Source: Thermoplasmata archaeon
Lineage (GTDB): Archaea; Thermoplasmatota; Thermoplasmata; Lutacidiplasmatales; UBA184
Assembly: GCA_021826685.1 (NCBI GenBank)
Contig: JAKAYT010000009.1
Span: forward strand, 1 to 48,036
Reading direction: 5' to 3'
DNA: 48,036 nucleotides
Positions within the stretch are counted from its first letter, which is position 1. The number at the start of each line of letters is the position of its first letter. The notes under the pieces are model-generated. The model saw only the letters and a program-made list of their open reading frames with translations. It had not been told where the DNA came from and made no database searches. The position numbers and the translations under genes are program-made. This document shows, piece after piece, positions 1 through 48,036 of this stretch.

Positions 1-422
1 TTCATCTCGCCGAAGCCGGCAGGGTAGCTGATGTAACTGCGGACGATGGGGAGCATGCGGGCCACGGCGACAACCCAGTCGCCCCGCCGCTGGAACCAGC
101 GATCGACGCGCCCGACCTGCTCCGGACTGAGGCGCAGCCCCGCCGGCCTCGGTCGGGTGATCCACTCGCGCCCCCACCGGCCCACCCCGTAGGCGATGAA
201 GGACCCGACGAGCGAGCCGGCGAGGGCCGCGAAGATCGTACCGTAGAGAGAGAAGGTGCCCTCCGCGATCAGGAAGCCGCTGAACGTCAGGATCACCTCG
301 CTCGGGAGCGGGGGGATGCCGAAGCTCTCGACGGTCATCAGGGCGAAGACGCCCGTGAGTCCGATCGCGCCTAGGGTCGTCGTGATGAGCCAGACGACGC
401 TCCCGATGATGGAGATCGACAT
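1..422 (-). CDS. DedA/SNARE-associated family membrane protein (3' end outside window)
   Basis: Reverse-strand reading MSISIIGSVVWLITTTLGAIGLTGVFALMTVESFGIPPLPSEVILTFSGFLIAEGTF...RWFQRRGDWVVAVARMLPIVRSYISYPAG matches DedA family hallmarks (ESxxxPxPSEVIL, R..P..R.....AG). Confidence 0.8.
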   Translation of the reverse strand, partial: MSISIIGSVVWLITTTLGAIGLTGVFALMTVESFGIPPLPSEVILTFSGFLIAEGTFSLYGTIFAALAGSLVGSFIAYGVGRWGREWITRPRPAGLRLSPEQVGRVDRWFQRRGDWVVAVARMLPIVRSYISYPAGFGEM

Positions 423-452
423 TCCGCTCGAGGTCCCCGCTCGGTCGATCCC

Positions 453-707
453 TTACGAGGATGGAGAAGAGCTCTCCGACAGCAGGCGGAACGGAATTCC
501 AAGGTGAGGGTTCGTCCGGGCCGGGATCCCCTCGAACTCGAGGGGGACCGAGCAACCTCCGCAGCTCACCGACGGGCGTTGCTGGCCCAGAAGGATGGAC
601 AGACGGATGTCGACCTCGATGGCGGCCGGCCGGCGCGGCGCTTGCGCGACCGCCCGTCGCAGCGCGTCGAGCACGACCTCGTCCGGATCGCCGGATCCCG
701 TCGTCAT
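453..707 (-). CDS. Small conserved-looking protein with CGGC motif, function unknown
   Basis: 84 aa in-frame ATG-started tail of a longer shadow ORF: MTTGSGDPDEVVLDALRRAVAQAPRRPAAIEVDIRLSILLGQQRPSVSCGGCSVPLEFEG...; TATA-like GTTAAGAC about 28 nt upstream fits a leaderless archaeal gene. Confidence 0.5.
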   Translation of the reverse strand: MTTGSGDPDEVVLDALRRAVAQAPRRPAAIEVDIRLSILLGQQRPSVSCGGCSVPLEFEGIPARTNPHLGIPFRLLSESSSPSS

Positions 708-943
708 CGGGCCGGCCAACGAAAGCTCGGGTCTTAACTCTAATGCGGCGGACCGGCTCCCACGGGGCACCCGTAGCCCCCGAGCCGGCGGAGGTCCCTT
801 GAGGGATGGGGGCGCGTTCCCGCCGCGAAACCGGAGCTTAGAGGTCGAATCCCGGAGCACCGTCCTGAGTCCGATTGCCGAGCAAACTCGTCCCGGGGAG
901 GTCGAACGCTGCCGCGACGGGGCGGTTCCGGTCGGGGGCCCGT

Positions 944-2410
944 CTAAGGATGGCCGTGGGCGGGAGGGGTCCGCTCCCGGTGAAGCCCCCAAGCCCCAAT
1001 CCGACGCACGAACCCCAGCCGAAGGCCGAGGAAGCGCTCCACGATTCCGAGGAGCAGCGAATCCCCCTCGTCGACGCTCCGGGTGAGGACGATCATGAGG
1101 AGGTAGAACAACGCGAGCAGGAGCCCGATCGGGATGAGCGACCAACCCGGAACGTACACGAACCGCAGCGCGGTGAGGATCAGGGCGGCCGGGACCGCAG
1201 TCGCGATCAAGGGCAGCACGTAGGTGCGGCGGAACGGATGGATATGGTCGAGTCGCGCGAGCTCGGCCACGGCCAGCACGGGGTAGATCGTCGCCGCGAC
1301 GCCCCAAGCGATCGCCGAACCGTCCATGCCATAGGGAGGGACGAGGATCACGGCGAGGATCACGTCCGCCGCGACGCTGATGCTCGCGTTCACGAGCAAC
1401 AGGCGCGTCCGGGCGAGCGCGATTTGTACGGCGGCGGACGGTCCCACGATCGTCGAGAGGAACCCTCCGGTCCCGGCGATCATCAGCGGGACCGTGATCG
1501 ACGAGTAACTGGGCCCGTAGACGAGCAGGAGGGAGGGGCCCGGCAGGAAGACGAAGACGAGGAAGAGCGGGAGGCTGAAGACGGTCGTCCACTTGGTCGC
1601 CGTGGCGAAGGTCGTCTCGGCGGCCGACCGATCGCCGGTCCGAACGAGCCGGGCGGTGACGGGGAGCATGATGAACGAGAGCGCCGTGACCCCGATCGGC
1701 AGCAGGCGAACGAGCGTCAGGGAGGCGACGTACGTCCCCACTTCGGAGAAGTGCACGGCCCCGAGCACGATCGTGTCGGCGTAGCCGTTGAGGTAGCTGA
1801 ACACCGCGACGCCGAGGAGGGGCAGCGCGAAGAGGAGGGTCGGGACCGTCCGTCCGACGGCCCGAGGGCCGGGCGGCAGGTGCTTCGGAAGACCTCGCCA
1901 CGTGTAGACGAGTGCGAGCCCGAAGGCGATGCCGTAGGCCGCGGCGTAGGACCAGAGGGCAAACGAGTAGGAAATCCCTAGCGCGGGATCGACGTACGCG
2001 CCCACGATGAGGCCCACGAAGAGGATTGGTCCTAGGATGTAGACGAAGAGCGCGTACGGCCAGACCACTTCGAATCCCTGGAAGATCGCCGTGAGGAGCG
2101 TCGCCCCCTCGTAGAAGCCCCATGCCAGGCCGATGACCTGGACCCCCAGCGTGACCGCGGACGAACCGGTGGCCGCGCCGATGGTCGGCCCGGCGAAGTA
2201 GAGACCGACCGGGATCGCGACGCAGCTCAGACCGCCGTAGAGGAGCCCGGTCCGAACCAGGGCGCGTCGCTCGGGTTCATGTGTCGAATACGGCAGGTTG
2301 CGGGCGAGGGTGTTCTGCAAGCCCAAACCGCCCACCATCGCCACGACGCTGGCGATGGCGATGCTGTCGCTGAAGGCGTCCCAGTCAGTCGCGGAGAGGG
2401 TCCGGACCAA
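944..2410 (-). CDS. Polysaccharide/oligosaccharide flippase (MATE/Wzx-like), N-terminus uncertain
   Basis: About 12 hydrophobic segments; frame stays open and hydrophobic upstream of 2410 (RGTLLLFTATLVFIAASFVWRVLLVRTLSA) but without an ATG/GTG/TTG. Confidence 0.75.
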   Translation of the reverse strand: MVRTLSATDWDAFSDSIAIASVVAMVGGLGLQNTLARNLPYSTHEPERRALVRTGLLYGGLSCVAIPVGLYFAGPTIGAATGSSAVTLGVQVIGLAWGFYEGATLLTAIFQGFEVVWPYALFVYILGPILFVGLIVGAYVDPALGISYSFALWSYAAAYGIAFGLALVYTWRGLPKHLPPGPRAVGRTVPTLLFALPLLGVAVFSYLNGYADTIVLGAVHFSEVGTYVASLTLVRLLPIGVTALSFIMLPVTARLVRTGDRSAAETTFATATKWTTVFSLPLFLVFVFLPGPSLLLVYGPSYSSITVPLMIAGTGGFLSTIVGPSAAVQIALARTRLLLVNASISVAADVILAVILVPPYGMDGSAIAWGVAATIYPVLAVAELARLDHIHPFRRTYVLPLIATAVPAALILTALRFVYVPGWSLIPIGLLLALFYLLMIVLTRSVDEGDSLLLGIVERFLGLRLGFVRRIGAWGLHRERTPPAHGHP

Positions 2411-2620
2411 CAGGACCCGCCAGACGAAGCTCGCGGCGATGAATACCAGGGTCGCGGTGAAGAGGAGAAGGGTCCCTCGGGTGACGACGCTGAGCCCGTT
2501 ACGAGACGGCTCCCTCGGCTCCTCTACCGTATCGCGCCTCGGCGCAGGGAATAGGCCTCCCCCATTACACTTGCTTCGAGGATAGGGCGATCAAGGAGCG
2601 GGGCGATCCGCGAGCGCACT

Positions 2621-3520
2621 CTAGGCGAACTCGTCCAGGAGCTTCTCGCGCCCGACGAGGCCCGCGTTCTGGTGCGCGAGGGGACCCGCGCTGAGGACCT
2701 CCTCGAGGTCTTCGTACGTCGGGTGATCAACCTTGTAGAAGAGGCCGATCGGGATCTTTTCGCCCCACTCGATCGCGCGCTGGAAGGCGAGGCCGATGTT
2801 GGTCGGGTCGTGCCCCGAGGTCTCAAGCTTGTAGACACGCTGCCGGAAGAAATCGAACGTGTTCAGCTTGTTGTACGTGACGCAAGGGCTGAAGACATCG
2901 ACGAAGGAGAACCCCCGGTGCTGGATCCCGTTCGCGATGAGGTCGGCCAAATGCTTGACGTCTCCGCTGAACCCGCGGGCGACGTAGGTCGCGCCCGAGG
3001 CGAGGGCCAGCGCGATCGGGTCCACCGGTCGCTCGATGACCCCGTTCGGCGTGGACTTCGTCTTCTGCCCCATCATGGACGTTGGGCTCGCCTGACCGGT
3101 GGTGAGGCCGTAGATTTGGTTGTCCATGGTCACGTACGTCAGATCGACGTTGCGACGCATCGTATGGACGAAGTGGCCCGCACCGATGCCGAACCCGTCC
3201 CCGTCCCCACCGGTCGCGATAACGGTCAGGCCATGATTGGCCCAGCGGATCCCCTCGGCGACGGGAAGCGCGCGCCCGTGGATCGCGTGAAAGCCATAAC
3301 TCGAGAGGAAGTGGGGGAGGTTCGACGAACAGCCGATCCCCGAGACCACGGCGACGTTGTGACTCGGGACCTGCAAGCGTTTGAGCGCCATCTCGACCGC
3401 GGCCAAGACCGAGAAGTCCCCGCAGCCCGGGCACCAGGTGGGCTTCGTGTCGGACTTGCCGATGACCGGGAGCGCGGGCCCGGTCGAGGCTCGGGGGATG
3501 CTCGCGCTACTGTCCGCCAT
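2621..3520 (-). CDS. korB: 2-oxoacid:ferredoxin oxidoreductase, beta subunit (TPP-binding)
   Basis: PTWCPGCGDFSVLAAVE, GIGCSSNLPHF, GDGDGFGIGAGHF, DNQIYGLTTGQASPT motifs. Confidence 0.93.
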   Translation of the reverse strand: MADSSASIPRASTGPALPVIGKSDTKPTWCPGCGDFSVLAAVEMALKRLQVPSHNVAVVSGIGCSSNLPHFLSSYGFHAIHGRALPVAEGIRWANHGLTVIATGGDGDGFGIGAGHFVHTMRRNVDLTYVTMDNQIYGLTTGQASPTSMMGQKTKSTPNGVIERPVDPIALALASGATYVARGFSGDVKHLADLIANGIQHRGFSFVDVFSPCVTYNKLNTFDFFRQRVYKLETSGHDPTNIGLAFQRAIEWGEKIPIGLFYKVDHPTYEDLEEVLSAGPLAHQNAGLVGREKLLDEFA

Positions 3521-5264
3521 GCCCGGTCAGCTCCCGTACCTTCGCCACGATCTCGTGAGGATAGAAAGGTTCGCCATCGTACTTGAGCAGTCGGTGCGGG
3601 AGGAGGATGCCGGTCTCTTGCCGGATGAGCTGCCCCAGTTGCCCCGAGTAGTTGGCTTCGACGAGGAGAGAGGTCCGGGCGCTCTCCAGCGTCGTGCTCA
3701 CGATGTCGGCCCGCAGCGGATAGACGGTCCGCACGAAGAGGAGGTTAGTGGAAATCCCCTGGGCTTCGAGGACCGGCATCGCATCGCGGATCGCTCCGAC
3801 GGTGGAGCCCCACGCGACGAACGTCACGTCGGCGTCGGGTCGCCCCTCCACGACCGGTGGGGGAGCCGCCCGGCGCAGTCCATCGAGCTTGCGCATCCGC
3901 TTCTCCATCATCTTCGCTCGCTCGGCGACCCACATCGGGACGCCCGCCCGCACGTCGCTGATGAGGTGTCCCTTCTGGTCGTGCTCGTCCGACCCGGCGA
4001 CGTACTGGAGGCCGGGTTGCCCGGGGATCGATCGGGGAGAGACCCCCGTGGGAGTGTACGCGTATCGTAGGTACTCGCCGGTGCCCGGTGCGGTGGCGGT
4101 GGCGATCCGGGCGATCGGCACGTTCAGGTTGATCTCATCCCGGTCGACCGTCGCATAGTTCTCGCTCAGGTGGAGGTCACTCGCAAGGAGGACGGGGGTC
4201 TGCCACTCCTCGGCGAGGCGGAACGCATCGATCGTCGATTGGTAGGCCTCCTTCGGGTGGGAGGGAGCGAGGATCGCGCGAGGGAATTCGCCCTGACCGG
4301 CGCCGATCATGAGGTGGAGATCCCCCTGCTCGGTCTTCGTCGGGAGCCCGGTCGAGGGCCCGGCGCGCTGCGACTCCACGACCACTACCGGCGTCTCGGT
4401 CATCCCGGCCATTCCGAGCGCTTCGACCATGAGAGAGAACCCCCCGCCGCTCGTCGCCGTCATCGCGCGAACTCCGCCGAAGCTGGCCCCCACCGCCATG
4501 TTGATCGCCGCGAGCTCGTCCTCGGCCTGCTTGACGACGATGCCGAGGTCGCGCGAGTGCGCGGCCATCCAATGCATGATGCCCGAGGCGGGAGTCATCG
4601 GGTACTGGGCCAGGAATTTCACCCCGCCGGCCGCCGCCCCGAGCGCGATCGCTTGGTTGCCCGTCAACAGGAGCTTCCCTTCTCCCTTGGGGGCAACGGC
4701 ATGGTCGTTGGCGCCGGAATGTTGCTTCGCGAACTCGTAACCGTCGGCGCTGGCCCCGAGGTTCCACGTGACGACGTCCCCCGTCTTCTTCCCGAAGGAG
4801 TCGGCGAGCGCCCCGTGAAGCACCGGGAGCGGGATGCCGGCCAGGTAGGCCATCGCCCCCAGCCCGGAGGCGTTCTGGAGAATGGCCTGACTCGTGTACT
4901 TGCGTGCGATGGCCAGGGTCGGGACCGGGAGCAGGCGCGCGCCCGTGGGAACGTCGCCGGGAGCGATCGCGAACTTCTCCGGATCGTAGACGATCGTCGC
5001 ACCGGGGCGAAGATCCGCACGGTGGATGTCGAACGTCTCGCGGTTGAGGCAGTAGAGGATGTCCGCCCCGTCCCCTTGCGAAAACGGCCGGATCTCGCTC
5101 GCTCGAGCCTGGAACCAGACGTGCCCGCCGCGGATGACCGATTGGTAGGCGTTGAGGCCGAAGACGTGCAGCCCCATCCGGGCGAAGCACCGGGCGACGG
5201 TCTCACCCAGCGAGGCAATACCATCACCGGCCTCGCCACCGGTACGTACTAGGAGATCGGACAC
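3507..5264 (-). CDS. korA: 2-oxoacid:ferredoxin oxidoreductase, fused gamma-alpha subunit
   Basis: N-terminal gamma domain (TGGEAGDGIASLGE) followed by alpha domain (GNQAIALGAAAGGVKFLAQYPMTPASGI); overlaps korB by 14 nt. Confidence 0.92.
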   Translation of the reverse strand: MSDLLVRTGGEAGDGIASLGETVARCFARMGLHVFGLNAYQSVIRGGHVWFQARASEIRPFSQGDGADILYCLNRETFDIHRADLRPGATIVYDPEKFAIAPGDVPTGARLLPVPTLAIARKYTSQAILQNASGLGAMAYLAGIPLPVLHGALADSFGKKTGDVVTWNLGASADGYEFAKQHSGANDHAVAPKGEGKLLLTGNQAIALGAAAGGVKFLAQYPMTPASGIMHWMAAHSRDLGIVVKQAEDELAAINMAVGASFGGVRAMTATSGGGFSLMVEALGMAGMTETPVVVVESQRAGPSTGLPTKTEQGDLHLMIGAGQGEFPRAILAPSHPKEAYQSTIDAFRLAEEWQTPVLLASDLHLSENYATVDRDEINLNVPIARIATATAPGTGEYLRYAYTPTGVSPRSIPGQPGLQYVAGSDEHDQKGHLISDVRAGVPMWVAERAKMMEKRMRKLDGLRRAAPPPVVEGRPDADVTFVAWGSTVGAIRDAMPVLEAQGISTNLLFVRTVYPLRADIVSTTLESARTSLLVEANYSGQLGQLIRQETGILLPHRLLKYDGEPFYPHEIVAKVRELTGHGGQ

Positions 5265-5347
5265 CGATGGCTTCAGTTCCCTCAGCGTACTTATCGCTGA
5301 GGGAGACGGGTAGCGAGGGGTTTTGCGGCGACGCGGGTAGTCCGGAC

Positions 5348-5605
5348 GTGGCTGGCACGACCCGGGTCCTCCTGTTCGCCTCCGCCCGTGAGGCCGTGGG
5401 CGCCCCTCAGATCGACTGGCCGGTCCCCGACGAAGGTCTCTCCGTACCGGAGCTCGTGGCCGCCCTGGTCCGCCGTTACCCGCGCCTGGGGCCGATCGCC
5501 CCGCACTCGCGCCTTTTGATCAACGCAGAGTACGTCCGCGGAGCCCGAGCCGCGGTCCGGCCGGGCGACGAATTCGCGATCCACCCTCCGTACAGCGGGG
5601 GCTAG
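5348..5605 (+). CDS. moaD: Molybdopterin synthase sulfur-carrier subunit MoaD-like (ThiS family)
   Basis: VLLFASAREAVG ... PGDEFAIHPPYSGG with terminal GG; directly followed by a moaE-like ORF. Confidence 0.88.
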   Translation: MAGTTRVLLFASAREAVGAPQIDWPVPDEGLSVPELVAALVRRYPRLGPIAPHSRLLINAEYVRGARAAVRPGDEFAIHPPYSGG

Positions 5606-5607
5606 GC

Positions 5608-6093
5608 GTGTCCGTCCGGCTGTCGCGCAAACCGCTCCACGGCGAAGCCGCGCTGCGCGAGCTCTTAGGCGGCGGGCTCGGCGGGGTCGTCGTCTTCCAG
5701 GGAGTGGTCCGACCGGACCGGATCGGGTCCGAGACGGTCCGCGGGCTCCTTTACGAGAGCCACGTCGCGCCCGCGCTGCGGGCCCTCGACGCGCTGGGGC
5801 GTTCCGTGGCGCGCCGTCACGGGGCCGATCGTTGGCTCATCTGGCATCGGGTCGGCCCGGTGAGGACGGGCCAGGTCGCCGTGATCATCGGTGCGGCCGC
5901 GGCGCACCGACGTGCCGCGTTCGAGACCGTGAGCGAGTTGATCGACCGGGTGAAGGAGGAGGTGCCGCTGTGGAAGACGGCGTTAACACGACGCGCGCGT
6001 CGACCGCAACGACGCCGGAGCCGGCGGGGCGCACGATCAGCGGGTTCAGGTCGAGTTCGGCAATCTCGGGCAGCTCGACGGCGAGCTGACTGA
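5608..6093 (+). CDS. moaE: Molybdopterin synthase catalytic subunit MoaE-like with non-homologous basic C-terminal tail
   Basis: GGVVVFQGVVR, LLYESHVAPA, HRVGPVRTGQVAVIIGAAAAHRRAAFE, IDRVKEEVPLWK; GTG start 2 nt after moaD stop. The tail runs antisense into the neighbouring CDS. Confidence 0.85.
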   Translation: MSVRLSRKPLHGEAALRELLGGGLGGVVVFQGVVRPDRIGSETVRGLLYESHVAPALRALDALGRSVARRHGADRWLIWHRVGPVRTGQVAVIIGAAAAHRRAAFETVSELIDRVKEEVPLWKTALTRRARRPQRRRSRRGARSAGSGRVRQSRAARRRAD

Positions 6094-8101
6094 CGCGCTC
6101 GATCGCCTCGTAGATCGCCGGCAGGTCACCCGGCGGGGCTCCCCGCATTCCCTGGAGGACCGGGAGCCCGCGTAGGCTCTTCACCATCGTCTCGGCGGAG
6201 AGCGACACTAGCGGAGCGAGCCGGAACGTCACATCCTGCAGTGCCTCGACGTAGATTCCCCCGAGCGCGAACGCGATGATCGGACCGAACGTCGGGTCTC
6301 GCTGGAGCCCGATGAGAACCTCGGGCCCCTTCGGGACCTCCGACTCCACCTCGAAACCGTCGATCCGAGCCTTCGGAGCCTTTGCCTTCAGGGCGGTCCG
6401 CATGTCCGCCCAGGCGGACCTCAGCTCATCCGCGCCGTTGATCCCGAGCCGCACGCCTCCGACGTCGGTCTTGTGCAGGATGTCGGGGCTCGCGACCTTG
6501 AGCACGACCGGGTAGCCGATCCGCCCGGCGAGGGAGAGGACGTCGTCGAGGCTCTTCGCTTGGCCGTGCGCGGGAAATCGGATCCCGTACGCCTCGAGCA
6601 GCTCCCGTGCGAGGTACTCGGGAAGGACGGACCGTCCCTGTGCGCGCGCACGGCGGAGCGTGGCGCTCGCCTGCCTTCGATCCACGGCGAAATGACGGAC
6701 CCGCGTCTTGGGTCGGCCGCGCCATCGGCGATACTCGACCATCGCGGCCAATCCCCCGACCGCCTCTTCGGGGAACGTGAACGTAGGGATACCGGCCTGC
6801 TCCAACTGACCGACCGCGCTCGAAATATCGGTCAGGCCGAACAGACACGCGATCACGGGCTTCTTCGAGCCCTCGCGACCATCGAGGATCGCTCGGACCA
6901 GCCGGTCGGAGCTCATGGTGCCGACGGGCGTGGAGATGAGGAGGGCGGCGTCGTATTCCGGCGACTCGAGCAGCCACTTCAGCGATCGCTCGTAGCGAGA
7001 GGGGTCCACGTCCGCAGTCATGTCGACCGGGTTCGCGACGCTGGCCGCCGACGGGAGGATCCGACGCAATCGCCCGGCCAGCCCGGCGGACGGCATCGGC
7101 AGGTCGATCGACTTCCGCGCGCACGCGTCGGCCGCGAGGATTCCGGGTCCGCCCGAATTCGTCAGGATGGCGAGCCGGGTCCCGCGCATGGTCGAGCCGG
7201 ACCCCAGGACCTTCGCCATCTGGAACAGCTCGCCGATCGACTCGGCCCGGATGACGCCCGACTGCTCGAAGACCGCGTCGAAGAGATGATCGCGCGAGGA
7301 CTGGGCGAGCGAGCCGGTGTGGCTCCGCACCGCGCGCTCGCCGACCGGGGATCGGCCGCTCTTGATCACGAGGACCGGTTTGCTCTTGGTGACCTCGCGC
7401 GCGGCCTCGAGGAACCGACGACCGCTCGCCAGGCTCTCGACGTACAGTAGGATGACCCGAGTGGTAGGATCCTCCGCCAGTGACGAGATCAGGTCGTTCT
7501 CGTCGACCCCGGCGCGGTTGCCCATCGAGACGAACCGGGAGAACCCGATTCCCTCCTCGATCCCGTAGCGGAGGATTCCTGCGCAAAGCGCGCCGGACTG
7601 GCTGATGAACGCAATGTTCCCTCGGGGCGGAAGGTCCGCGGAGAACGTCGCGTTCAACCCGATCGCGGGGTCCGTGTTGATCACGCCGAAACAGTTCGGT
7701 CCGACGATCGACATGGAATACCGTCGGGCCGCTGCGATCACGCGATCCTCGAGGGCCGCACCCGCAGGGCCTATCTCCCGGAACCCGGCCGAGATGATCA
7801 CGACGCCCTTCGCGCCCTTGCGCCCGAGATCGTCGACGACCCTCTCGACCCCGGCGGCCGGGACGATTACCACTCCGAGGTCCGGGGCCTCGGGTAGCTC
7901 GTCGACGGTGGAAAAGCACCGGACCCCCGAAACGCTGGTCCAAGACGGGTTGACCGGGTAGACCACACCGCGGTACCTCGAAGTAAGCAAGTTCTGGAAG
8001 AGGGAGTGGCCCACCGAACCTTCTCGGTTCGACGCGCCCAGCACCGCGATCGACCGGGGTCGGAAGATCTCGTCGAGCTGGGTAGACCTTCCTACGACCA
8101 T
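5885..8101 (-). CDS. acd: Acetate/acyl-CoA ligase (ADP-forming), fused alpha-beta
   Basis: CoA-binding domain (GASNREGSVGHSLFQNL), SQSGALCAGIL, NSGGPGILAAD, ATP-grasp domain (LKVASPDILHKTDVGGVRLG, ELDLNPLIVRP). Confidence 0.92.
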   Translation of the reverse strand: MVVGRSTQLDEIFRPRSIAVLGASNREGSVGHSLFQNLLTSRYRGVVYPVNPSWTSVSGVRCFSTVDELPEAPDLGVVIVPAAGVERVVDDLGRKGAKGVVIISAGFREIGPAGAALEDRVIAAARRYSMSIVGPNCFGVINTDPAIGLNATFSADLPPRGNIAFISQSGALCAGILRYGIEEGIGFSRFVSMGNRAGVDENDLISSLAEDPTTRVILLYVESLASGRRFLEAAREVTKSKPVLVIKSGRSPVGERAVRSHTGSLAQSSRDHLFDAVFEQSGVIRAESIGELFQMAKVLGSGSTMRGTRLAILTNSGGPGILAADACARKSIDLPMPSAGLAGRLRRILPSAASVANPVDMTADVDPSRYERSLKWLLESPEYDAALLISTPVGTMSSDRLVRAILDGREGSKKPVIACLFGLTDISSAVGQLEQAGIPTFTFPEEAVGGLAAMVEYRRWRGRPKTRVRHFAVDRRQASATLRRARAQGRSVLPEYLARELLEAYGIRFPAHGQAKSLDDVLSLAGRIGYPVVLKVASPDILHKTDVGGVRLGINGADELRSAWADMRTALKAKAPKARIDGFEVESEVPKGPEVLIGLQRDPTFGPIIAFALGGIYVEALQDVTFRLAPLVSLSAETMVKSLRGLPVLQGMRGAPPGDLPAIYEAIERVSQLAVELPEIAELDLNPLIVRPAGSGVVAVDARVVLTPSSTAAPPPSPGRSTRSRSRTRHVGAPRPHR

Positions 8102-8133
8102 CCCGCGCGCCTCGGGTCCTCGCGACCGCCCCC

Positions 8134-8144
8134 TGTTATATATC
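8134..8144 (+). promoter_or_regulatory. TATA box of Mrp/ApbC-like gene
   Basis: gttatatatcg centred about 30 nt before ATG at 8169, consistent with leaderless transcription. Confidence 0.6.
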
Positions 8145-8168
8145 GCCCGCCTCGTTCGAAATCCACTG

Positions 8169-9020
8169 ATGACGCCGGCGGCTCCTCCGACTCCGACGCC
8201 CGGTCCGGCGCCTCCGGCTCGAGGGCGCCCGGGACTTCAACGGATGGACAAGGGCCGGATCCAACGGATCGTCGCGGTTGGGAGCGGCAAGGGCGGAGTC
8301 GGTAAGTCGAGCGCGACCGCCCTGCTCGCTGCCGAGCTCCAGCGCCGTGGGCTAAAGGTCGGTGTGCTGGACGCCGATATCACGGGACCGTCGATTCCCA
8401 AGCTCTTCGGCCGGGCCGGACCGCTCGCCGACCGAGGGGAAGGCATCGAACCCGCTCACACCGAGACCGGGATGCCGGTGGTTTCCTCGCAGTTCTTGGT
8501 CGAGGACGAGCAAACGCCCGTCATCTGGCGGGGACCGCTGGTCACCCGACTCATCCAACAGTTCTTCGGGGGGGTGAATTGGGGCCCGCTCGACTATCTG
8601 CTCATCGACATGCCGCCGGGAACGAGCGACGTGCCACTCACGGTGTTCCAGACGATCCCGATCGACGGGATGGTCTTCGTCTCGACGCCCCAGGAACTCG
8701 CGCAACTCATCGTGAAGAAAGCGATGAACATGGCTCGCGATCTCCACGTCCCGCTCCTAGGTCTGGTGGAGAACATGACCACGGTCCGCTGCCCCCACTG
8801 CGACCAGGAGTTCGAGCCATTCGGCCCCAGCCGTATCGACGGGATCGCCAAGGAGTACGGGATCCCGGTGCTCGCCAAGCTCCCGCTCGATCCCCGAGTG
8901 AGCGAGCTGTCGGACGCCGGACAGTTGGAGAGCTACCGTTCTCCCGACCTCGCCCGGTTCGCCGAGGCGCTCGTCGCGTCCGTGGACGAGGTACTGAGGG
9001 CCCGTTCCGCGACGCTGTGA
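8169..9020 (+). CDS. Mrp/NBP35 (ApbC) family Fe-S carrier P-loop ATPase
   Basis: VGSGKGGVGKSSATALLAAEL, DADITGPSIPKLFG, LLIDMPPGTSDVPLT; C-terminal CPHC. Confidence 0.92.
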   Translation: MTPAAPPTPTPGPAPPARGRPGLQRMDKGRIQRIVAVGSGKGGVGKSSATALLAAELQRRGLKVGVLDADITGPSIPKLFGRAGPLADRGEGIEPAHTETGMPVVSSQFLVEDEQTPVIWRGPLVTRLIQQFFGGVNWGPLDYLLIDMPPGTSDVPLTVFQTIPIDGMVFVSTPQELAQLIVKKAMNMARDLHVPLLGLVENMTTVRCPHCDQEFEPFGPSRIDGIAKEYGIPVLAKLPLDPRVSELSDAGQLESYRSPDLARFAEALVASVDEVLRARSATL

Positions 9021-9027
9021 GCTCCGC

Positions 9028-9750
9028 TCAGACTCCGGGCACGAGATGCCGGCGGGCTCGGATCGGTATGCGTGCGAGGAACACTCCCACGACGATCGCC
9101 CACAGGAGCACCGGGTAGACCACGAGGCGTTCGAAGAGCCCGGGGTAGGTCGCGGACCCCACCGTCGTGAAGAGGAAGAGCGCGAGGGAGACGAGGATGA
9201 TCACGCCCAGGGCGATCGAGAACCAGCGCATCGCCGTTCCCCAGTGGTTCTGGTCGTTCATCGAGGAGCCCAACGCGAGCAACGCGATGCCGCCCGGTAG
9301 GAAGACGAGGAGCGAAGCGATGCTGTGGATCGTGCCGTTCACGTTCTCGGGGAAGAGTCCGACGAAGATGGCCCCCACGCTCGCCAGCAAGAGGAGCGAC
9401 AGGCCGGTGACCCTGAGGCCGCCGCGGGGGAACGCGCTCCAGGCGAGGAGGATTCCCCCAAACGCGAGCAGACCGAGTAGGATAATCGAGATGTTGAAGA
9501 CGAGGTACTCGGGACTCTTCACCGTGTTCCCGAGATCGCTGATGTAGTTCGTCGCCAGCGAGTAGTTCGGAAAGTACAGCTGGACGAGGATGTTCGCGAT
9601 GACGAATTGGACCGCCCCGACGAAGATGAACCACGCACCGTACCGAACGGACCGGTGGACCAGCGGAGGCGGGGCCGTCATCCCACCTTCATCGGCGGCA
9701 AGGGGTTCATAATGGTAGACATCGAGCGGAAACGGGCGGGTGACCGTCAT
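9028..9750 (-). CDS. DUF998-like multi-spanning membrane protein
   Basis: About 6 TM helices, NYISDLGN and GLFPENVNGTIHSIASLLVFLPGGIALL typical of DUF998. Confidence 0.75.
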   Translation of the reverse strand: MTVTRPFPLDVYHYEPLAADEGGMTAPPPLVHRSVRYGAWFIFVGAVQFVIANILVQLYFPNYSLATNYISDLGNTVKSPEYLVFNISIILLGLLAFGGILLAWSAFPRGGLRVTGLSLLLLASVGAIFVGLFPENVNGTIHSIASLLVFLPGGIALLALGSSMNDQNHWGTAMRWFSIALGVIILVSLALFLFTTVGSATYPGLFERLVVYPVLLWAIVVGVFLARIPIRARRHLVPGV

Positions 9751-9776
9751 ATACGCCGGCCCTGTCGAGGCCGCCG

Positions 9777-10079
9777 ATGGCCTACACGATCTTCCTCGTT
9801 CCCTCCGCGAAGCGTGCGGAACTCGACGAGATCCTCCGGGAGGATCGCATCGCCCGGCAGAGCCACAAGCTTCGCGAGGCCTCCACCGTCGGCGGACCCG
9901 CGGGGGAGTACTGCATCCAGATTGAGGGCGCCGCCGACGTGGTCCGTGAGGCGGAACAGCGCCTTGCCGTCATCGGTAGCGCCCCACCGGCCGCCGAGAA
10001 GGAGCGGATCCACCAAGCCTTCGTGGCCGAGGATGAGGCCGCATCCGCCGGAATGGGGCTGTTCTTCACCGAGGGATAG
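9777..10079 (+). CDS. Small soluble protein of unknown function
   Basis: 100 aa MAYTIFLVPSAKRAELDEILREDRIARQSHKLREASTVGGPAGEYCIQIEG...; catatacg TATA-like element about 28 nt upstream. Confidence 0.6.
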   Translation: MAYTIFLVPSAKRAELDEILREDRIARQSHKLREASTVGGPAGEYCIQIEGAADVVREAEQRLAVIGSAPPAAEKERIHQAFVAEDEAASAGMGLFFTEG

Positions 10080-10088
10080 GGCGCGGGC

Positions 10089-10886
10089 TCAGAGGTCCGT
10101 CGGACCCTGCGACGGCTCGAGGTCCTCGTCGCCAGCGAACGTTCGCTGCGCCGCCCGATAGAACGCTTCGAACCCCGTACCCTCGGTGCTCGAAACCGGG
10201 ATCAGGCCGAGAAACGGACCGGTGGACTCGATCGCGCGAAAGAGCTCGGTGGACAGGGTGACGTCGGGCGTCGCCAGCTCGTCCCGAATCCTCTCGTAAA
10301 GGCGGTCCGGCTCCTCCGACCATCCCAGTATCTCCTGGAGCTGCTCGGGGCGGAGCGTGTCCGTCTTGCTGAGCAGATGGGACATCGGCAGGCGGAAACG
10401 GAACTCTACGGTGGAGCTCAGCAGGAGGAGCGAGATGAACCCGGACGGCTCGCGGGCGAGCGCGGGGTCGAACAGGAAGGTGATCATCGAACGGTCGCCG
10501 CTGAGCGCGTCGACGATCGCTTTCGATGACTCGCGGAACGCGAAGAGCTCGACCTGACCCGGAGTGTCCACGAGGACGTAGTCGTTGTGGAACTCGCTGA
10601 GCGCCTGCTTGATCTCGAAGACCTTGAGCGCGATCATGTCGGCGGCCGCGACCTGCGCCCCGTTGGGGCCGAGCCCGTACTCCTCCATCAGGTCGCCGAG
10701 GCGGACCCATTCACGCACGTCGACATCCGGTGCGAACTCGTCGCTCTCATTTCCCGGGTCGAGGTTGACGACCGTCGCGTCGTGGCCGGCGCTCTTCAGC
10801 CACTCGGAATAGGCCCGCACTGCGCTCGTCTTGCCGGCGCCGGCGGTGCCGGTGAAGTAGATCGTCGTTGGCTCTTCGCTCGTCAC
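10089..10886 (-). CDS. GPN-loop GTPase
   Basis: FTGTAGAGKTSAVRAYSEWL (P-loop), VVNLDPGNE, LGPNGAQV (GPN motif), VDTPGQVELFAFRES, LLSKTD. Confidence 0.95.
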   Translation of the reverse strand: MTSEEPTTIYFTGTAGAGKTSAVRAYSEWLKSAGHDATVVNLDPGNESDEFAPDVDVREWVRLGDLMEEYGLGPNGAQVAAADMIALKVFEIKQALSEFHNDYVLVDTPGQVELFAFRESSKAIVDALSGDRSMITFLFDPALAREPSGFISLLLLSSTVEFRFRLPMSHLLSKTDTLRPEQLQEILGWSEEPDRLYERIRDELATPDVTLSTELFRAIESTGPFLGLIPVSSTEGTGFEAFYRAAQRTFAGDEDLEPSQGPTDL

Positions 10887-11200
10887 GGGTGGTTTCCGAC
10901 GGAGGGGGCGGTCACCTTGGGTCGAAGACGGCGCACTTCCGCGGCGACCCGGCGCAGGAACTCGGTCTTCGAGACGTCACCCTTCTTGGTCACCTTCACG
11001 CGCCCCGCGTAGGTAAAGAACTGCCGCGGGTAGTTCTTCTGGGCCTGGATTTCGGCCGAGAATCCTAGGCGCTTCGCCGCCTCCGCGATCTCCTCGATTG
11101 TGACCTCCTTCACCGAAGTAAGAGCCGGTACGCGTCGCCCCTCACGCCGCGCGACCCCTTCGCTGAGGTAGGCGGGATAGACGTAGAAGTAGTCGGGCAT
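10883..11200 (-). CDS. srp19: Signal recognition particle protein SRP19
   Basis: YPAYLSEGVARREGRRVP..., YPRQFFTYAGRVKV.; overlaps GPN gene by 4 nt. Confidence 0.85.
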   Translation of the reverse strand: MPDYFYVYPAYLSEGVARREGRRVPALTSVKEVTIEEIAEAAKRLGFSAEIQAQKNYPRQFFTYAGRVKVTKKGDVSKTEFLRRVAAEVRRLRPKVTAPSVGNHP

Positions 11201-11219
11201 CCCGACCTCCTGGGCGTGC

Positions 11220-11621
11220 CTATGCCGCCGCGGGGGCCGCGCCCGCGATCCGAACGCCGTTGAGGACGCCGTCCTGACCGGGTCTCGAGCGGACCCGGAC
11301 CAGGCCGACCTCGGTTTCGAGGATGGCGCCCTTGGTCACGATGTTCCGCTGCACATAGTTCGGGTTGGCCGGATTCTCCCGGACGGTCACGATCTTCGCG
11401 GGGCGGGTACCCTTCGTGGCTGGGTCGTAGACGTTGATCGTCTGAGCGGTAAGGATGCGAAGTTTGCGATTGCCTCCGCGGACCCGGTACTTCTTCACGG
11501 TACCGACGCCGACGGTGGCGGTCTGCAGTTCCCGGGCGATCTCGTTGCGGCGCTTCTTGCGGATCGGCCGCAACCGTCCGCCGGTGCGCTTGCGCTTCGA
11601 ACGCCCCTGCCAAATCCCCAT
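11220..11621 (-). CDS. rps8e: 30S ribosomal protein S8e
   Basis: MGIWQGRSKRKRTGGRLRPIRKKRRNEIARELQTATVG, RGGNRKLRILTAQTINV, ENPANPNYVQRNIVTKGAILETEVGLVRVRSRPGQDGVLNGV. Confidence 0.95.
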   Translation of the reverse strand: MGIWQGRSKRKRTGGRLRPIRKKRRNEIARELQTATVGVGTVKKYRVRGGNRKLRILTAQTINVYDPATKGTRPAKIVTVRENPANPNYVQRNIVTKGAILETEVGLVRVRSRPGQDGVLNGVRIAGAAPAAA

Positions 11622-11689
11622 GGTGAGAGGGTGCCACCTAAGAACGCTCTTGAATCTTGCGGAGAGGGGCGCGCACATCCCCCGTCAAC

Positions 11690-12535
11690 TTAGGGGATCG
11701 TGGCCGGGTTCCACATGCCGACCCGCTGATCGTCAAACAGCGCGTCGAGCTTCGCGATCTCCTCGGCCCGGAGCGTGAAATCGAAGATAGCGGCATTCTC
11801 GAGGATCCGCTCCTTGTGCACCGACTTTGGGAGGACGATCAACCCATGTTCCACTCCCCAGCGCAAGAGGACCTGGGCGGGGCTCTTGCCGTGAGCGTTC
11901 GCGATCGCCACAATCCCGGGGTTGTCGAGCCGTCGCGCGCGGGTCAGGGGAGACCAGGCCTCGACGAGGATCCCGTGATCCTGGCAGTAGGCGAGCAGCT
12001 TAGGATCGTAGACGAACGGGTGGAACTCGACCTGATCGACCGCCGGCACTACCGTCGAATGGCCCACGAGTTCCTCCAGGTGGCGGATGGTGTAGTTCGA
12101 GACCCCGATCGCGCGAGCGAGGCCCTCCTTCTGCAGCTTCTCGAGCCCCCTCCAGGTATCGAGACGCAGGCGGGGAGGGTCCACGCGGGGCCAGTGGATG
12201 AGGTAGAGATCGACGTAGGAGAGGCCCAACCGCTCGAGGCTCGCCTTCGCGGCTCGTTGCGCCGACTCGAATCCGTGCTCTGTATACCACATCTTCGTGG
12301 TGACGAAGACCTCTTTGCGGTCGAGACCGCTATCGCGGATCGCCCGGCCGACGTCCGCCTCGTTCTGGTACAGGGCGGCGGTATCGATGTGGCGGTACCC
12401 GGCCTCCAACGCCCAGCGGACGGCGTGGTAGGTGGCGTCCCCGGGCGGGCTTTGGAATACCCCGAGGCCGAGCTGAGGGATTTCGATCCCTTGATTCAGT
12501 CGCAAGAGAGGGACTCGAACAGGATCGGGGCTCAT
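11690..12535 (-). CDS. Aldo/keto reductase
   Basis: LNQGIEIPQLGLGVFQ, GYRHIDTAALYQNEADVGRAI, TKMWYTEHGF, YLIHWP, IGVSNY, LPKSVHKERILENAAIFDF. Confidence 0.93.
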   Translation of the reverse strand: MSPDPVRVPLLRLNQGIEIPQLGLGVFQSPPGDATYHAVRWALEAGYRHIDTAALYQNEADVGRAIRDSGLDRKEVFVTTKMWYTEHGFESAQRAAKASLERLGLSYVDLYLIHWPRVDPPRLRLDTWRGLEKLQKEGLARAIGVSNYTIRHLEELVGHSTVVPAVDQVEFHPFVYDPKLLAYCQDHGILVEAWSPLTRARRLDNPGIVAIANAHGKSPAQVLLRWGVEHGLIVLPKSVHKERILENAAIFDFTLRAEEIAKLDALFDDQRVGMWNPATIP

Positions 12536-12688
12536 GGCCGCTCCCAAGCCTCCGGAGTTCATTTCGCCTTGGTGTCCACGGCAGGATAGGTCCCGGGAGG
12601 TCTCGTCCTCGGAAAGGCACGAGTGGACCGGGAAGGCGCCTTCGCCGGCACGATGTCTACGGGCGAGCCGAAGACGGGTCGATTTGGT

Positions 12689-12708
12689 CCGACGCGCTCG
12701 CGCGTCGG
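12689..12708. other. Perfect 8-bp stem / 4-nt loop hairpin in divergent intergenic region
   Basis: ccgacgcg-ctcg-cgcgtcgg followed by a G-run. Confidence 0.5.
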
Positions 12709-12772
12709 GGGGGTCCCATGTCAAGTGTCGCTGACCCAATGACTATGAGCGCGCTATCCGTGAATATCTTAG

Positions 12773-13315
12773 ATGCGTGTTATGTCGAAGACCTCTTCGT
12801 CCTCTCACCGGCCGAAGTCCGTTCGCCGCCGAGCATCTTTCTTCCAGCGAGTCCAGCAAGGGTCGCGACGAGGCCCGAAAGTAGGGGACCTGATGACGAC
12901 CGACGTCCTTGTGTGCGAGCGCTCGGACACCTGCGCCCAGGCTGCGGAGAGGATGCGCGAGGGAAACGTGGGGTTCCTTCCGGTCCTGGACGACGGCAAG
13001 ATCGTCGGAGTCGTCACCGATCGCGACCTGGCGATTCGCCACGTCGCGGGGGAGAGCCGGGTGAGCTCCCACACGGACGTGGGACAGTGCATGACGCCGA
13101 AGGTGATTTCCGTGACTCCCGAGACCCCTCTCCGAGAAGCCGTGGACCTGATGCGGGAAAACGAAGTCGGTCGGCTGCTCGTGGTGGATAGCGGGGAACT
13201 CGAGGGGGTGCTGAGCCTGGGCGACCTTCTCATCGAGTCGAGCCAATCCCGCGAGATCCACCACATCGTAGCCTCGGGGTTGAGCGGAGCCCATCTGCAC
13301 CCGCGGCTGGGCTGA
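12773..13315 (+). CDS. Tandem CBS-domain protein
   Basis: VGDLMTTDVLVCERSDTCAQAAERMREGNVGFLPVLDDGKIVGVVTDRDL and CMTPKVISVTPETPLREAVDLMRENEVGRLLVVDSGELEGVLSLGDL. Confidence 0.9.
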   Translation: MRVMSKTSSSSHRPKSVRRRASFFQRVQQGSRRGPKVGDLMTTDVLVCERSDTCAQAAERMREGNVGFLPVLDDGKIVGVVTDRDLAIRHVAGESRVSSHTDVGQCMTPKVISVTPETPLREAVDLMRENEVGRLLVVDSGELEGVLSLGDLLIESSQSREIHHIVASGLSGAHLHPRLG

Positions 13316-13397
13316 GCGGAACGCTCTTTCGACGAGCATCGGTTCGGGAGGGCGAGGCAGATATCTCACGACGCTTTCGCTTCCAGGAGGCGAACGC

Positions 13398-14060
13398 GTG
13401 CGGTCGGTCCTCGGCCTGGATGAAGCCGGGCGGGGTTCGGTCCTCGGCCCTCTGGTCATCGGGGGCTTTTCAATCGATGGCAATAGGATCCTCCGACTCT
13501 CGGACATCGGCGTCTGCGACTCGAAGCTCCTTCCCTCCGAACGCCGCGAGGAGATCTACGCGGAGCTTCGCACGCTCGGCGAATGCCGAACGGTCCATCT
13601 CGAGCCCGCCCGAATCGATACCGCCGTGGCGAAGCACAGCCTCAACGACCTCGAGCTCACCGCGTTTGCCGAGCTCGTGCGCGCCGTAGGTCCGGACGAG
13701 ACCCGGGCCGATGCATGTGATCCCAACGCCCAACGGTTCGCCCGGATCTTGAAGGCCCGTTCGGGGCATCCGGCCCCGGTGAAGGCGCGACACCATATGG
13801 ACCGCGACGACCTCGTGGTGGGCGCGGCGTCGATCGTGGCCAAGGTCGAGCGGGATCGCGCAATGGAGCGACTCGCGGCCGAGATCGGGGAGCCGATCGG
13901 TAGCGGCTATCCGTCCGACCCTCGGACGATGGAGTTCGTTCGCCGATGGATTGCCTCTCGCGGCGTGCAGAGCGCGGCCTGGCTCCGCCAGTCGTGGGCT
14001 CCCACGAAAAGACTTATCCACGAACGCTCGGCTCGACGGCTCGAGGAGTTCGACGGATGA
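13398..14060 (+). CDS. rnhB: Ribonuclease HII
   Basis: VLGLDEAGRGSVLGPLVIGGF, CDSKLL, HHMDRDDLVVGAASIVAKVERDRAM, GSGYPSDPRT. Confidence 0.94.
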   Translation: MRSVLGLDEAGRGSVLGPLVIGGFSIDGNRILRLSDIGVCDSKLLPSERREEIYAELRTLGECRTVHLEPARIDTAVAKHSLNDLELTAFAELVRAVGPDETRADACDPNAQRFARILKARSGHPAPVKARHHMDRDDLVVGAASIVAKVERDRAMERLAAEIGEPIGSGYPSDPRTMEFVRRWIASRGVQSAAWLRQSWAPTKRLIHERSARRLEEFDG

Positions 14061-14398
14061 GCGCGGAGGTCGAGGCCACACTCGCGAGCGTGGTGGATCG
14101 GTTCAATCGGCACGCTCGACAGAACCCCGCCTTGGCGCGGGAACTCGCGGGGATCGAGCGAACGATCTCGGTCCGGCTCTCCGACACCGAAGTGTATGCG
14201 GTCGACCTCCGGGGCGGGCGATTGGAGAACCTGCGTACCTCGGCCCCGGCGCGGGCCGACGTCACGATCCGGACCGATCCCGAGACATTCCGCGGACTGG
14301 TCTCGAAGGAGATCGGCCCGATGAAGGCGATCGTTACCGGACGACTCAAGCTCGACGGCAGCCTGGAGGACAAGCTGCTGTTCCGAAAACTGCTGTAG
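14057..14398 (+). CDS. SCP2 sterol-binding domain protein
   Basis: MSAEVEATLASVVDRFNRHARQNPALARELAGIERTISVRLSDTEVYAVDLRGGRLE...ADVTIRTDPETFRGLVSKEIGPMKAIVTGRLKLDGSLEDKLLFRKLL; ATGA overlap with rnhB stop. Confidence 0.85.
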   Translation: MSAEVEATLASVVDRFNRHARQNPALARELAGIERTISVRLSDTEVYAVDLRGGRLENLRTSAPARADVTIRTDPETFRGLVSKEIGPMKAIVTGRLKLDGSLEDKLLFRKLL

Positions 14399-14412
14399 GA
14401 AGACGCCCCGCG

Positions 14413-14919
14413 CTACGGCAGGAATACGCACGCCGCGATGCACACGCCGTAATGGTCCATCGGGATCACGAGCTCTTCGGTCCGGTAGTGGATGCGGCGG
14501 AGCTCGACGCCACGGAAGTGCGCGATCTCCTCCATGCGCCACTTCAGGAACTCCTTGAGCGACTTCTGGGTCCCGTGCAGGTGGCCCTCGGCGACGTAAC
14601 CGCCCTGGCCATCGGTCCGGAAACCGTACGCGATCCCGGCGCTGATGACCTCGCCTTCGCCGCCGCCATGGCGGGCGAGGACGCAGTGCGTGATCGCCCC
14701 GCGTTCGAGCGCCACCCGGTCGATCTGGCGGATCCCGATGGGAAGGACGCTCGATACGCTCACTAGGTTCTGCTCGCCAATGCGCCCGTCCAGCAGCGCG
14801 AGGTCGAACGCGTTGAGCTCGCTGGTCTTGTTGATCCCTTTCCCGCTCGTGACGAAGAACCGGGTGGGGACCGGAATCAGCGAGCCCGGACGCGCCGGGC
14901 GACCCGCCTCACGTGGCAC
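14413..14919 (-). CDS. pdaD: Pyruvoyl-dependent arginine decarboxylase
   Basis: FFVTSGKGINKTSELNAFDLALLDGRIGEQNLVSVSSVLP with the Ser-Ser self-cleavage context, ISAGIAYG. Confidence 0.93.
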   Translation of the reverse strand: MPREAGRPARPGSLIPVPTRFFVTSGKGINKTSELNAFDLALLDGRIGEQNLVSVSSVLPIGIRQIDRVALERGAITHCVLARHGGGEGEVISAGIAYGFRTDGQGGYVAEGHLHGTQKSLKEFLKWRMEEIAHFRGVELRRIHYRTEELVIPMDHYGVCIAACVFLP

Positions 14920-14996
14920 GTTCGGTCGAGAGCTTCCTAAGTTTAAGGATTCCTAGACGATTTCGCCGGCCCCGCGGCGCGCGCCGTCGGATCGAT

Positions 14997-15563
14997 CTAC
15001 ACCATGATGGCGTGACGGCGGCGCATCGACTCCTCGGTTTCGCCGCGTACCCGCATCCACTCCGCGATGAGCGCATCGCCGAAGCGGAGGCTCGCGGCCT
15101 CGAAGACCGTTCCGAGCGGAGCGAGGCGCGGCTGATCCGGATCGTCCGGAACCTTGAGCCAGACGAGGACCGTGGCGGCGTGGGCCAGCTTGGAGCTGGT
15201 CCGTCCCGTGATGACGATCAGCTCCGCGCCCTCCCGTCGAACGATGTTCGCGGTCTGGATGCTGGAGTAGCTCTCGCCGCGGTTCGAGAAGATGAGGACG
15301 AGGTCGCCTTTCTGGACGATCGGGGTCACGCTCTCGCCGATCACGTAGGCGGAGAGACCGGCCTGGACCAGGCGCATTGCGAGCGCGCGGCCGATGATAC
15401 CGCTACGTCCGGCCCCGTAGACGAAGATCTTGGGAGAACGCGCGAGGAGTTCGACCACCCGGGCCAGCGTCGAGGGGTCGATGTGGGCTAGCGCGGAACG
15501 CGCGTGCGCGGCGATGTACTCGTCGGCCCGCAGGAACACCGTCGAGTCAGCGCGATCGGCCAT
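14997..15563 (-). CDS. hxlB: 6-phospho-3-hexuloisomerase-like SIS domain protein
   Basis: KIFVYGAGRSGIIGRALAMRLVQAGLSAYVIGESVTPIVQKGDLVLIFSNRGES. Confidence 0.85.
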   Translation of the reverse strand: MADRADSTVFLRADEYIAAHARSALAHIDPSTLARVVELLARSPKIFVYGAGRSGIIGRALAMRLVQAGLSAYVIGESVTPIVQKGDLVLIFSNRGESYSSIQTANIVRREGAELIVITGRTSSKLAHAATVLVWLKVPDDPDQPRLAPLGTVFEAASLRFGDALIAEWMRVRGETEESMRRRHAIMV

Positions 15564-16740
15564 GTCTCGCCTTGTGCGGTGAGGGGCGAGGGCGTGAACG
15601 GGCTTTCGCCTTTGCTGTCGGACGGGGGGAGTGGCTCCGACGCGCCGGGGTACGCGCGGCCGGGCGCTTCGGTCTCGAGGTAGCCGGGGCCAGAACCTTC
15701 GCCGCGGAACGTAGGACGGGCGGCGGGGCGTGCTTGCGCATCCAGCGTCGGGTCAGAGCCCGTTCGTACAGGAGCTTCATCGACATGGCGTCATGTTCCA
15801 GCAGGGGCGAGCTCGAGATCACGGTCGCGTCGTAGTCCCGCTCCGTGAGAAGCTCGGCGAGAGGATCGAAACGGACCATCCCACGCTTGACGGGCGTGAG
15901 CCGCATCACGCCCGGTCCGAAGTACTCGACTCCGGAGAAGTTCAGATAGAGGCCCCCCGCGCTCGCGGATCGAAACTCCTCGACCAGCGGCGCGTAGTCC
16001 TCGGCCTTCTCCAGCGAGAGTCGCTCCCGTGCCACGATGTGCGGGACGTTGAGCACGGGCACGACGCCCCGGACCTTGCGCGAGAGGGCAAGGATCTCCT
16101 GCCGAGAACCGAACACATCGGGATGACCGCTCGGCTCGATAGCGAGGTGCGTGCCCCCGTGCGTGTACGTCGTGAGCCAGCGCGAGAGGTCTCCGACGAC
16201 CTTCGCCATCAGGTCGAACGACGCTTCGCGGGAGTCGGGGCCATAGAATCCGAGATGGGTCACGAGGAAGCGGGCCCCGAGTCCTTCGGCGAGGACTCCC
16301 GCCCACTGGATCTGGCGGGTCGACCGCACGCGCGCCTCGGTGCTTCCGAAGAAGTCGACGTAGTACGGGGCGTGGAGCATGAGCTCAACGTCAAGGGAGC
16401 GGGCGAGGCGCCTCGTCGTCTCGAGGTCCGCATAGTCCTTCGCGAGACTCGTCGTGAGCGTCGTGACGGTGTCGCGCTTCTTGATCGGCGAGGTCAGCGA
16501 GGAGAGCGTGGGTTCGGCGGCGTCGAGCGTGTTCGCCCCTACCGCAATGGCCAGCTGCTGGACGAGCTCGCGCGGTCGCTTGCCCACCTCGTCGTCGAGG
16601 GCCACGCGCTGGAGCGGGTTCACCTTGATGAACTGCGCCTCAAGCGCCGCCAGCCCGAGGTGGTGTACGTCTGCGATCCCGTCGCGCAAAGTGCGACCCT
16701 TGCACGAGAGAGGGATCCCCGCCGGTCCGAAACGGATCAC
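15547..16740 (-). CDS. AP endonuclease family 2 / endonuclease IV-like TIM-barrel protein with Lys/Arg/Pro/Ala-rich tail
   Basis: MLHAPYYVDFFGS, FLVTHLGFYGP, LAIEPSGHPDVFGS, and C-terminal SRPKRPAARTPARRSHSPRPTAKAKARSRPRPSPHKARHGRSR. TATA (ggatatatagaa) ~50 nt upstream. Confidence 0.8.
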   Translation of the reverse strand: MIRFGPAGIPLSCKGRTLRDGIADVHHLGLAALEAQFIKVNPLQRVALDDEVGKRPRELVQQLAIAVGANTLDAAEPTLSSLTSPIKKRDTVTTLTTSLAKDYADLETTRRLARSLDVELMLHAPYYVDFFGSTEARVRSTRQIQWAGVLAEGLGARFLVTHLGFYGPDSREASFDLMAKVVGDLSRWLTTYTHGGTHLAIEPSGHPDVFGSRQEILALSRKVRGVVPVLNVPHIVARERLSLEKAEDYAPLVEEFRSASAGGLYLNFSGVEYFGPGVMRLTPVKRGMVRFDPLAELLTERDYDATVISSSPLLEHDAMSMKLLYERALTRRWMRKHAPPPVLRSAAKVLAPATSRPKRPAARTPARRSHSPRPTAKAKARSRPRPSPHKARHGRSR

Positions 16741-16833
16741 GAGTTATCCATCCTCAAAAATCGTGGAACGGACCCACATCATCGTTCTATATATCCCGAG
16801 CAGGGCGACGCGACGGGCTTCGATCGAGCGAAA

Positions 16834-17439
16834 CTAGGGATGCGTCGCCCGACGATGGCCGAGGCCGATCAGGTAGATCTCGCTCGATTGACTGCGCGAT
16901 GCGGGGGGCTTCGTACGGTCGAGCCGGCGGTACTCCGGCGCGAGTTCCCTCTCGATCTCGGGGCGCATATCCCCGTCAAACAGCTTCGCAACGAACGATC
17001 CTCCCTCTGCGAGAACCTGATGGGCGAGACGCGCCGCGGCCCGCACGAGCTCGACCGATCGGGCGTGGTCGGTCGCGTACGCTCCGCTGATGCGCGGGGA
17101 CATGTCCGAGAGCACCGTGTCGAACGTTTCGTCACCCAGACGCGCGATAAGATCCGGATCCCCCACACGCCCCCGGACCACGGTGAGGCGGGGGGCGGGT
17201 TCGATGGGGCGTACATCCACTCCGACGACCTCGCCGTTCGGTGCGGTCAGTTCGAGCGCGACCAGCGACCAGCCTCCGGGGGCGGCCCCCAGGTCCAGCA
17301 CGCGATCGCCGGGCCGAAGGATCGGGTAGCGGTGCGCGAGGTGGACGAGTTTGAAGGCGGCGCGGGAGCGCAATCCCTCGCGCTGCGCGGCGCGATAGTA
17401 CCGGTCCTGTCGGCGCTCTTGGACGAACCGGCGGCCCAT
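16834..17439 (-). CDS. rlmE: RlmE/FtsJ family 2'-O-ribose RNA methyltransferase
   Basis: QDRYYRAAQREGLRSRAAFKLVHL, VLDLGAAPGGWSLVAL, VLSDMSPRISGAYATDHARSVEL, GGSFVAKLFDG. Confidence 0.93.
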   Translation of the reverse strand: MGRRFVQERRQDRYYRAAQREGLRSRAAFKLVHLAHRYPILRPGDRVLDLGAAPGGWSLVALELTAPNGEVVGVDVRPIEPAPRLTVVRGRVGDPDLIARLGDETFDTVLSDMSPRISGAYATDHARSVELVRAAARLAHQVLAEGGSFVAKLFDGDMRPEIERELAPEYRRLDRTKPPASRSQSSEIYLIGLGHRRATHP

Positions 17440-17492
17440 GGTCCGTACGCATCCGCGGCGAGCCTTAAGCCGCGTACCTCGCCCAAGGTCGG

Positions 17493-17567
17493 TGGGGCCG
17501 TCCGAATTTGAATCGGAGTCTCTTGCACCCCAAGCAAGAAGGATGGTCCAAGCTACCCCACGGCCCC
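17493..17567 (-). tRNA. tRNA-Pro (anticodon GGG)
   Basis: Reverse strand GGGGCCG TG GGGTAGCTTGGACCATCC TT CTTGC TTGGGGT GCAAG AGAC TCCGA TTCAAAT TCGGA CGGCCCC A: full cloverleaf, 7-bp acceptor, no intron, CCA not encoded. Confidence 0.93.
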
Positions 17568-17793
17568 GCCGCGACCCGGGGGCCGACTCGGACGGCTGAG
17601 ATAAGGTTGCCCGAACCGGATGCGATGAGCTCGGCCGACGCGAGCGGAGAACAGTTCGATTTCGGGCAGCGGCATTCCCGAGGCGAAGCGGCGGGGCCGA
17701 GTTCGTCCCGGGCGCTCGGGCGTGGCTCCCTACGACGGACCCCCGGGCCGCCTCAACCCCCGAGGTAGCCCGATCCGCCGCGGTGCCGGCGTT

Positions 17794-17982
17794 TCAGTGG
17801 CCGGTGGCGAACCACCACGCGATGACGCCGGCCCCGCCGATGATGGCGGCCGAGCTGATCGCGAGCCAGAAGAAGACCTTCATGTCGGAGATTCCCTCCT
17901 CGGGAGTGACGGTGGGGCTGGGCGTCGCACCACCCGGGGTCGGAGTGTACGGGCTCTCGTAAGGGGTCGATCCTGCGCTCAT
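17794..17982 (-). CDS. Small single-TM membrane protein
   Basis: 62 aa MSAGSTPYESPYTPTPGG...MKVFFWLAISSAAIIGGAGVIAWWFATGH with TATA (tattatat, 18011-18018) ~29-36 nt upstream. Confidence 0.65.
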   Translation of the reverse strand: MSAGSTPYESPYTPTPGGATPSPTVTPEEGISDMKVFFWLAISSAAIIGGAGVIAWWFATGH

Positions 17983-18039
17983 CCCTAACGAAGAGTGCGA
18001 GGCCGTCGCGTATTATATCGGCTCGGTTGAGCGGAGCCC

Positions 18040-18744
18040 CTAGGCGGCGAACCAAGGCAAGCGAGCCGCCGGCCCGGACGGCTTGAGGACCAGCATATGC
18101 AGGTTCGCTCCCGGATCTCCGGGGGCGTAGGCGAACCGCATCGCCATCTGGTAGATCACGAACAGCGCATCCTCATCCGAGCTCACGCCGAGCGAGCGCG
18201 GAACGTCAATGCCGTATCGTTGGCGGAGGATCGCGAGCATCTCCTCGAAATCGACCTGCATCCCGCCGCCGGAGGCCTGGGCGCGACGAAACATCCCCAC
18301 CACGATGCCGGTGGCGAGGCGCAGGATCTCCGCCCGCGGCGCGATGCGGGCGTGCCAATGGGGGGACGCGTCCGCCCGACCCGACGGGGGGACGACGAGG
18401 ATCGCGACCTCGCCCTCGATCGCCTTCGACTGGGTCGAGCCGATCCGTCGCCACGCCTCCTCGGCGGCGCCGTCGTTCGGTACGACGACGATCGCGCGAC
18501 GGTCCGTTCCGGTCCCCGCACCGAACCAGCGCCCGAGCGCGTCGGAGGAGGGGTCGGGAGCGACGCCCTCGATGAAGACGGGGAAGCGGCGACGCGGGAC
18601 CCCGGGCTCCTGCACCCAGAACGCCGGCTCGACGCCCGCGTCGCGGGGACCGGGGGCGACCCGGGCATACCCGAGCCGGCGGAGTACCTGCTCCACGGCC
18701 CGGGACGGCTCCGCTCCCACCATCGAGTGGCCAGATGCGTTCAT
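18040..18744 (-). CDS. Hypothetical soluble protein
   Basis: ORF with uniform codon usage; MNASGHSMVGAEPSRAVEQVLRRLGYARV...; no recognised domain. Confidence 0.65.
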   Translation of the reverse strand: MNASGHSMVGAEPSRAVEQVLRRLGYARVAPGPRDAGVEPAFWVQEPGVPRRRFPVFIEGVAPDPSSDALGRWFGAGTGTDRRAIVVVPNDGAAEEAWRRIGSTQSKAIEGEVAILVVPPSGRADASPHWHARIAPRAEILRLATGIVVGMFRRAQASGGGMQVDFEEMLAILRQRYGIDVPRSLGVSSDEDALFVIYQMAMRFAYAPGDPGANLHMLVLKPSGPAARLPWFAA

Positions 18745-18836
18745 GGGAAGTTCCAAGCGGGTCGCGGAAAATAAGGCTGATGCTCGGCAGGGAGGTACGG
18801 GCAACTAGCTTTCGTTCTCGGTCGGTCCCTCGCAAC

Positions 18837-19763
18837 CTACAGGATCGCACCGATGCCGACGCGCAGCAGCACGACGTTCGCGATTACGGCGGCAACGACG
18901 CCGAGAAGGTAGGGCCCGGAATAGATGAACCCCTTGCGCGCCACCGCGGGGCCGGCCTCCTTCCAGAGCGGTAGCGTCAGCACGAGGAACCCCCCCGCGA
19001 GGGCGAGGAGCACGACCAGGACCGGCCAGGCGAGCGCCCCCGTGAACCCTATTGCGAGGGTCGCGGGAAGGAGGAGCGCCGCGGATACGACCACGATCTT
19101 GCCGGAGTAGGCCGCGTCCTTCATGTCGGGTAGCATCGGAAGCCCCGCTCGGTCGTAGTCGTCCTTGAGGAGAAGGGCGAGGCTCCAGAAGTGCGGCGGG
19201 GTCCAGAGGAACACCAGGAGGGCGAACGCGAGCACGCCCGGGGTCCAGGCCCCGACGGCGGCCGCTGCTCCGGCGAGCGCGGGAGCGCTCCCGGCAAATC
19301 CTCCGATAACGATATTCCAGCTCGAACGGCGCTTCAGCCAGATCGTGTAGACCACCACGTAGGTGAGCCCACCGAGGAAGATCGAGAACCCGGTGAGGAG
19401 GTTGAGGAAGATCGATGCGGCCGCGATCCCGCCGCCGAGCAGGAGGAGGCCGACGACGGCGACCGACGCGCTCGAGCCGATTCGGGCGGCCGGGAGCGGG
19501 CGGGCCCGGGTGCGCTTCATCTGGGCGTCGACATCGCGGTCGAGGTAGTGGTTCAACATCGCGGATCCGGCACTCGCGGCCGCGCCGCTGACGACCAGCA
19601 CCCCCAGTGCGACCCACGGGATCGGGTGCGGGTTCGCGAGGAAGAAGCCGCCGACCGCGACGAGCACGATCAGCAGAGTGATCCCGGGCTTCGCGAGCGC
19701 GAAGTAGTCGCGGGAAATGCTCGTGGGACGATTCGGATGCGGCTGCGGAATGACCGTCGCCAT
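18837..19763 (-). CDS. ctaB: Protoheme IX farnesyltransferase
   Basis: SRDYFALAKPGITLLIVL, AMLNHYLDRDVDAQMKRTRARPLPA, WTPPHFWSLALLLKDDYDRAGLPMLP. Confidence 0.95.
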   Translation of the reverse strand: MATVIPQPHPNRPTSISRDYFALAKPGITLLIVLVAVGGFFLANPHPIPWVALGVLVVSGAAASAGSAMLNHYLDRDVDAQMKRTRARPLPAARIGSSASVAVVGLLLLGGGIAAASIFLNLLTGFSIFLGGLTYVVVYTIWLKRRSSWNIVIGGFAGSAPALAGAAAAVGAWTPGVLAFALLVFLWTPPHFWSLALLLKDDYDRAGLPMLPDMKDAAYSGKIVVVSAALLLPATLAIGFTGALAWPVLVVLLALAGGFLVLTLPLWKEAGPAVARKGFIYSGPYLLGVVAAVIANVVLLRVGIGAIL

Positions 19764-19802
19764 GAGTGCCCTCCGCCACCGCCGCTAGGTCGAGCGGAGG
19801 TC

Positions 19803-20378
19803 TTAGGCGTGACCGGCGCTCGAAGGAGATCCGGGAGCGTTCACCGTCTCCTTCGAAGGAGCGGGATGCGGGTCCGGAGCCGACGTCCTCCTCGAAGGGG
19901 CCTGGGTCTCTCGCTGGGCCCACTCGTGCCAGCGCCGCGGGATGAATTTCCAGTTCACGATCAGCGCGAGGACGAGGAGGATTCCGAAGAGGATCGTGGC
20001 CACGCCGAAGTGCAGGAGCACGAGGGCGATGTTGAGCTCCGATATCACGACCGCTGCTCCGAGGAGCGCCAGGAGGACGACGATGGCGAACGCCCCGATC
20101 GATAGGCGGACGACCGCGGGGCGACGACGCTCGTAGACCAGGGCGAGAACCAGCAGGACGAGAATCACCAGCGCGAGGAAGAAGGCGGACAAGCGGTGGA
20201 TCCACTCGATGCCCATCGCGCCGGTGAGCGCGGGAAAGAACGTCCCGTCGCAGCTCGGCCAGGTCGAGCACCCGAGTCCCGAACCCGATGCGATCACGTT
20301 GCCGCCGAGGATAATCGTGATCCAGCACATCACGACGGCGGCGAGCGAAGTGTACCGAAACGCGCGATGTCCGTTCAT
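19803..20378 (-). CDS. ctaA: Short heme A synthase (CtaA/COX15-like)
   Basis: GGNVIASGSGLGCSTWPSCDGTFFP, MGIEWIHRLSAFFLA, 4-TM half-size protein next to ctaB and coxI. Confidence 0.85.
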   Translation of the reverse strand: MNGHRAFRYTSLAAVVMCWITIILGGNVIASGSGLGCSTWPSCDGTFFPALTGAMGIEWIHRLSAFFLALVILVLLVLALVYERRRPAVVRLSIGAFAIVVLLALLGAAVVISELNIALVLLHFGVATILFGILLVLALIVNWKFIPRRWHEWAQRETQAPSRRTSAPDPHPAPSKETVNAPGSPSSAGHA

Positions 20379-20396
20379 CGATCCGCTCGGGGGCGC

Positions 20397-22088
20397 TTAC
20401 GCGCCTCCCTCCGACGAGGGGGGGCTCGCGGTGGGTACCGGGAGGGGCGTCGGCGCGGGCGCCGGAACCGGCGTGGGACCCGTCATCGTGCTCGGCAGCG
20501 GCTCGCCCCACGGGTCGGGGGTTGTTACGGGCTCGCCGTAGTAGTAGCTGTGAACGATGTTGTAGACGAAGAACAACTGACCGAACCCGAAGATGAACGC
20601 CCCGATGGTCGCGAGGAAGTTCAGCGCCTGAAAGTTTCCGATGTAGACGTAGGTGTAGACCCGACGCGGCATCCCTTCGGCGCCGAGGATGAACATCGGG
20701 AAGAGGAGGATGTTGGTCCCCACGTAGGAGAGGATGAAGTGGATGTGGCCCAGACGCTGGTCGTACCAGCGACGCGTGATGACCGGGAAGTAGAAGTAGA
20801 TCCCCGCGAAGATCGCCATCACGGTCCCGCCCAGCAGGATGTAATGGAAGTGCGCGACCACGAAGTACGTGCCGTGGTAGAGGATGTTGACCGGGATCGA
20901 AGCGAGGTAGAGACCCGACAAGCCACCGATGGCGAATCCGGTGAGGAAGGCGAGGGAGAACCACATCGGAAGGGCCATCCAGATCTTACCGCCCCATAAC
21001 GTCGCGACCCAGTTGAAGACCTTCACCGCGCTCGGGACGGCGATCGCAAACGTGGCCAGCATGAAGAAGAACAGGACGTTCGCGGGTTCGCCCGTCACGA
21101 ACATGTGGTGGCCCCACACAGCGAACGAGAGGATCGCGAACGAGGCAAGGGCGATCACCATCGCCGAGTAGCCGTAGATGTCCTTTCTCGCCAGCTTCGG
21201 GATGACGGTGCTGATGATCCCGAACGCCGGGATCACCATGATGTAGACCTCGGGATGCGCAAAGAACCACCATAGGTTCTGATAGAGGAGGGCCCCGCCG
21301 AGCGGGGTTCCGTTGATGGCGGCGAAGATATGGGTGCCGAACTCGAGGTCGCTGAGCACGAAGGTGAGCGCGATCGACAGGCTCGGGAGGGCGAAGATGA
21401 GCAGGATCGAGTTGATCAGCACCGCCCAGACCATCAGGGGCATGTTCCAGTACTTCACCCCCGGAGCGCGGTGCTTGATGATCGTCACGACGAAATTGAT
21501 CGCGCCGAGCATCGAGCTGATCGTCAGGATGTGCAGGCCCAGGATCCACATCTGGATACCGTAGGGATCCGCCGGGTTGGCCTGCAGGGATAGGGGGATG
21601 TACCCGGTCCAGCCGGCCCAGGCGTTCGAGAGGATCAGGATGACCGCGGCCGGCGGGAGCAGCCAGAAGGCGATGGCGTTGATCTTCGGCATCGCCATCT
21701 CGCGCGAGCCGATCATCGAGGGAATGAGCAAGTTGCCGAACCCGGCGAGGGCCGGCATGATGAACAGGAAAATCATGATCGTCCCGTGCATCGTGAACAG
21801 CGTGCTGTAGACGTCCGGCGTGATGCCGAGGGTCGTCACCGGGTTGAGGCCGAGTCCTTGGACGAAGCCGAGATCGGTCCGGATGAGGATCGCATAGATC
21901 CCTCCGATGAAGAACATCACGATCCCGAACGCGATGTACATCAGGCCGATGCGCTTGTGATCGGTCGTGAACAGCCACGTCTTCAGCGTTCGGACGACCC
22001 ACTCGCCGTGGTAGCTAAAGAGGTAGACGAGGAACGAGGCAAGCGCGACGATCGAGATGACCGCCACGTAGAACGCCGATAGCCCCAT
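20397..22088 (-). CDS. coxA: Heme-copper oxidase subunit I (A-type)
   Basis: [76 protein letters not shown]; Pro-rich C-terminal tail. Confidence 0.96.
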
Positions 22089-22107
22089 TAGTACTCTCCG
22101 GATTCTA

Positions 22108-22482
22108 TCATAGGATCAACATCGACGCGATCAGGTAGGCGATCGCCGCGCCGGCGACGACGACCGTGAAGACGCGCAGGAAGCGGGCGATGTCCCAGCC
22201 CGTCACCGGCCCCGGCGGAGTCGGCGAGAATCGGCGCCCGAGCGGCCAGGTGCGGTAGGTGCGATCGACGATGTGGAAGAGGAGCGCGCCGAGCAGAAAC
22301 ATGATGCTGAGCGCGAGCCCGAACGATTCCTGAGCGCCGGGGCTGGTGAGCGGACCGACCTTGATCACGTAGATGATCATGATCGCGATCCCGAGCATGC
22401 AGAGCGCGGTGATCCCGTCGTAGACGTTGAGGACCCGTCGGCGGATGGCGCGGAGCTCGGCATCGGTAAACCCTTCACTCAA
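22108..22482 (-). CDS. Orphan 3-TM membrane protein in respiratory operon
   Basis: 124 aa between coxI and cytochrome b; 8-nt overlap with next ORF; hydrophobic segments. Confidence 0.75.
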
Positions 22483-22783
22483 AGAGCTTCACCACCTTGT
22501 GGTCCACGCCGCGGTAACGGTCGACCCGGTAGAGGATCCCGGCCATGAACAGGAAGCACAGGAACGCGACGACGCCCGTGCTGATCGCCACGATGGCCCC
22601 GAAGAAGTAGTCGTGGTCCAGCGCGATCCAGACCGCAACGGCATACGCGAGGATGCCGACGGCTGCGGTCCCCGGAAGGAGGAAGGCGGCGAGCAGCCCC
22701 CAGAGCACCCCGGTCGACCATGTCGGGGTCTCGGGAGCCGGTGCGGGGGGAACGAGCGCCGACGTCGAGTTCGCGCTACTCAA
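22475..22783 (-). CDS. Orphan 2-TM membrane protein in respiratory operon
   Basis: 102 aa, overlaps cytochrome b ORF by 8 nt. Confidence 0.75.
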   Translation of the reverse strand: MSSANSTSALVPPAPAPETPTWSTGVLWGLLAAFLLPGTAAVGILAYAVAVWIALDHDYFFGAIVAISTGVVAFLCFLFMAGILYRVDRYRGVDHKVVKLFE

Positions 22784-24149
22784 GGGCTCTCACCTCCGCG
22801 GCGTTCGGGGCAGGATGGGCCGGATTCGCGGTCGAGGGAGCGTAAATCCCCGCGTACCCGGCCGAGCGGGACGCCGCGAGGCGTCGCCGGTAGCTCGTCC
22901 GATAGCGCCAGTGGAGGCCCGCGATCACGACCGCGTTCACCAGGAACGTGGGCACGAGCGTCTCATAGATTTGGGGTGGCAGGATCTGCACGCCGGGGGT
23001 GAGCTGGCCCCAAACGCTCAGGATGATCATGACCTCGATCATGCACGTCCCGATGTAGACGAACACCGGGCGATCGCGCGGGTGCGTTCGCTTCGAGCGA
23101 TCGAGGAACGGCAGGAACAGGATGTAGAGCAGAATCACCGTCCCGATGGTGACCGCAATGAGAGGGGTGACCCCTTGGAAGTCAAGGAGCTTGAATAACC
23201 AGAGGAAGTACCAGTCGGGAACGATCGGTGGGATCGGTACCGCGGTGTTGCCGTACCACGTCAATAGGGTCCAGGGCCAGAGGGCCGCTATCGCGAAAAG
23301 AATCCCGAGATACAGGAGGCCCCACTTGATCATGTACCACAAGATGTGGGGCACGAACGGAACGTTCTGCTTGTCCTCCTTCTCCGTGAATCGCCGGCGC
23401 TGGAACGGGTCCGAGGTGGCCGGGGGCGCGATCCCGTGCGACTCGAACAACGCGATGTGGGCGTAGAGCAGGGCACCGAGCAGGAGTGGTAACAGTAAGA
23501 CGTGCGCCCAGAACATCCGGCTCAGCAAGCCTTGCGGAGTGCCGTTGCCGAGGAGGAAGGGAGCGATCAGTGCTCCCGCGTTGAACACAATCCCACCCGG
23601 GAGGGGAATCTGGAGACTGATCGCGAGGTTGATCCCGACGTCGGTCGCGTTGTAGCTGAGCACGTTGTAGGGCAAGAGGTAGCCCGTGAACCCCATCCCG
23701 AGGGTGACGACGAGCAGGAGCGCCCCGACCATCCACGAGAACTCTCGGGGCTTCTTGTAGACGCCGAGGTAGTAGCCGCGGTAGAAGTGGACGAGCAGGA
23801 GAAAGATCATCGCGTACGCACCGTAGAGGTGCGTCGTGATGAGCAGCGTTCCCATCGGGACGCTGTGCATGATGTAGTAGGTCGAGCACCAGGCCGCCGG
23901 GGCGATTCCCGTACCCGAGCCGCAGGCCGTGGTCGTGATCGAGACGCTCGGCTCGTAGTAGAGGAGCAGCAGCATCCCGGACATGATCTGATAGATGAAA
24001 GCCACCGCGACGAAGGCGCCCGTCCAGTAGCTCGGCTTGAACGTGAACTCGGGCTGGGGCCGCAGCGCCCACTTGCGCATGCCGGTCCGGTCCTCGACGA
24101 ACCCCCAGATCTTGTTGAGGGAACGGTTGTACCATCCCGAGAACGACAC
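22776..24149 (-). CDS. Cytochrome b of bc/b6f-type complex (full length)
   Basis: THLYGAYAMIFLLLVHFYRG and AHVLLLPLLLGALLYAHIALF bis-His helices, GFTGYLLPYN, PDWYFLWLFKLLD. Confidence 0.94.
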   Translation of the reverse strand: MSFSGWYNRSLNKIWGFVEDRTGMRKWALRPQPEFTFKPSYWTGAFVAVAFIYQIMSGMLLLLYYEPSVSITTTACGSGTGIAPAAWCSTYYIMHSVPMGTLLITTHLYGAYAMIFLLLVHFYRGYYLGVYKKPREFSWMVGALLLVVTLGMGFTGYLLPYNVLSYNATDVGINLAISLQIPLPGGIVFNAGALIAPFLLGNGTPQGLLSRMFWAHVLLLPLLLGALLYAHIALFESHGIAPPATSDPFQRRRFTEKEDKQNVPFVPHILWYMIKWGLLYLGILFAIAALWPWTLLTWYGNTAVPIPPIVPDWYFLWLFKLLDFQGVTPLIAVTIGTVILLYILFLPFLDRSKRTHPRDRPVFVYIGTCMIEVMIILSVWGQLTPGVQILPPQIYETLVPTFLVNAVVIAGLHWRYRTSYRRRLAASRSAGYAGIYAPSTANPAHPAPNAAEVRALE

Positions 24150-24162
24150 CGATCCTTCCCTC

Positions 24163-24990
24163 CTAGGTGGGGAACGTGCACGCCGTCGGGCCCTGACCGA
24201 GGTTCGTCAGCGAGGTGGTCGTGCCCACACCGGCGTCGCCCAGCAGCGTGCTCGTGTGGCCCTTGACCACGGGGCTTGACGGGGTCATCCCGGTGGCCCA
24301 GATCGTCCCGTCGATGACCTTCAGGATGACCTGCGGCAGTGGCAGGATCGCCGGCCCGGTCAGGTTGTGCGCCTGGTCCGCTGCGTTGTAGGTCGATCCG
24401 TGGCACGAACAGTGGATGAAGAAGTCGAGGATTCCTTGGGCGGTCGTGAAGGTCTTGCCCGGGCATGTCCCGGGGGGGTAGTATCGGATCAACGGCGCGA
24501 CGCAGCCTAGATGCTGGCAGATCGCGCTGTAGGCGACGATGAGGCCCGACCCGTCTTCGTTGTCGCCGATCCCGTAGGGGACTTTGGTGATCCCCTGGCT
24601 GTTCCCCGCGAGGTTCAGCAGGAAGTTCGGCTCGTCGACGAGCGGATAGGTGAACGTGAGCACCGTCGAGGTGCTGATGCTGTACTGGCTGTTCACTTGG
24701 GCGACGGTCAGCGGCTTCCCATTGGTGTCGAGCAACTGGGTCGTCGGGTAGCTCTTGAGGCCCACGGACGGCGGCTGGAGGTACTGGAGAGCGCCGCCGA
24801 CGAGTCCTCCTCCGGCGGCTCCGATCACGCCCGCGATCGCGAGAAGTTTGAGGACATTGCGCTTCGTCTCATCAACCTCCTCGGCACCTCCCGAGGGAGC
24901 GATCGCGCGAACCTGTCCCACCGGAGCGCGCCACGTCGGAGTTGCGGAACCCGTGAAGGGGCAATCGGTCGAGCACGTGGTCTCGCTCAC
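24163..24990 (-). CDS. Rieske 2Fe-2S protein
   Basis: CQHLGC ... CSCHGSTYN motifs; N-terminal TKRNVLKLLAIAGVIGAAGGGLVGG signal/anchor. GTG start. Confidence 0.92.
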   Translation of the reverse strand: MSETTCSTDCPFTGSATPTWRAPVGQVRAIAPSGGAEEVDETKRNVLKLLAIAGVIGAAGGGLVGGALQYLQPPSVGLKSYPTTQLLDTNGKPLTVAQVNSQYSISTSTVLTFTYPLVDEPNFLLNLAGNSQGITKVPYGIGDNEDGSGLIVAYSAICQHLGCVAPLIRYYPPGTCPGKTFTTAQGILDFFIHCSCHGSTYNAADQAHNLTGPAILPLPQVILKVIDGTIWATGMTPSSPVVKGHTSTLLGDAGVGTTTSLTNLGQGPTACTFPT

Positions 24991-25175
24991 AGGGTCCTCC
25001 CACGCGTGTCCGGGACCGTGTCGTCGACCTCGTTGGGGTCGGGAATGGGAGCCGTTCCGGGTAGCTCGGCCTTGTCGCTCCCGTAGTAGACCGCCCACAG
25101 AATACCGATCCCGGCCAAGATGGACAGGATCTGCGTGAGCGTGACGAGCTGGTCCGTGGATAGTCCTCCGCTCAT
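24987..25175 (-). CDS. Small single-TM membrane protein
   Basis: 62 aa MSGGLSTDQLVTLTQILSILAGIGILWAVYYGSDKAELPG...; 4-nt overlaps on both sides. Confidence 0.65.
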   Translation of the reverse strand: MSGGLSTDQLVTLTQILSILAGIGILWAVYYGSDKAELPGTAPIPDPNEVDDTVPDTRGRTL

Positions 25176-25567
25176 CGGGGTCCCTCCGTTGTGGTCCATA
25201 CGCTCGGAAGAGCAACGGACCAGGTAGGCGCGGGGAGACCGCCCGACCAGGGGATGTCGCTGGGAAGGGCAGGGCGGTATGGAGCCGGGGGAGCGGGGAT
25301 GTTCGGCGCAGGGCTGGGAGACGTCGCCCCGGTCGGGGTCTCGCCGAGGGCCAACAGTGTCCCGCGAAGGCTGAGCGGCTTGCCCGGGGCCGACGCGGGA
25401 AGGTCGGCAGCTCTCGTGAGCTCGCCGATGAGTTCGTCTTTGGCGCGGATGGCTCGGCCGTACCACTGTCCGATCGTGCGCATCGTGCCGGCGCTGTTGG
25501 TTCCGAAGAGGAGGAAGACCACCACGGCCAGGAGGATGATCCAGTCGACGTCGCTGAAGAGCGCCAT
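25172..25567 (-). CDS. Divergent TatA/TatB-like protein with Pro-rich tail
   Basis: DVDWIILLAVVVFLLFGTNSAGTMRTIGQWYGRAIRAKDELIGEL resembles the TatA TM-FG-amphipathic helix; adjacent to tatC. Confidence 0.7.
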   Translation of the reverse strand: MALFSDVDWIILLAVVVFLLFGTNSAGTMRTIGQWYGRAIRAKDELIGELTRAADLPASAPGKPLSLRGTLLALGETPTGATSPSPAPNIPAPPAPYRPALPSDIPWSGGLPAPTWSVALPSVWTTTEGPR

Positions 25568-25575
25568 CTAGCCGA

Positions 25576-26406
25576 TCACCCCGCCTGAGCGGTCGGGCCG
25601 GCTCGGGTCACGTCGCGCCGCCGCTCGAATCGGACGGCGAAGTACGCACCGCCGAAGTACAGGCCCATCATCGGGATCGCGATCAGCAACATCGTAATCC
25701 CGGAGTTGTCCGGCGTGATGACCATCCCGAACACGAGCGTGCCGATCACGGCGGCCCGCCAGTGCTTCATCCACGCTTTCGCGGGGACGATGCCGAGTCG
25801 CGTGAGCCCGTAGATGAACACCGGTAGCTCGCAGACGATCCCGAAGGCGAGCGAGTACAGGAGGGTGAACGTGACGAAGTCCTGGACCCCCATCACGGGG
25901 GCGATTCCGAGCGCCCCCACGTACTTGAACAGGATCAGATAGGTGAAGGGCGTGAGCCACAGCAATCCCGCGATCGTTCCCACGGCAAACAAGACGGACG
26001 CCGGGAGCGCAATGTTCCGGATGAGTTGGCGCTCGTTGTGACGCAGCGCCGGCGCGAGGAAGGCTCCGAGCTCGTGAACGATCCAGGGCATCCCGAGGAT
26101 GACCGTAAGCAGGAGACCGATCTCGAGTTCCACCATCACCGAGTCGCCAACCCCGATGTTCAGAAGCTGGACCCCGGCCGGTAGCATGTAGTGCTGCAGC
26201 AGGCCGAAGACCTGCGCGGTGACGTTGTAGAACAGATTCGGGTACGGAACCGGGACGGGGAACGTGACGGCTCCGAGCGAAACGGGGATGAGCTGGACGT
26301 TGAACACCAGCATGAATCCGAACAGAGCGCCCAACACGATCGCGACGCGGAAGAGGCGGCGCCGGGCCTCGGTTAGAACCGCGATGATCCGAGCGAATTC
26401 GCCCAT
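25576..26406 (-). CDS. tatC: Sec-independent translocase TatC
   Basis: Six TMs, FLAPALRHNERQLI, FTYLILFKYVGA, FGIVCELPVFIYGLTRLGIV, ITPDNSGITMLLIAIPMMGLYFGGAYFA. Confidence 0.93.
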   Translation of the reverse strand: MGEFARIIAVLTEARRRLFRVAIVLGALFGFMLVFNVQLIPVSLGAVTFPVPVPYPNLFYNVTAQVFGLLQHYMLPAGVQLLNIGVGDSVMVELEIGLLLTVILGMPWIVHELGAFLAPALRHNERQLIRNIALPASVLFAVGTIAGLLWLTPFTYLILFKYVGALGIAPVMGVQDFVTFTLLYSLAFGIVCELPVFIYGLTRLGIVPAKAWMKHWRAAVIGTLVFGMVITPDNSGITMLLIAIPMMGLYFGGAYFAVRFERRRDVTRAGPTAQAG

Positions 26407-26485
26407 CAGTCAACGAGGGACCTCCTACGTGAATCCATGCCTCGCCGTGCTCTCGTCTCGGCTTCCCGGGGGCCGCATGGCCCCC

Positions 26486-26725
26486 TTAATGGGAGGAGCC
26501 CGGAACACCCGGCGTGCCGCCCGTCGCCGGTGCCCCCGCCGAGGTCGCGGTCGTATCCGCGGTCTGCTGCGCGCGGATCTCCTTCTCCACTTCCAGGCGA
26601 CCCCGTTTGAACTCACCCATGGAGCGACCGAGATTGTGGGCCAGTTTTGGAACCTGCGACGAGCCGTAGAGCAACACACCCGCTACCACCGCAATGATCA
26701 ACCAGTCGTCGATGGAGTCGAACAT
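26486..26725 (-). CDS. tatA: TatA/TatB-like translocase subunit
   Basis: WLIIAVVAGVLLYGSSQVPKLAHNLGRSMGEFKRGRLEVEKEI. Confidence 0.85.
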   Translation of the reverse strand: MFDSIDDWLIIAVVAGVLLYGSSQVPKLAHNLGRSMGEFKRGRLEVEKEIRAQQTADTTATSAGAPATGGTPGVPGSSH

Positions 26726-26927
26726 CGAACCCCTCCGATGGCGACCACCGAGGCGAGGGCGATATGGCGTTCGTACGGTAGGATAGAACGGATACGACTC
26801 GTGCGTACTTCGCCCTGATAAAGGGGCGATTTTGGCGTTGGGAGCAGAGTTCGGAAACGTATCGAGCCCGTCGGCACGCTCCGAAGAATCGACGCCGGTC
26901 CGGTGTCGAGCGCGAGGGTGGGTAGCT

Positions 26928-27965
26928 CTAGGCGGCCTCGACCAGCACGGTCTCGTGGCCGTTCGCGACCGCTCGATCGATTCCGACCTCGGCGAGCAAG
27001 CTCAGAGCCGCCGCCGCTCGCTGCAGCACGACCATCGAGGCGGAGACTCCGTTCTTGCGTGCCGCCCCCTTCAAGTGGAGACGGATCGAGGCGGCGGACG
27101 TCCAGAGCTCTTCGGCCGAGCCGTAGACCGCGCACGAATGCTCCAGGCTCGGATGCATGAGGGCATCCACGACCTCTTTGAGGGAAGTCTTGACGAGGGG
27201 CAACAGCTCGGTGAGCGCCTCGGCCCCCTCGAGCTTTCCGGGCTCTTCGTTGAGGATGACCAAGGTCTCCCCTAGGAGGGTCGCGAGTTCCCCGAGGGCG
27301 TGGACCACTACGCGCCACTCCAAGAGCTGACGCGGGTCGGGCGAGCCGATCCGACGCGCGAGCGACCAATCGCGGCTCGCGAGGAACAGCTGGCGGACCA
27401 GGAGCGCGAGAACTTTGTTCGCCTCCTCTTTGAGCGTGGGGATGCGACGCGTATGCGTCCGTCGCCGGACGAGGTCCTCCGTCTCCTCGACGAAGGCGAT
27501 GAGGATCATCTTCATCCGCTGGACGAGTTGCGGCAGCTCGTACTTCGACGGGTCGATGAAGTTCTGCAGGAGGATGCGGTTCGGTTCTTGGGCCACCACG
27601 CTCACGCCGAGTAGGCCACGCGCGGTCGCTTGCAGCTCCTCCATGCGATCCGCGGTGAGAGGAAGGTCCGTTCGGATTTCAATCGAGTCGTGCCCGACGC
27701 GATACGCACCTACCACGAGCCGTTCTAGGACCCCCGGGGTATCGAACGAGCGGGCCTGGACCAGATACGGGGTGCCGGCGGTTCCGGCCCCGGGCGTCGG
27801 CGCGGGCTTGAGATACAGGGTTCCGTCATCGTTCTGGTCAAATACGATGAGGTCGCCCGGCCGAAGGTTCATCGCTTCGGCCCATGGCTTGGGCAAGGTT
27901 ACTGCGATCGACGAATGACCGGCCTTCAGAACGCGTCGCTCACGACTCGGTGTGGACCATGCCAT
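26928..27965 (-). CDS. PhoU-domain regulator with N-terminal AbrB/SpoVT-like domain
   Basis: RRVLKAGHSSIAVTLPKPWAEAMNLRPGDLIVF followed by PhoU-like helical repeats. Confidence 0.88.
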   Translation of the reverse strand: MAWSTPSRERRVLKAGHSSIAVTLPKPWAEAMNLRPGDLIVFDQNDDGTLYLKPAPTPGAGTAGTPYLVQARSFDTPGVLERLVVGAYRVGHDSIEIRTDLPLTADRMEELQATARGLLGVSVVAQEPNRILLQNFIDPSKYELPQLVQRMKMILIAFVEETEDLVRRRTHTRRIPTLKEEANKVLALLVRQLFLASRDWSLARRIGSPDPRQLLEWRVVVHALGELATLLGETLVILNEEPGKLEGAEALTELLPLVKTSLKEVVDALMHPSLEHSCAVYGSAEELWTSAASIRLHLKGAARKNGVSASMVVLQRAAAALSLLAEVGIDRAVANGHETVLVEAA

Positions 27966-28086
27966 GCGTTTCGGATGCTCCCAAACCTACTACGAGGCTC
28001 GTAGCTAACGGAACCCGGCCTTTTTACGTCTTGTGACCGGACCTGCGGTGGGATCCTCGACCCGGCTGTGGTCGCCCCGACCGGGG

Positions 28087-28869
28087 CTACGTGGGGGGCC
28101 GGGGTGGGGGAGAGGGGGGAGTCGGGGGGAGCGGTGCGCCGGAGGAACGGGGTGAGGACGGCTCGGGGTACTCGGGTTCCTCGGGAGGTGCCTCCGGCCG
28201 TTGGTTACGCGGCGCCCAGGCGAAACCGAGCACGACGGCGAGGACCACGAGCCCACCAATCGTCCCGGCGATCACGAAGACGGGCCAGCCCACCGTCTCC
28301 GCAGCACCACCGCCGGTGATGTTGGCCGGGGCCGGGACCCCGAAGCCGATCGCGTTGAACATCCCGGCAGCAAAGTGGCCCGGCTCGGAGCAAACAAACT
28401 CGTACCAACCGGTCGGCGGGGCTTGGAATGTGTACGCCGAGTGCGTCCCGGTACCGTTCTGGTAGAGCACAAAGAGGAACGGGTGGAAGTGACCCCCGTA
28501 GGACACGCCGGTGAAATTGACCGAAGCGGTCGAAGGGATCGCAACCCCCTGTACCGAGAACAGAGAGAAGGTATGGGCGATCGTATCGGTATTGGTGAAC
28601 GTGAGCGTGATGCTCGCGTTCGCCGCGACCTCGTCCGTGCTCTCCGTGAAGTGGAACGGGGCGCTCGCGGTCACGGTAAAGCTCGTTCCGGCCGACGAAG
28701 GGGGAGGAGCGGATTGCTGCGTGGCCGCCGGCACGACGACTCCGTACCAGCCGAACGCGGCCAGGGAAATGATTCCGATGGCGATCACGATGAGGGTCGC
28801 TGCGACCCAGGCGCGGCGGTGGCGATTCGAGGGAATCCGGTGGCGGTCGCTCAAGGTCGGTCGGTCCAC
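28087..28869 (-). CDS. Membrane-anchored cupredoxin (intact type-1 Cu motif)
   Basis: N-terminal TM, HTFSLFS, YEFVCSEPGHFAAGM, C-terminal TM (VFVIAGTIGGLVVLAVVLGFAWAP). Confidence 0.85.
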   Translation of the reverse strand: MDRPTLSDRHRIPSNRHRRAWVAATLIVIAIGIISLAAFGWYGVVVPAATQQSAPPPSSAGTSFTVTASAPFHFTESTDEVAANASITLTFTNTDTIAHTFSLFSVQGVAIPSTASVNFTGVSYGGHFHPFLFVLYQNGTGTHSAYTFQAPPTGWYEFVCSEPGHFAAGMFNAIGFGVPAPANITGGGAAETVGWPVFVIAGTIGGLVVLAVVLGFAWAPRNQRPEAPPEEPEYPEPSSPRSSGAPLPPTPPSPPPRPPT

Positions 28870-28884
28870 GAGCGATTTGATTAA

Positions 28885-28901
28885 GCGGCCTTGGTAAGTA
28901 T
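28885..28901. repeat. 17-bp upstream motif, copy 1
   Basis: gcggccttggtaagtat; 15 nt upstream of GTG start at 28869; identical to 29745-29761. Confidence 0.8.
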
Positions 28902-28952
28902 TCTTCCGGCTCGCGACCCACCCGGCCCTCGCGTCGATCGTTCGTTGGTACG

Positions 28953-29729
28953 TCAGCTCGGGGATCTCGGCGGTGGTCGAGAACCATCGGGAGGAAGCGA
29001 AGCGCTCGCGGTGCTCGTCACGGGAGGTTCCGGGTACCCGAGGCGCTCGGGAGGCATCTGGTGCTCCTCGCCGCGCTGACCGTTGGCGAAGCCGAGGACG
29101 AGGCCCAAGATCACGAGCCCGACAATCGTACCCGCGATCACGTAGACCGGCCAGCTCACCGTCACCGGAGGCCCTCCGCCGGTGAGGTTCGAGGGCGCGG
29201 GGACGCCGAAGCCGATTGCAGAGAACATGCCGGAGGAGAAGTCGCCGGGTTCCGAGGAGACGAACTCATACCAACCACTTGCCGGGGCGGGGAACGAGTA
29301 GGCCGGATGTGTGCCCGTTACATTCTCGTAGAGCACGAAGAGGAAGGGATGGAAGTGGCCCCCGTAGGTCACGCCCGTGTAGTTGACCGTCGCGTCCGAA
29401 GGGATGGCAATCCCTTCCACCGAGAAGAGCGAGAACGTGTGCGGAAGCGAATCGGTATTTGCGAAGGTCAGCGTGATGGTCGCATTCGCGGCGACCTCGT
29501 CGGTGCTCTCCGTGAAATGGAATGGCGCGCTCGCGGTCACGGAGAAGCTCGTTCCCACCGAGGAGGACGCGGGAGCCGAAGGTTGCGTGAGCGCCGGCGC
29601 GGGAGAGCCGTAGCTCCCGAACGCGACCAGCGAGATGATCCCGATCGCGATCAGGACCGTTCCCACCCGTACGTAGTGCGGGCGGCCCGAGCGATCCCAG
29701 TGGCAGGCGGTCAAGGTGGAGGAGCCCAC
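28953..29729 (-). CDS. Cupredoxin paralog with substituted Cu ligands
   Basis: Collinear with 28087-28869 but YEFVSSEPGDFSSGM in place of YEFVCSEPGHFAAGM. Confidence 0.85.
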   Translation of the reverse strand: MGSSTLTACHWDRSGRPHYVRVGTVLIAIGIISLVAFGSYGSPAPALTQPSAPASSSVGTSFSVTASAPFHFTESTDEVAANATITLTFANTDSLPHTFSLFSVEGIAIPSDATVNYTGVTYGGHFHPFLFVLYENVTGTHPAYSFPAPASGWYEFVSSEPGDFSSGMFSAIGFGVPAPSNLTGGGPPVTVSWPVYVIAGTIVGLVILGLVLGFANGQRGEEHQMPPERLGYPEPPVTSTASASLPPDGSRPPPRSPS

Positions 29730-29744
29730 GGAGGGGCCGATTAT

Positions 29745-29761
29745 GCGGCCTTGGTAAGTAT
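29745..29761. repeat. 17-bp upstream motif, copy 2
   Basis: gcggccttggtaagtat; 15 nt upstream of GTG start at 29729. Confidence 0.8.
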
Positions 29762-29863
29762 CGGCTCGAGTCCGGCCGGATTCCTTCGCAGGTTCTGGGG
29801 AGCTCGGGGATACGGTGCGGTTCGTACGAGGCCCATATGTAGGAGCCCCTTAGGATACGGTCC

Positions 29864-30085
29864 GTGGTACGTGCATCGCGCGTTTCGCCGTTCGCGCTCG
29901 CCGGCGCCCTTCCCTGGGCCGCAGCACGAGTTCTCCCAGCGGCGACGAATCTCTCGATGCAGTCCGAGATCATCTGGGTGATCACCGGGATCGCGACGGG
30001 GGGGGCGGTCATCACGTTCGCGTTCCTCGCGTACGCCCTGATCAAGTTCCGAGACCCGGCGACCAAGGGGCGGCGGTATGGTTAG
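29864..30085 (+). CDS. Cytochrome c oxidase subunit II, N-terminal fragment (signal-like region + TM1)
   Basis: SEIIWVITGIATGGAVITFAFLAYALIKFRDPATKGRRYG matches COX2 TM1 and loop; ends 8 nt inside the CuA ORF. Confidence 0.75.
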   Translation: MVRASRVSPFALAGALPWAAARVLPAATNLSMQSEIIWVITGIATGGAVITFAFLAYALIKFRDPATKGRRYG

Positions 30086-30539
30086 TCGCAAGCTCGAGGT
30101 GGCTTGGACGCTCGCGGTCGTTGCGATCCTCGCGGGCATCACCGTGTGGTCGACGTTCGTGCTCTACAAGGTCGACGCCCTTCCATCGGATCCCGCAGAG
30201 TACGTGGTCGTACGGGCCCAGCAGTGGTCCTGGACGTTCTGCTATTCGAACCAGACCTGCTACACCTCGAACTTCGACGCCACGACGAACACCGTCTCCG
30301 GCGGAGAGTTATGGGTCTTACCGGGGACGGTCGTGCAGCTGAACGTCACGAGCCTTGATGTCGACCACTCGCTCTACATCCCCGGCCTCGGCGTGCAGAC
30401 CAACGCTCTCCCGGGCCGCACCAACCGCGTCGCCTTCCAGATCCCGAACGTGACGCCTGGGACGACCTACGAGATCTTCTGTACGGAGTTCTGCGGACAG
30501 GGCCACGCTACGATGCGCTCGTTCGTCGACGTACTCTAA
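30078..30539 (+). CDS. coxB: Cytochrome c oxidase subunit II, TM2 + CuA domain
   Basis: LEVAWTLAVVAILAGITVWS, AQQWSWTF, DVDHSLYIPGLG, FCTEFCGQGHATM (CuA ligands). Confidence 0.92.
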   Translation: MVSRKLEVAWTLAVVAILAGITVWSTFVLYKVDALPSDPAEYVVVRAQQWSWTFCYSNQTCYTSNFDATTNTVSGGELWVLPGTVVQLNVTSLDVDHSLYIPGLGVQTNALPGRTNRVAFQIPNVTPGTTYEIFCTEFCGQGHATMRSFVDVL

Positions 30540-30681
30540 GAACCGCCGCGCGGCCTCGTTCGTAGGCGGCTCGAACGTGTTCCCGCTCGCCTCCCCTTCC
30601 GGAACACGGCGGGAGGTGGCGGGACTAGCGACCGACCGTAGGATCCATCCGGCCGCCCCGCCTGCGGACAGGGCGAATCGT

Positions 30682-31740
30682 TCAGTAGTGACCGCCCTCG
30701 GGGGGCGCGCCGCCGGCGGGCGGCTTCGGGAATCGGCCAGTATAGGAGACGACGAACGAGAGCACTACGCCGACCCCGACGATGCCTAATGCCACGGCCA
30801 GCACCCACGCATACACGATCGTGGTGGAGACCGCCGAGGGGGGCGGGGGCGCAACGCCGACGTACAAGTAGCCGTACATGCCCGACGCGAAATGACCGGG
30901 CTCCTCGCAGATGTACATGTACACGCCCGGTCCGTCCATCAGAAACGATCCCGATCCCCCCGACGGTGTCACCGTGATGTTTGCGAGCGCGGGGTGGGCC
31001 TCAAAGTAGGCCGTGAAGTTCGTCGGCGTGATGTTGACGCCCGCCTGGGGAACCAAGGACCATGTATGCTCGAGAGAGCCCAGGTTCGTGAGCGTGATCG
31101 TGACGTTGATGGGGAAGTGGATCCCGGTGGTGTTGATCTCGAGCACGTCGGGCACGAAGCTCAGCGCGTTCGTCGTGTTGTCCGAGAGCGTCGCGTTCCC
31201 TCCGATCGTCGGTATCACCGACAGCGTTCCGTGCATCCCTGCCTGAAACTGGTAGGCGACAACGCTGAGGTATTCGAACGTCATGGAGTAGGTGGTCAGA
31301 GGGACGTCGTATGTGACCGAAGCGGTCCCGCCCGGAGCCACGGACTCGTTGATCGCCGACCCGTTCTCGCGGAGGTAGGCGTTCAGCTGGTCGGGCGTGA
31401 GCGAGGGGCTCAGCGTCACGTTCGCCTGCCGAAGCAGCGTGAAGGTATGCGTGTAGTTCCCCACGTTCTGAAGGTCGAACGTGACGTTGCTGCCCGCGTC
31501 CACCGAAATCGTGTTGGGAACGAATGCCGGCGCATCGGTCATTCTGACGAGCACCGTGGATGGGGCCGGCGCGGAAGCCGGCGTCGTGTGTGCGACCCCG
31601 ACCGGGTCGCCCACCTCCATCGACAGGGGTAGGGCGATCGGCGTGACGAGCGTAACGGTCAGCAGCAGCCCGCCGGCCACGAGCAACGCGAGGGAGACCC
31701 GGGCCAGCCGGGAGGTATTCCACCGTCTTCGCGGTCTCAC
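30682..31740 (-). CDS. Membrane-anchored protein with two cupredoxin domains (first degenerate, second intact)
   Basis: Domain 1 NYTHTFTLL...MTFEYLSVVAYQFQAGMHGTL; domain 2 LEHTWSLV...YMYICEEPGHFASGMYGYLYVG; terminal TMs. GTG start at 31740 chosen because the frame upstream overlaps the next gene. Confidence 0.85.
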   Translation of the reverse strand: MRPRRRWNTSRLARVSLALLVAGGLLLTVTLVTPIALPLSMEVGDPVGVAHTTPASAPAPSTVLVRMTDAPAFVPNTISVDAGSNVTFDLQNVGNYTHTFTLLRQANVTLSPSLTPDQLNAYLRENGSAINESVAPGGTASVTYDVPLTTYSMTFEYLSVVAYQFQAGMHGTLSVIPTIGGNATLSDNTTNALSFVPDVLEINTTGIHFPINVTITLTNLGSLEHTWSLVPQAGVNITPTNFTAYFEAHPALANITVTPSGGSGSFLMDGPGVYMYICEEPGHFASGMYGYLYVGVAPPPPSAVSTTIVYAWVLAVALGIVGVGVVLSFVVSYTGRFPKPPAGGAPPEGGHY

Positions 31741-31814
31741 GGGGCACTCCGGCGCGCGTTCGACCGGGGTGCGGTTGATATCGGTAGTGTACGAATCCCG
31801 CCCGACGCTTGCGA

Positions 31815-32663
31815 CTACTCGTCCGCCTCCGACACGCGCGTCGCTTCGATCCCGTCGACGCGGCGTAGGAGCTGGGTGGTGACCTCGACCAGAGGATGGT
31901 GCGCCGCGCGATCGATCTCGATGTCCTCGAGCCCCGTCAGGTGGTGCTCGCGCGCGGTGCGCTCGAGCCCGGTCTCGAAGTGGGAGAACTTCTCGGGCTC
32001 GTCGCTCGAGAGGATGAACGCCTGGAGCTGCGTCAGGCCCATCTCGCGCGCCGCGAGGGCGCGATGGTGTCCGTCGATGAGGATCCACTTCGTCCCCTTT
32101 TCGAGCACCAGGAGCGGCTCGGCGAATCCCCGCTCGAGCTCGTAGCGGCGGCCCTCGAGCTCGTCCTCGAACACCTTCCACTGCGTCGGGCTCAACCGTG
32201 CGAGCGGCACGCTGCCCCGGTGGTAACTGAACCGCAGCCCGTAGCGCTCGCTCAGGAGCTGTTTGAGCGTGTCCGCCTTGGCCGGGGTCGCACGCTCGAA
32301 GTGGGAACGGACGATGTCGAGGTTCGATAGGATCCCGCACAGGCGGCCGTGGGCGTCGATGATCGGCAGATCGCGCAATCCGTAGCGGAACATCACGCGG
32401 GCTGCGTCATCGAGGGCGGTCTCAGGGCTCGCCGTGTAGGTACCGGGCCGCAAGATCGCCCGGAGCGGTTCTTCGGCCCGGTGGCGCGCGCGCAGCAGCT
32501 CCTTCGTGCTCACGAACCCGACGAGCCGCCCGTTCGTGTCGGTCACCGGGAAGCCGTGGTGGCGGCTCTGCAACACCCGCTCGATCGCCTCGCCGATCGG
32601 CGTCGAATCGGCTACGTGCTCCACGGCCAGGATCATGTAGTCCCGGACCTGGACCGGGCTCAT
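31815..32663 (-). CDS. CBS-pair protein fused to ParB/SerK-like domain
   Basis: MSPVQVRDYMILAVEHVADSTPIGEAIERVLQSRHHGFPVTDTNGRLVGFVSTKEL, then RGSVPLARLSPTQW...WILIDGHHRALAAREMGL. Confidence 0.82.
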   Translation of the reverse strand: MSPVQVRDYMILAVEHVADSTPIGEAIERVLQSRHHGFPVTDTNGRLVGFVSTKELLRARHRAEEPLRAILRPGTYTASPETALDDAARVMFRYGLRDLPIIDAHGRLCGILSNLDIVRSHFERATPAKADTLKQLLSERYGLRFSYHRGSVPLARLSPTQWKVFEDELEGRRYELERGFAEPLLVLEKGTKWILIDGHHRALAAREMGLTQLQAFILSSDEPEKFSHFETGLERTAREHHLTGLEDIEIDRAAHHPLVEVTTQLLRRVDGIEATRVSEADE

Positions 32664-33253
32664 ACGGCGGGGGGAGGGGCCTCGTCCCGAAGGTACGCGG
32701 CGAGGAGATGGAGCATGATGTGGTGGAGGTCCTCGATGTGCTGCATGTTGCTCGAGGGAACGACGACCGAGATATCGCACAGCGCTTTCATCTTGCCCCC
32801 GCCGGTCCCGATGAAGCCGACGGTCCGCAGGCCGAGCCGACGCGCCTCCTCGAGGGCGCGGAGCACGTTCGGGGAGTTGCCGCTTCCGCTGATCCCGATG
32901 GCGACATCGCCCGGACGGCCCTGTCCCTTGATCTGCTCGGCGTAGATCTCGCTGAAGTTCGCGTCGTTCGCCCATGCGAGGATGAGCGGCATGTGGTCCG
33001 ACAGGGAGTGCGTGCGGAAGCGGGCCCGGTCGGCGACGATCGTCAGCTTGGCGAGGTCTTGGGCCATGTGGCTGGCGGTCGCGGCGCTGCCCCCGTTGCC
33101 GAAGAAGAAGATCGTTCGTCCCTCGGTGCGGGCGCGGAGGAGCTCCTCGGCGACCCGGGCGATCCCCTCTTGGATGTACTCGTCCTGCAGGGCGGCGCGG
33201 ATCTCCCCGAGGTAACGGTGGACGTATTGGGGAAGGTCGGGTTTTGCGGTCAT
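32660..33253 (-). CDS. gmhA: Phosphoheptose (sedoheptulose-7-P) isomerase-like SIS protein
   Basis: TIFFFGNGGSAATASHMAQDL, SLSDHMPLILAWANDANFSEIYAEQIKGQGRPGDVAIGISGSGNSPNVLRALEEAR. Confidence 0.9.
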   Translation of the reverse strand: MTAKPDLPQYVHRYLGEIRAALQDEYIQEGIARVAEELLRARTEGRTIFFFGNGGSAATASHMAQDLAKLTIVADRARFRTHSLSDHMPLILAWANDANFSEIYAEQIKGQGRPGDVAIGISGSGNSPNVLRALEEARRLGLRTVGFIGTGGGKMKALCDISVVVPSSNMQHIEDLHHIMLHLLAAYLRDEAPPPAV

Positions 33254-34227
33254 CGTCCTACGAACAGGATCCGCGATCCCTCGGCCGAGATCCGGACCGG
33301 TGTGCGGGGCATGGGCGCGAGCGCCTCTTCTATCTGACGGGTCGCGCTGGGGGGGTGGGCCAGCAGCAGGAAGCCGCCTCCGCCGGCCCCCGCGATCTTG
33401 CCCCCCCAGGCGCCCGCCTCCTTCGCCTTCGCGTACCATCCGTCGATCGTCGAGCTTGAGATCCCCGTCGTGAGGCCCCGCTTGAGGGACCACCCTTCGT
33501 CCAAGACCGCTCCGAGCGCTCGGAAGTCGGAGCGTAGGATCGCTTCGCGGGCCTCCTTCGCGAGCGCCTTCATGCGGTCGAGTGCCGGCACGTTCTCCCG
33601 CGTCCGCGAGCTCTGGCTTTCCAGCAGTCCACCGGCGCGGCGCGTCTGGCCGGTGTAGAAGAGCGAGAGGTGGTCGCCGAGAGCTTCCCGGGCCGCGGGC
33701 ACGATCGGGATCGGTGAGGCCCGGACCGATTCGTCGGCATGGAACTCGAAGTACTGGACGCCGCCGAATGCGGCAATGTAATGGTCCTGCTTCCCGAGGC
33801 TGCCGCCGAGGCGGTCGATCTCGATCGACGCCGCTTCGGCGGCAAGCTCGGCCGGATCCTTCAGGAGTCCCCGGTATGCATAGAGGGCCTGGAGGAGCCC
33901 CACGGTCAGGCTCGAGGAGGAGCCGAGCCCGGTCCCTTCGCCCGGAATGTCCGCGACCGTGTGGATCTCGACACCGCCGGTCACGCCCGTGACCCGCATT
34001 GCCTCCCGGAAGAGCTCGTGCTGGAGCTGGTCGATGTGCTCGACGTTCTCGGTCCTCGAGTACGCGACCCGGATCGCGGGATCGAACTTCTTCGACACCA
34101 GGATATGGATGTACCGGTCGATGGCAGCGCTCGTGACCGCGCCCCCCCCGTGGGACCGGTAGTAGGACGCGAGGTCCGTGCCTCCGCCCGCGAAGCTGAT
34201 CCGCAGAGGGGTGCGCGTGATGATCAC
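33250..34227 (-). CDS. hddA: GHMP kinase, D-glycero-D-manno-heptose 7-phosphate kinase-like
   Basis: MIITRTPLRISFAGGGTDLASYY, GEGTGLGSSSSLTVGLLQAL, GGSLGKQDHYIAAFGG, AGAWGGKIAGAGGGGFLLL. Confidence 0.9.
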   Translation of the reverse strand: MIITRTPLRISFAGGGTDLASYYRSHGGGAVTSAAIDRYIHILVSKKFDPAIRVAYSRTENVEHIDQLQHELFREAMRVTGVTGGVEIHTVADIPGEGTGLGSSSSLTVGLLQALYAYRGLLKDPAELAAEAASIEIDRLGGSLGKQDHYIAAFGGVQYFEFHADESVRASPIPIVPAAREALGDHLSLFYTGQTRRAGGLLESQSSRTRENVPALDRMKALAKEAREAILRSDFRALGAVLDEGWSLKRGLTTGISSSTIDGWYAKAKEAGAWGGKIAGAGGGGFLLLAHPPSATRQIEEALAPMPRTPVRISAEGSRILFVGR

Positions 34228-34251
34228 ATACGGCCGACGGCTCGGCAGGTT

Positions 34252-36357
34252 TTAGGTTTCGCCGTGACCGTCCGTGTCGGAACCGGCCACCGAGCTCGCG
34301 GGTCCGCGGGGCGACGCGGGAGGCGACGAGCTCCAGCGCGTCCGACGCCCGTAGAACGCCCGGGCGGTCGCGGCGAGGTCCCCCAAGGGCGTGAGCCCGG
34401 GGAGGACGCTGCCGAACGATACCGCGCGCCGGTCCATGATGATCGCGATGCCACGGTCGTTCTCGCTGCGGATCATCCGACCGATCGCCTGTACGATCGT
34501 TCGACGGGCGGGCGCCTCGAACGCGGAGCCCCAGCCGTTCCCGTACCGCTCGTCCATGTACCGCCGCAGCGCGTCTCGTCGGGCGGTCGGACGGGGGTAC
34601 GGGATGCCGACGATCACTACGGCCTCGAGGTCCTGGTCTGGGAAGTCGATCCCTTCGGCGATCCGCCCCCCGGCGACACCGAGGATGACGCCGGTCCCGG
34701 GCTCCCTCTTGAATCCGTCGATCGACCGCCACAGGTCGCCCGGACTGACCAGAGGGTGCTCGCGTACGGAGTTCGCGGGGAGGCTGTATTGGAGCCCGGC
34801 GCGCAGCACCCGGTCCATGAGGTCGAAGCTAGGAAAGATCACCGCGGTCTTCACCGGAAGGCTCTGGAGTACGAAGCCGATGCGGTCGGCGAGATGCGCG
34901 ATCGCCTCCGGGTTCGCGTGCAGCGCTTCGAACTGGGTCGTCACGCTCGGGTCGTAGAGGTAGCGGACGTGGGAAGGAGGAAATTGCGAGGGAACCTCCA
35001 CGGCGAACGTCGCGGGGTCGAGGCCGAGCGATTGACGATACTCGTCGACCGGGCTCAGGGTGCCGGACATGTGGACCGAGAGATGGCACTCGCCGACGGG
35101 GCTCGCGGGCTCGGCGGCGTCGAGGCTGAACGCCTCCAGTCCCGGTCGGGGCGACCGGATCGCGACCTTCGCGTACCCCGGGCCGTCGAGCTGCGGCCAG
35201 GAGAGCAGAGTCAGGGCGACCGTGTGGACCCAGGAGCGCGGAAGGCGACGCTCCCGCCGACGCTCCTCCTTGAGGTTCTCTCCCCAGGTCGCCAGCGCGC
35301 CGAGCCACGTATCGAGCCGATGCGAAGTGCCCCCCAGGCTGGTCAGCAGCACCTCCTCGAGAAGGTTCGGGGGAAGGATCGCATCGTCCTCCCGGACGAT
35401 CGATCGGAGGATCTCTTCGATCGCGGCATGGACGATGTCGAAGAAGCGCGTCGCGCTCGGTCCGTCGGGGAGCTGGAAGTCCCCCCGCTCCTCGAGCTCG
35501 TGCCGGGCGTGCCGGACCGATGACTGAGGTAGCGCAACGCTGGTCAGCTCGCGCAGGTACTCGGGCAGCTGGTGCGCCTCGTCGATGACGAGATCGATCT
35601 GCGACGGCCCAACGTTGAGCCAGCGCAAAAGGGATCGGCGGACGTGCGGGTGGAAGAAAAACGCGTACGGAGCGGTGACGATGCGCGCCTTAGGGAGCAT
35701 GCGCTTCGTGAGCTCGTACGGGCACAGATTCTCCTCGGCGCACATCCGGTCGAACTCGGGGGGAGTGGGGAGCTTCGTGCGCATCCGGTCCGAAAACACT
35801 TCAACGTCCGTCTGGAGCACCCGCGCGTAGTAGGCGCATCCGTCGAGGTCGACCAGATCGACCACGCCCCCTTCGGGAAGCTCGGGAGGAGTCTCGACGT
35901 TGACCCCTTCGCTGAACATCTTCTCGGTCGCGCGCTTTCGGTCGGCGCAGAGCTGACCGTGCTCCTCGGCGGTCGCTCCCTTGACCTCCGCGACGTTCTC
36001 CAGAAGGAGGCAGCGTTTCGCGCGACCTGAGAGTCCCAGGACGAGCGGCGGCTCGCTCATGCGGTGCGAAATCGCCCGCGCCTCGTTGAGGACCTGGACC
36101 TCTTGCGAGTGGGTGCGCACGAGGTAGACGATCGTGTGGTGGGCCGCTAGGGCATGCTCGAGCAAGGGGGCGAGCGTCGCGACCGTCTTGCCCGAACCCG
36201 TCGCGGCTTGGACGAGGACCGCACCCCCACTCTGGGCGGCACGCGAGACGGCCGTGACGACGGCCTCCTGGCCGGAGCGGAGTCGGTACGGAAAGAGGGA
36301 GGTGAGGGCCTGGGGATCGCCGGTTTCGTAGGAGTTCAAGGACGTCGGCCGCCCCAC
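34252..36357 (-). CDS. xpd: XPD/Rad3-like Fe-S superfamily 2 DNA helicase
   Basis: VQAATGSGKTVATLAP, DEAH (VIDEAHQLPEYL), four spaced Cys (KRC, QLC, DGC, NLCPY), QAIGRMIRSENDRG. Confidence 0.92.
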   Translation of the reverse strand: MGRPTSLNSYETGDPQALTSLFPYRLRSGQEAVVTAVSRAAQSGGAVLVQAATGSGKTVATLAPLLEHALAAHHTIVYLVRTHSQEVQVLNEARAISHRMSEPPLVLGLSGRAKRCLLLENVAEVKGATAEEHGQLCADRKRATEKMFSEGVNVETPPELPEGGVVDLVDLDGCAYYARVLQTDVEVFSDRMRTKLPTPPEFDRMCAEENLCPYELTKRMLPKARIVTAPYAFFFHPHVRRSLLRWLNVGPSQIDLVIDEAHQLPEYLRELTSVALPQSSVRHARHELEERGDFQLPDGPSATRFFDIVHAAIEEILRSIVREDDAILPPNLLEEVLLTSLGGTSHRLDTWLGALATWGENLKEERRRERRLPRSWVHTVALTLLSWPQLDGPGYAKVAIRSPRPGLEAFSLDAAEPASPVGECHLSVHMSGTLSPVDEYRQSLGLDPATFAVEVPSQFPPSHVRYLYDPSVTTQFEALHANPEAIAHLADRIGFVLQSLPVKTAVIFPSFDLMDRVLRAGLQYSLPANSVREHPLVSPGDLWRSIDGFKREPGTGVILGVAGGRIAEGIDFPDQDLEAVVIVGIPYPRPTARRDALRRYMDERYGNGWGSAFEAPARRTIVQAIGRMIRSENDRGIAIIMDRRAVSFGSVLPGLTPLGDLAATARAFYGRRTRWSSSPPASPRGPASSVAGSDTDGHGET

Positions 36358-36424
36358 CCTTGTCGCAACGCTTTAAGCTAGGTGTGGAACGGCACGGTGC
36401 GTAGCTCTGTGCATCGCCCCCGCG

Positions 36425-36742
36425 TCAGCCGTACCGATACCGGACCCCAAACGACCCCCGCGGAAGGGTCCAGGTGACCGACCCCTGGTCGCAGGCAATG
36501 TCGCACGCGCCGCACTCCACGCAGTCCTCGTAGCGAAAGACCAGCTTCCCCTCGATACGCTCGTAGCATTTGGCCGGACACGCGAGCGTGCAGAACGAGT
36601 GCGGACACCGCGCGCAGATCTCGGGCTTGACCGTGATGTGGGCGTGGTCCTTCGAGTCGGTCGCATACCGGAGGGTCGAGAGCCGCCGCTTGATCTCCAC
36701 GAACTCCGGACCCGGTCCGGCCCCTGCGCTCGCGGCCACCAC
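36425..36742 (-). CDS. FixX-like ferredoxin
   Basis: ICARCPHSFCTLACPAKCYERIEGKLVFRYEDCVECGACDIACDQGSVTWTLPRGSFGVRYRYG. Confidence 0.88.
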   Translation of the reverse strand: MVAASAGAGPGPEFVEIKRRLSTLRYATDSKDHAHITVKPEICARCPHSFCTLACPAKCYERIEGKLVFRYEDCVECGACDIACDQGSVTWTLPRGSFGVRYRYG

Positions 36743-36772
36743 GCTCCGATCCCTCCCGTCCGCCCCCGCGGT

Positions 36773-37714
36773 CTACGGGGTCGAGCTCAGCAGACGAAGG
36801 TCGTCCCGGACGGCCCTCACGCTATCCGCGAACGCGGCGCGTTCGGCCGGGGTGACCTCAATCTCCACGATCCGCTCAACGCCGTTGCGTCCCAGGACCG
36901 CCGGGACGCCAATCGTGATGTCTTTCTCCCCGAACTCTCCGTTCAAGCGAGCGGTGACCGGTAGTAGCCGGTGCTCGTTCCGGGCGACCGCGGTGACGAG
37001 CTCGGCCTGGCTCGCCGAGGGGGCGTAGTACGCGCTCCCGCTCTTCAGGAGGTTCACGATCTCCGCACCGCCTTTCTTCGTCCGGTCGACGATGGCGCTC
37101 ACGCGATCGGCAGGGAGCAGGCGGGAGAGGGGAACGCCGCTCACGCTCGTCAGCGAGAGGATCGGGACCATGGTGTCCCCGTGGGTCCCCAGCACGAACC
37201 CGGTGACGTCCCGAGGAGCGACCCCGAGCGCTTCGGCGACGAACCAACGGAACCGGGCGGTGTCTAGCGTGCCGGACTCACCGAACACCCGTCCCACTGG
37301 CTGACCGCTCACCTCCCGGAAATAGTGCGTCATGACGTCCACCGGGTTCGATACCACGAGGACGATGGCGTCCGGCGCCTGCGCCTTCACGGCTTCGGCG
37401 TGCGTGCGGATGATCTTCGCGTTCACTCCGAGCAGGTCGGACCGGCTCATCCCGGGCTTGCGGGCGATGCCGGCCGTCTCCACGACGATGTCCGAGCCGC
37501 GGATCGCAGAGAGATCGGTCGTACCCGAGACCCTCGTTGAAAAGCCGAGGATGGGGGCCGACTCTTGGATGTCCAAGGCTTTGCCCTGGGGAAGCCCGTC
37601 GATGATGTCGATCAGAATGACCTCGCGCGCCACCTCCGCCTCTGCGAGGCGCTGGGCCAACGAGCCGCCGATGTTTCCCGCTCCGAGCACGGTGATCTTG
37701 GACACGTCCGTCAT
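36773..37714 (-). CDS. mdh: Malate (lactate/malate family) dehydrogenase
   Basis: KITVLGAGNIGGSLAQRLAE, VETAGIARKPGMSRSDLLGVNAKI, VVSNPVDVMTHYF, GTHGDTMVP. Confidence 0.94.
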   Translation of the reverse strand: MTDVSKITVLGAGNIGGSLAQRLAEAEVAREVILIDIIDGLPQGKALDIQESAPILGFSTRVSGTTDLSAIRGSDIVVETAGIARKPGMSRSDLLGVNAKIIRTHAEAVKAQAPDAIVLVVSNPVDVMTHYFREVSGQPVGRVFGESGTLDTARFRWFVAEALGVAPRDVTGFVLGTHGDTMVPILSLTSVSGVPLSRLLPADRVSAIVDRTKKGGAEIVNLLKSGSAYYAPSASQAELVTAVARNEHRLLPVTARLNGEFGEKDITIGVPAVLGRNGVERIVEIEVTPAERAAFADSVRAVRDDLRLLSSTP

Positions 37715-37816
37715 GGGTTCCCTCGGGGCCGGTCACACACCCGCGGGTAAAATGCCCACCGCCCCGCTTTCCGGTCGGTCGAAAGGTTGATTCTCCAACC
37801 CGTCCACTTCGGGAGG

Positions 37817-38059
37817 ATGCCGGACCCCTCACCCGTGCTCGCGAGCACCGAAGAGCGAGAGAAGTGGCGGCATCGCCTTTCCCTGCTCCAGGCGACCCTT
37901 CGGGAGACGCGGGCGGAGCGCATCCGGCTCGAGCGCCGGCTGGCCGCTCTCCGCCGGGAGATCTCCCACCTCGCCGAACTGACCCAACCCCGTGAAGGCC
38001 GACGCCTCCGCCCGGCGCACGAGGGGGTGACAGATGGTCCCCGCTCCCCCATCCGTTAG
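37817..38059 (+). CDS. Small coiled-coil protein
   Basis: MPDPSPVLASTEEREKWRHRLSLLQATLRETRAERIRLERRLAALRREISHLAEL...; heptad pattern. Confidence 0.6.
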   Translation: MPDPSPVLASTEEREKWRHRLSLLQATLRETRAERIRLERRLAALRREISHLAELTQPREGRRLRPAHEGVTDGPRSPIR

Positions 38060-38258
38060 CTCGGCCTCCGAGCTCCGGGCGGAGCGGGAACGGGTCGAAC
38101 GGGAGCTCGACCGGCTGCGCCGTGAAGAGGAGGACCTCCAAGACCAGATCCGCCGGGCCCGGGAACAGGTCCGCTACTATGACGGACTCTTGCAGCGGCT
38201 CAAGAGCGAGTGGTCCCGCGCGCCGAGCGCCGACGAGATCGTTCGACGCATGGGCTAA
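38034..38258 (+). CDS. Small coiled-coil protein
   Basis: SASELRAERERVERELDRLRREEEDLQDQIRRAREQVRYYDGLLQRLKSEWSRAPSADEIVRRMG; 26-nt overlap with upstream ORF. Confidence 0.65.
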   Translation: MVPAPPSVSSASELRAERERVERELDRLRREEEDLQDQIRRAREQVRYYDGLLQRLKSEWSRAPSADEIVRRMG

Positions 38259-38270
38259 CGCGGTCGTACC

Positions 38271-39215
38271 GTGCGCGTTGCCGTCTACGGAGCCGGGGCG
38301 ATCGGGAGCCTCTTGGGCGCCCGACTCGCCGCCGCCGGCCACGATCTCCTCCTAATCGGATCTCCCGCCCACGTGACCGCGATCCGGAAGGACGGTCTGC
38401 GCATCGAGGGTCAAGGGGCCGGTCTCTGGCGTGTGCCGGCAGTGGAGAAGCCGCCCGAGCCCCTCGCCGTCGATGCCGTCCTATTGACGGTCAAGGGGTA
38501 CGACGTGGAGCTCGCTGCCCGAGCGCTCGCCACGAACCTGGTAGGTTCGGTCCCGGTGCTGCTTCCCCAGAACGGGCTCGGGATCGAGGACCGATTCGCC
38601 CGGGGGGTCGCTCGCGCGCGCGCGCCGTCCTCGCCGATCCCCGTGCGCGCGGTCAACACCCTCCCGGCCACCGTCGTGGCCCCCGGCATGGTCCGACAAG
38701 CGGGACGGGGGGAGATGCGTCTCCCCTCCCCGACGTCCGTTTCGGCGGAGGCGGCGCAGTGGGTCATCCTCTTCCACGACCTCTTGGCCGACGCCGGCAT
38801 CCCCGTGACCTACGTTCCCGACTTCGATCGGGCGCTATGGACGAAAGCGGTCGTGAACGGAGCGATCAATCCCGTCACGGCCGTCCACGGGATCCTGAAC
38901 GGAGCGCTGGCCCGCGCCCCGTATCGGGAGATCTCGGAGCGCCTCCTCGCCGAGGGGACCGCGGCCGGGAGGGCCAGCGGGCACGCGCTCGACTCCGGCA
39001 AGATCACGGCCGAGTTCGAGCACACGATCCGGGCTACCGCCGAGAATCGCTCGAGCATGCTCCAGGACCTCGATCGGGGCCGACGGACCGAGATCGGCAC
39101 CATTTCCGTGGTGCTGTGGGAGACGGGCCGCTCCCACGCCATCGCGATGCCGGTCACCGAGGAGTACATCGCCCGGATCCGGGCCCGCGAACCGCCGGCG
39201 GCGCAACCATCTTAG
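38271..39215 (+). CDS. panE: 2-dehydropantoate 2-reductase (ketopantoate reductase)
   Basis: MRVAVYGAGAIGSLLGARLAAAGHDLLLIG, LLPQNGLG, KAVVNGAINPVTAVHGILNG. Confidence 0.92.
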   Translation: MRVAVYGAGAIGSLLGARLAAAGHDLLLIGSPAHVTAIRKDGLRIEGQGAGLWRVPAVEKPPEPLAVDAVLLTVKGYDVELAARALATNLVGSVPVLLPQNGLGIEDRFARGVARARAPSSPIPVRAVNTLPATVVAPGMVRQAGRGEMRLPSPTSVSAEAAQWVILFHDLLADAGIPVTYVPDFDRALWTKAVVNGAINPVTAVHGILNGALARAPYREISERLLAEGTAAGRASGHALDSGKITAEFEHTIRATAENRSSMLQDLDRGRRTEIGTISVVLWETGRSHAIAMPVTEEYIARIRAREPPAAQPS

Positions 39216-39236
39216 TCCCCGACGACTGCGCGGACT

Positions 39237-40424
39237 ATGGTGGCGAAGCGCGGTGTGCAGCAGGCCTCCGTTCGGGGCCGGCGGGTGCTCGTGCGAGTCG
39301 ACTTCAACGTCCCCCAACTGCCCAACGGCCAGGTCGCCGACGACCGGCGGATCCGCGAGGCGCTCCCGACACTCGACCACCTGCGGACCGCGGGCGCCCG
39401 GACGATCCTGATGAGCCACCTCGGTCGCCCGGGCGGCCGGCGGGACCCCCAGCTGACCTTGCGCCCCATCGCGCGCCAGCTCAGCGGGATTTTGGGCCAG
39501 CCCGTCCCGATGGCGACGGACTGCGTTGGGATCGAGGCGATCCAACAAACGGCTCGCCTCGCGAACGGCCAGGTACTGCTCCTGGAGAACCTTCGGTTCC
39601 ACCCCGGCGAGGAGGCCAACGACCCCGCGTTCGCCGCGCAACTCGCCCAGCTCGGCGAAGTTTTCGTCGAGGAGGCGTTCGGTAGCGTCCACCGCGCCCA
39701 CGCGTCGACCGTCGGGGTCCCTAAGCTGCTCCCGTCGTATGCCGGGCTCCTCGTCCAGCGAGAGATCGAGGAACTCTCGCCGCTACGTACCCAGCCCCAG
39801 CGGCCCTACGCCGCCCTGATCGGGGGGGCGAAGGTCACAGACAAACTGCCTCTTCTCGCGAGCTTCCTAGGACGGGCCGACACGCTACTGATTGGGGGGG
39901 CGCTGGCCCATCCGTTCCTCGCCTACCACGGCGCACCTGTCGGCGGGGAAGCGTTGACCCCCGGGCTCCAAAAGGCGCTCGGCGAGTTCGATCGGCGGGC
40001 GGAGGAAACGGGAACCCGCATCCTCCTCCCGATCGACCTCAAGGTCGAGATCGAGCGGGACGGGAGGATCGAGGTCGAGATCGCCCCGGTCTCTGAGCTC
40101 CCGGTCGGGGCGATCGGTCAGGACATCGGCCCCGCGACGATCGCGCAGTTCATCGAGGCGATGCAAGGGTCGAAGACGGTCTTCTGGAACGGTCCTCTTG
40201 GCCGCACGGAGGATACCCGGTTCGTCGCCGGAACGAAGGCCGTGCTCGACGGACTCCGCTCGATCCCGGGTCACCACATCGGTGCCGGGGGAGACTCGGC
40301 CCGCGCGGTGCGGGAGCTCGGGGTCAGCGACGCCTTCGCCTTCCTGTCGACCGGGGGCGGTGCGGCGCTCGAGTACGTGCAGGGGGCGGACCTCCCCGGC
40401 CTCTCCGTCCTTCCGGACGCATAG
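39237..40424 (+). CDS. pgk: Phosphoglycerate kinase
   Basis: VRVDFNVPQLPNGQVADDRRI, MSHLGRPGG, LLENLRFHPGEE, WNGPLGRTED, GAGGDSARAV, STGGGAALEYVQGADLPGLSVL. Confidence 0.95.
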   Translation: MVAKRGVQQASVRGRRVLVRVDFNVPQLPNGQVADDRRIREALPTLDHLRTAGARTILMSHLGRPGGRRDPQLTLRPIARQLSGILGQPVPMATDCVGIEAIQQTARLANGQVLLLENLRFHPGEEANDPAFAAQLAQLGEVFVEEAFGSVHRAHASTVGVPKLLPSYAGLLVQREIEELSPLRTQPQRPYAALIGGAKVTDKLPLLASFLGRADTLLIGGALAHPFLAYHGAPVGGEALTPGLQKALGEFDRRAEETGTRILLPIDLKVEIERDGRIEVEIAPVSELPVGAIGQDIGPATIAQFIEAMQGSKTVFWNGPLGRTEDTRFVAGTKAVLDGLRSIPGHHIGAGGDSARAVRELGVSDAFAFLSTGGGAALEYVQGADLPGLSVLPDA

Positions 40425-40803
40425 CGCCGCCGCCGAGCGGGGGCGGGGGCGACGCCGGATCGAGCACTTCTGCAAGGTAGCGGAGATAGGAAGGATGGAC
40501 GCGGTGGACGTCGACCTCGGCGATCCAGGGGACGTCGTACGGGTGACCGCTCGCGATCGCACGGAAGAGTGCCCCGACGAACTTCGGCACGGTCTTGAAC
40601 GAGACCTGGACCTCCCGGGCCGAGGTGAGTTCACCCCGCCACCAGTACTCGGAGTCGACCGATGTGAGATCGGCGCACGCGGCGAGCCGGGAGCGCAGGA
40701 TCCGGTCCATCTCCCGGCGGGCGGTCTCGGGGTCCGGGTACGTCGTCAGGACCACGCGCATCGGGCCCCGCGCCTCGGAGGGGTCCATCGGATACGGGCT
40801 CAT
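40324..40803 (-). CDS. cutA: CutA1-like divalent cation tolerance protein with antisense C-terminal tail
   Basis: MRVVLTTYPDPETARREMDRILRSRLAACADLTSVDSEYWWRGELTSAREVQVSFKT, VPWIAEVDVHRVHPSYLRYLAEV. Confidence 0.88.
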   Translation of the reverse strand: MSPYPMDPSEARGPMRVVLTTYPDPETARREMDRILRSRLAACADLTSVDSEYWWRGELTSAREVQVSFKTVPKFVGALFRAIASGHPYDVPWIAEVDVHRVHPSYLRYLAEVLDPASPPPPLGGGAMRPEGRRGRGGPPPARTRAPHRPRSTGRRRRR

Positions 40804-42338
40804 GCCGGGATCCCGCTCCTGACCTGCACGTCCCGGCCCGAAGCGTCGATCGTCACCACCGAAGAGCGGTGCGTCGGCTGCGTGAGGTCGACCACGGCTG
40901 CGCGCGCGGGCACCGCGGAGATGTTGCGCATCTTCTGATACTCCGTCTCTCCCTGCCACGTCGAGACGTTCAAAAGCAGCACGTCCCGGTAGCGATCGAT
41001 GCTGAACGTATGCGCGTGACCGGTCACGAAGATGTCGGGCGCCGGGTCGATCACCAGCCCGTCTCGCGGCAGGGGCGCGAGCGGGGTCCGGCTCCCGTAG
41101 ATGGGGGCGAGGTGGCGCATCGCCAGCATGCGCTTCATCACGTCCGTGGGACGTGAGTAGCTGGTCCCGGGCAACGCGGGGATCAGGTCGTCGAAACTGC
41201 GGCCGTGGTAGGCCTCGATGACGACGCCGTGGAGCGCGAACGTCGATGGATTCGGGAGCGAACGGACGTTGTCGGGAAGGTGCTTCGCGAGTCCGGCGGC
41301 GAGCGCGGGCTGCGGCTCTGCGGGAGATACCGCGTCGTGGTTCCCCGGGACGACCACGATGGGCATCGACGCCGGGAGCTCCCGCAACCGGCGCCCCAGT
41401 TCGGCGTACTGCTCGACGATGTCTCCGATCGCGAGGTCCCGTTCCTGGTGCGGATAAATCCCAATCCCGTCCACGAGATCTCCCGCGATCACCGCGCAGT
41501 CGATCCCACCCGCAGCATCGGCGTCGGGGCCCTCGCCCCGAAGAAAGCCGATCAGACGGCCCCACTCGTCCTCGAGGAACGATTTCGATCCGATGTGAAG
41601 GTCGGAGAGGAAGAGCGTCCGATGGGGCTCATCGGCCCGACCCGTCGCTCGCGTCAGGGGGACGTCGGGGCGCTCAAGCGCTTCGACCCTCGCCAGTTGG
41701 CCCCCGTCCTTCGGCAGCGCGAGTGCGAGACCGAGCACTTCGTCCGATAGGATCGGTTGGTGCGCGAGGGGAGAGTCGCGCGGGATTAGGACCCGCAGCG
41801 AGCCCGACTCATCCTCGACCGTGAGAACGATGTGGTGCTGCTGGGACGTCGTATGTACCTCGCGCACCATCCCGATGATCGAGGCTTCTTTGGCCCGGTG
41901 GCCGAGGTCCCGGATCGGGTCGACGGTGCCGAGCCCCGGTCGCCCTCGAAGCATCCGGCTCAGCCTGCGGTACCGGTCTTGGAAGAGACGACCGTAGGCC
42001 CGCAACGGATCCTGGTGCGCCGGGGGTGGAGTGAATCCCTCCTGAAGCACCGCGAACGGCTCTCGGGGGGAGGGCGCCGCTCCTCGCGCCGAGGTCCCGG
42101 CCAAGGGCGGAGGGGCGCCCCGCCTCGGTTGAGGGGAGATCCGCCGCGCGACGACCTCCTCGACCATCTCCTGAGTGATGATTGGAGCGTCGGTCCCGAT
42201 GACGTCGAGGACGGCCCGGCAGAGGATGAGTGGCTGACGATCCTTCAGCAGGAGATCGACTGCGCCGGCTTCGACGATCTTGTGGTTGAGCTCGAGGTAG
42301 GCGATGACATGGTCCCGCAGAGGCGTGGCCACGCTCAC
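40800..42338 (-). CDS. polB: DNA polymerase II (PolD) small subunit DP1, calcineurin-like exonuclease
   Basis: LFLSDLHIGSKSFLEDEW, AVIAGDLVDGIGIYPHQERDLAIGDIVEQY, VVVPGNHDAV, FVTGHAHTF. Confidence 0.94.
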   Translation of the reverse strand: MSVATPLRDHVIAYLELNHKIVEAGAVDLLLKDRQPLILCRAVLDVIGTDAPIITQEMVEEVVARRISPQPRRGAPPPLAGTSARGAAPSPREPFAVLQEGFTPPPAHQDPLRAYGRLFQDRYRRLSRMLRGRPGLGTVDPIRDLGHRAKEASIIGMVREVHTTSQQHHIVLTVEDESGSLRVLIPRDSPLAHQPILSDEVLGLALALPKDGGQLARVEALERPDVPLTRATGRADEPHRTLFLSDLHIGSKSFLEDEWGRLIGFLRGEGPDADAAGGIDCAVIAGDLVDGIGIYPHQERDLAIGDIVEQYAELGRRLRELPASMPIVVVPGNHDAVSPAEPQPALAAGLAKHLPDNVRSLPNPSTFALHGVVIEAYHGRSFDDLIPALPGTSYSRPTDVMKRMLAMRHLAPIYGSRTPLAPLPRDGLVIDPAPDIFVTGHAHTFSIDRYRDVLLLNVSTWQGETEYQKMRNISAVPARAAVVDLTQPTHRSSVVTIDASGRDVQVRSGIPA

Positions 42339-42444
42339 TTCCTCCCTTCTCCCGGCCGGATCCCGAGCGCCTCGGGTCGGCCGAGAGGGGGGAGGGCGCT
42401 GCGGATTATTACGGGTTGGTCGGAGGGTCGACGCGAGGAGGAAC

Positions 42445-43119
42445 CTAGCGGTACGACTCCTTGGTGTACGACGTACCGGGAGGGTAGTGTTCCTTCAGGT
42501 GCGCGACGAGCGCCGCCGGATCCTGGTTGAGATGGGCGGAGTACCACCGGACGGCGATGTCTTTGAGCGTGTGCTGCAGGGCGGCGAGATCGACCTCGTG
42601 CTCGAGACCATCGACGATCACCGCCTGGTTCATCGTTCGCATCCAGCCGGCGTAGCGGTGGTAACTCTCGCCCTCGGTCCACTCAAAGATGCCGCGCATC
42701 CGCGCACGGCCCTCCGCGTCCCGGTAGTACCAAAAGCGGAGGCCATAGCCGACCCAGCCGGCCGCGCGGTCCGCGAGCTCGATGCTCGTGAGGGCCCCGA
42801 AGTCGAAGTTCTCGCGCAGGGTGAACTGAGAGGGGTATTCCGCGAACGTGGCGAAGAGCGTAGCCGCAGGTTCGAGCGTGAGATGGACCGATATCTGCTC
42901 GAACTGATTGTGGACCTCCCACAGGTCTTGAAGGAGGCGCCGGTTGATCTCGGCGCGATGGCCGAGATCCTTCTGCTCGGTGCGCTCCACCTTCGCGACC
43001 GTCGCCTGGACCTTCGCGAGCTCGCGTTCGAGCGAGGCTGCGAATTCATCGGTCCCGGAACTCGGGCCGGGGGTTGTTCGGCTACGGGGCTTCGCACGCG
43101 TGCTGCGGCGCCGAGGCAT
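42445..43119 (-). CDS. Hypothetical protein with basic N-terminus and coiled-coil
   Basis: 224 aa; MPRRRSTRAKPRSRTTPGPSSGTDEFAASLERELAKVQATVAKVERTEQKDLGHRAEINRR...; no recognised family. Confidence 0.7.
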   Translation of the reverse strand: MPRRRSTRAKPRSRTTPGPSSGTDEFAASLERELAKVQATVAKVERTEQKDLGHRAEINRRLLQDLWEVHNQFEQISVHLTLEPAATLFATFAEYPSQFTLRENFDFGALTSIELADRAAGWVGYGLRFWYYRDAEGRARMRGIFEWTEGESYHRYAGWMRTMNQAVIVDGLEHEVDLAALQHTLKDIAVRWYSAHLNQDPAALVAHLKEHYPPGTSYTKESYR

Positions 43120-43230
43120 CGATCGATCAGCTCCGAGCGCGGATTGATTGCGTTGCTATTAAGTCACAAGGTCCAGCGGTCCCGGCCACCCGCCGCACCG
43201 AACGAGGGCTGCGCGGCATCGTTCATAGAT

Positions 43231-43245
43231 TCATTTAAATACCCC
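43231..43245 (+). promoter_or_regulatory. Strong TATA-like promoter element, distal to dnaG
   Basis: tcatttaaatacccc, AT-rich island in GC-rich context. Confidence 0.55.
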
Positions 43246-43456
43246 CTCTGGCTCGCTCCGAGCGAAAGGCACCCGGAGACGGAAGGAGGAGGAGTCCTCA
43301 CGTCGTCGCGTCCGGAATCACGACTTATGTTCCACACCGGTTCCAGTCGTAGGCTCGGTCGCATCGTGTTCGACGTGGGTCGGCTCTAGACCTTTCGTGG
43401 ACGGGGACGCGCGGCCACTCGCCGTGCGCCTTTCGACACGGAGAAACACACCAACC

Positions 43457-44788
43457 ATGACGAACGATCCCAGTGCCGCCAAATACCAGATCCGAGCCCG
43501 CATCAGCGCCGAAGGCGTCATCGACAAGCCCGACGTAGTCGGAGCCGTATTCGGCCAGACCGAAGGACTTCTCGGAGACGAGCTCGACCTTCGGGATCTG
43601 CAGAAGTCCGGACGCATCGGCCGCATCGAGGTGGAGATCGACAGCCGCAAAGGGCGCAGCGAAGGGGAGATCGTCATCCCATCGTCGCTCGACCAGGTCG
43701 AGACCGCGATCCTCGCTTCGGGCCTCGAGACCGTCGACCGCATCGGCCCGTGCCGGGCCAAGATTGAAGTGGTGAGCGTCGAGGACATCCGAATCTCGAA
43801 ACGCCAGAAGGTCGTGGAGCGCGCCAAGACTCTCCTCGCGAAACTGCAGGAAGAGTCGAAGGGCGTGGGCGTCGACCTCACCGAAGCGGTCCGCAAGGCG
43901 GTCCAAGTCGAAGAGATCACGACCTACGGACCCGAGCACCTTCCCGCCGGGCCCAACATCGACCAGGCCGATGCCCTCATCGTGGTCGAAGGGCGGAGCG
44001 ATGTGCTCAACCTACTGCGATGCGGCATCAAGAACGTCATCGCCGTCGAAGGGACGAGCGTCCCGCAGACGGTCAAAGACCTATCGCGCGGCAAGACCGT
44101 CACCGCCTTCACGGACGGCGACCGCGCCGGGGAATTGATCTTGCGGGAGATGTTGCAGACCATGGACCTTGACTTTGTCGCCCGCGCCCCGCGAGGCAGC
44201 GAGGTCGAGGAGCTAACGCAGAAGCAGTTGCTGAAGTGCCTGCGCAACAAGATCCCGATCAACCAGTACCTCGAGATGACCGGGTTCGAGCAGACCGGCA
44301 ATACGCGGGGCCCGATGGACGAGGGGGGGCCCTCGTCCGGGGGTCGACCCGACCGCCGCGAAGACCGCGACCGGGCGTCCCCTCCTCCGAGGCACCATGA
44401 GGACCGCCCCGCCGCTCCGCCGCCTCGTCCCGCGCCGGTGGCCCCACCCCCGGCCGCGCCTGCGGCGCCGCTCCCCCCCGACCTCCAGCGCTACTTCGAA
44501 CTGCTCGGCACGGTGGAGAACTCCTCCCGGAGCCTCATCGTCGGGGAGAACGACGCGGTTCTCCAGGAAGCCCCGGTGAAGGATCTCATCGACGCGCTCG
44601 CCGGCCTCACGGTCCCGGCGAAGGCTGTGGTCTTCGACGGTATCGTGAGCCAGCGCCTGCTCGACGTGGCCCAAGAGAAAAACATCGGTACGGTCGTCGC
44701 TTCGCGCATCGGACCGGTCGGCAAGCTTCCCGAGAAGGTGCGCATCTTCACGCGTGCCGACCTCGGTGGAGCCCCCGCGGCGACCTAG
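43457..44788 (+). CDS. dnaG: Archaeal DnaG-like primase / exosome-associated protein (Toprim)
   Basis: KYQIRARISAEGVIDKPDVVGAVFGQTEGLLGDELDLRDLQKSGRIGRIEV, ALIVVEGRSDVLNLLRCGIKNVIAVEGT, FTDGDRAGELI. Confidence 0.95.
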   Translation: MTNDPSAAKYQIRARISAEGVIDKPDVVGAVFGQTEGLLGDELDLRDLQKSGRIGRIEVEIDSRKGRSEGEIVIPSSLDQVETAILASGLETVDRIGPCRAKIEVVSVEDIRISKRQKVVERAKTLLAKLQEESKGVGVDLTEAVRKAVQVEEITTYGPEHLPAGPNIDQADALIVVEGRSDVLNLLRCGIKNVIAVEGTSVPQTVKDLSRGKTVTAFTDGDRAGELILREMLQTMDLDFVARAPRGSEVEELTQKQLLKCLRNKIPINQYLEMTGFEQTGNTRGPMDEGGPSSGGRPDRREDRDRASPPPRHHEDRPAAPPPRPAPVAPPPAAPAAPLPPDLQRYFELLGTVENSSRSLIVGENDAVLQEAPVKDLIDALAGLTVPAKAVVFDGIVSQRLLDVAQEKNIGTVVASRIGPVGKLPEKVRIFTRADLGGAPAAT

Positions 44789-44807
44789 GGGCCGAGGAGC
44801 CTTCGGA

Positions 44808-44839
44808 GCCGGGCACTTCCTCTTGGGAAAGTGCCCGGC
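44808..44839. terminator. 11-bp perfect inverted repeat downstream of dnaG (terminator-like or leader element of next gene)
   Basis: gccgggcactt-cctcttggga-aagtgcccggc followed by gaaccctttta. Confidence 0.4.
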
Positions 44840-44891
44840 GAACCCTTTTACCTTGCCGGAGCGGTAGAATCCCCGACAGAGGTCCCTGCCC

Positions 44892-46436
44892 GTGAGCTCC
44901 TCGGAACCCGAACGCCGAACTCCCTCATCGGTCGACGAACTGGAGACGACCGAAGAGATCCCGATCCCCACCGACCCTCTCGACCGCGTCATCGGTCAGG
45001 AGAAGGCGGTCGAACTCGCGCGTATCGCCGCGTTCCAGCGACGCCACCTCCTTCTGGTAGGACCCGCGGGCATCGGGAAGTCGATGACCGCCCAAGCGCT
45101 TGCACTGCATCTCGAGCGACCGCATAGCGAGGTCCGCGTCGTCCACAACCCCGAAAATCCCGAGCGGCCGACGATCGAGGTCGTGAGCCGCGAGGAGGTC
45201 TATCGCGATCGCGAGGTTGCGCGCGCCGTCGAAGGGGAACTGATCGATCCGAAGGAGGCCCCGGGGTCCGTCGCCGAGCGGCTCGGCTACCGCTGCGCCC
45301 GTTGCAAGTTCTACTCTTCCCCGAACGAGCGGTTCTGTCCGAGTTGTGGAGCGCCCAAGCAGACCGGCGCGACTCCCGCCGGCGGGAACAATCCCTTCCG
45401 CGATCTCGTCGGCCCGCTCATCGAGATGACGATCAACCCGCAAGGCACACCACCGGAACCGATCCTCACCACCCGCACGCACGACGGCGTCGAGGAGGTT
45501 GTCGGGTACGAGCGGGCCGGCGAGCGGATCAAGGTCCTTGACCAGCGCGCCCTCGAGCGACGGCGGGCGCTGCAGCGCGAGAGCCCGCGCAAGGTCCTCG
45601 TGAAGCTCGACCGCCCGACGTTCGTGATGGCGACCGGGGCGAGCGAAACCGAACTTCTGGGCGACGTCCGTCACGATCCGTACGGAGGGCACCCTCAGCT
45701 GGGCAGTCCCCCGTACGAGCGCGTGATCCCGGGGGCGATCCACGAGGCGCACGAGGGCGTCCTGTTCATTGACGAGATCCCGCACCTCGGCAACCTCCAA
45801 CGGTTCATTCTTACCGCCATGCAGGAGAAGCGCTTCCCAATCACCGGTCGCAACCCGCAGTCGGCCGGAGCGGCGGTGCGCGTCGACGCGGTCCCGTGCG
45901 ACTTCATCCTCGTCGCGGCCGCGAACATCCAGGACATGCATCAGATCCTCAGCCCGCTGCGCTCGCGCATCGCGGGAAACGGATACGAGCTCCTCCTCGA
46001 GACCACGATGCCGGACACGGAGGCGAACCGGCTGAAGATCGCCCAGTTCTGCGCGCAGGAGATCCATCTGGACGGGCGCATCCGACCCGCGACCCGCGGC
46101 GCGGTGCTGGAGATCATCCACGAGGCGCGCCGACGCGCGGAGACGATCGACGGGAAACGCAACGCGCTGACGTTGCGGCTGCGCGAACTCGGGGGGCTCC
46201 TCCGTACCGCGGGCGATCTCGCCGCGATCTCGGCCAGCCCGGTGATTGAGGCGGACCATGTGCGCAAGTCCGTGGCCCGCGCCCGCCCGATCGAGGAACA
46301 GATCAAGGAGGCCTACGGCTCCTTCCAAGGCGGTCTCCGCCAGGAAGTGACGGAGTCGCAGCGTCAGTCGATGGGGTACTACAACTGGAACCAGTCGGCC
46401 GATCCGTCCGGCAATCCTCCGGGCGGCTACGGGTAG
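44892..46436 (+). CDS. LonB-like AAA+ ATPase with zinc-ribbon insertion and no protease domain
   Basis: DRVIGQEKAVELARIAAFQRRHLLLVGPAGIGKSM, CARCKFYSSPNERFCPSCG, LLGDVRHDPYGG...YERVIPGAIHEAHEGVLFIDEIPHL, TAMQEKRFPITGR, PLRSRIAGNGYE; ORF stops where the Lon protease domain would begin. Confidence 0.85.
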   Translation: MSSSEPERRTPSSVDELETTEEIPIPTDPLDRVIGQEKAVELARIAAFQRRHLLLVGPAGIGKSMTAQALALHLERPHSEVRVVHNPENPERPTIEVVSREEVYRDREVARAVEGELIDPKEAPGSVAERLGYRCARCKFYSSPNERFCPSCGAPKQTGATPAGGNNPFRDLVGPLIEMTINPQGTPPEPILTTRTHDGVEEVVGYERAGERIKVLDQRALERRRALQRESPRKVLVKLDRPTFVMATGASETELLGDVRHDPYGGHPQLGSPPYERVIPGAIHEAHEGVLFIDEIPHLGNLQRFILTAMQEKRFPITGRNPQSAGAAVRVDAVPCDFILVAAANIQDMHQILSPLRSRIAGNGYELLLETTMPDTEANRLKIAQFCAQEIHLDGRIRPATRGAVLEIIHEARRRAETIDGKRNALTLRLRELGGLLRTAGDLAAISASPVIEADHVRKSVARARPIEEQIKEAYGSFQGGLRQEVTESQRQSMGYYNWNQSADPSGNPPGGYG

Positions 46437-46512
46437 ATTCGCTATTGCATGCGCGGCGCGGGTCGCCTTCCGACAGTGCTATGTGCCCGATTTCGGTCGG
46501 ACCCGACCGTCT

Positions 46513-46585
46513 GGGCGCGTAGTCTAGTGGTTATGACGTCACCCTGACACGGTGAAGGTCGCCAGTTCGAATCTGGCCGCGCCCA
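46513..46585 (+). tRNA. tRNA-Val (anticodon GAC)
   Basis: gggcgcg tagtctagtggttatgacg tcacc ctgacac ggtga aggtc gccag ttcgaat ctggc cgcgccc a; complete cloverleaf. Confidence 0.93.
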
Positions 46586-46852
46586 CCTCCCGTCGGTGAT
46601 CTTCCCGGCGCGGCGCGTCGTCCCCGCCCGAACAGCGCGGAGGAACACGCTTATGCGCACCCATCGCGTCGGACCATGGACGCACATGACGCTCCCCCGA
46701 TCCCCCGCCGGTACGGGCGAACCGCCGGTGGACGTCACGCCGTCTCGTTCCCGCTCCGTCGTCGACCCCCGGGCCGACCGACGGAATAATCCGGCGTAGA
46801 GGGTCTTCGCCGGCGGAGGGCGCGCCCTGCGCGCCTTCCGAGCGGACCCTCG

Positions 46853-47794
46853 GTGAATCGAACCATGCAGCGAGCGGAAGCTCCGCGGGGCGGAACGGGA
46901 GAGCGCGAACGACGACGGGTGCGGTTGGGCCTTCTAAGCGACGTGCTGTGGCGCACGGTCGGGTTCTTCCACGAGGAGGGGTTCACCCAGCTCCTGCCCG
47001 TGATGCTCGGTCGGAGCACCGATCCGCTCGGACCGGATCCGGGATCCTCGGTGATTCGGACGGCCGAGATCGACTACCTGGGCGACCGGTTCTACCTGAT
47101 GAACTCGATGATCCTCCACAAGCAGTTCGCGGTTCGCGAGGTCGGTCCGATATGGATCCTCTCCCCCAACGTCCGGCTCGAGCGGCCGGAGCGGGGCGCG
47201 TCCGGCAAGCACCTGTTCGAGTTCACGCAGGTGGACTTCGAGATACCGCGGGCGCGCGCAGCGGAGATCCGAGCCCTGGTCGAACGCTACTTCACGGAGC
47301 TGGGCCGCGCGCTCCACGGTCATCCCGCCTTCGCGGCCTTGGGGATCGAGCCGCCCACATTCTCTCCTCCTTGGCGGACCTACACCACGCACGAGCTCGA
47401 GGCCCGGTACGGGGCCGACTGGGAGATCGAAGCGTCGCGGGACCGCGACCAACCGTTCTGGGCGTTGTGCCATCGGCGCGAGTTCTACGACCGGGAGGAT
47501 CCGGACGAGCCCGGTCACTACCTCAACTACGATCTCGTCTATCCCGAGGGCTACGGTGAGGCACTCTCGGGCGCCGAGCGGGAGTGGGAGATCGATCGGA
47601 TCCGCCACCGGATTCGCCGGGACGGTATCGCCCCCGCGGCGTTCGGTGCGTACCTCGAGCGCGCCGAGGGGTTGATCCCGTCGGCGGGCGCGGGCTTCGG
47701 GGTCGAGCGGCTCGCGCGCTTCCTCGTCCGCGCACCCCACGTCGGGGACGTCCAGTTGTTCCGGCGGGTCCCGGGTGAGCGCGCAGATCTGTAG
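46853..47794 (+). CDS. AsnRS-related archaeal asparagine synthetase A-like protein (class II aaRS catalytic core only)
   Basis: YLMNSMILHKQFAVREVGPIWILSPNVRLE, KHLFEFTQVDFEIP, GAGFGVERLARFLV motif 3; no N-terminal anticodon-binding OB domain. Confidence 0.82.
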   Translation: MNRTMQRAEAPRGGTGERERRRVRLGLLSDVLWRTVGFFHEEGFTQLLPVMLGRSTDPLGPDPGSSVIRTAEIDYLGDRFYLMNSMILHKQFAVREVGPIWILSPNVRLERPERGASGKHLFEFTQVDFEIPRARAAEIRALVERYFTELGRALHGHPAFAALGIEPPTFSPPWRTYTTHELEARYGADWEIEASRDRDQPFWALCHRREFYDREDPDEPGHYLNYDLVYPEGYGEALSGAEREWEIDRIRHRIRRDGIAPAAFGAYLERAEGLIPSAGAGFGVERLARFLVRAPHVGDVQLFRRVPGERADL

Positions 47795-48036
47795 GAGAGA
47801 TCTGGGGCACCGGGAAGCGGGGAGAATTCCTGCAGGGGGATCGACTAGGACTCTCTCGGCCCGAGAAGGCCGAGCTCTCGATGCCGCAGATTGTCCGGGT
47901 CGGCCCCGGGCCCCGACACCGACCCGATGGGGCTCGCCGTAGACGACGAGCACCCCAATCGCGAGGGCTGCGCCCCCCGGACCACCCGTCGCGTCACTGG
48001 CCGGAACGATACCGAGCCCCGCGCGGTGGCAGATCG

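Follow-up and report, generated by a model that had tools for sequence, protein, structure and literature searches.

A conserved ligand-less cupredoxin lobe fused to a blue copper lobe in a complex III/complex IV gene cluster of a Thermoplasmata archaeon

The window analysed here (the whole stretch of DNA, 48,036 nucleotides) comes from an acidophilic Thermoplasmata archaeon, consistent with Lutacidiplasmatales, and contains a gene cluster for complex III and complex IV. The locus itself is already known from Lutacidiplasmatales (PMC9287336). Its relevant features are as follows:

18837..19763, minus strand: CtaB heme O synthase (NCBIfam cyoE_ctaB, above the cut-off)
19803..20378, minus strand: CtaA-like heme A synthase (Pfam COX15-CtaA, E 1.7e-16)
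20397..22088, minus strand: CoxA, heme-copper oxidase subunit I (Pfam COX1, E 1e-140)
22776..24149, minus strand: cytochrome b, SoxC/b6-like
24163..24990, minus strand: Rieske iron-sulfur protein, start approximate
25576..26406, minus strand: TatC
26928..27965, minus strand: conserved AbrB-domain regulator, between A and TatC
28087..28869, minus strand: gene A, blue copper protein of one intact lobe, membrane-anchored at both termini
28885..28901, plus strand: 17-bp element upstream of gene A; the copy at B has the identical sequence
28953..29729, minus strand: gene B, arisen from A by tandem duplication; Cys is replaced by Ser (29256-29258) and the second His by Asp (29241-29243)
29745..29761, plus strand: 17-bp element upstream of B
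29957..30085, plus strand: ORF of 42 aa with a single TM segment, overlapping the start of coxB
30078..30539, plus strand: coxB, subunit II with CuA motif CTEFCGQGHATM (Pfam COX2, E 3.5e-12; CoxB, E 2.1e-31)
30682..31740, minus strand: gene C, cupredoxin protein of two lobes with two membrane anchors (GTG start at 31740; orthologs in 42 genomes)
30850..31203, minus strand: C-lobe of C, intact type-1 copper site (His244, Cys297, His302, Met307; Pfam Copper-bind above the cut-off)
31204..31563, minus strand: N-lobe of C, with a cupredoxin fold that lacks Cys and the second His
31447-31449, 31264-31266, 31249-31251 and 31234-31236, minus strand: N-lobe ligand positions His117, Ser178, Gln183 and Met188 (P0003 numbering)

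The conserved cluster order is C-coxB-A-regulator-TatC-TatA-Rieske-cyt b-CoxA-CtaA-CtaB, and comparison of orthologous contigs showed that it is kept throughout the genus. C adjoins CuA/CoxB in most contigs, and in a few genomes A and C are 7-12 kb apart or lie on different contigs. Both CoxA and C were present in 13 out of 13 near-complete genus genomes. One sister genus (g24) has the oxidase and no recognisable C. In two genomes of a sister genus an intact cupredoxin is fused to CoxA, which supports a contact between cupredoxin and oxidase. The COX2 domain of coxB scored 46.7 bits (cut-off 22) and its CuA ligands are present, as in the subunit II of CuA oxidases; the short ORF at its start probably encodes the first subunit II helix as a protein of its own. 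No match to cytochrome c was found in the 41 genus genomes searched. Thermoplasmatota have been reported to lack cytochrome c and to encode blue copper proteins beside complex IV (PMC9287336).

A, B and the fused protein C together contain four cupredoxin domains. All motifs described in the initial annotation were found at their coordinates, two domains having the Cys-His-Met type-1 copper set (A, HTFSLF...FVCSEPGHFAAGM; C-lobe of C, HTWSLV...YICEEPGHFASGM) and two having lost Cys and the second His (B, HTFSLF...FVSSEPGDFSSGM; N-lobe of C, HTFTLL...FEYLSVVAYQFQAGM). Hydropathy also agreed with the membrane anchors that it had predicted, with one segment at each end of A, B and C. Domains were classified as type-1 blue copper when they scored above the Pfam cut-off (PF00127, 21.2) and possessed a complete His-Cys-His(-Met) set. 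A (23.1 bits) and C (33 bits, matched at the C-lobe) belong to this class; B, which had no match, and the N-lobe of C fall outside it, both without Cys and the second His. It should be noted that a genus-wide PF00127 search was insensitive, as it missed the A and C of this very genome, and it was given no weight as evidence of absence. The N-lobe has a cupredoxin fold according to a moderate AF2 model (pLDDT 69), for which the best PDB match had an E of 3e-7 (auracyanin, azurin and other cupredoxins; probability 1.00 for auracyanin), and profile-profile comparison related it to both the C-lobe (E 5e-25) and the A family (E 3e-26). Its only family match was Cupredoxin_1, at 19.3 against a cut-off of 27. 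The AF2 predictions were built on shallow alignments, and the full two-lobe model of C (pLDDT 40) had no usable domain arrangement.

We then considered how widely these domains are conserved. Alignment of C orthologs from 42 genomes (five genera of one family) showed that the N-lobe is ligand-less in all of them and always comes first, and a search for orthologs with both lobes intact revealed none among the 42. Thus, the initially noted pairing of an intact and a ligand-less domain is conserved in the fused protein. It does not recur as one conserved module: B occurs in three genomes only, and A is present as a lone intact gene in most relatives. At the N-lobe ligand positions, His, Ser and Gln were each found in 42 out of 42 genomes. 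Met, which had been described as retained in the degenerate lobes, was found in 38, with Leu or Phe in the remaining four, which belong to three sister genera. The His-Cys-His-Met set of the C-lobe was complete in 28 out of 28 sequences in one alignment and in 41 out of 41 across the family. On the basis of 27 aligned C proteins of the same genus, the emptied N-lobe loop had the lowest entropy of 103 contiguous 15-residue windows (0.39 bit versus a lobe mean of 1.41), and the working C-lobe loop (0.66 bit) was less conserved than the emptied one. Such conservation indicates constraint, not docking. The N-lobe dN/dS was 0.08-0.44, and the emptied site is kept as His-Ser-Gln by strong purifying selection.

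In a tree of 96 lobes, the N-lobes formed one clade (100/99) that was sister to the C-lobes, and the three B sequences were nested within the A family (100/96), which points to two independent ligand losses. The fused and tandem pairings are thus independent cases that differ in age and origin. Judging from the sequences, ligand loss in the N-lobe was ancestral, a single event before the genera of the family diverged, and B is evidently a later tandem duplicate of A that lost its ligands independently afterwards. The upstream 17-bp element (2 matches, 0.05 expected) was duplicated along with the gene and may serve as a promoter. A sequencing or assembly error behind Ser and Asp in B was ruled out, because the tandem with identical substitutions is present in the independent MAG YP1.bin82 (L064) and the substitutions recur in a third genome, G004 (L068). 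Pseudogene decay of B was likewise ruled out by the low dN/dS of its domain (0.06-0.08 in the three genomes, similar to the 0.05-0.09 of A). Both degenerate lobes, B included, are under strong purifying selection, which argues against decay in general.

On balance, and with moderate confidence, we favor the explanation that electrons travel from Rieske/cytochrome b to CuA by way of A and the C-lobe and that the metal-free lobes serve for docking or structural support. Membrane-anchored blue copper proteins would stand in for cytochrome c: by analogy with known archaeal chains, A and the C-lobe would take electrons from Rieske/cytochrome b, a donor suggested by gene order, and hand them to the CuA of CoxB. 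The electron relay to CuA envisaged in the initial annotation is therefore possible for A and the C-lobe only, since a type-1 relay cannot include a lobe that has lost Cys and the second His. In the N-lobe (His-Ser-Gln) or B (His-Ser-Asp), these residues could form a hydrogen-bonded plug that replaces copper, stiffening the fold and preserving the shape of the north-face loop, and the ligand-less lobe might then dock on CoxB, on the Rieske/cytochrome b side or on the live lobe, holding the carrier in place. The identical residues at the emptied site in all 42 genomes suggest that this lobe has a real job, probably gripping a partner of the respiratory chain, and a docking or structural role is plausible. 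For a physical III-IV supercomplex, of which the cupredoxins would be putative subunits, the observations are limited to gene order and the CoxA-cupredoxin fusion of the sister genus. A more tentative extension is that a new, conserved function arose when the copper site was lost, with the emptied His-Ser-Gln site itself at work in partner recognition, or in CuA loading in a lineage that lacks Sco/PCuAC, a step that would have been repeated independently in B.

Several other explanations should be weighed against docking or structural support. The N-lobe and B might be CuA assembly factors that transiently bind Cu(I) or apo-CoxB and load CuA in place of the usual Sco/PCuAC chaperones. C and B adjoin coxB, both ligand-less lobes keep His and Met within the genus, and the known CuA chaperone PCuAC has a cupredoxin-like fold (PMC6696091). 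Moreover, Sco is absent from the genome and exceeded the cut-off in only 1 out of 41 genus genomes, and PCuAC (PF04314) had no match in these 41 genomes or in A, B and C, but these are soft absences, as MAGs are incomplete and a similar family search missed the genome's own cupredoxins. On the other hand, the alignment has no PCuAC-type His/Met Cu(I) motif, and the conserved potential soft ligands of the N-lobe amount to one His and one Met, the latter replaced in sister genera. We thus regard an assembly role as unlikely. A non-type-1 metal site formed by His-Ser-Gln(-Met), such as a type-2-like Cu or a Zn site with a redox or regulatory function of its own, would agree with the potential donors at every ligand position, three of them invariant, within the most conserved part of the lobe. 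However, Ser and Gln are poor ligands, Met is dispensable, no further conserved His could complete the site (only 117, 244 and 302 are invariant in C) and B acquired Asp where the N-lobe has Gln, so that such a site seems improbable.

Cupredoxins often contain fused duplicated domains, and dropping a redundant metal site is an easy start of decay; the ligand-less lobe could then be a neutral leftover, a mere spacer or an aid to folding of the live lobe. We give this little credence, because a spacer would be expected neither to have its emptied site as the top-conserved stretch, with Ser and Gln in every genome, nor to show low dN/dS in the N-lobe and B. It is similarly doubtful that B competes with A or regulates it, as a twin without copper that occupies its docking site and tunes electron flow in the B-bearing subclade. 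B is 65% identical to A, with the same overall sequence and anchors and the common upstream element, and its fixed differences from A add acidic residues (Q107E, T114D and H165D); but it is limited to three genomes, and such a regulator would look the same in sequence as a structural partner. Finally, the invariant His residues of C leave none for a type-2/3 site between the domains, which ruled out a multicopper oxidase, laccase or NirK.

In archaea without cytochrome c, copper proteins are needed to bridge complex III and CuA. A metal-free lobe that is strictly conserved and joined to the carrier offers a testable handle on carrier positioning at the membrane, with the invariant Ser and Gln as obvious mutation targets. 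It is also a clean example of a remnant metal site that is more conserved than the adjacent working one. No precedent for a conserved ligand-less lobe, or for any ligand-less archaeal cupredoxin, was found in the literature searched.

The Lutacidiplasmatales complex IV locus has the same content, with a cupredoxin and Tat genes beside those for complexes III and IV and for heme A/O synthesis, and with no cytochrome c, and its description there mentions a cupredoxin and unknown membrane proteins and, in the part concerned with this locus, no ligand-less lobe (PMC9287336). Sulfocyanin (SoxE) of the SoxM supercomplex, the electron carrier to the oxidase in Sulfolobus (PMC3062577), is likewise an archaeal blue copper protein that acts together with a CuA oxidase and a bc1-like complex; it has a single lobe and no ligand-less one, whereas C is two-lobed, and A scored far below the sulfocyanin cut-off (TIGR03094, 14.5 versus 168.4 bits). 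Auracyanin and rusticyanin are the closest solved structures by sequence and have the C-x4-H-x4-M loop in common with the proteins described here, but A and C have a membrane anchor at either end, and C consists of two lobes; A also scored below the rusticyanin cut-off (TIGR03095, 29.4 versus 146.7 bits). AcoP of Acidithiobacillus copurifies with cytochrome c oxidase, and a stabilising effect at acid pH has been proposed (PMC5982212). Although AcoP is likewise a cupredoxin encoded with a respiratory chain, it binds copper and is redox active, whereas the partner lobe here has lost the Cys and second His ligands. Metal-free cupredoxin folds serve recognition or structure in ephrins, early nodulin-like proteins and quinol-oxidase subunit II without CuA. 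In contrast with these, the ligand-less lobe at this locus has a live type-1 lobe as its fusion or tandem partner, and its most conserved segment is the emptied site itself.

The initial annotation placed four cupredoxin domains in three genes, and all of them were confirmed at these positions:

28087-28869, minus strand, gene A, single cupredoxin domain
28953-29729, minus strand, gene B, single cupredoxin domain
30682-31740, minus strand, gene C, GTG start, two cupredoxin domains (N-lobe and C-lobe)

The N- and C-terminal membrane anchors predicted for all proteins were likewise present in A, B and C, and in C both lobes sit between one N-terminal and one C-terminal membrane segment. A and B were 65% identical over their full length, and in the copper site of B the Cys of A was replaced by Ser and the second His by Asp. 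The Pfam Copper-bind cut-off (21.2) was passed by A (23.1 bits) and by C at the C-lobe (33 bits); B and the N-lobe stayed below it or gave no match. Despite missing this cut-off, the N-lobe is, judging from profile-profile matches to the C-lobe (E 5e-25) and the A family (E 3e-26) and from the AF2 model, a cupredoxin. Among the cupredoxins that the model matched (best E 3e-7) were auracyanin and azurin, and structural statements on the lobes are based on this single model of moderate quality (pLDDT 69). A profile of the A family found no cupredoxin in the window's genome outside the locus.

The ortholog alignment proposed initially showed that the degenerate N-lobe is kept in 42 of 42 genomes. 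Within the genus, all 29 C proteins had His117, Ser178, Gln183 and Met188 in the N-lobe, and the C-lobe ligands His244, Cys297, His302 and Met307 were found in 28 of 28 (one further sequence was truncated). With four more genera of the family included, the N-lobe positions were His, Ser and Gln in all 42 genomes and Met in 38 (Leu in two, Phe in two), and the C-lobe set was intact in 41 of 41. The dN/dS values, rough at high divergence, were 0.06-0.08 for the cupredoxin domain of B (three genomes), 0.05-0.09 for that of A, and, by pair, 0.08-0.44 for the N-lobe and 0.11-0.35 for the C-lobe. The 15-residue former copper loop of the N-lobe had the lowest mean entropy of all 103 sequence windows of that lobe (0.39 bit vs 1.41 for the lobe as a whole), lower than that of the working C-lobe loop (0.66).

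The initial annotation treated the pairing of intact and dead (lacking Cys and the second His) domains as recurrent. Both pairings, tandem and fused, do exist, but they go back to two independent losses. In a tree of 96 lobes, built on few columns (120) and unsure in its fine branching, the N-lobes all fell in one clade (100/99) with the C-lobes as sister, and the three B proteins formed a clade (100/96) inside the A family. On these sequences, copper ligands were lost once in the N-lobe and once in B. B was found in the window, the independent MAG YP1.bin82 (L064) and G004 (L068). An identical 17-bp element lies upstream of A (28885-28901) and B (29745-29761); the duplication took it along. 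Its 12-bp core also precedes B in G004 and occurs at each of the two copies in L064, and was absent from every other fetched genome. At the A position, sister genera g26-g28 (L134, L135, L136, L137) have another intact cupredoxin, whose loop is shorter (FICRPHYPLGM is one example).

The window makes up one contig of a 90% complete genome of 1.39 Mb. Its minus strand carries CtaB, CtaA-like, CoxA, two small membrane proteins, cytochrome b, Rieske, TatA, TatC, an AbrB-domain regulator, and then A, B and C. Between B and C, the plus strand encodes coxB, which carries the CuA motif, and ahead of it a 42-aa membrane ORF. Subunit II appears split here (29957-30539), this single-helix ORF overlapping the start of the CuA-bearing one. 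The genus-wide order was C-coxB-A-regulator-TatC-TatA-Rieske-cytochrome b-small membrane proteins-CoxA, mostly with one A, and it was conserved; sister genera showed extensions of it. A few genomes had C on another contig or 7-12 kb from coxB. Across the genus, the AbrB-domain protein (26928-27965) separates A from TatC, beside the respiratory cluster. CoxA and C were each present in 13 of 13 near-complete genus genomes.

Cytochrome c (PF13442) gave no match in 41 genus genomes, and control genomes did match. A previous report likewise gives cytochrome c for no Thermoplasmatota genome and mentions that blue copper proteins are located next to complex IV (PMC9287336). In Sulfolobus, the terminal oxidase receives electrons from the bc1-like complex by way of sulfocyanin, a blue copper protein (PMC3062577), and the intact lobes most likely have the same role. 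That such a domain touches the oxidase directly is supported by two genomes of sister genus g24, in which an intact cupredoxin and membrane anchor are fused to CoxA; a clear C protein was not found in either. The fused ORFs (L141:1679-4816, minus, 1046 aa; L143:1092-4220, minus, 1043 aa) have a SoxE-like cupredoxin, a COX1 match (E about 1e-129) and extra sequence resembling subunit III. The window's genome has a second heme-copper oxidase (L158:2245-5217 in G000:C1, 990 aa), CoxA-like and fused to a subunit-II-like domain apparently without CuA ligands; several other members of the genus have ORFs like it, 800-950 aa long.

No electrons can pass through type-1 copper in the dead lobes. The economical reading of their sequences is that hydrogen-bonding residues fill the emptied site and that the north-face loop may have become, or stayed, a docking surface. 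A role in loading CuA is attractive because Sco and PCuAC are essentially missing (over cut-off in 1 and 0 of 41 genus genomes, respectively, in mostly incomplete MAGs where absence searches are soft, as a PF00127 search that missed true cupredoxins shows); against this, the N-lobe lacks a conserved His/Met cluster and can do without its Met. The N-lobe could also form a new metal site, but this is chemically weak. The conservation data disfavour the N-lobe being a mere relic, since the emptied loop is the most conserved, and a spacer or decaying relic would not look like that.

The locus as such has already been described for Lutacidiplasmatales, an order with which the organism of the window is consistent: complex IV adjoins complex III, heme A/O synthesis, Tat, a cupredoxin and six unknown proteins, five of them with membrane segments (PMC9287336). 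Against sulfocyanin and rusticyanin models, A and C both scored under the cut-offs. In a search of the open-access literature, where absence is weak evidence, no respiratory blue copper carrier was found described as having a conserved copper-less lobe fused to it. AcoP is similar in being a cupredoxin partner bound to the oxidase, but differs in that it has copper (PMC5982212).
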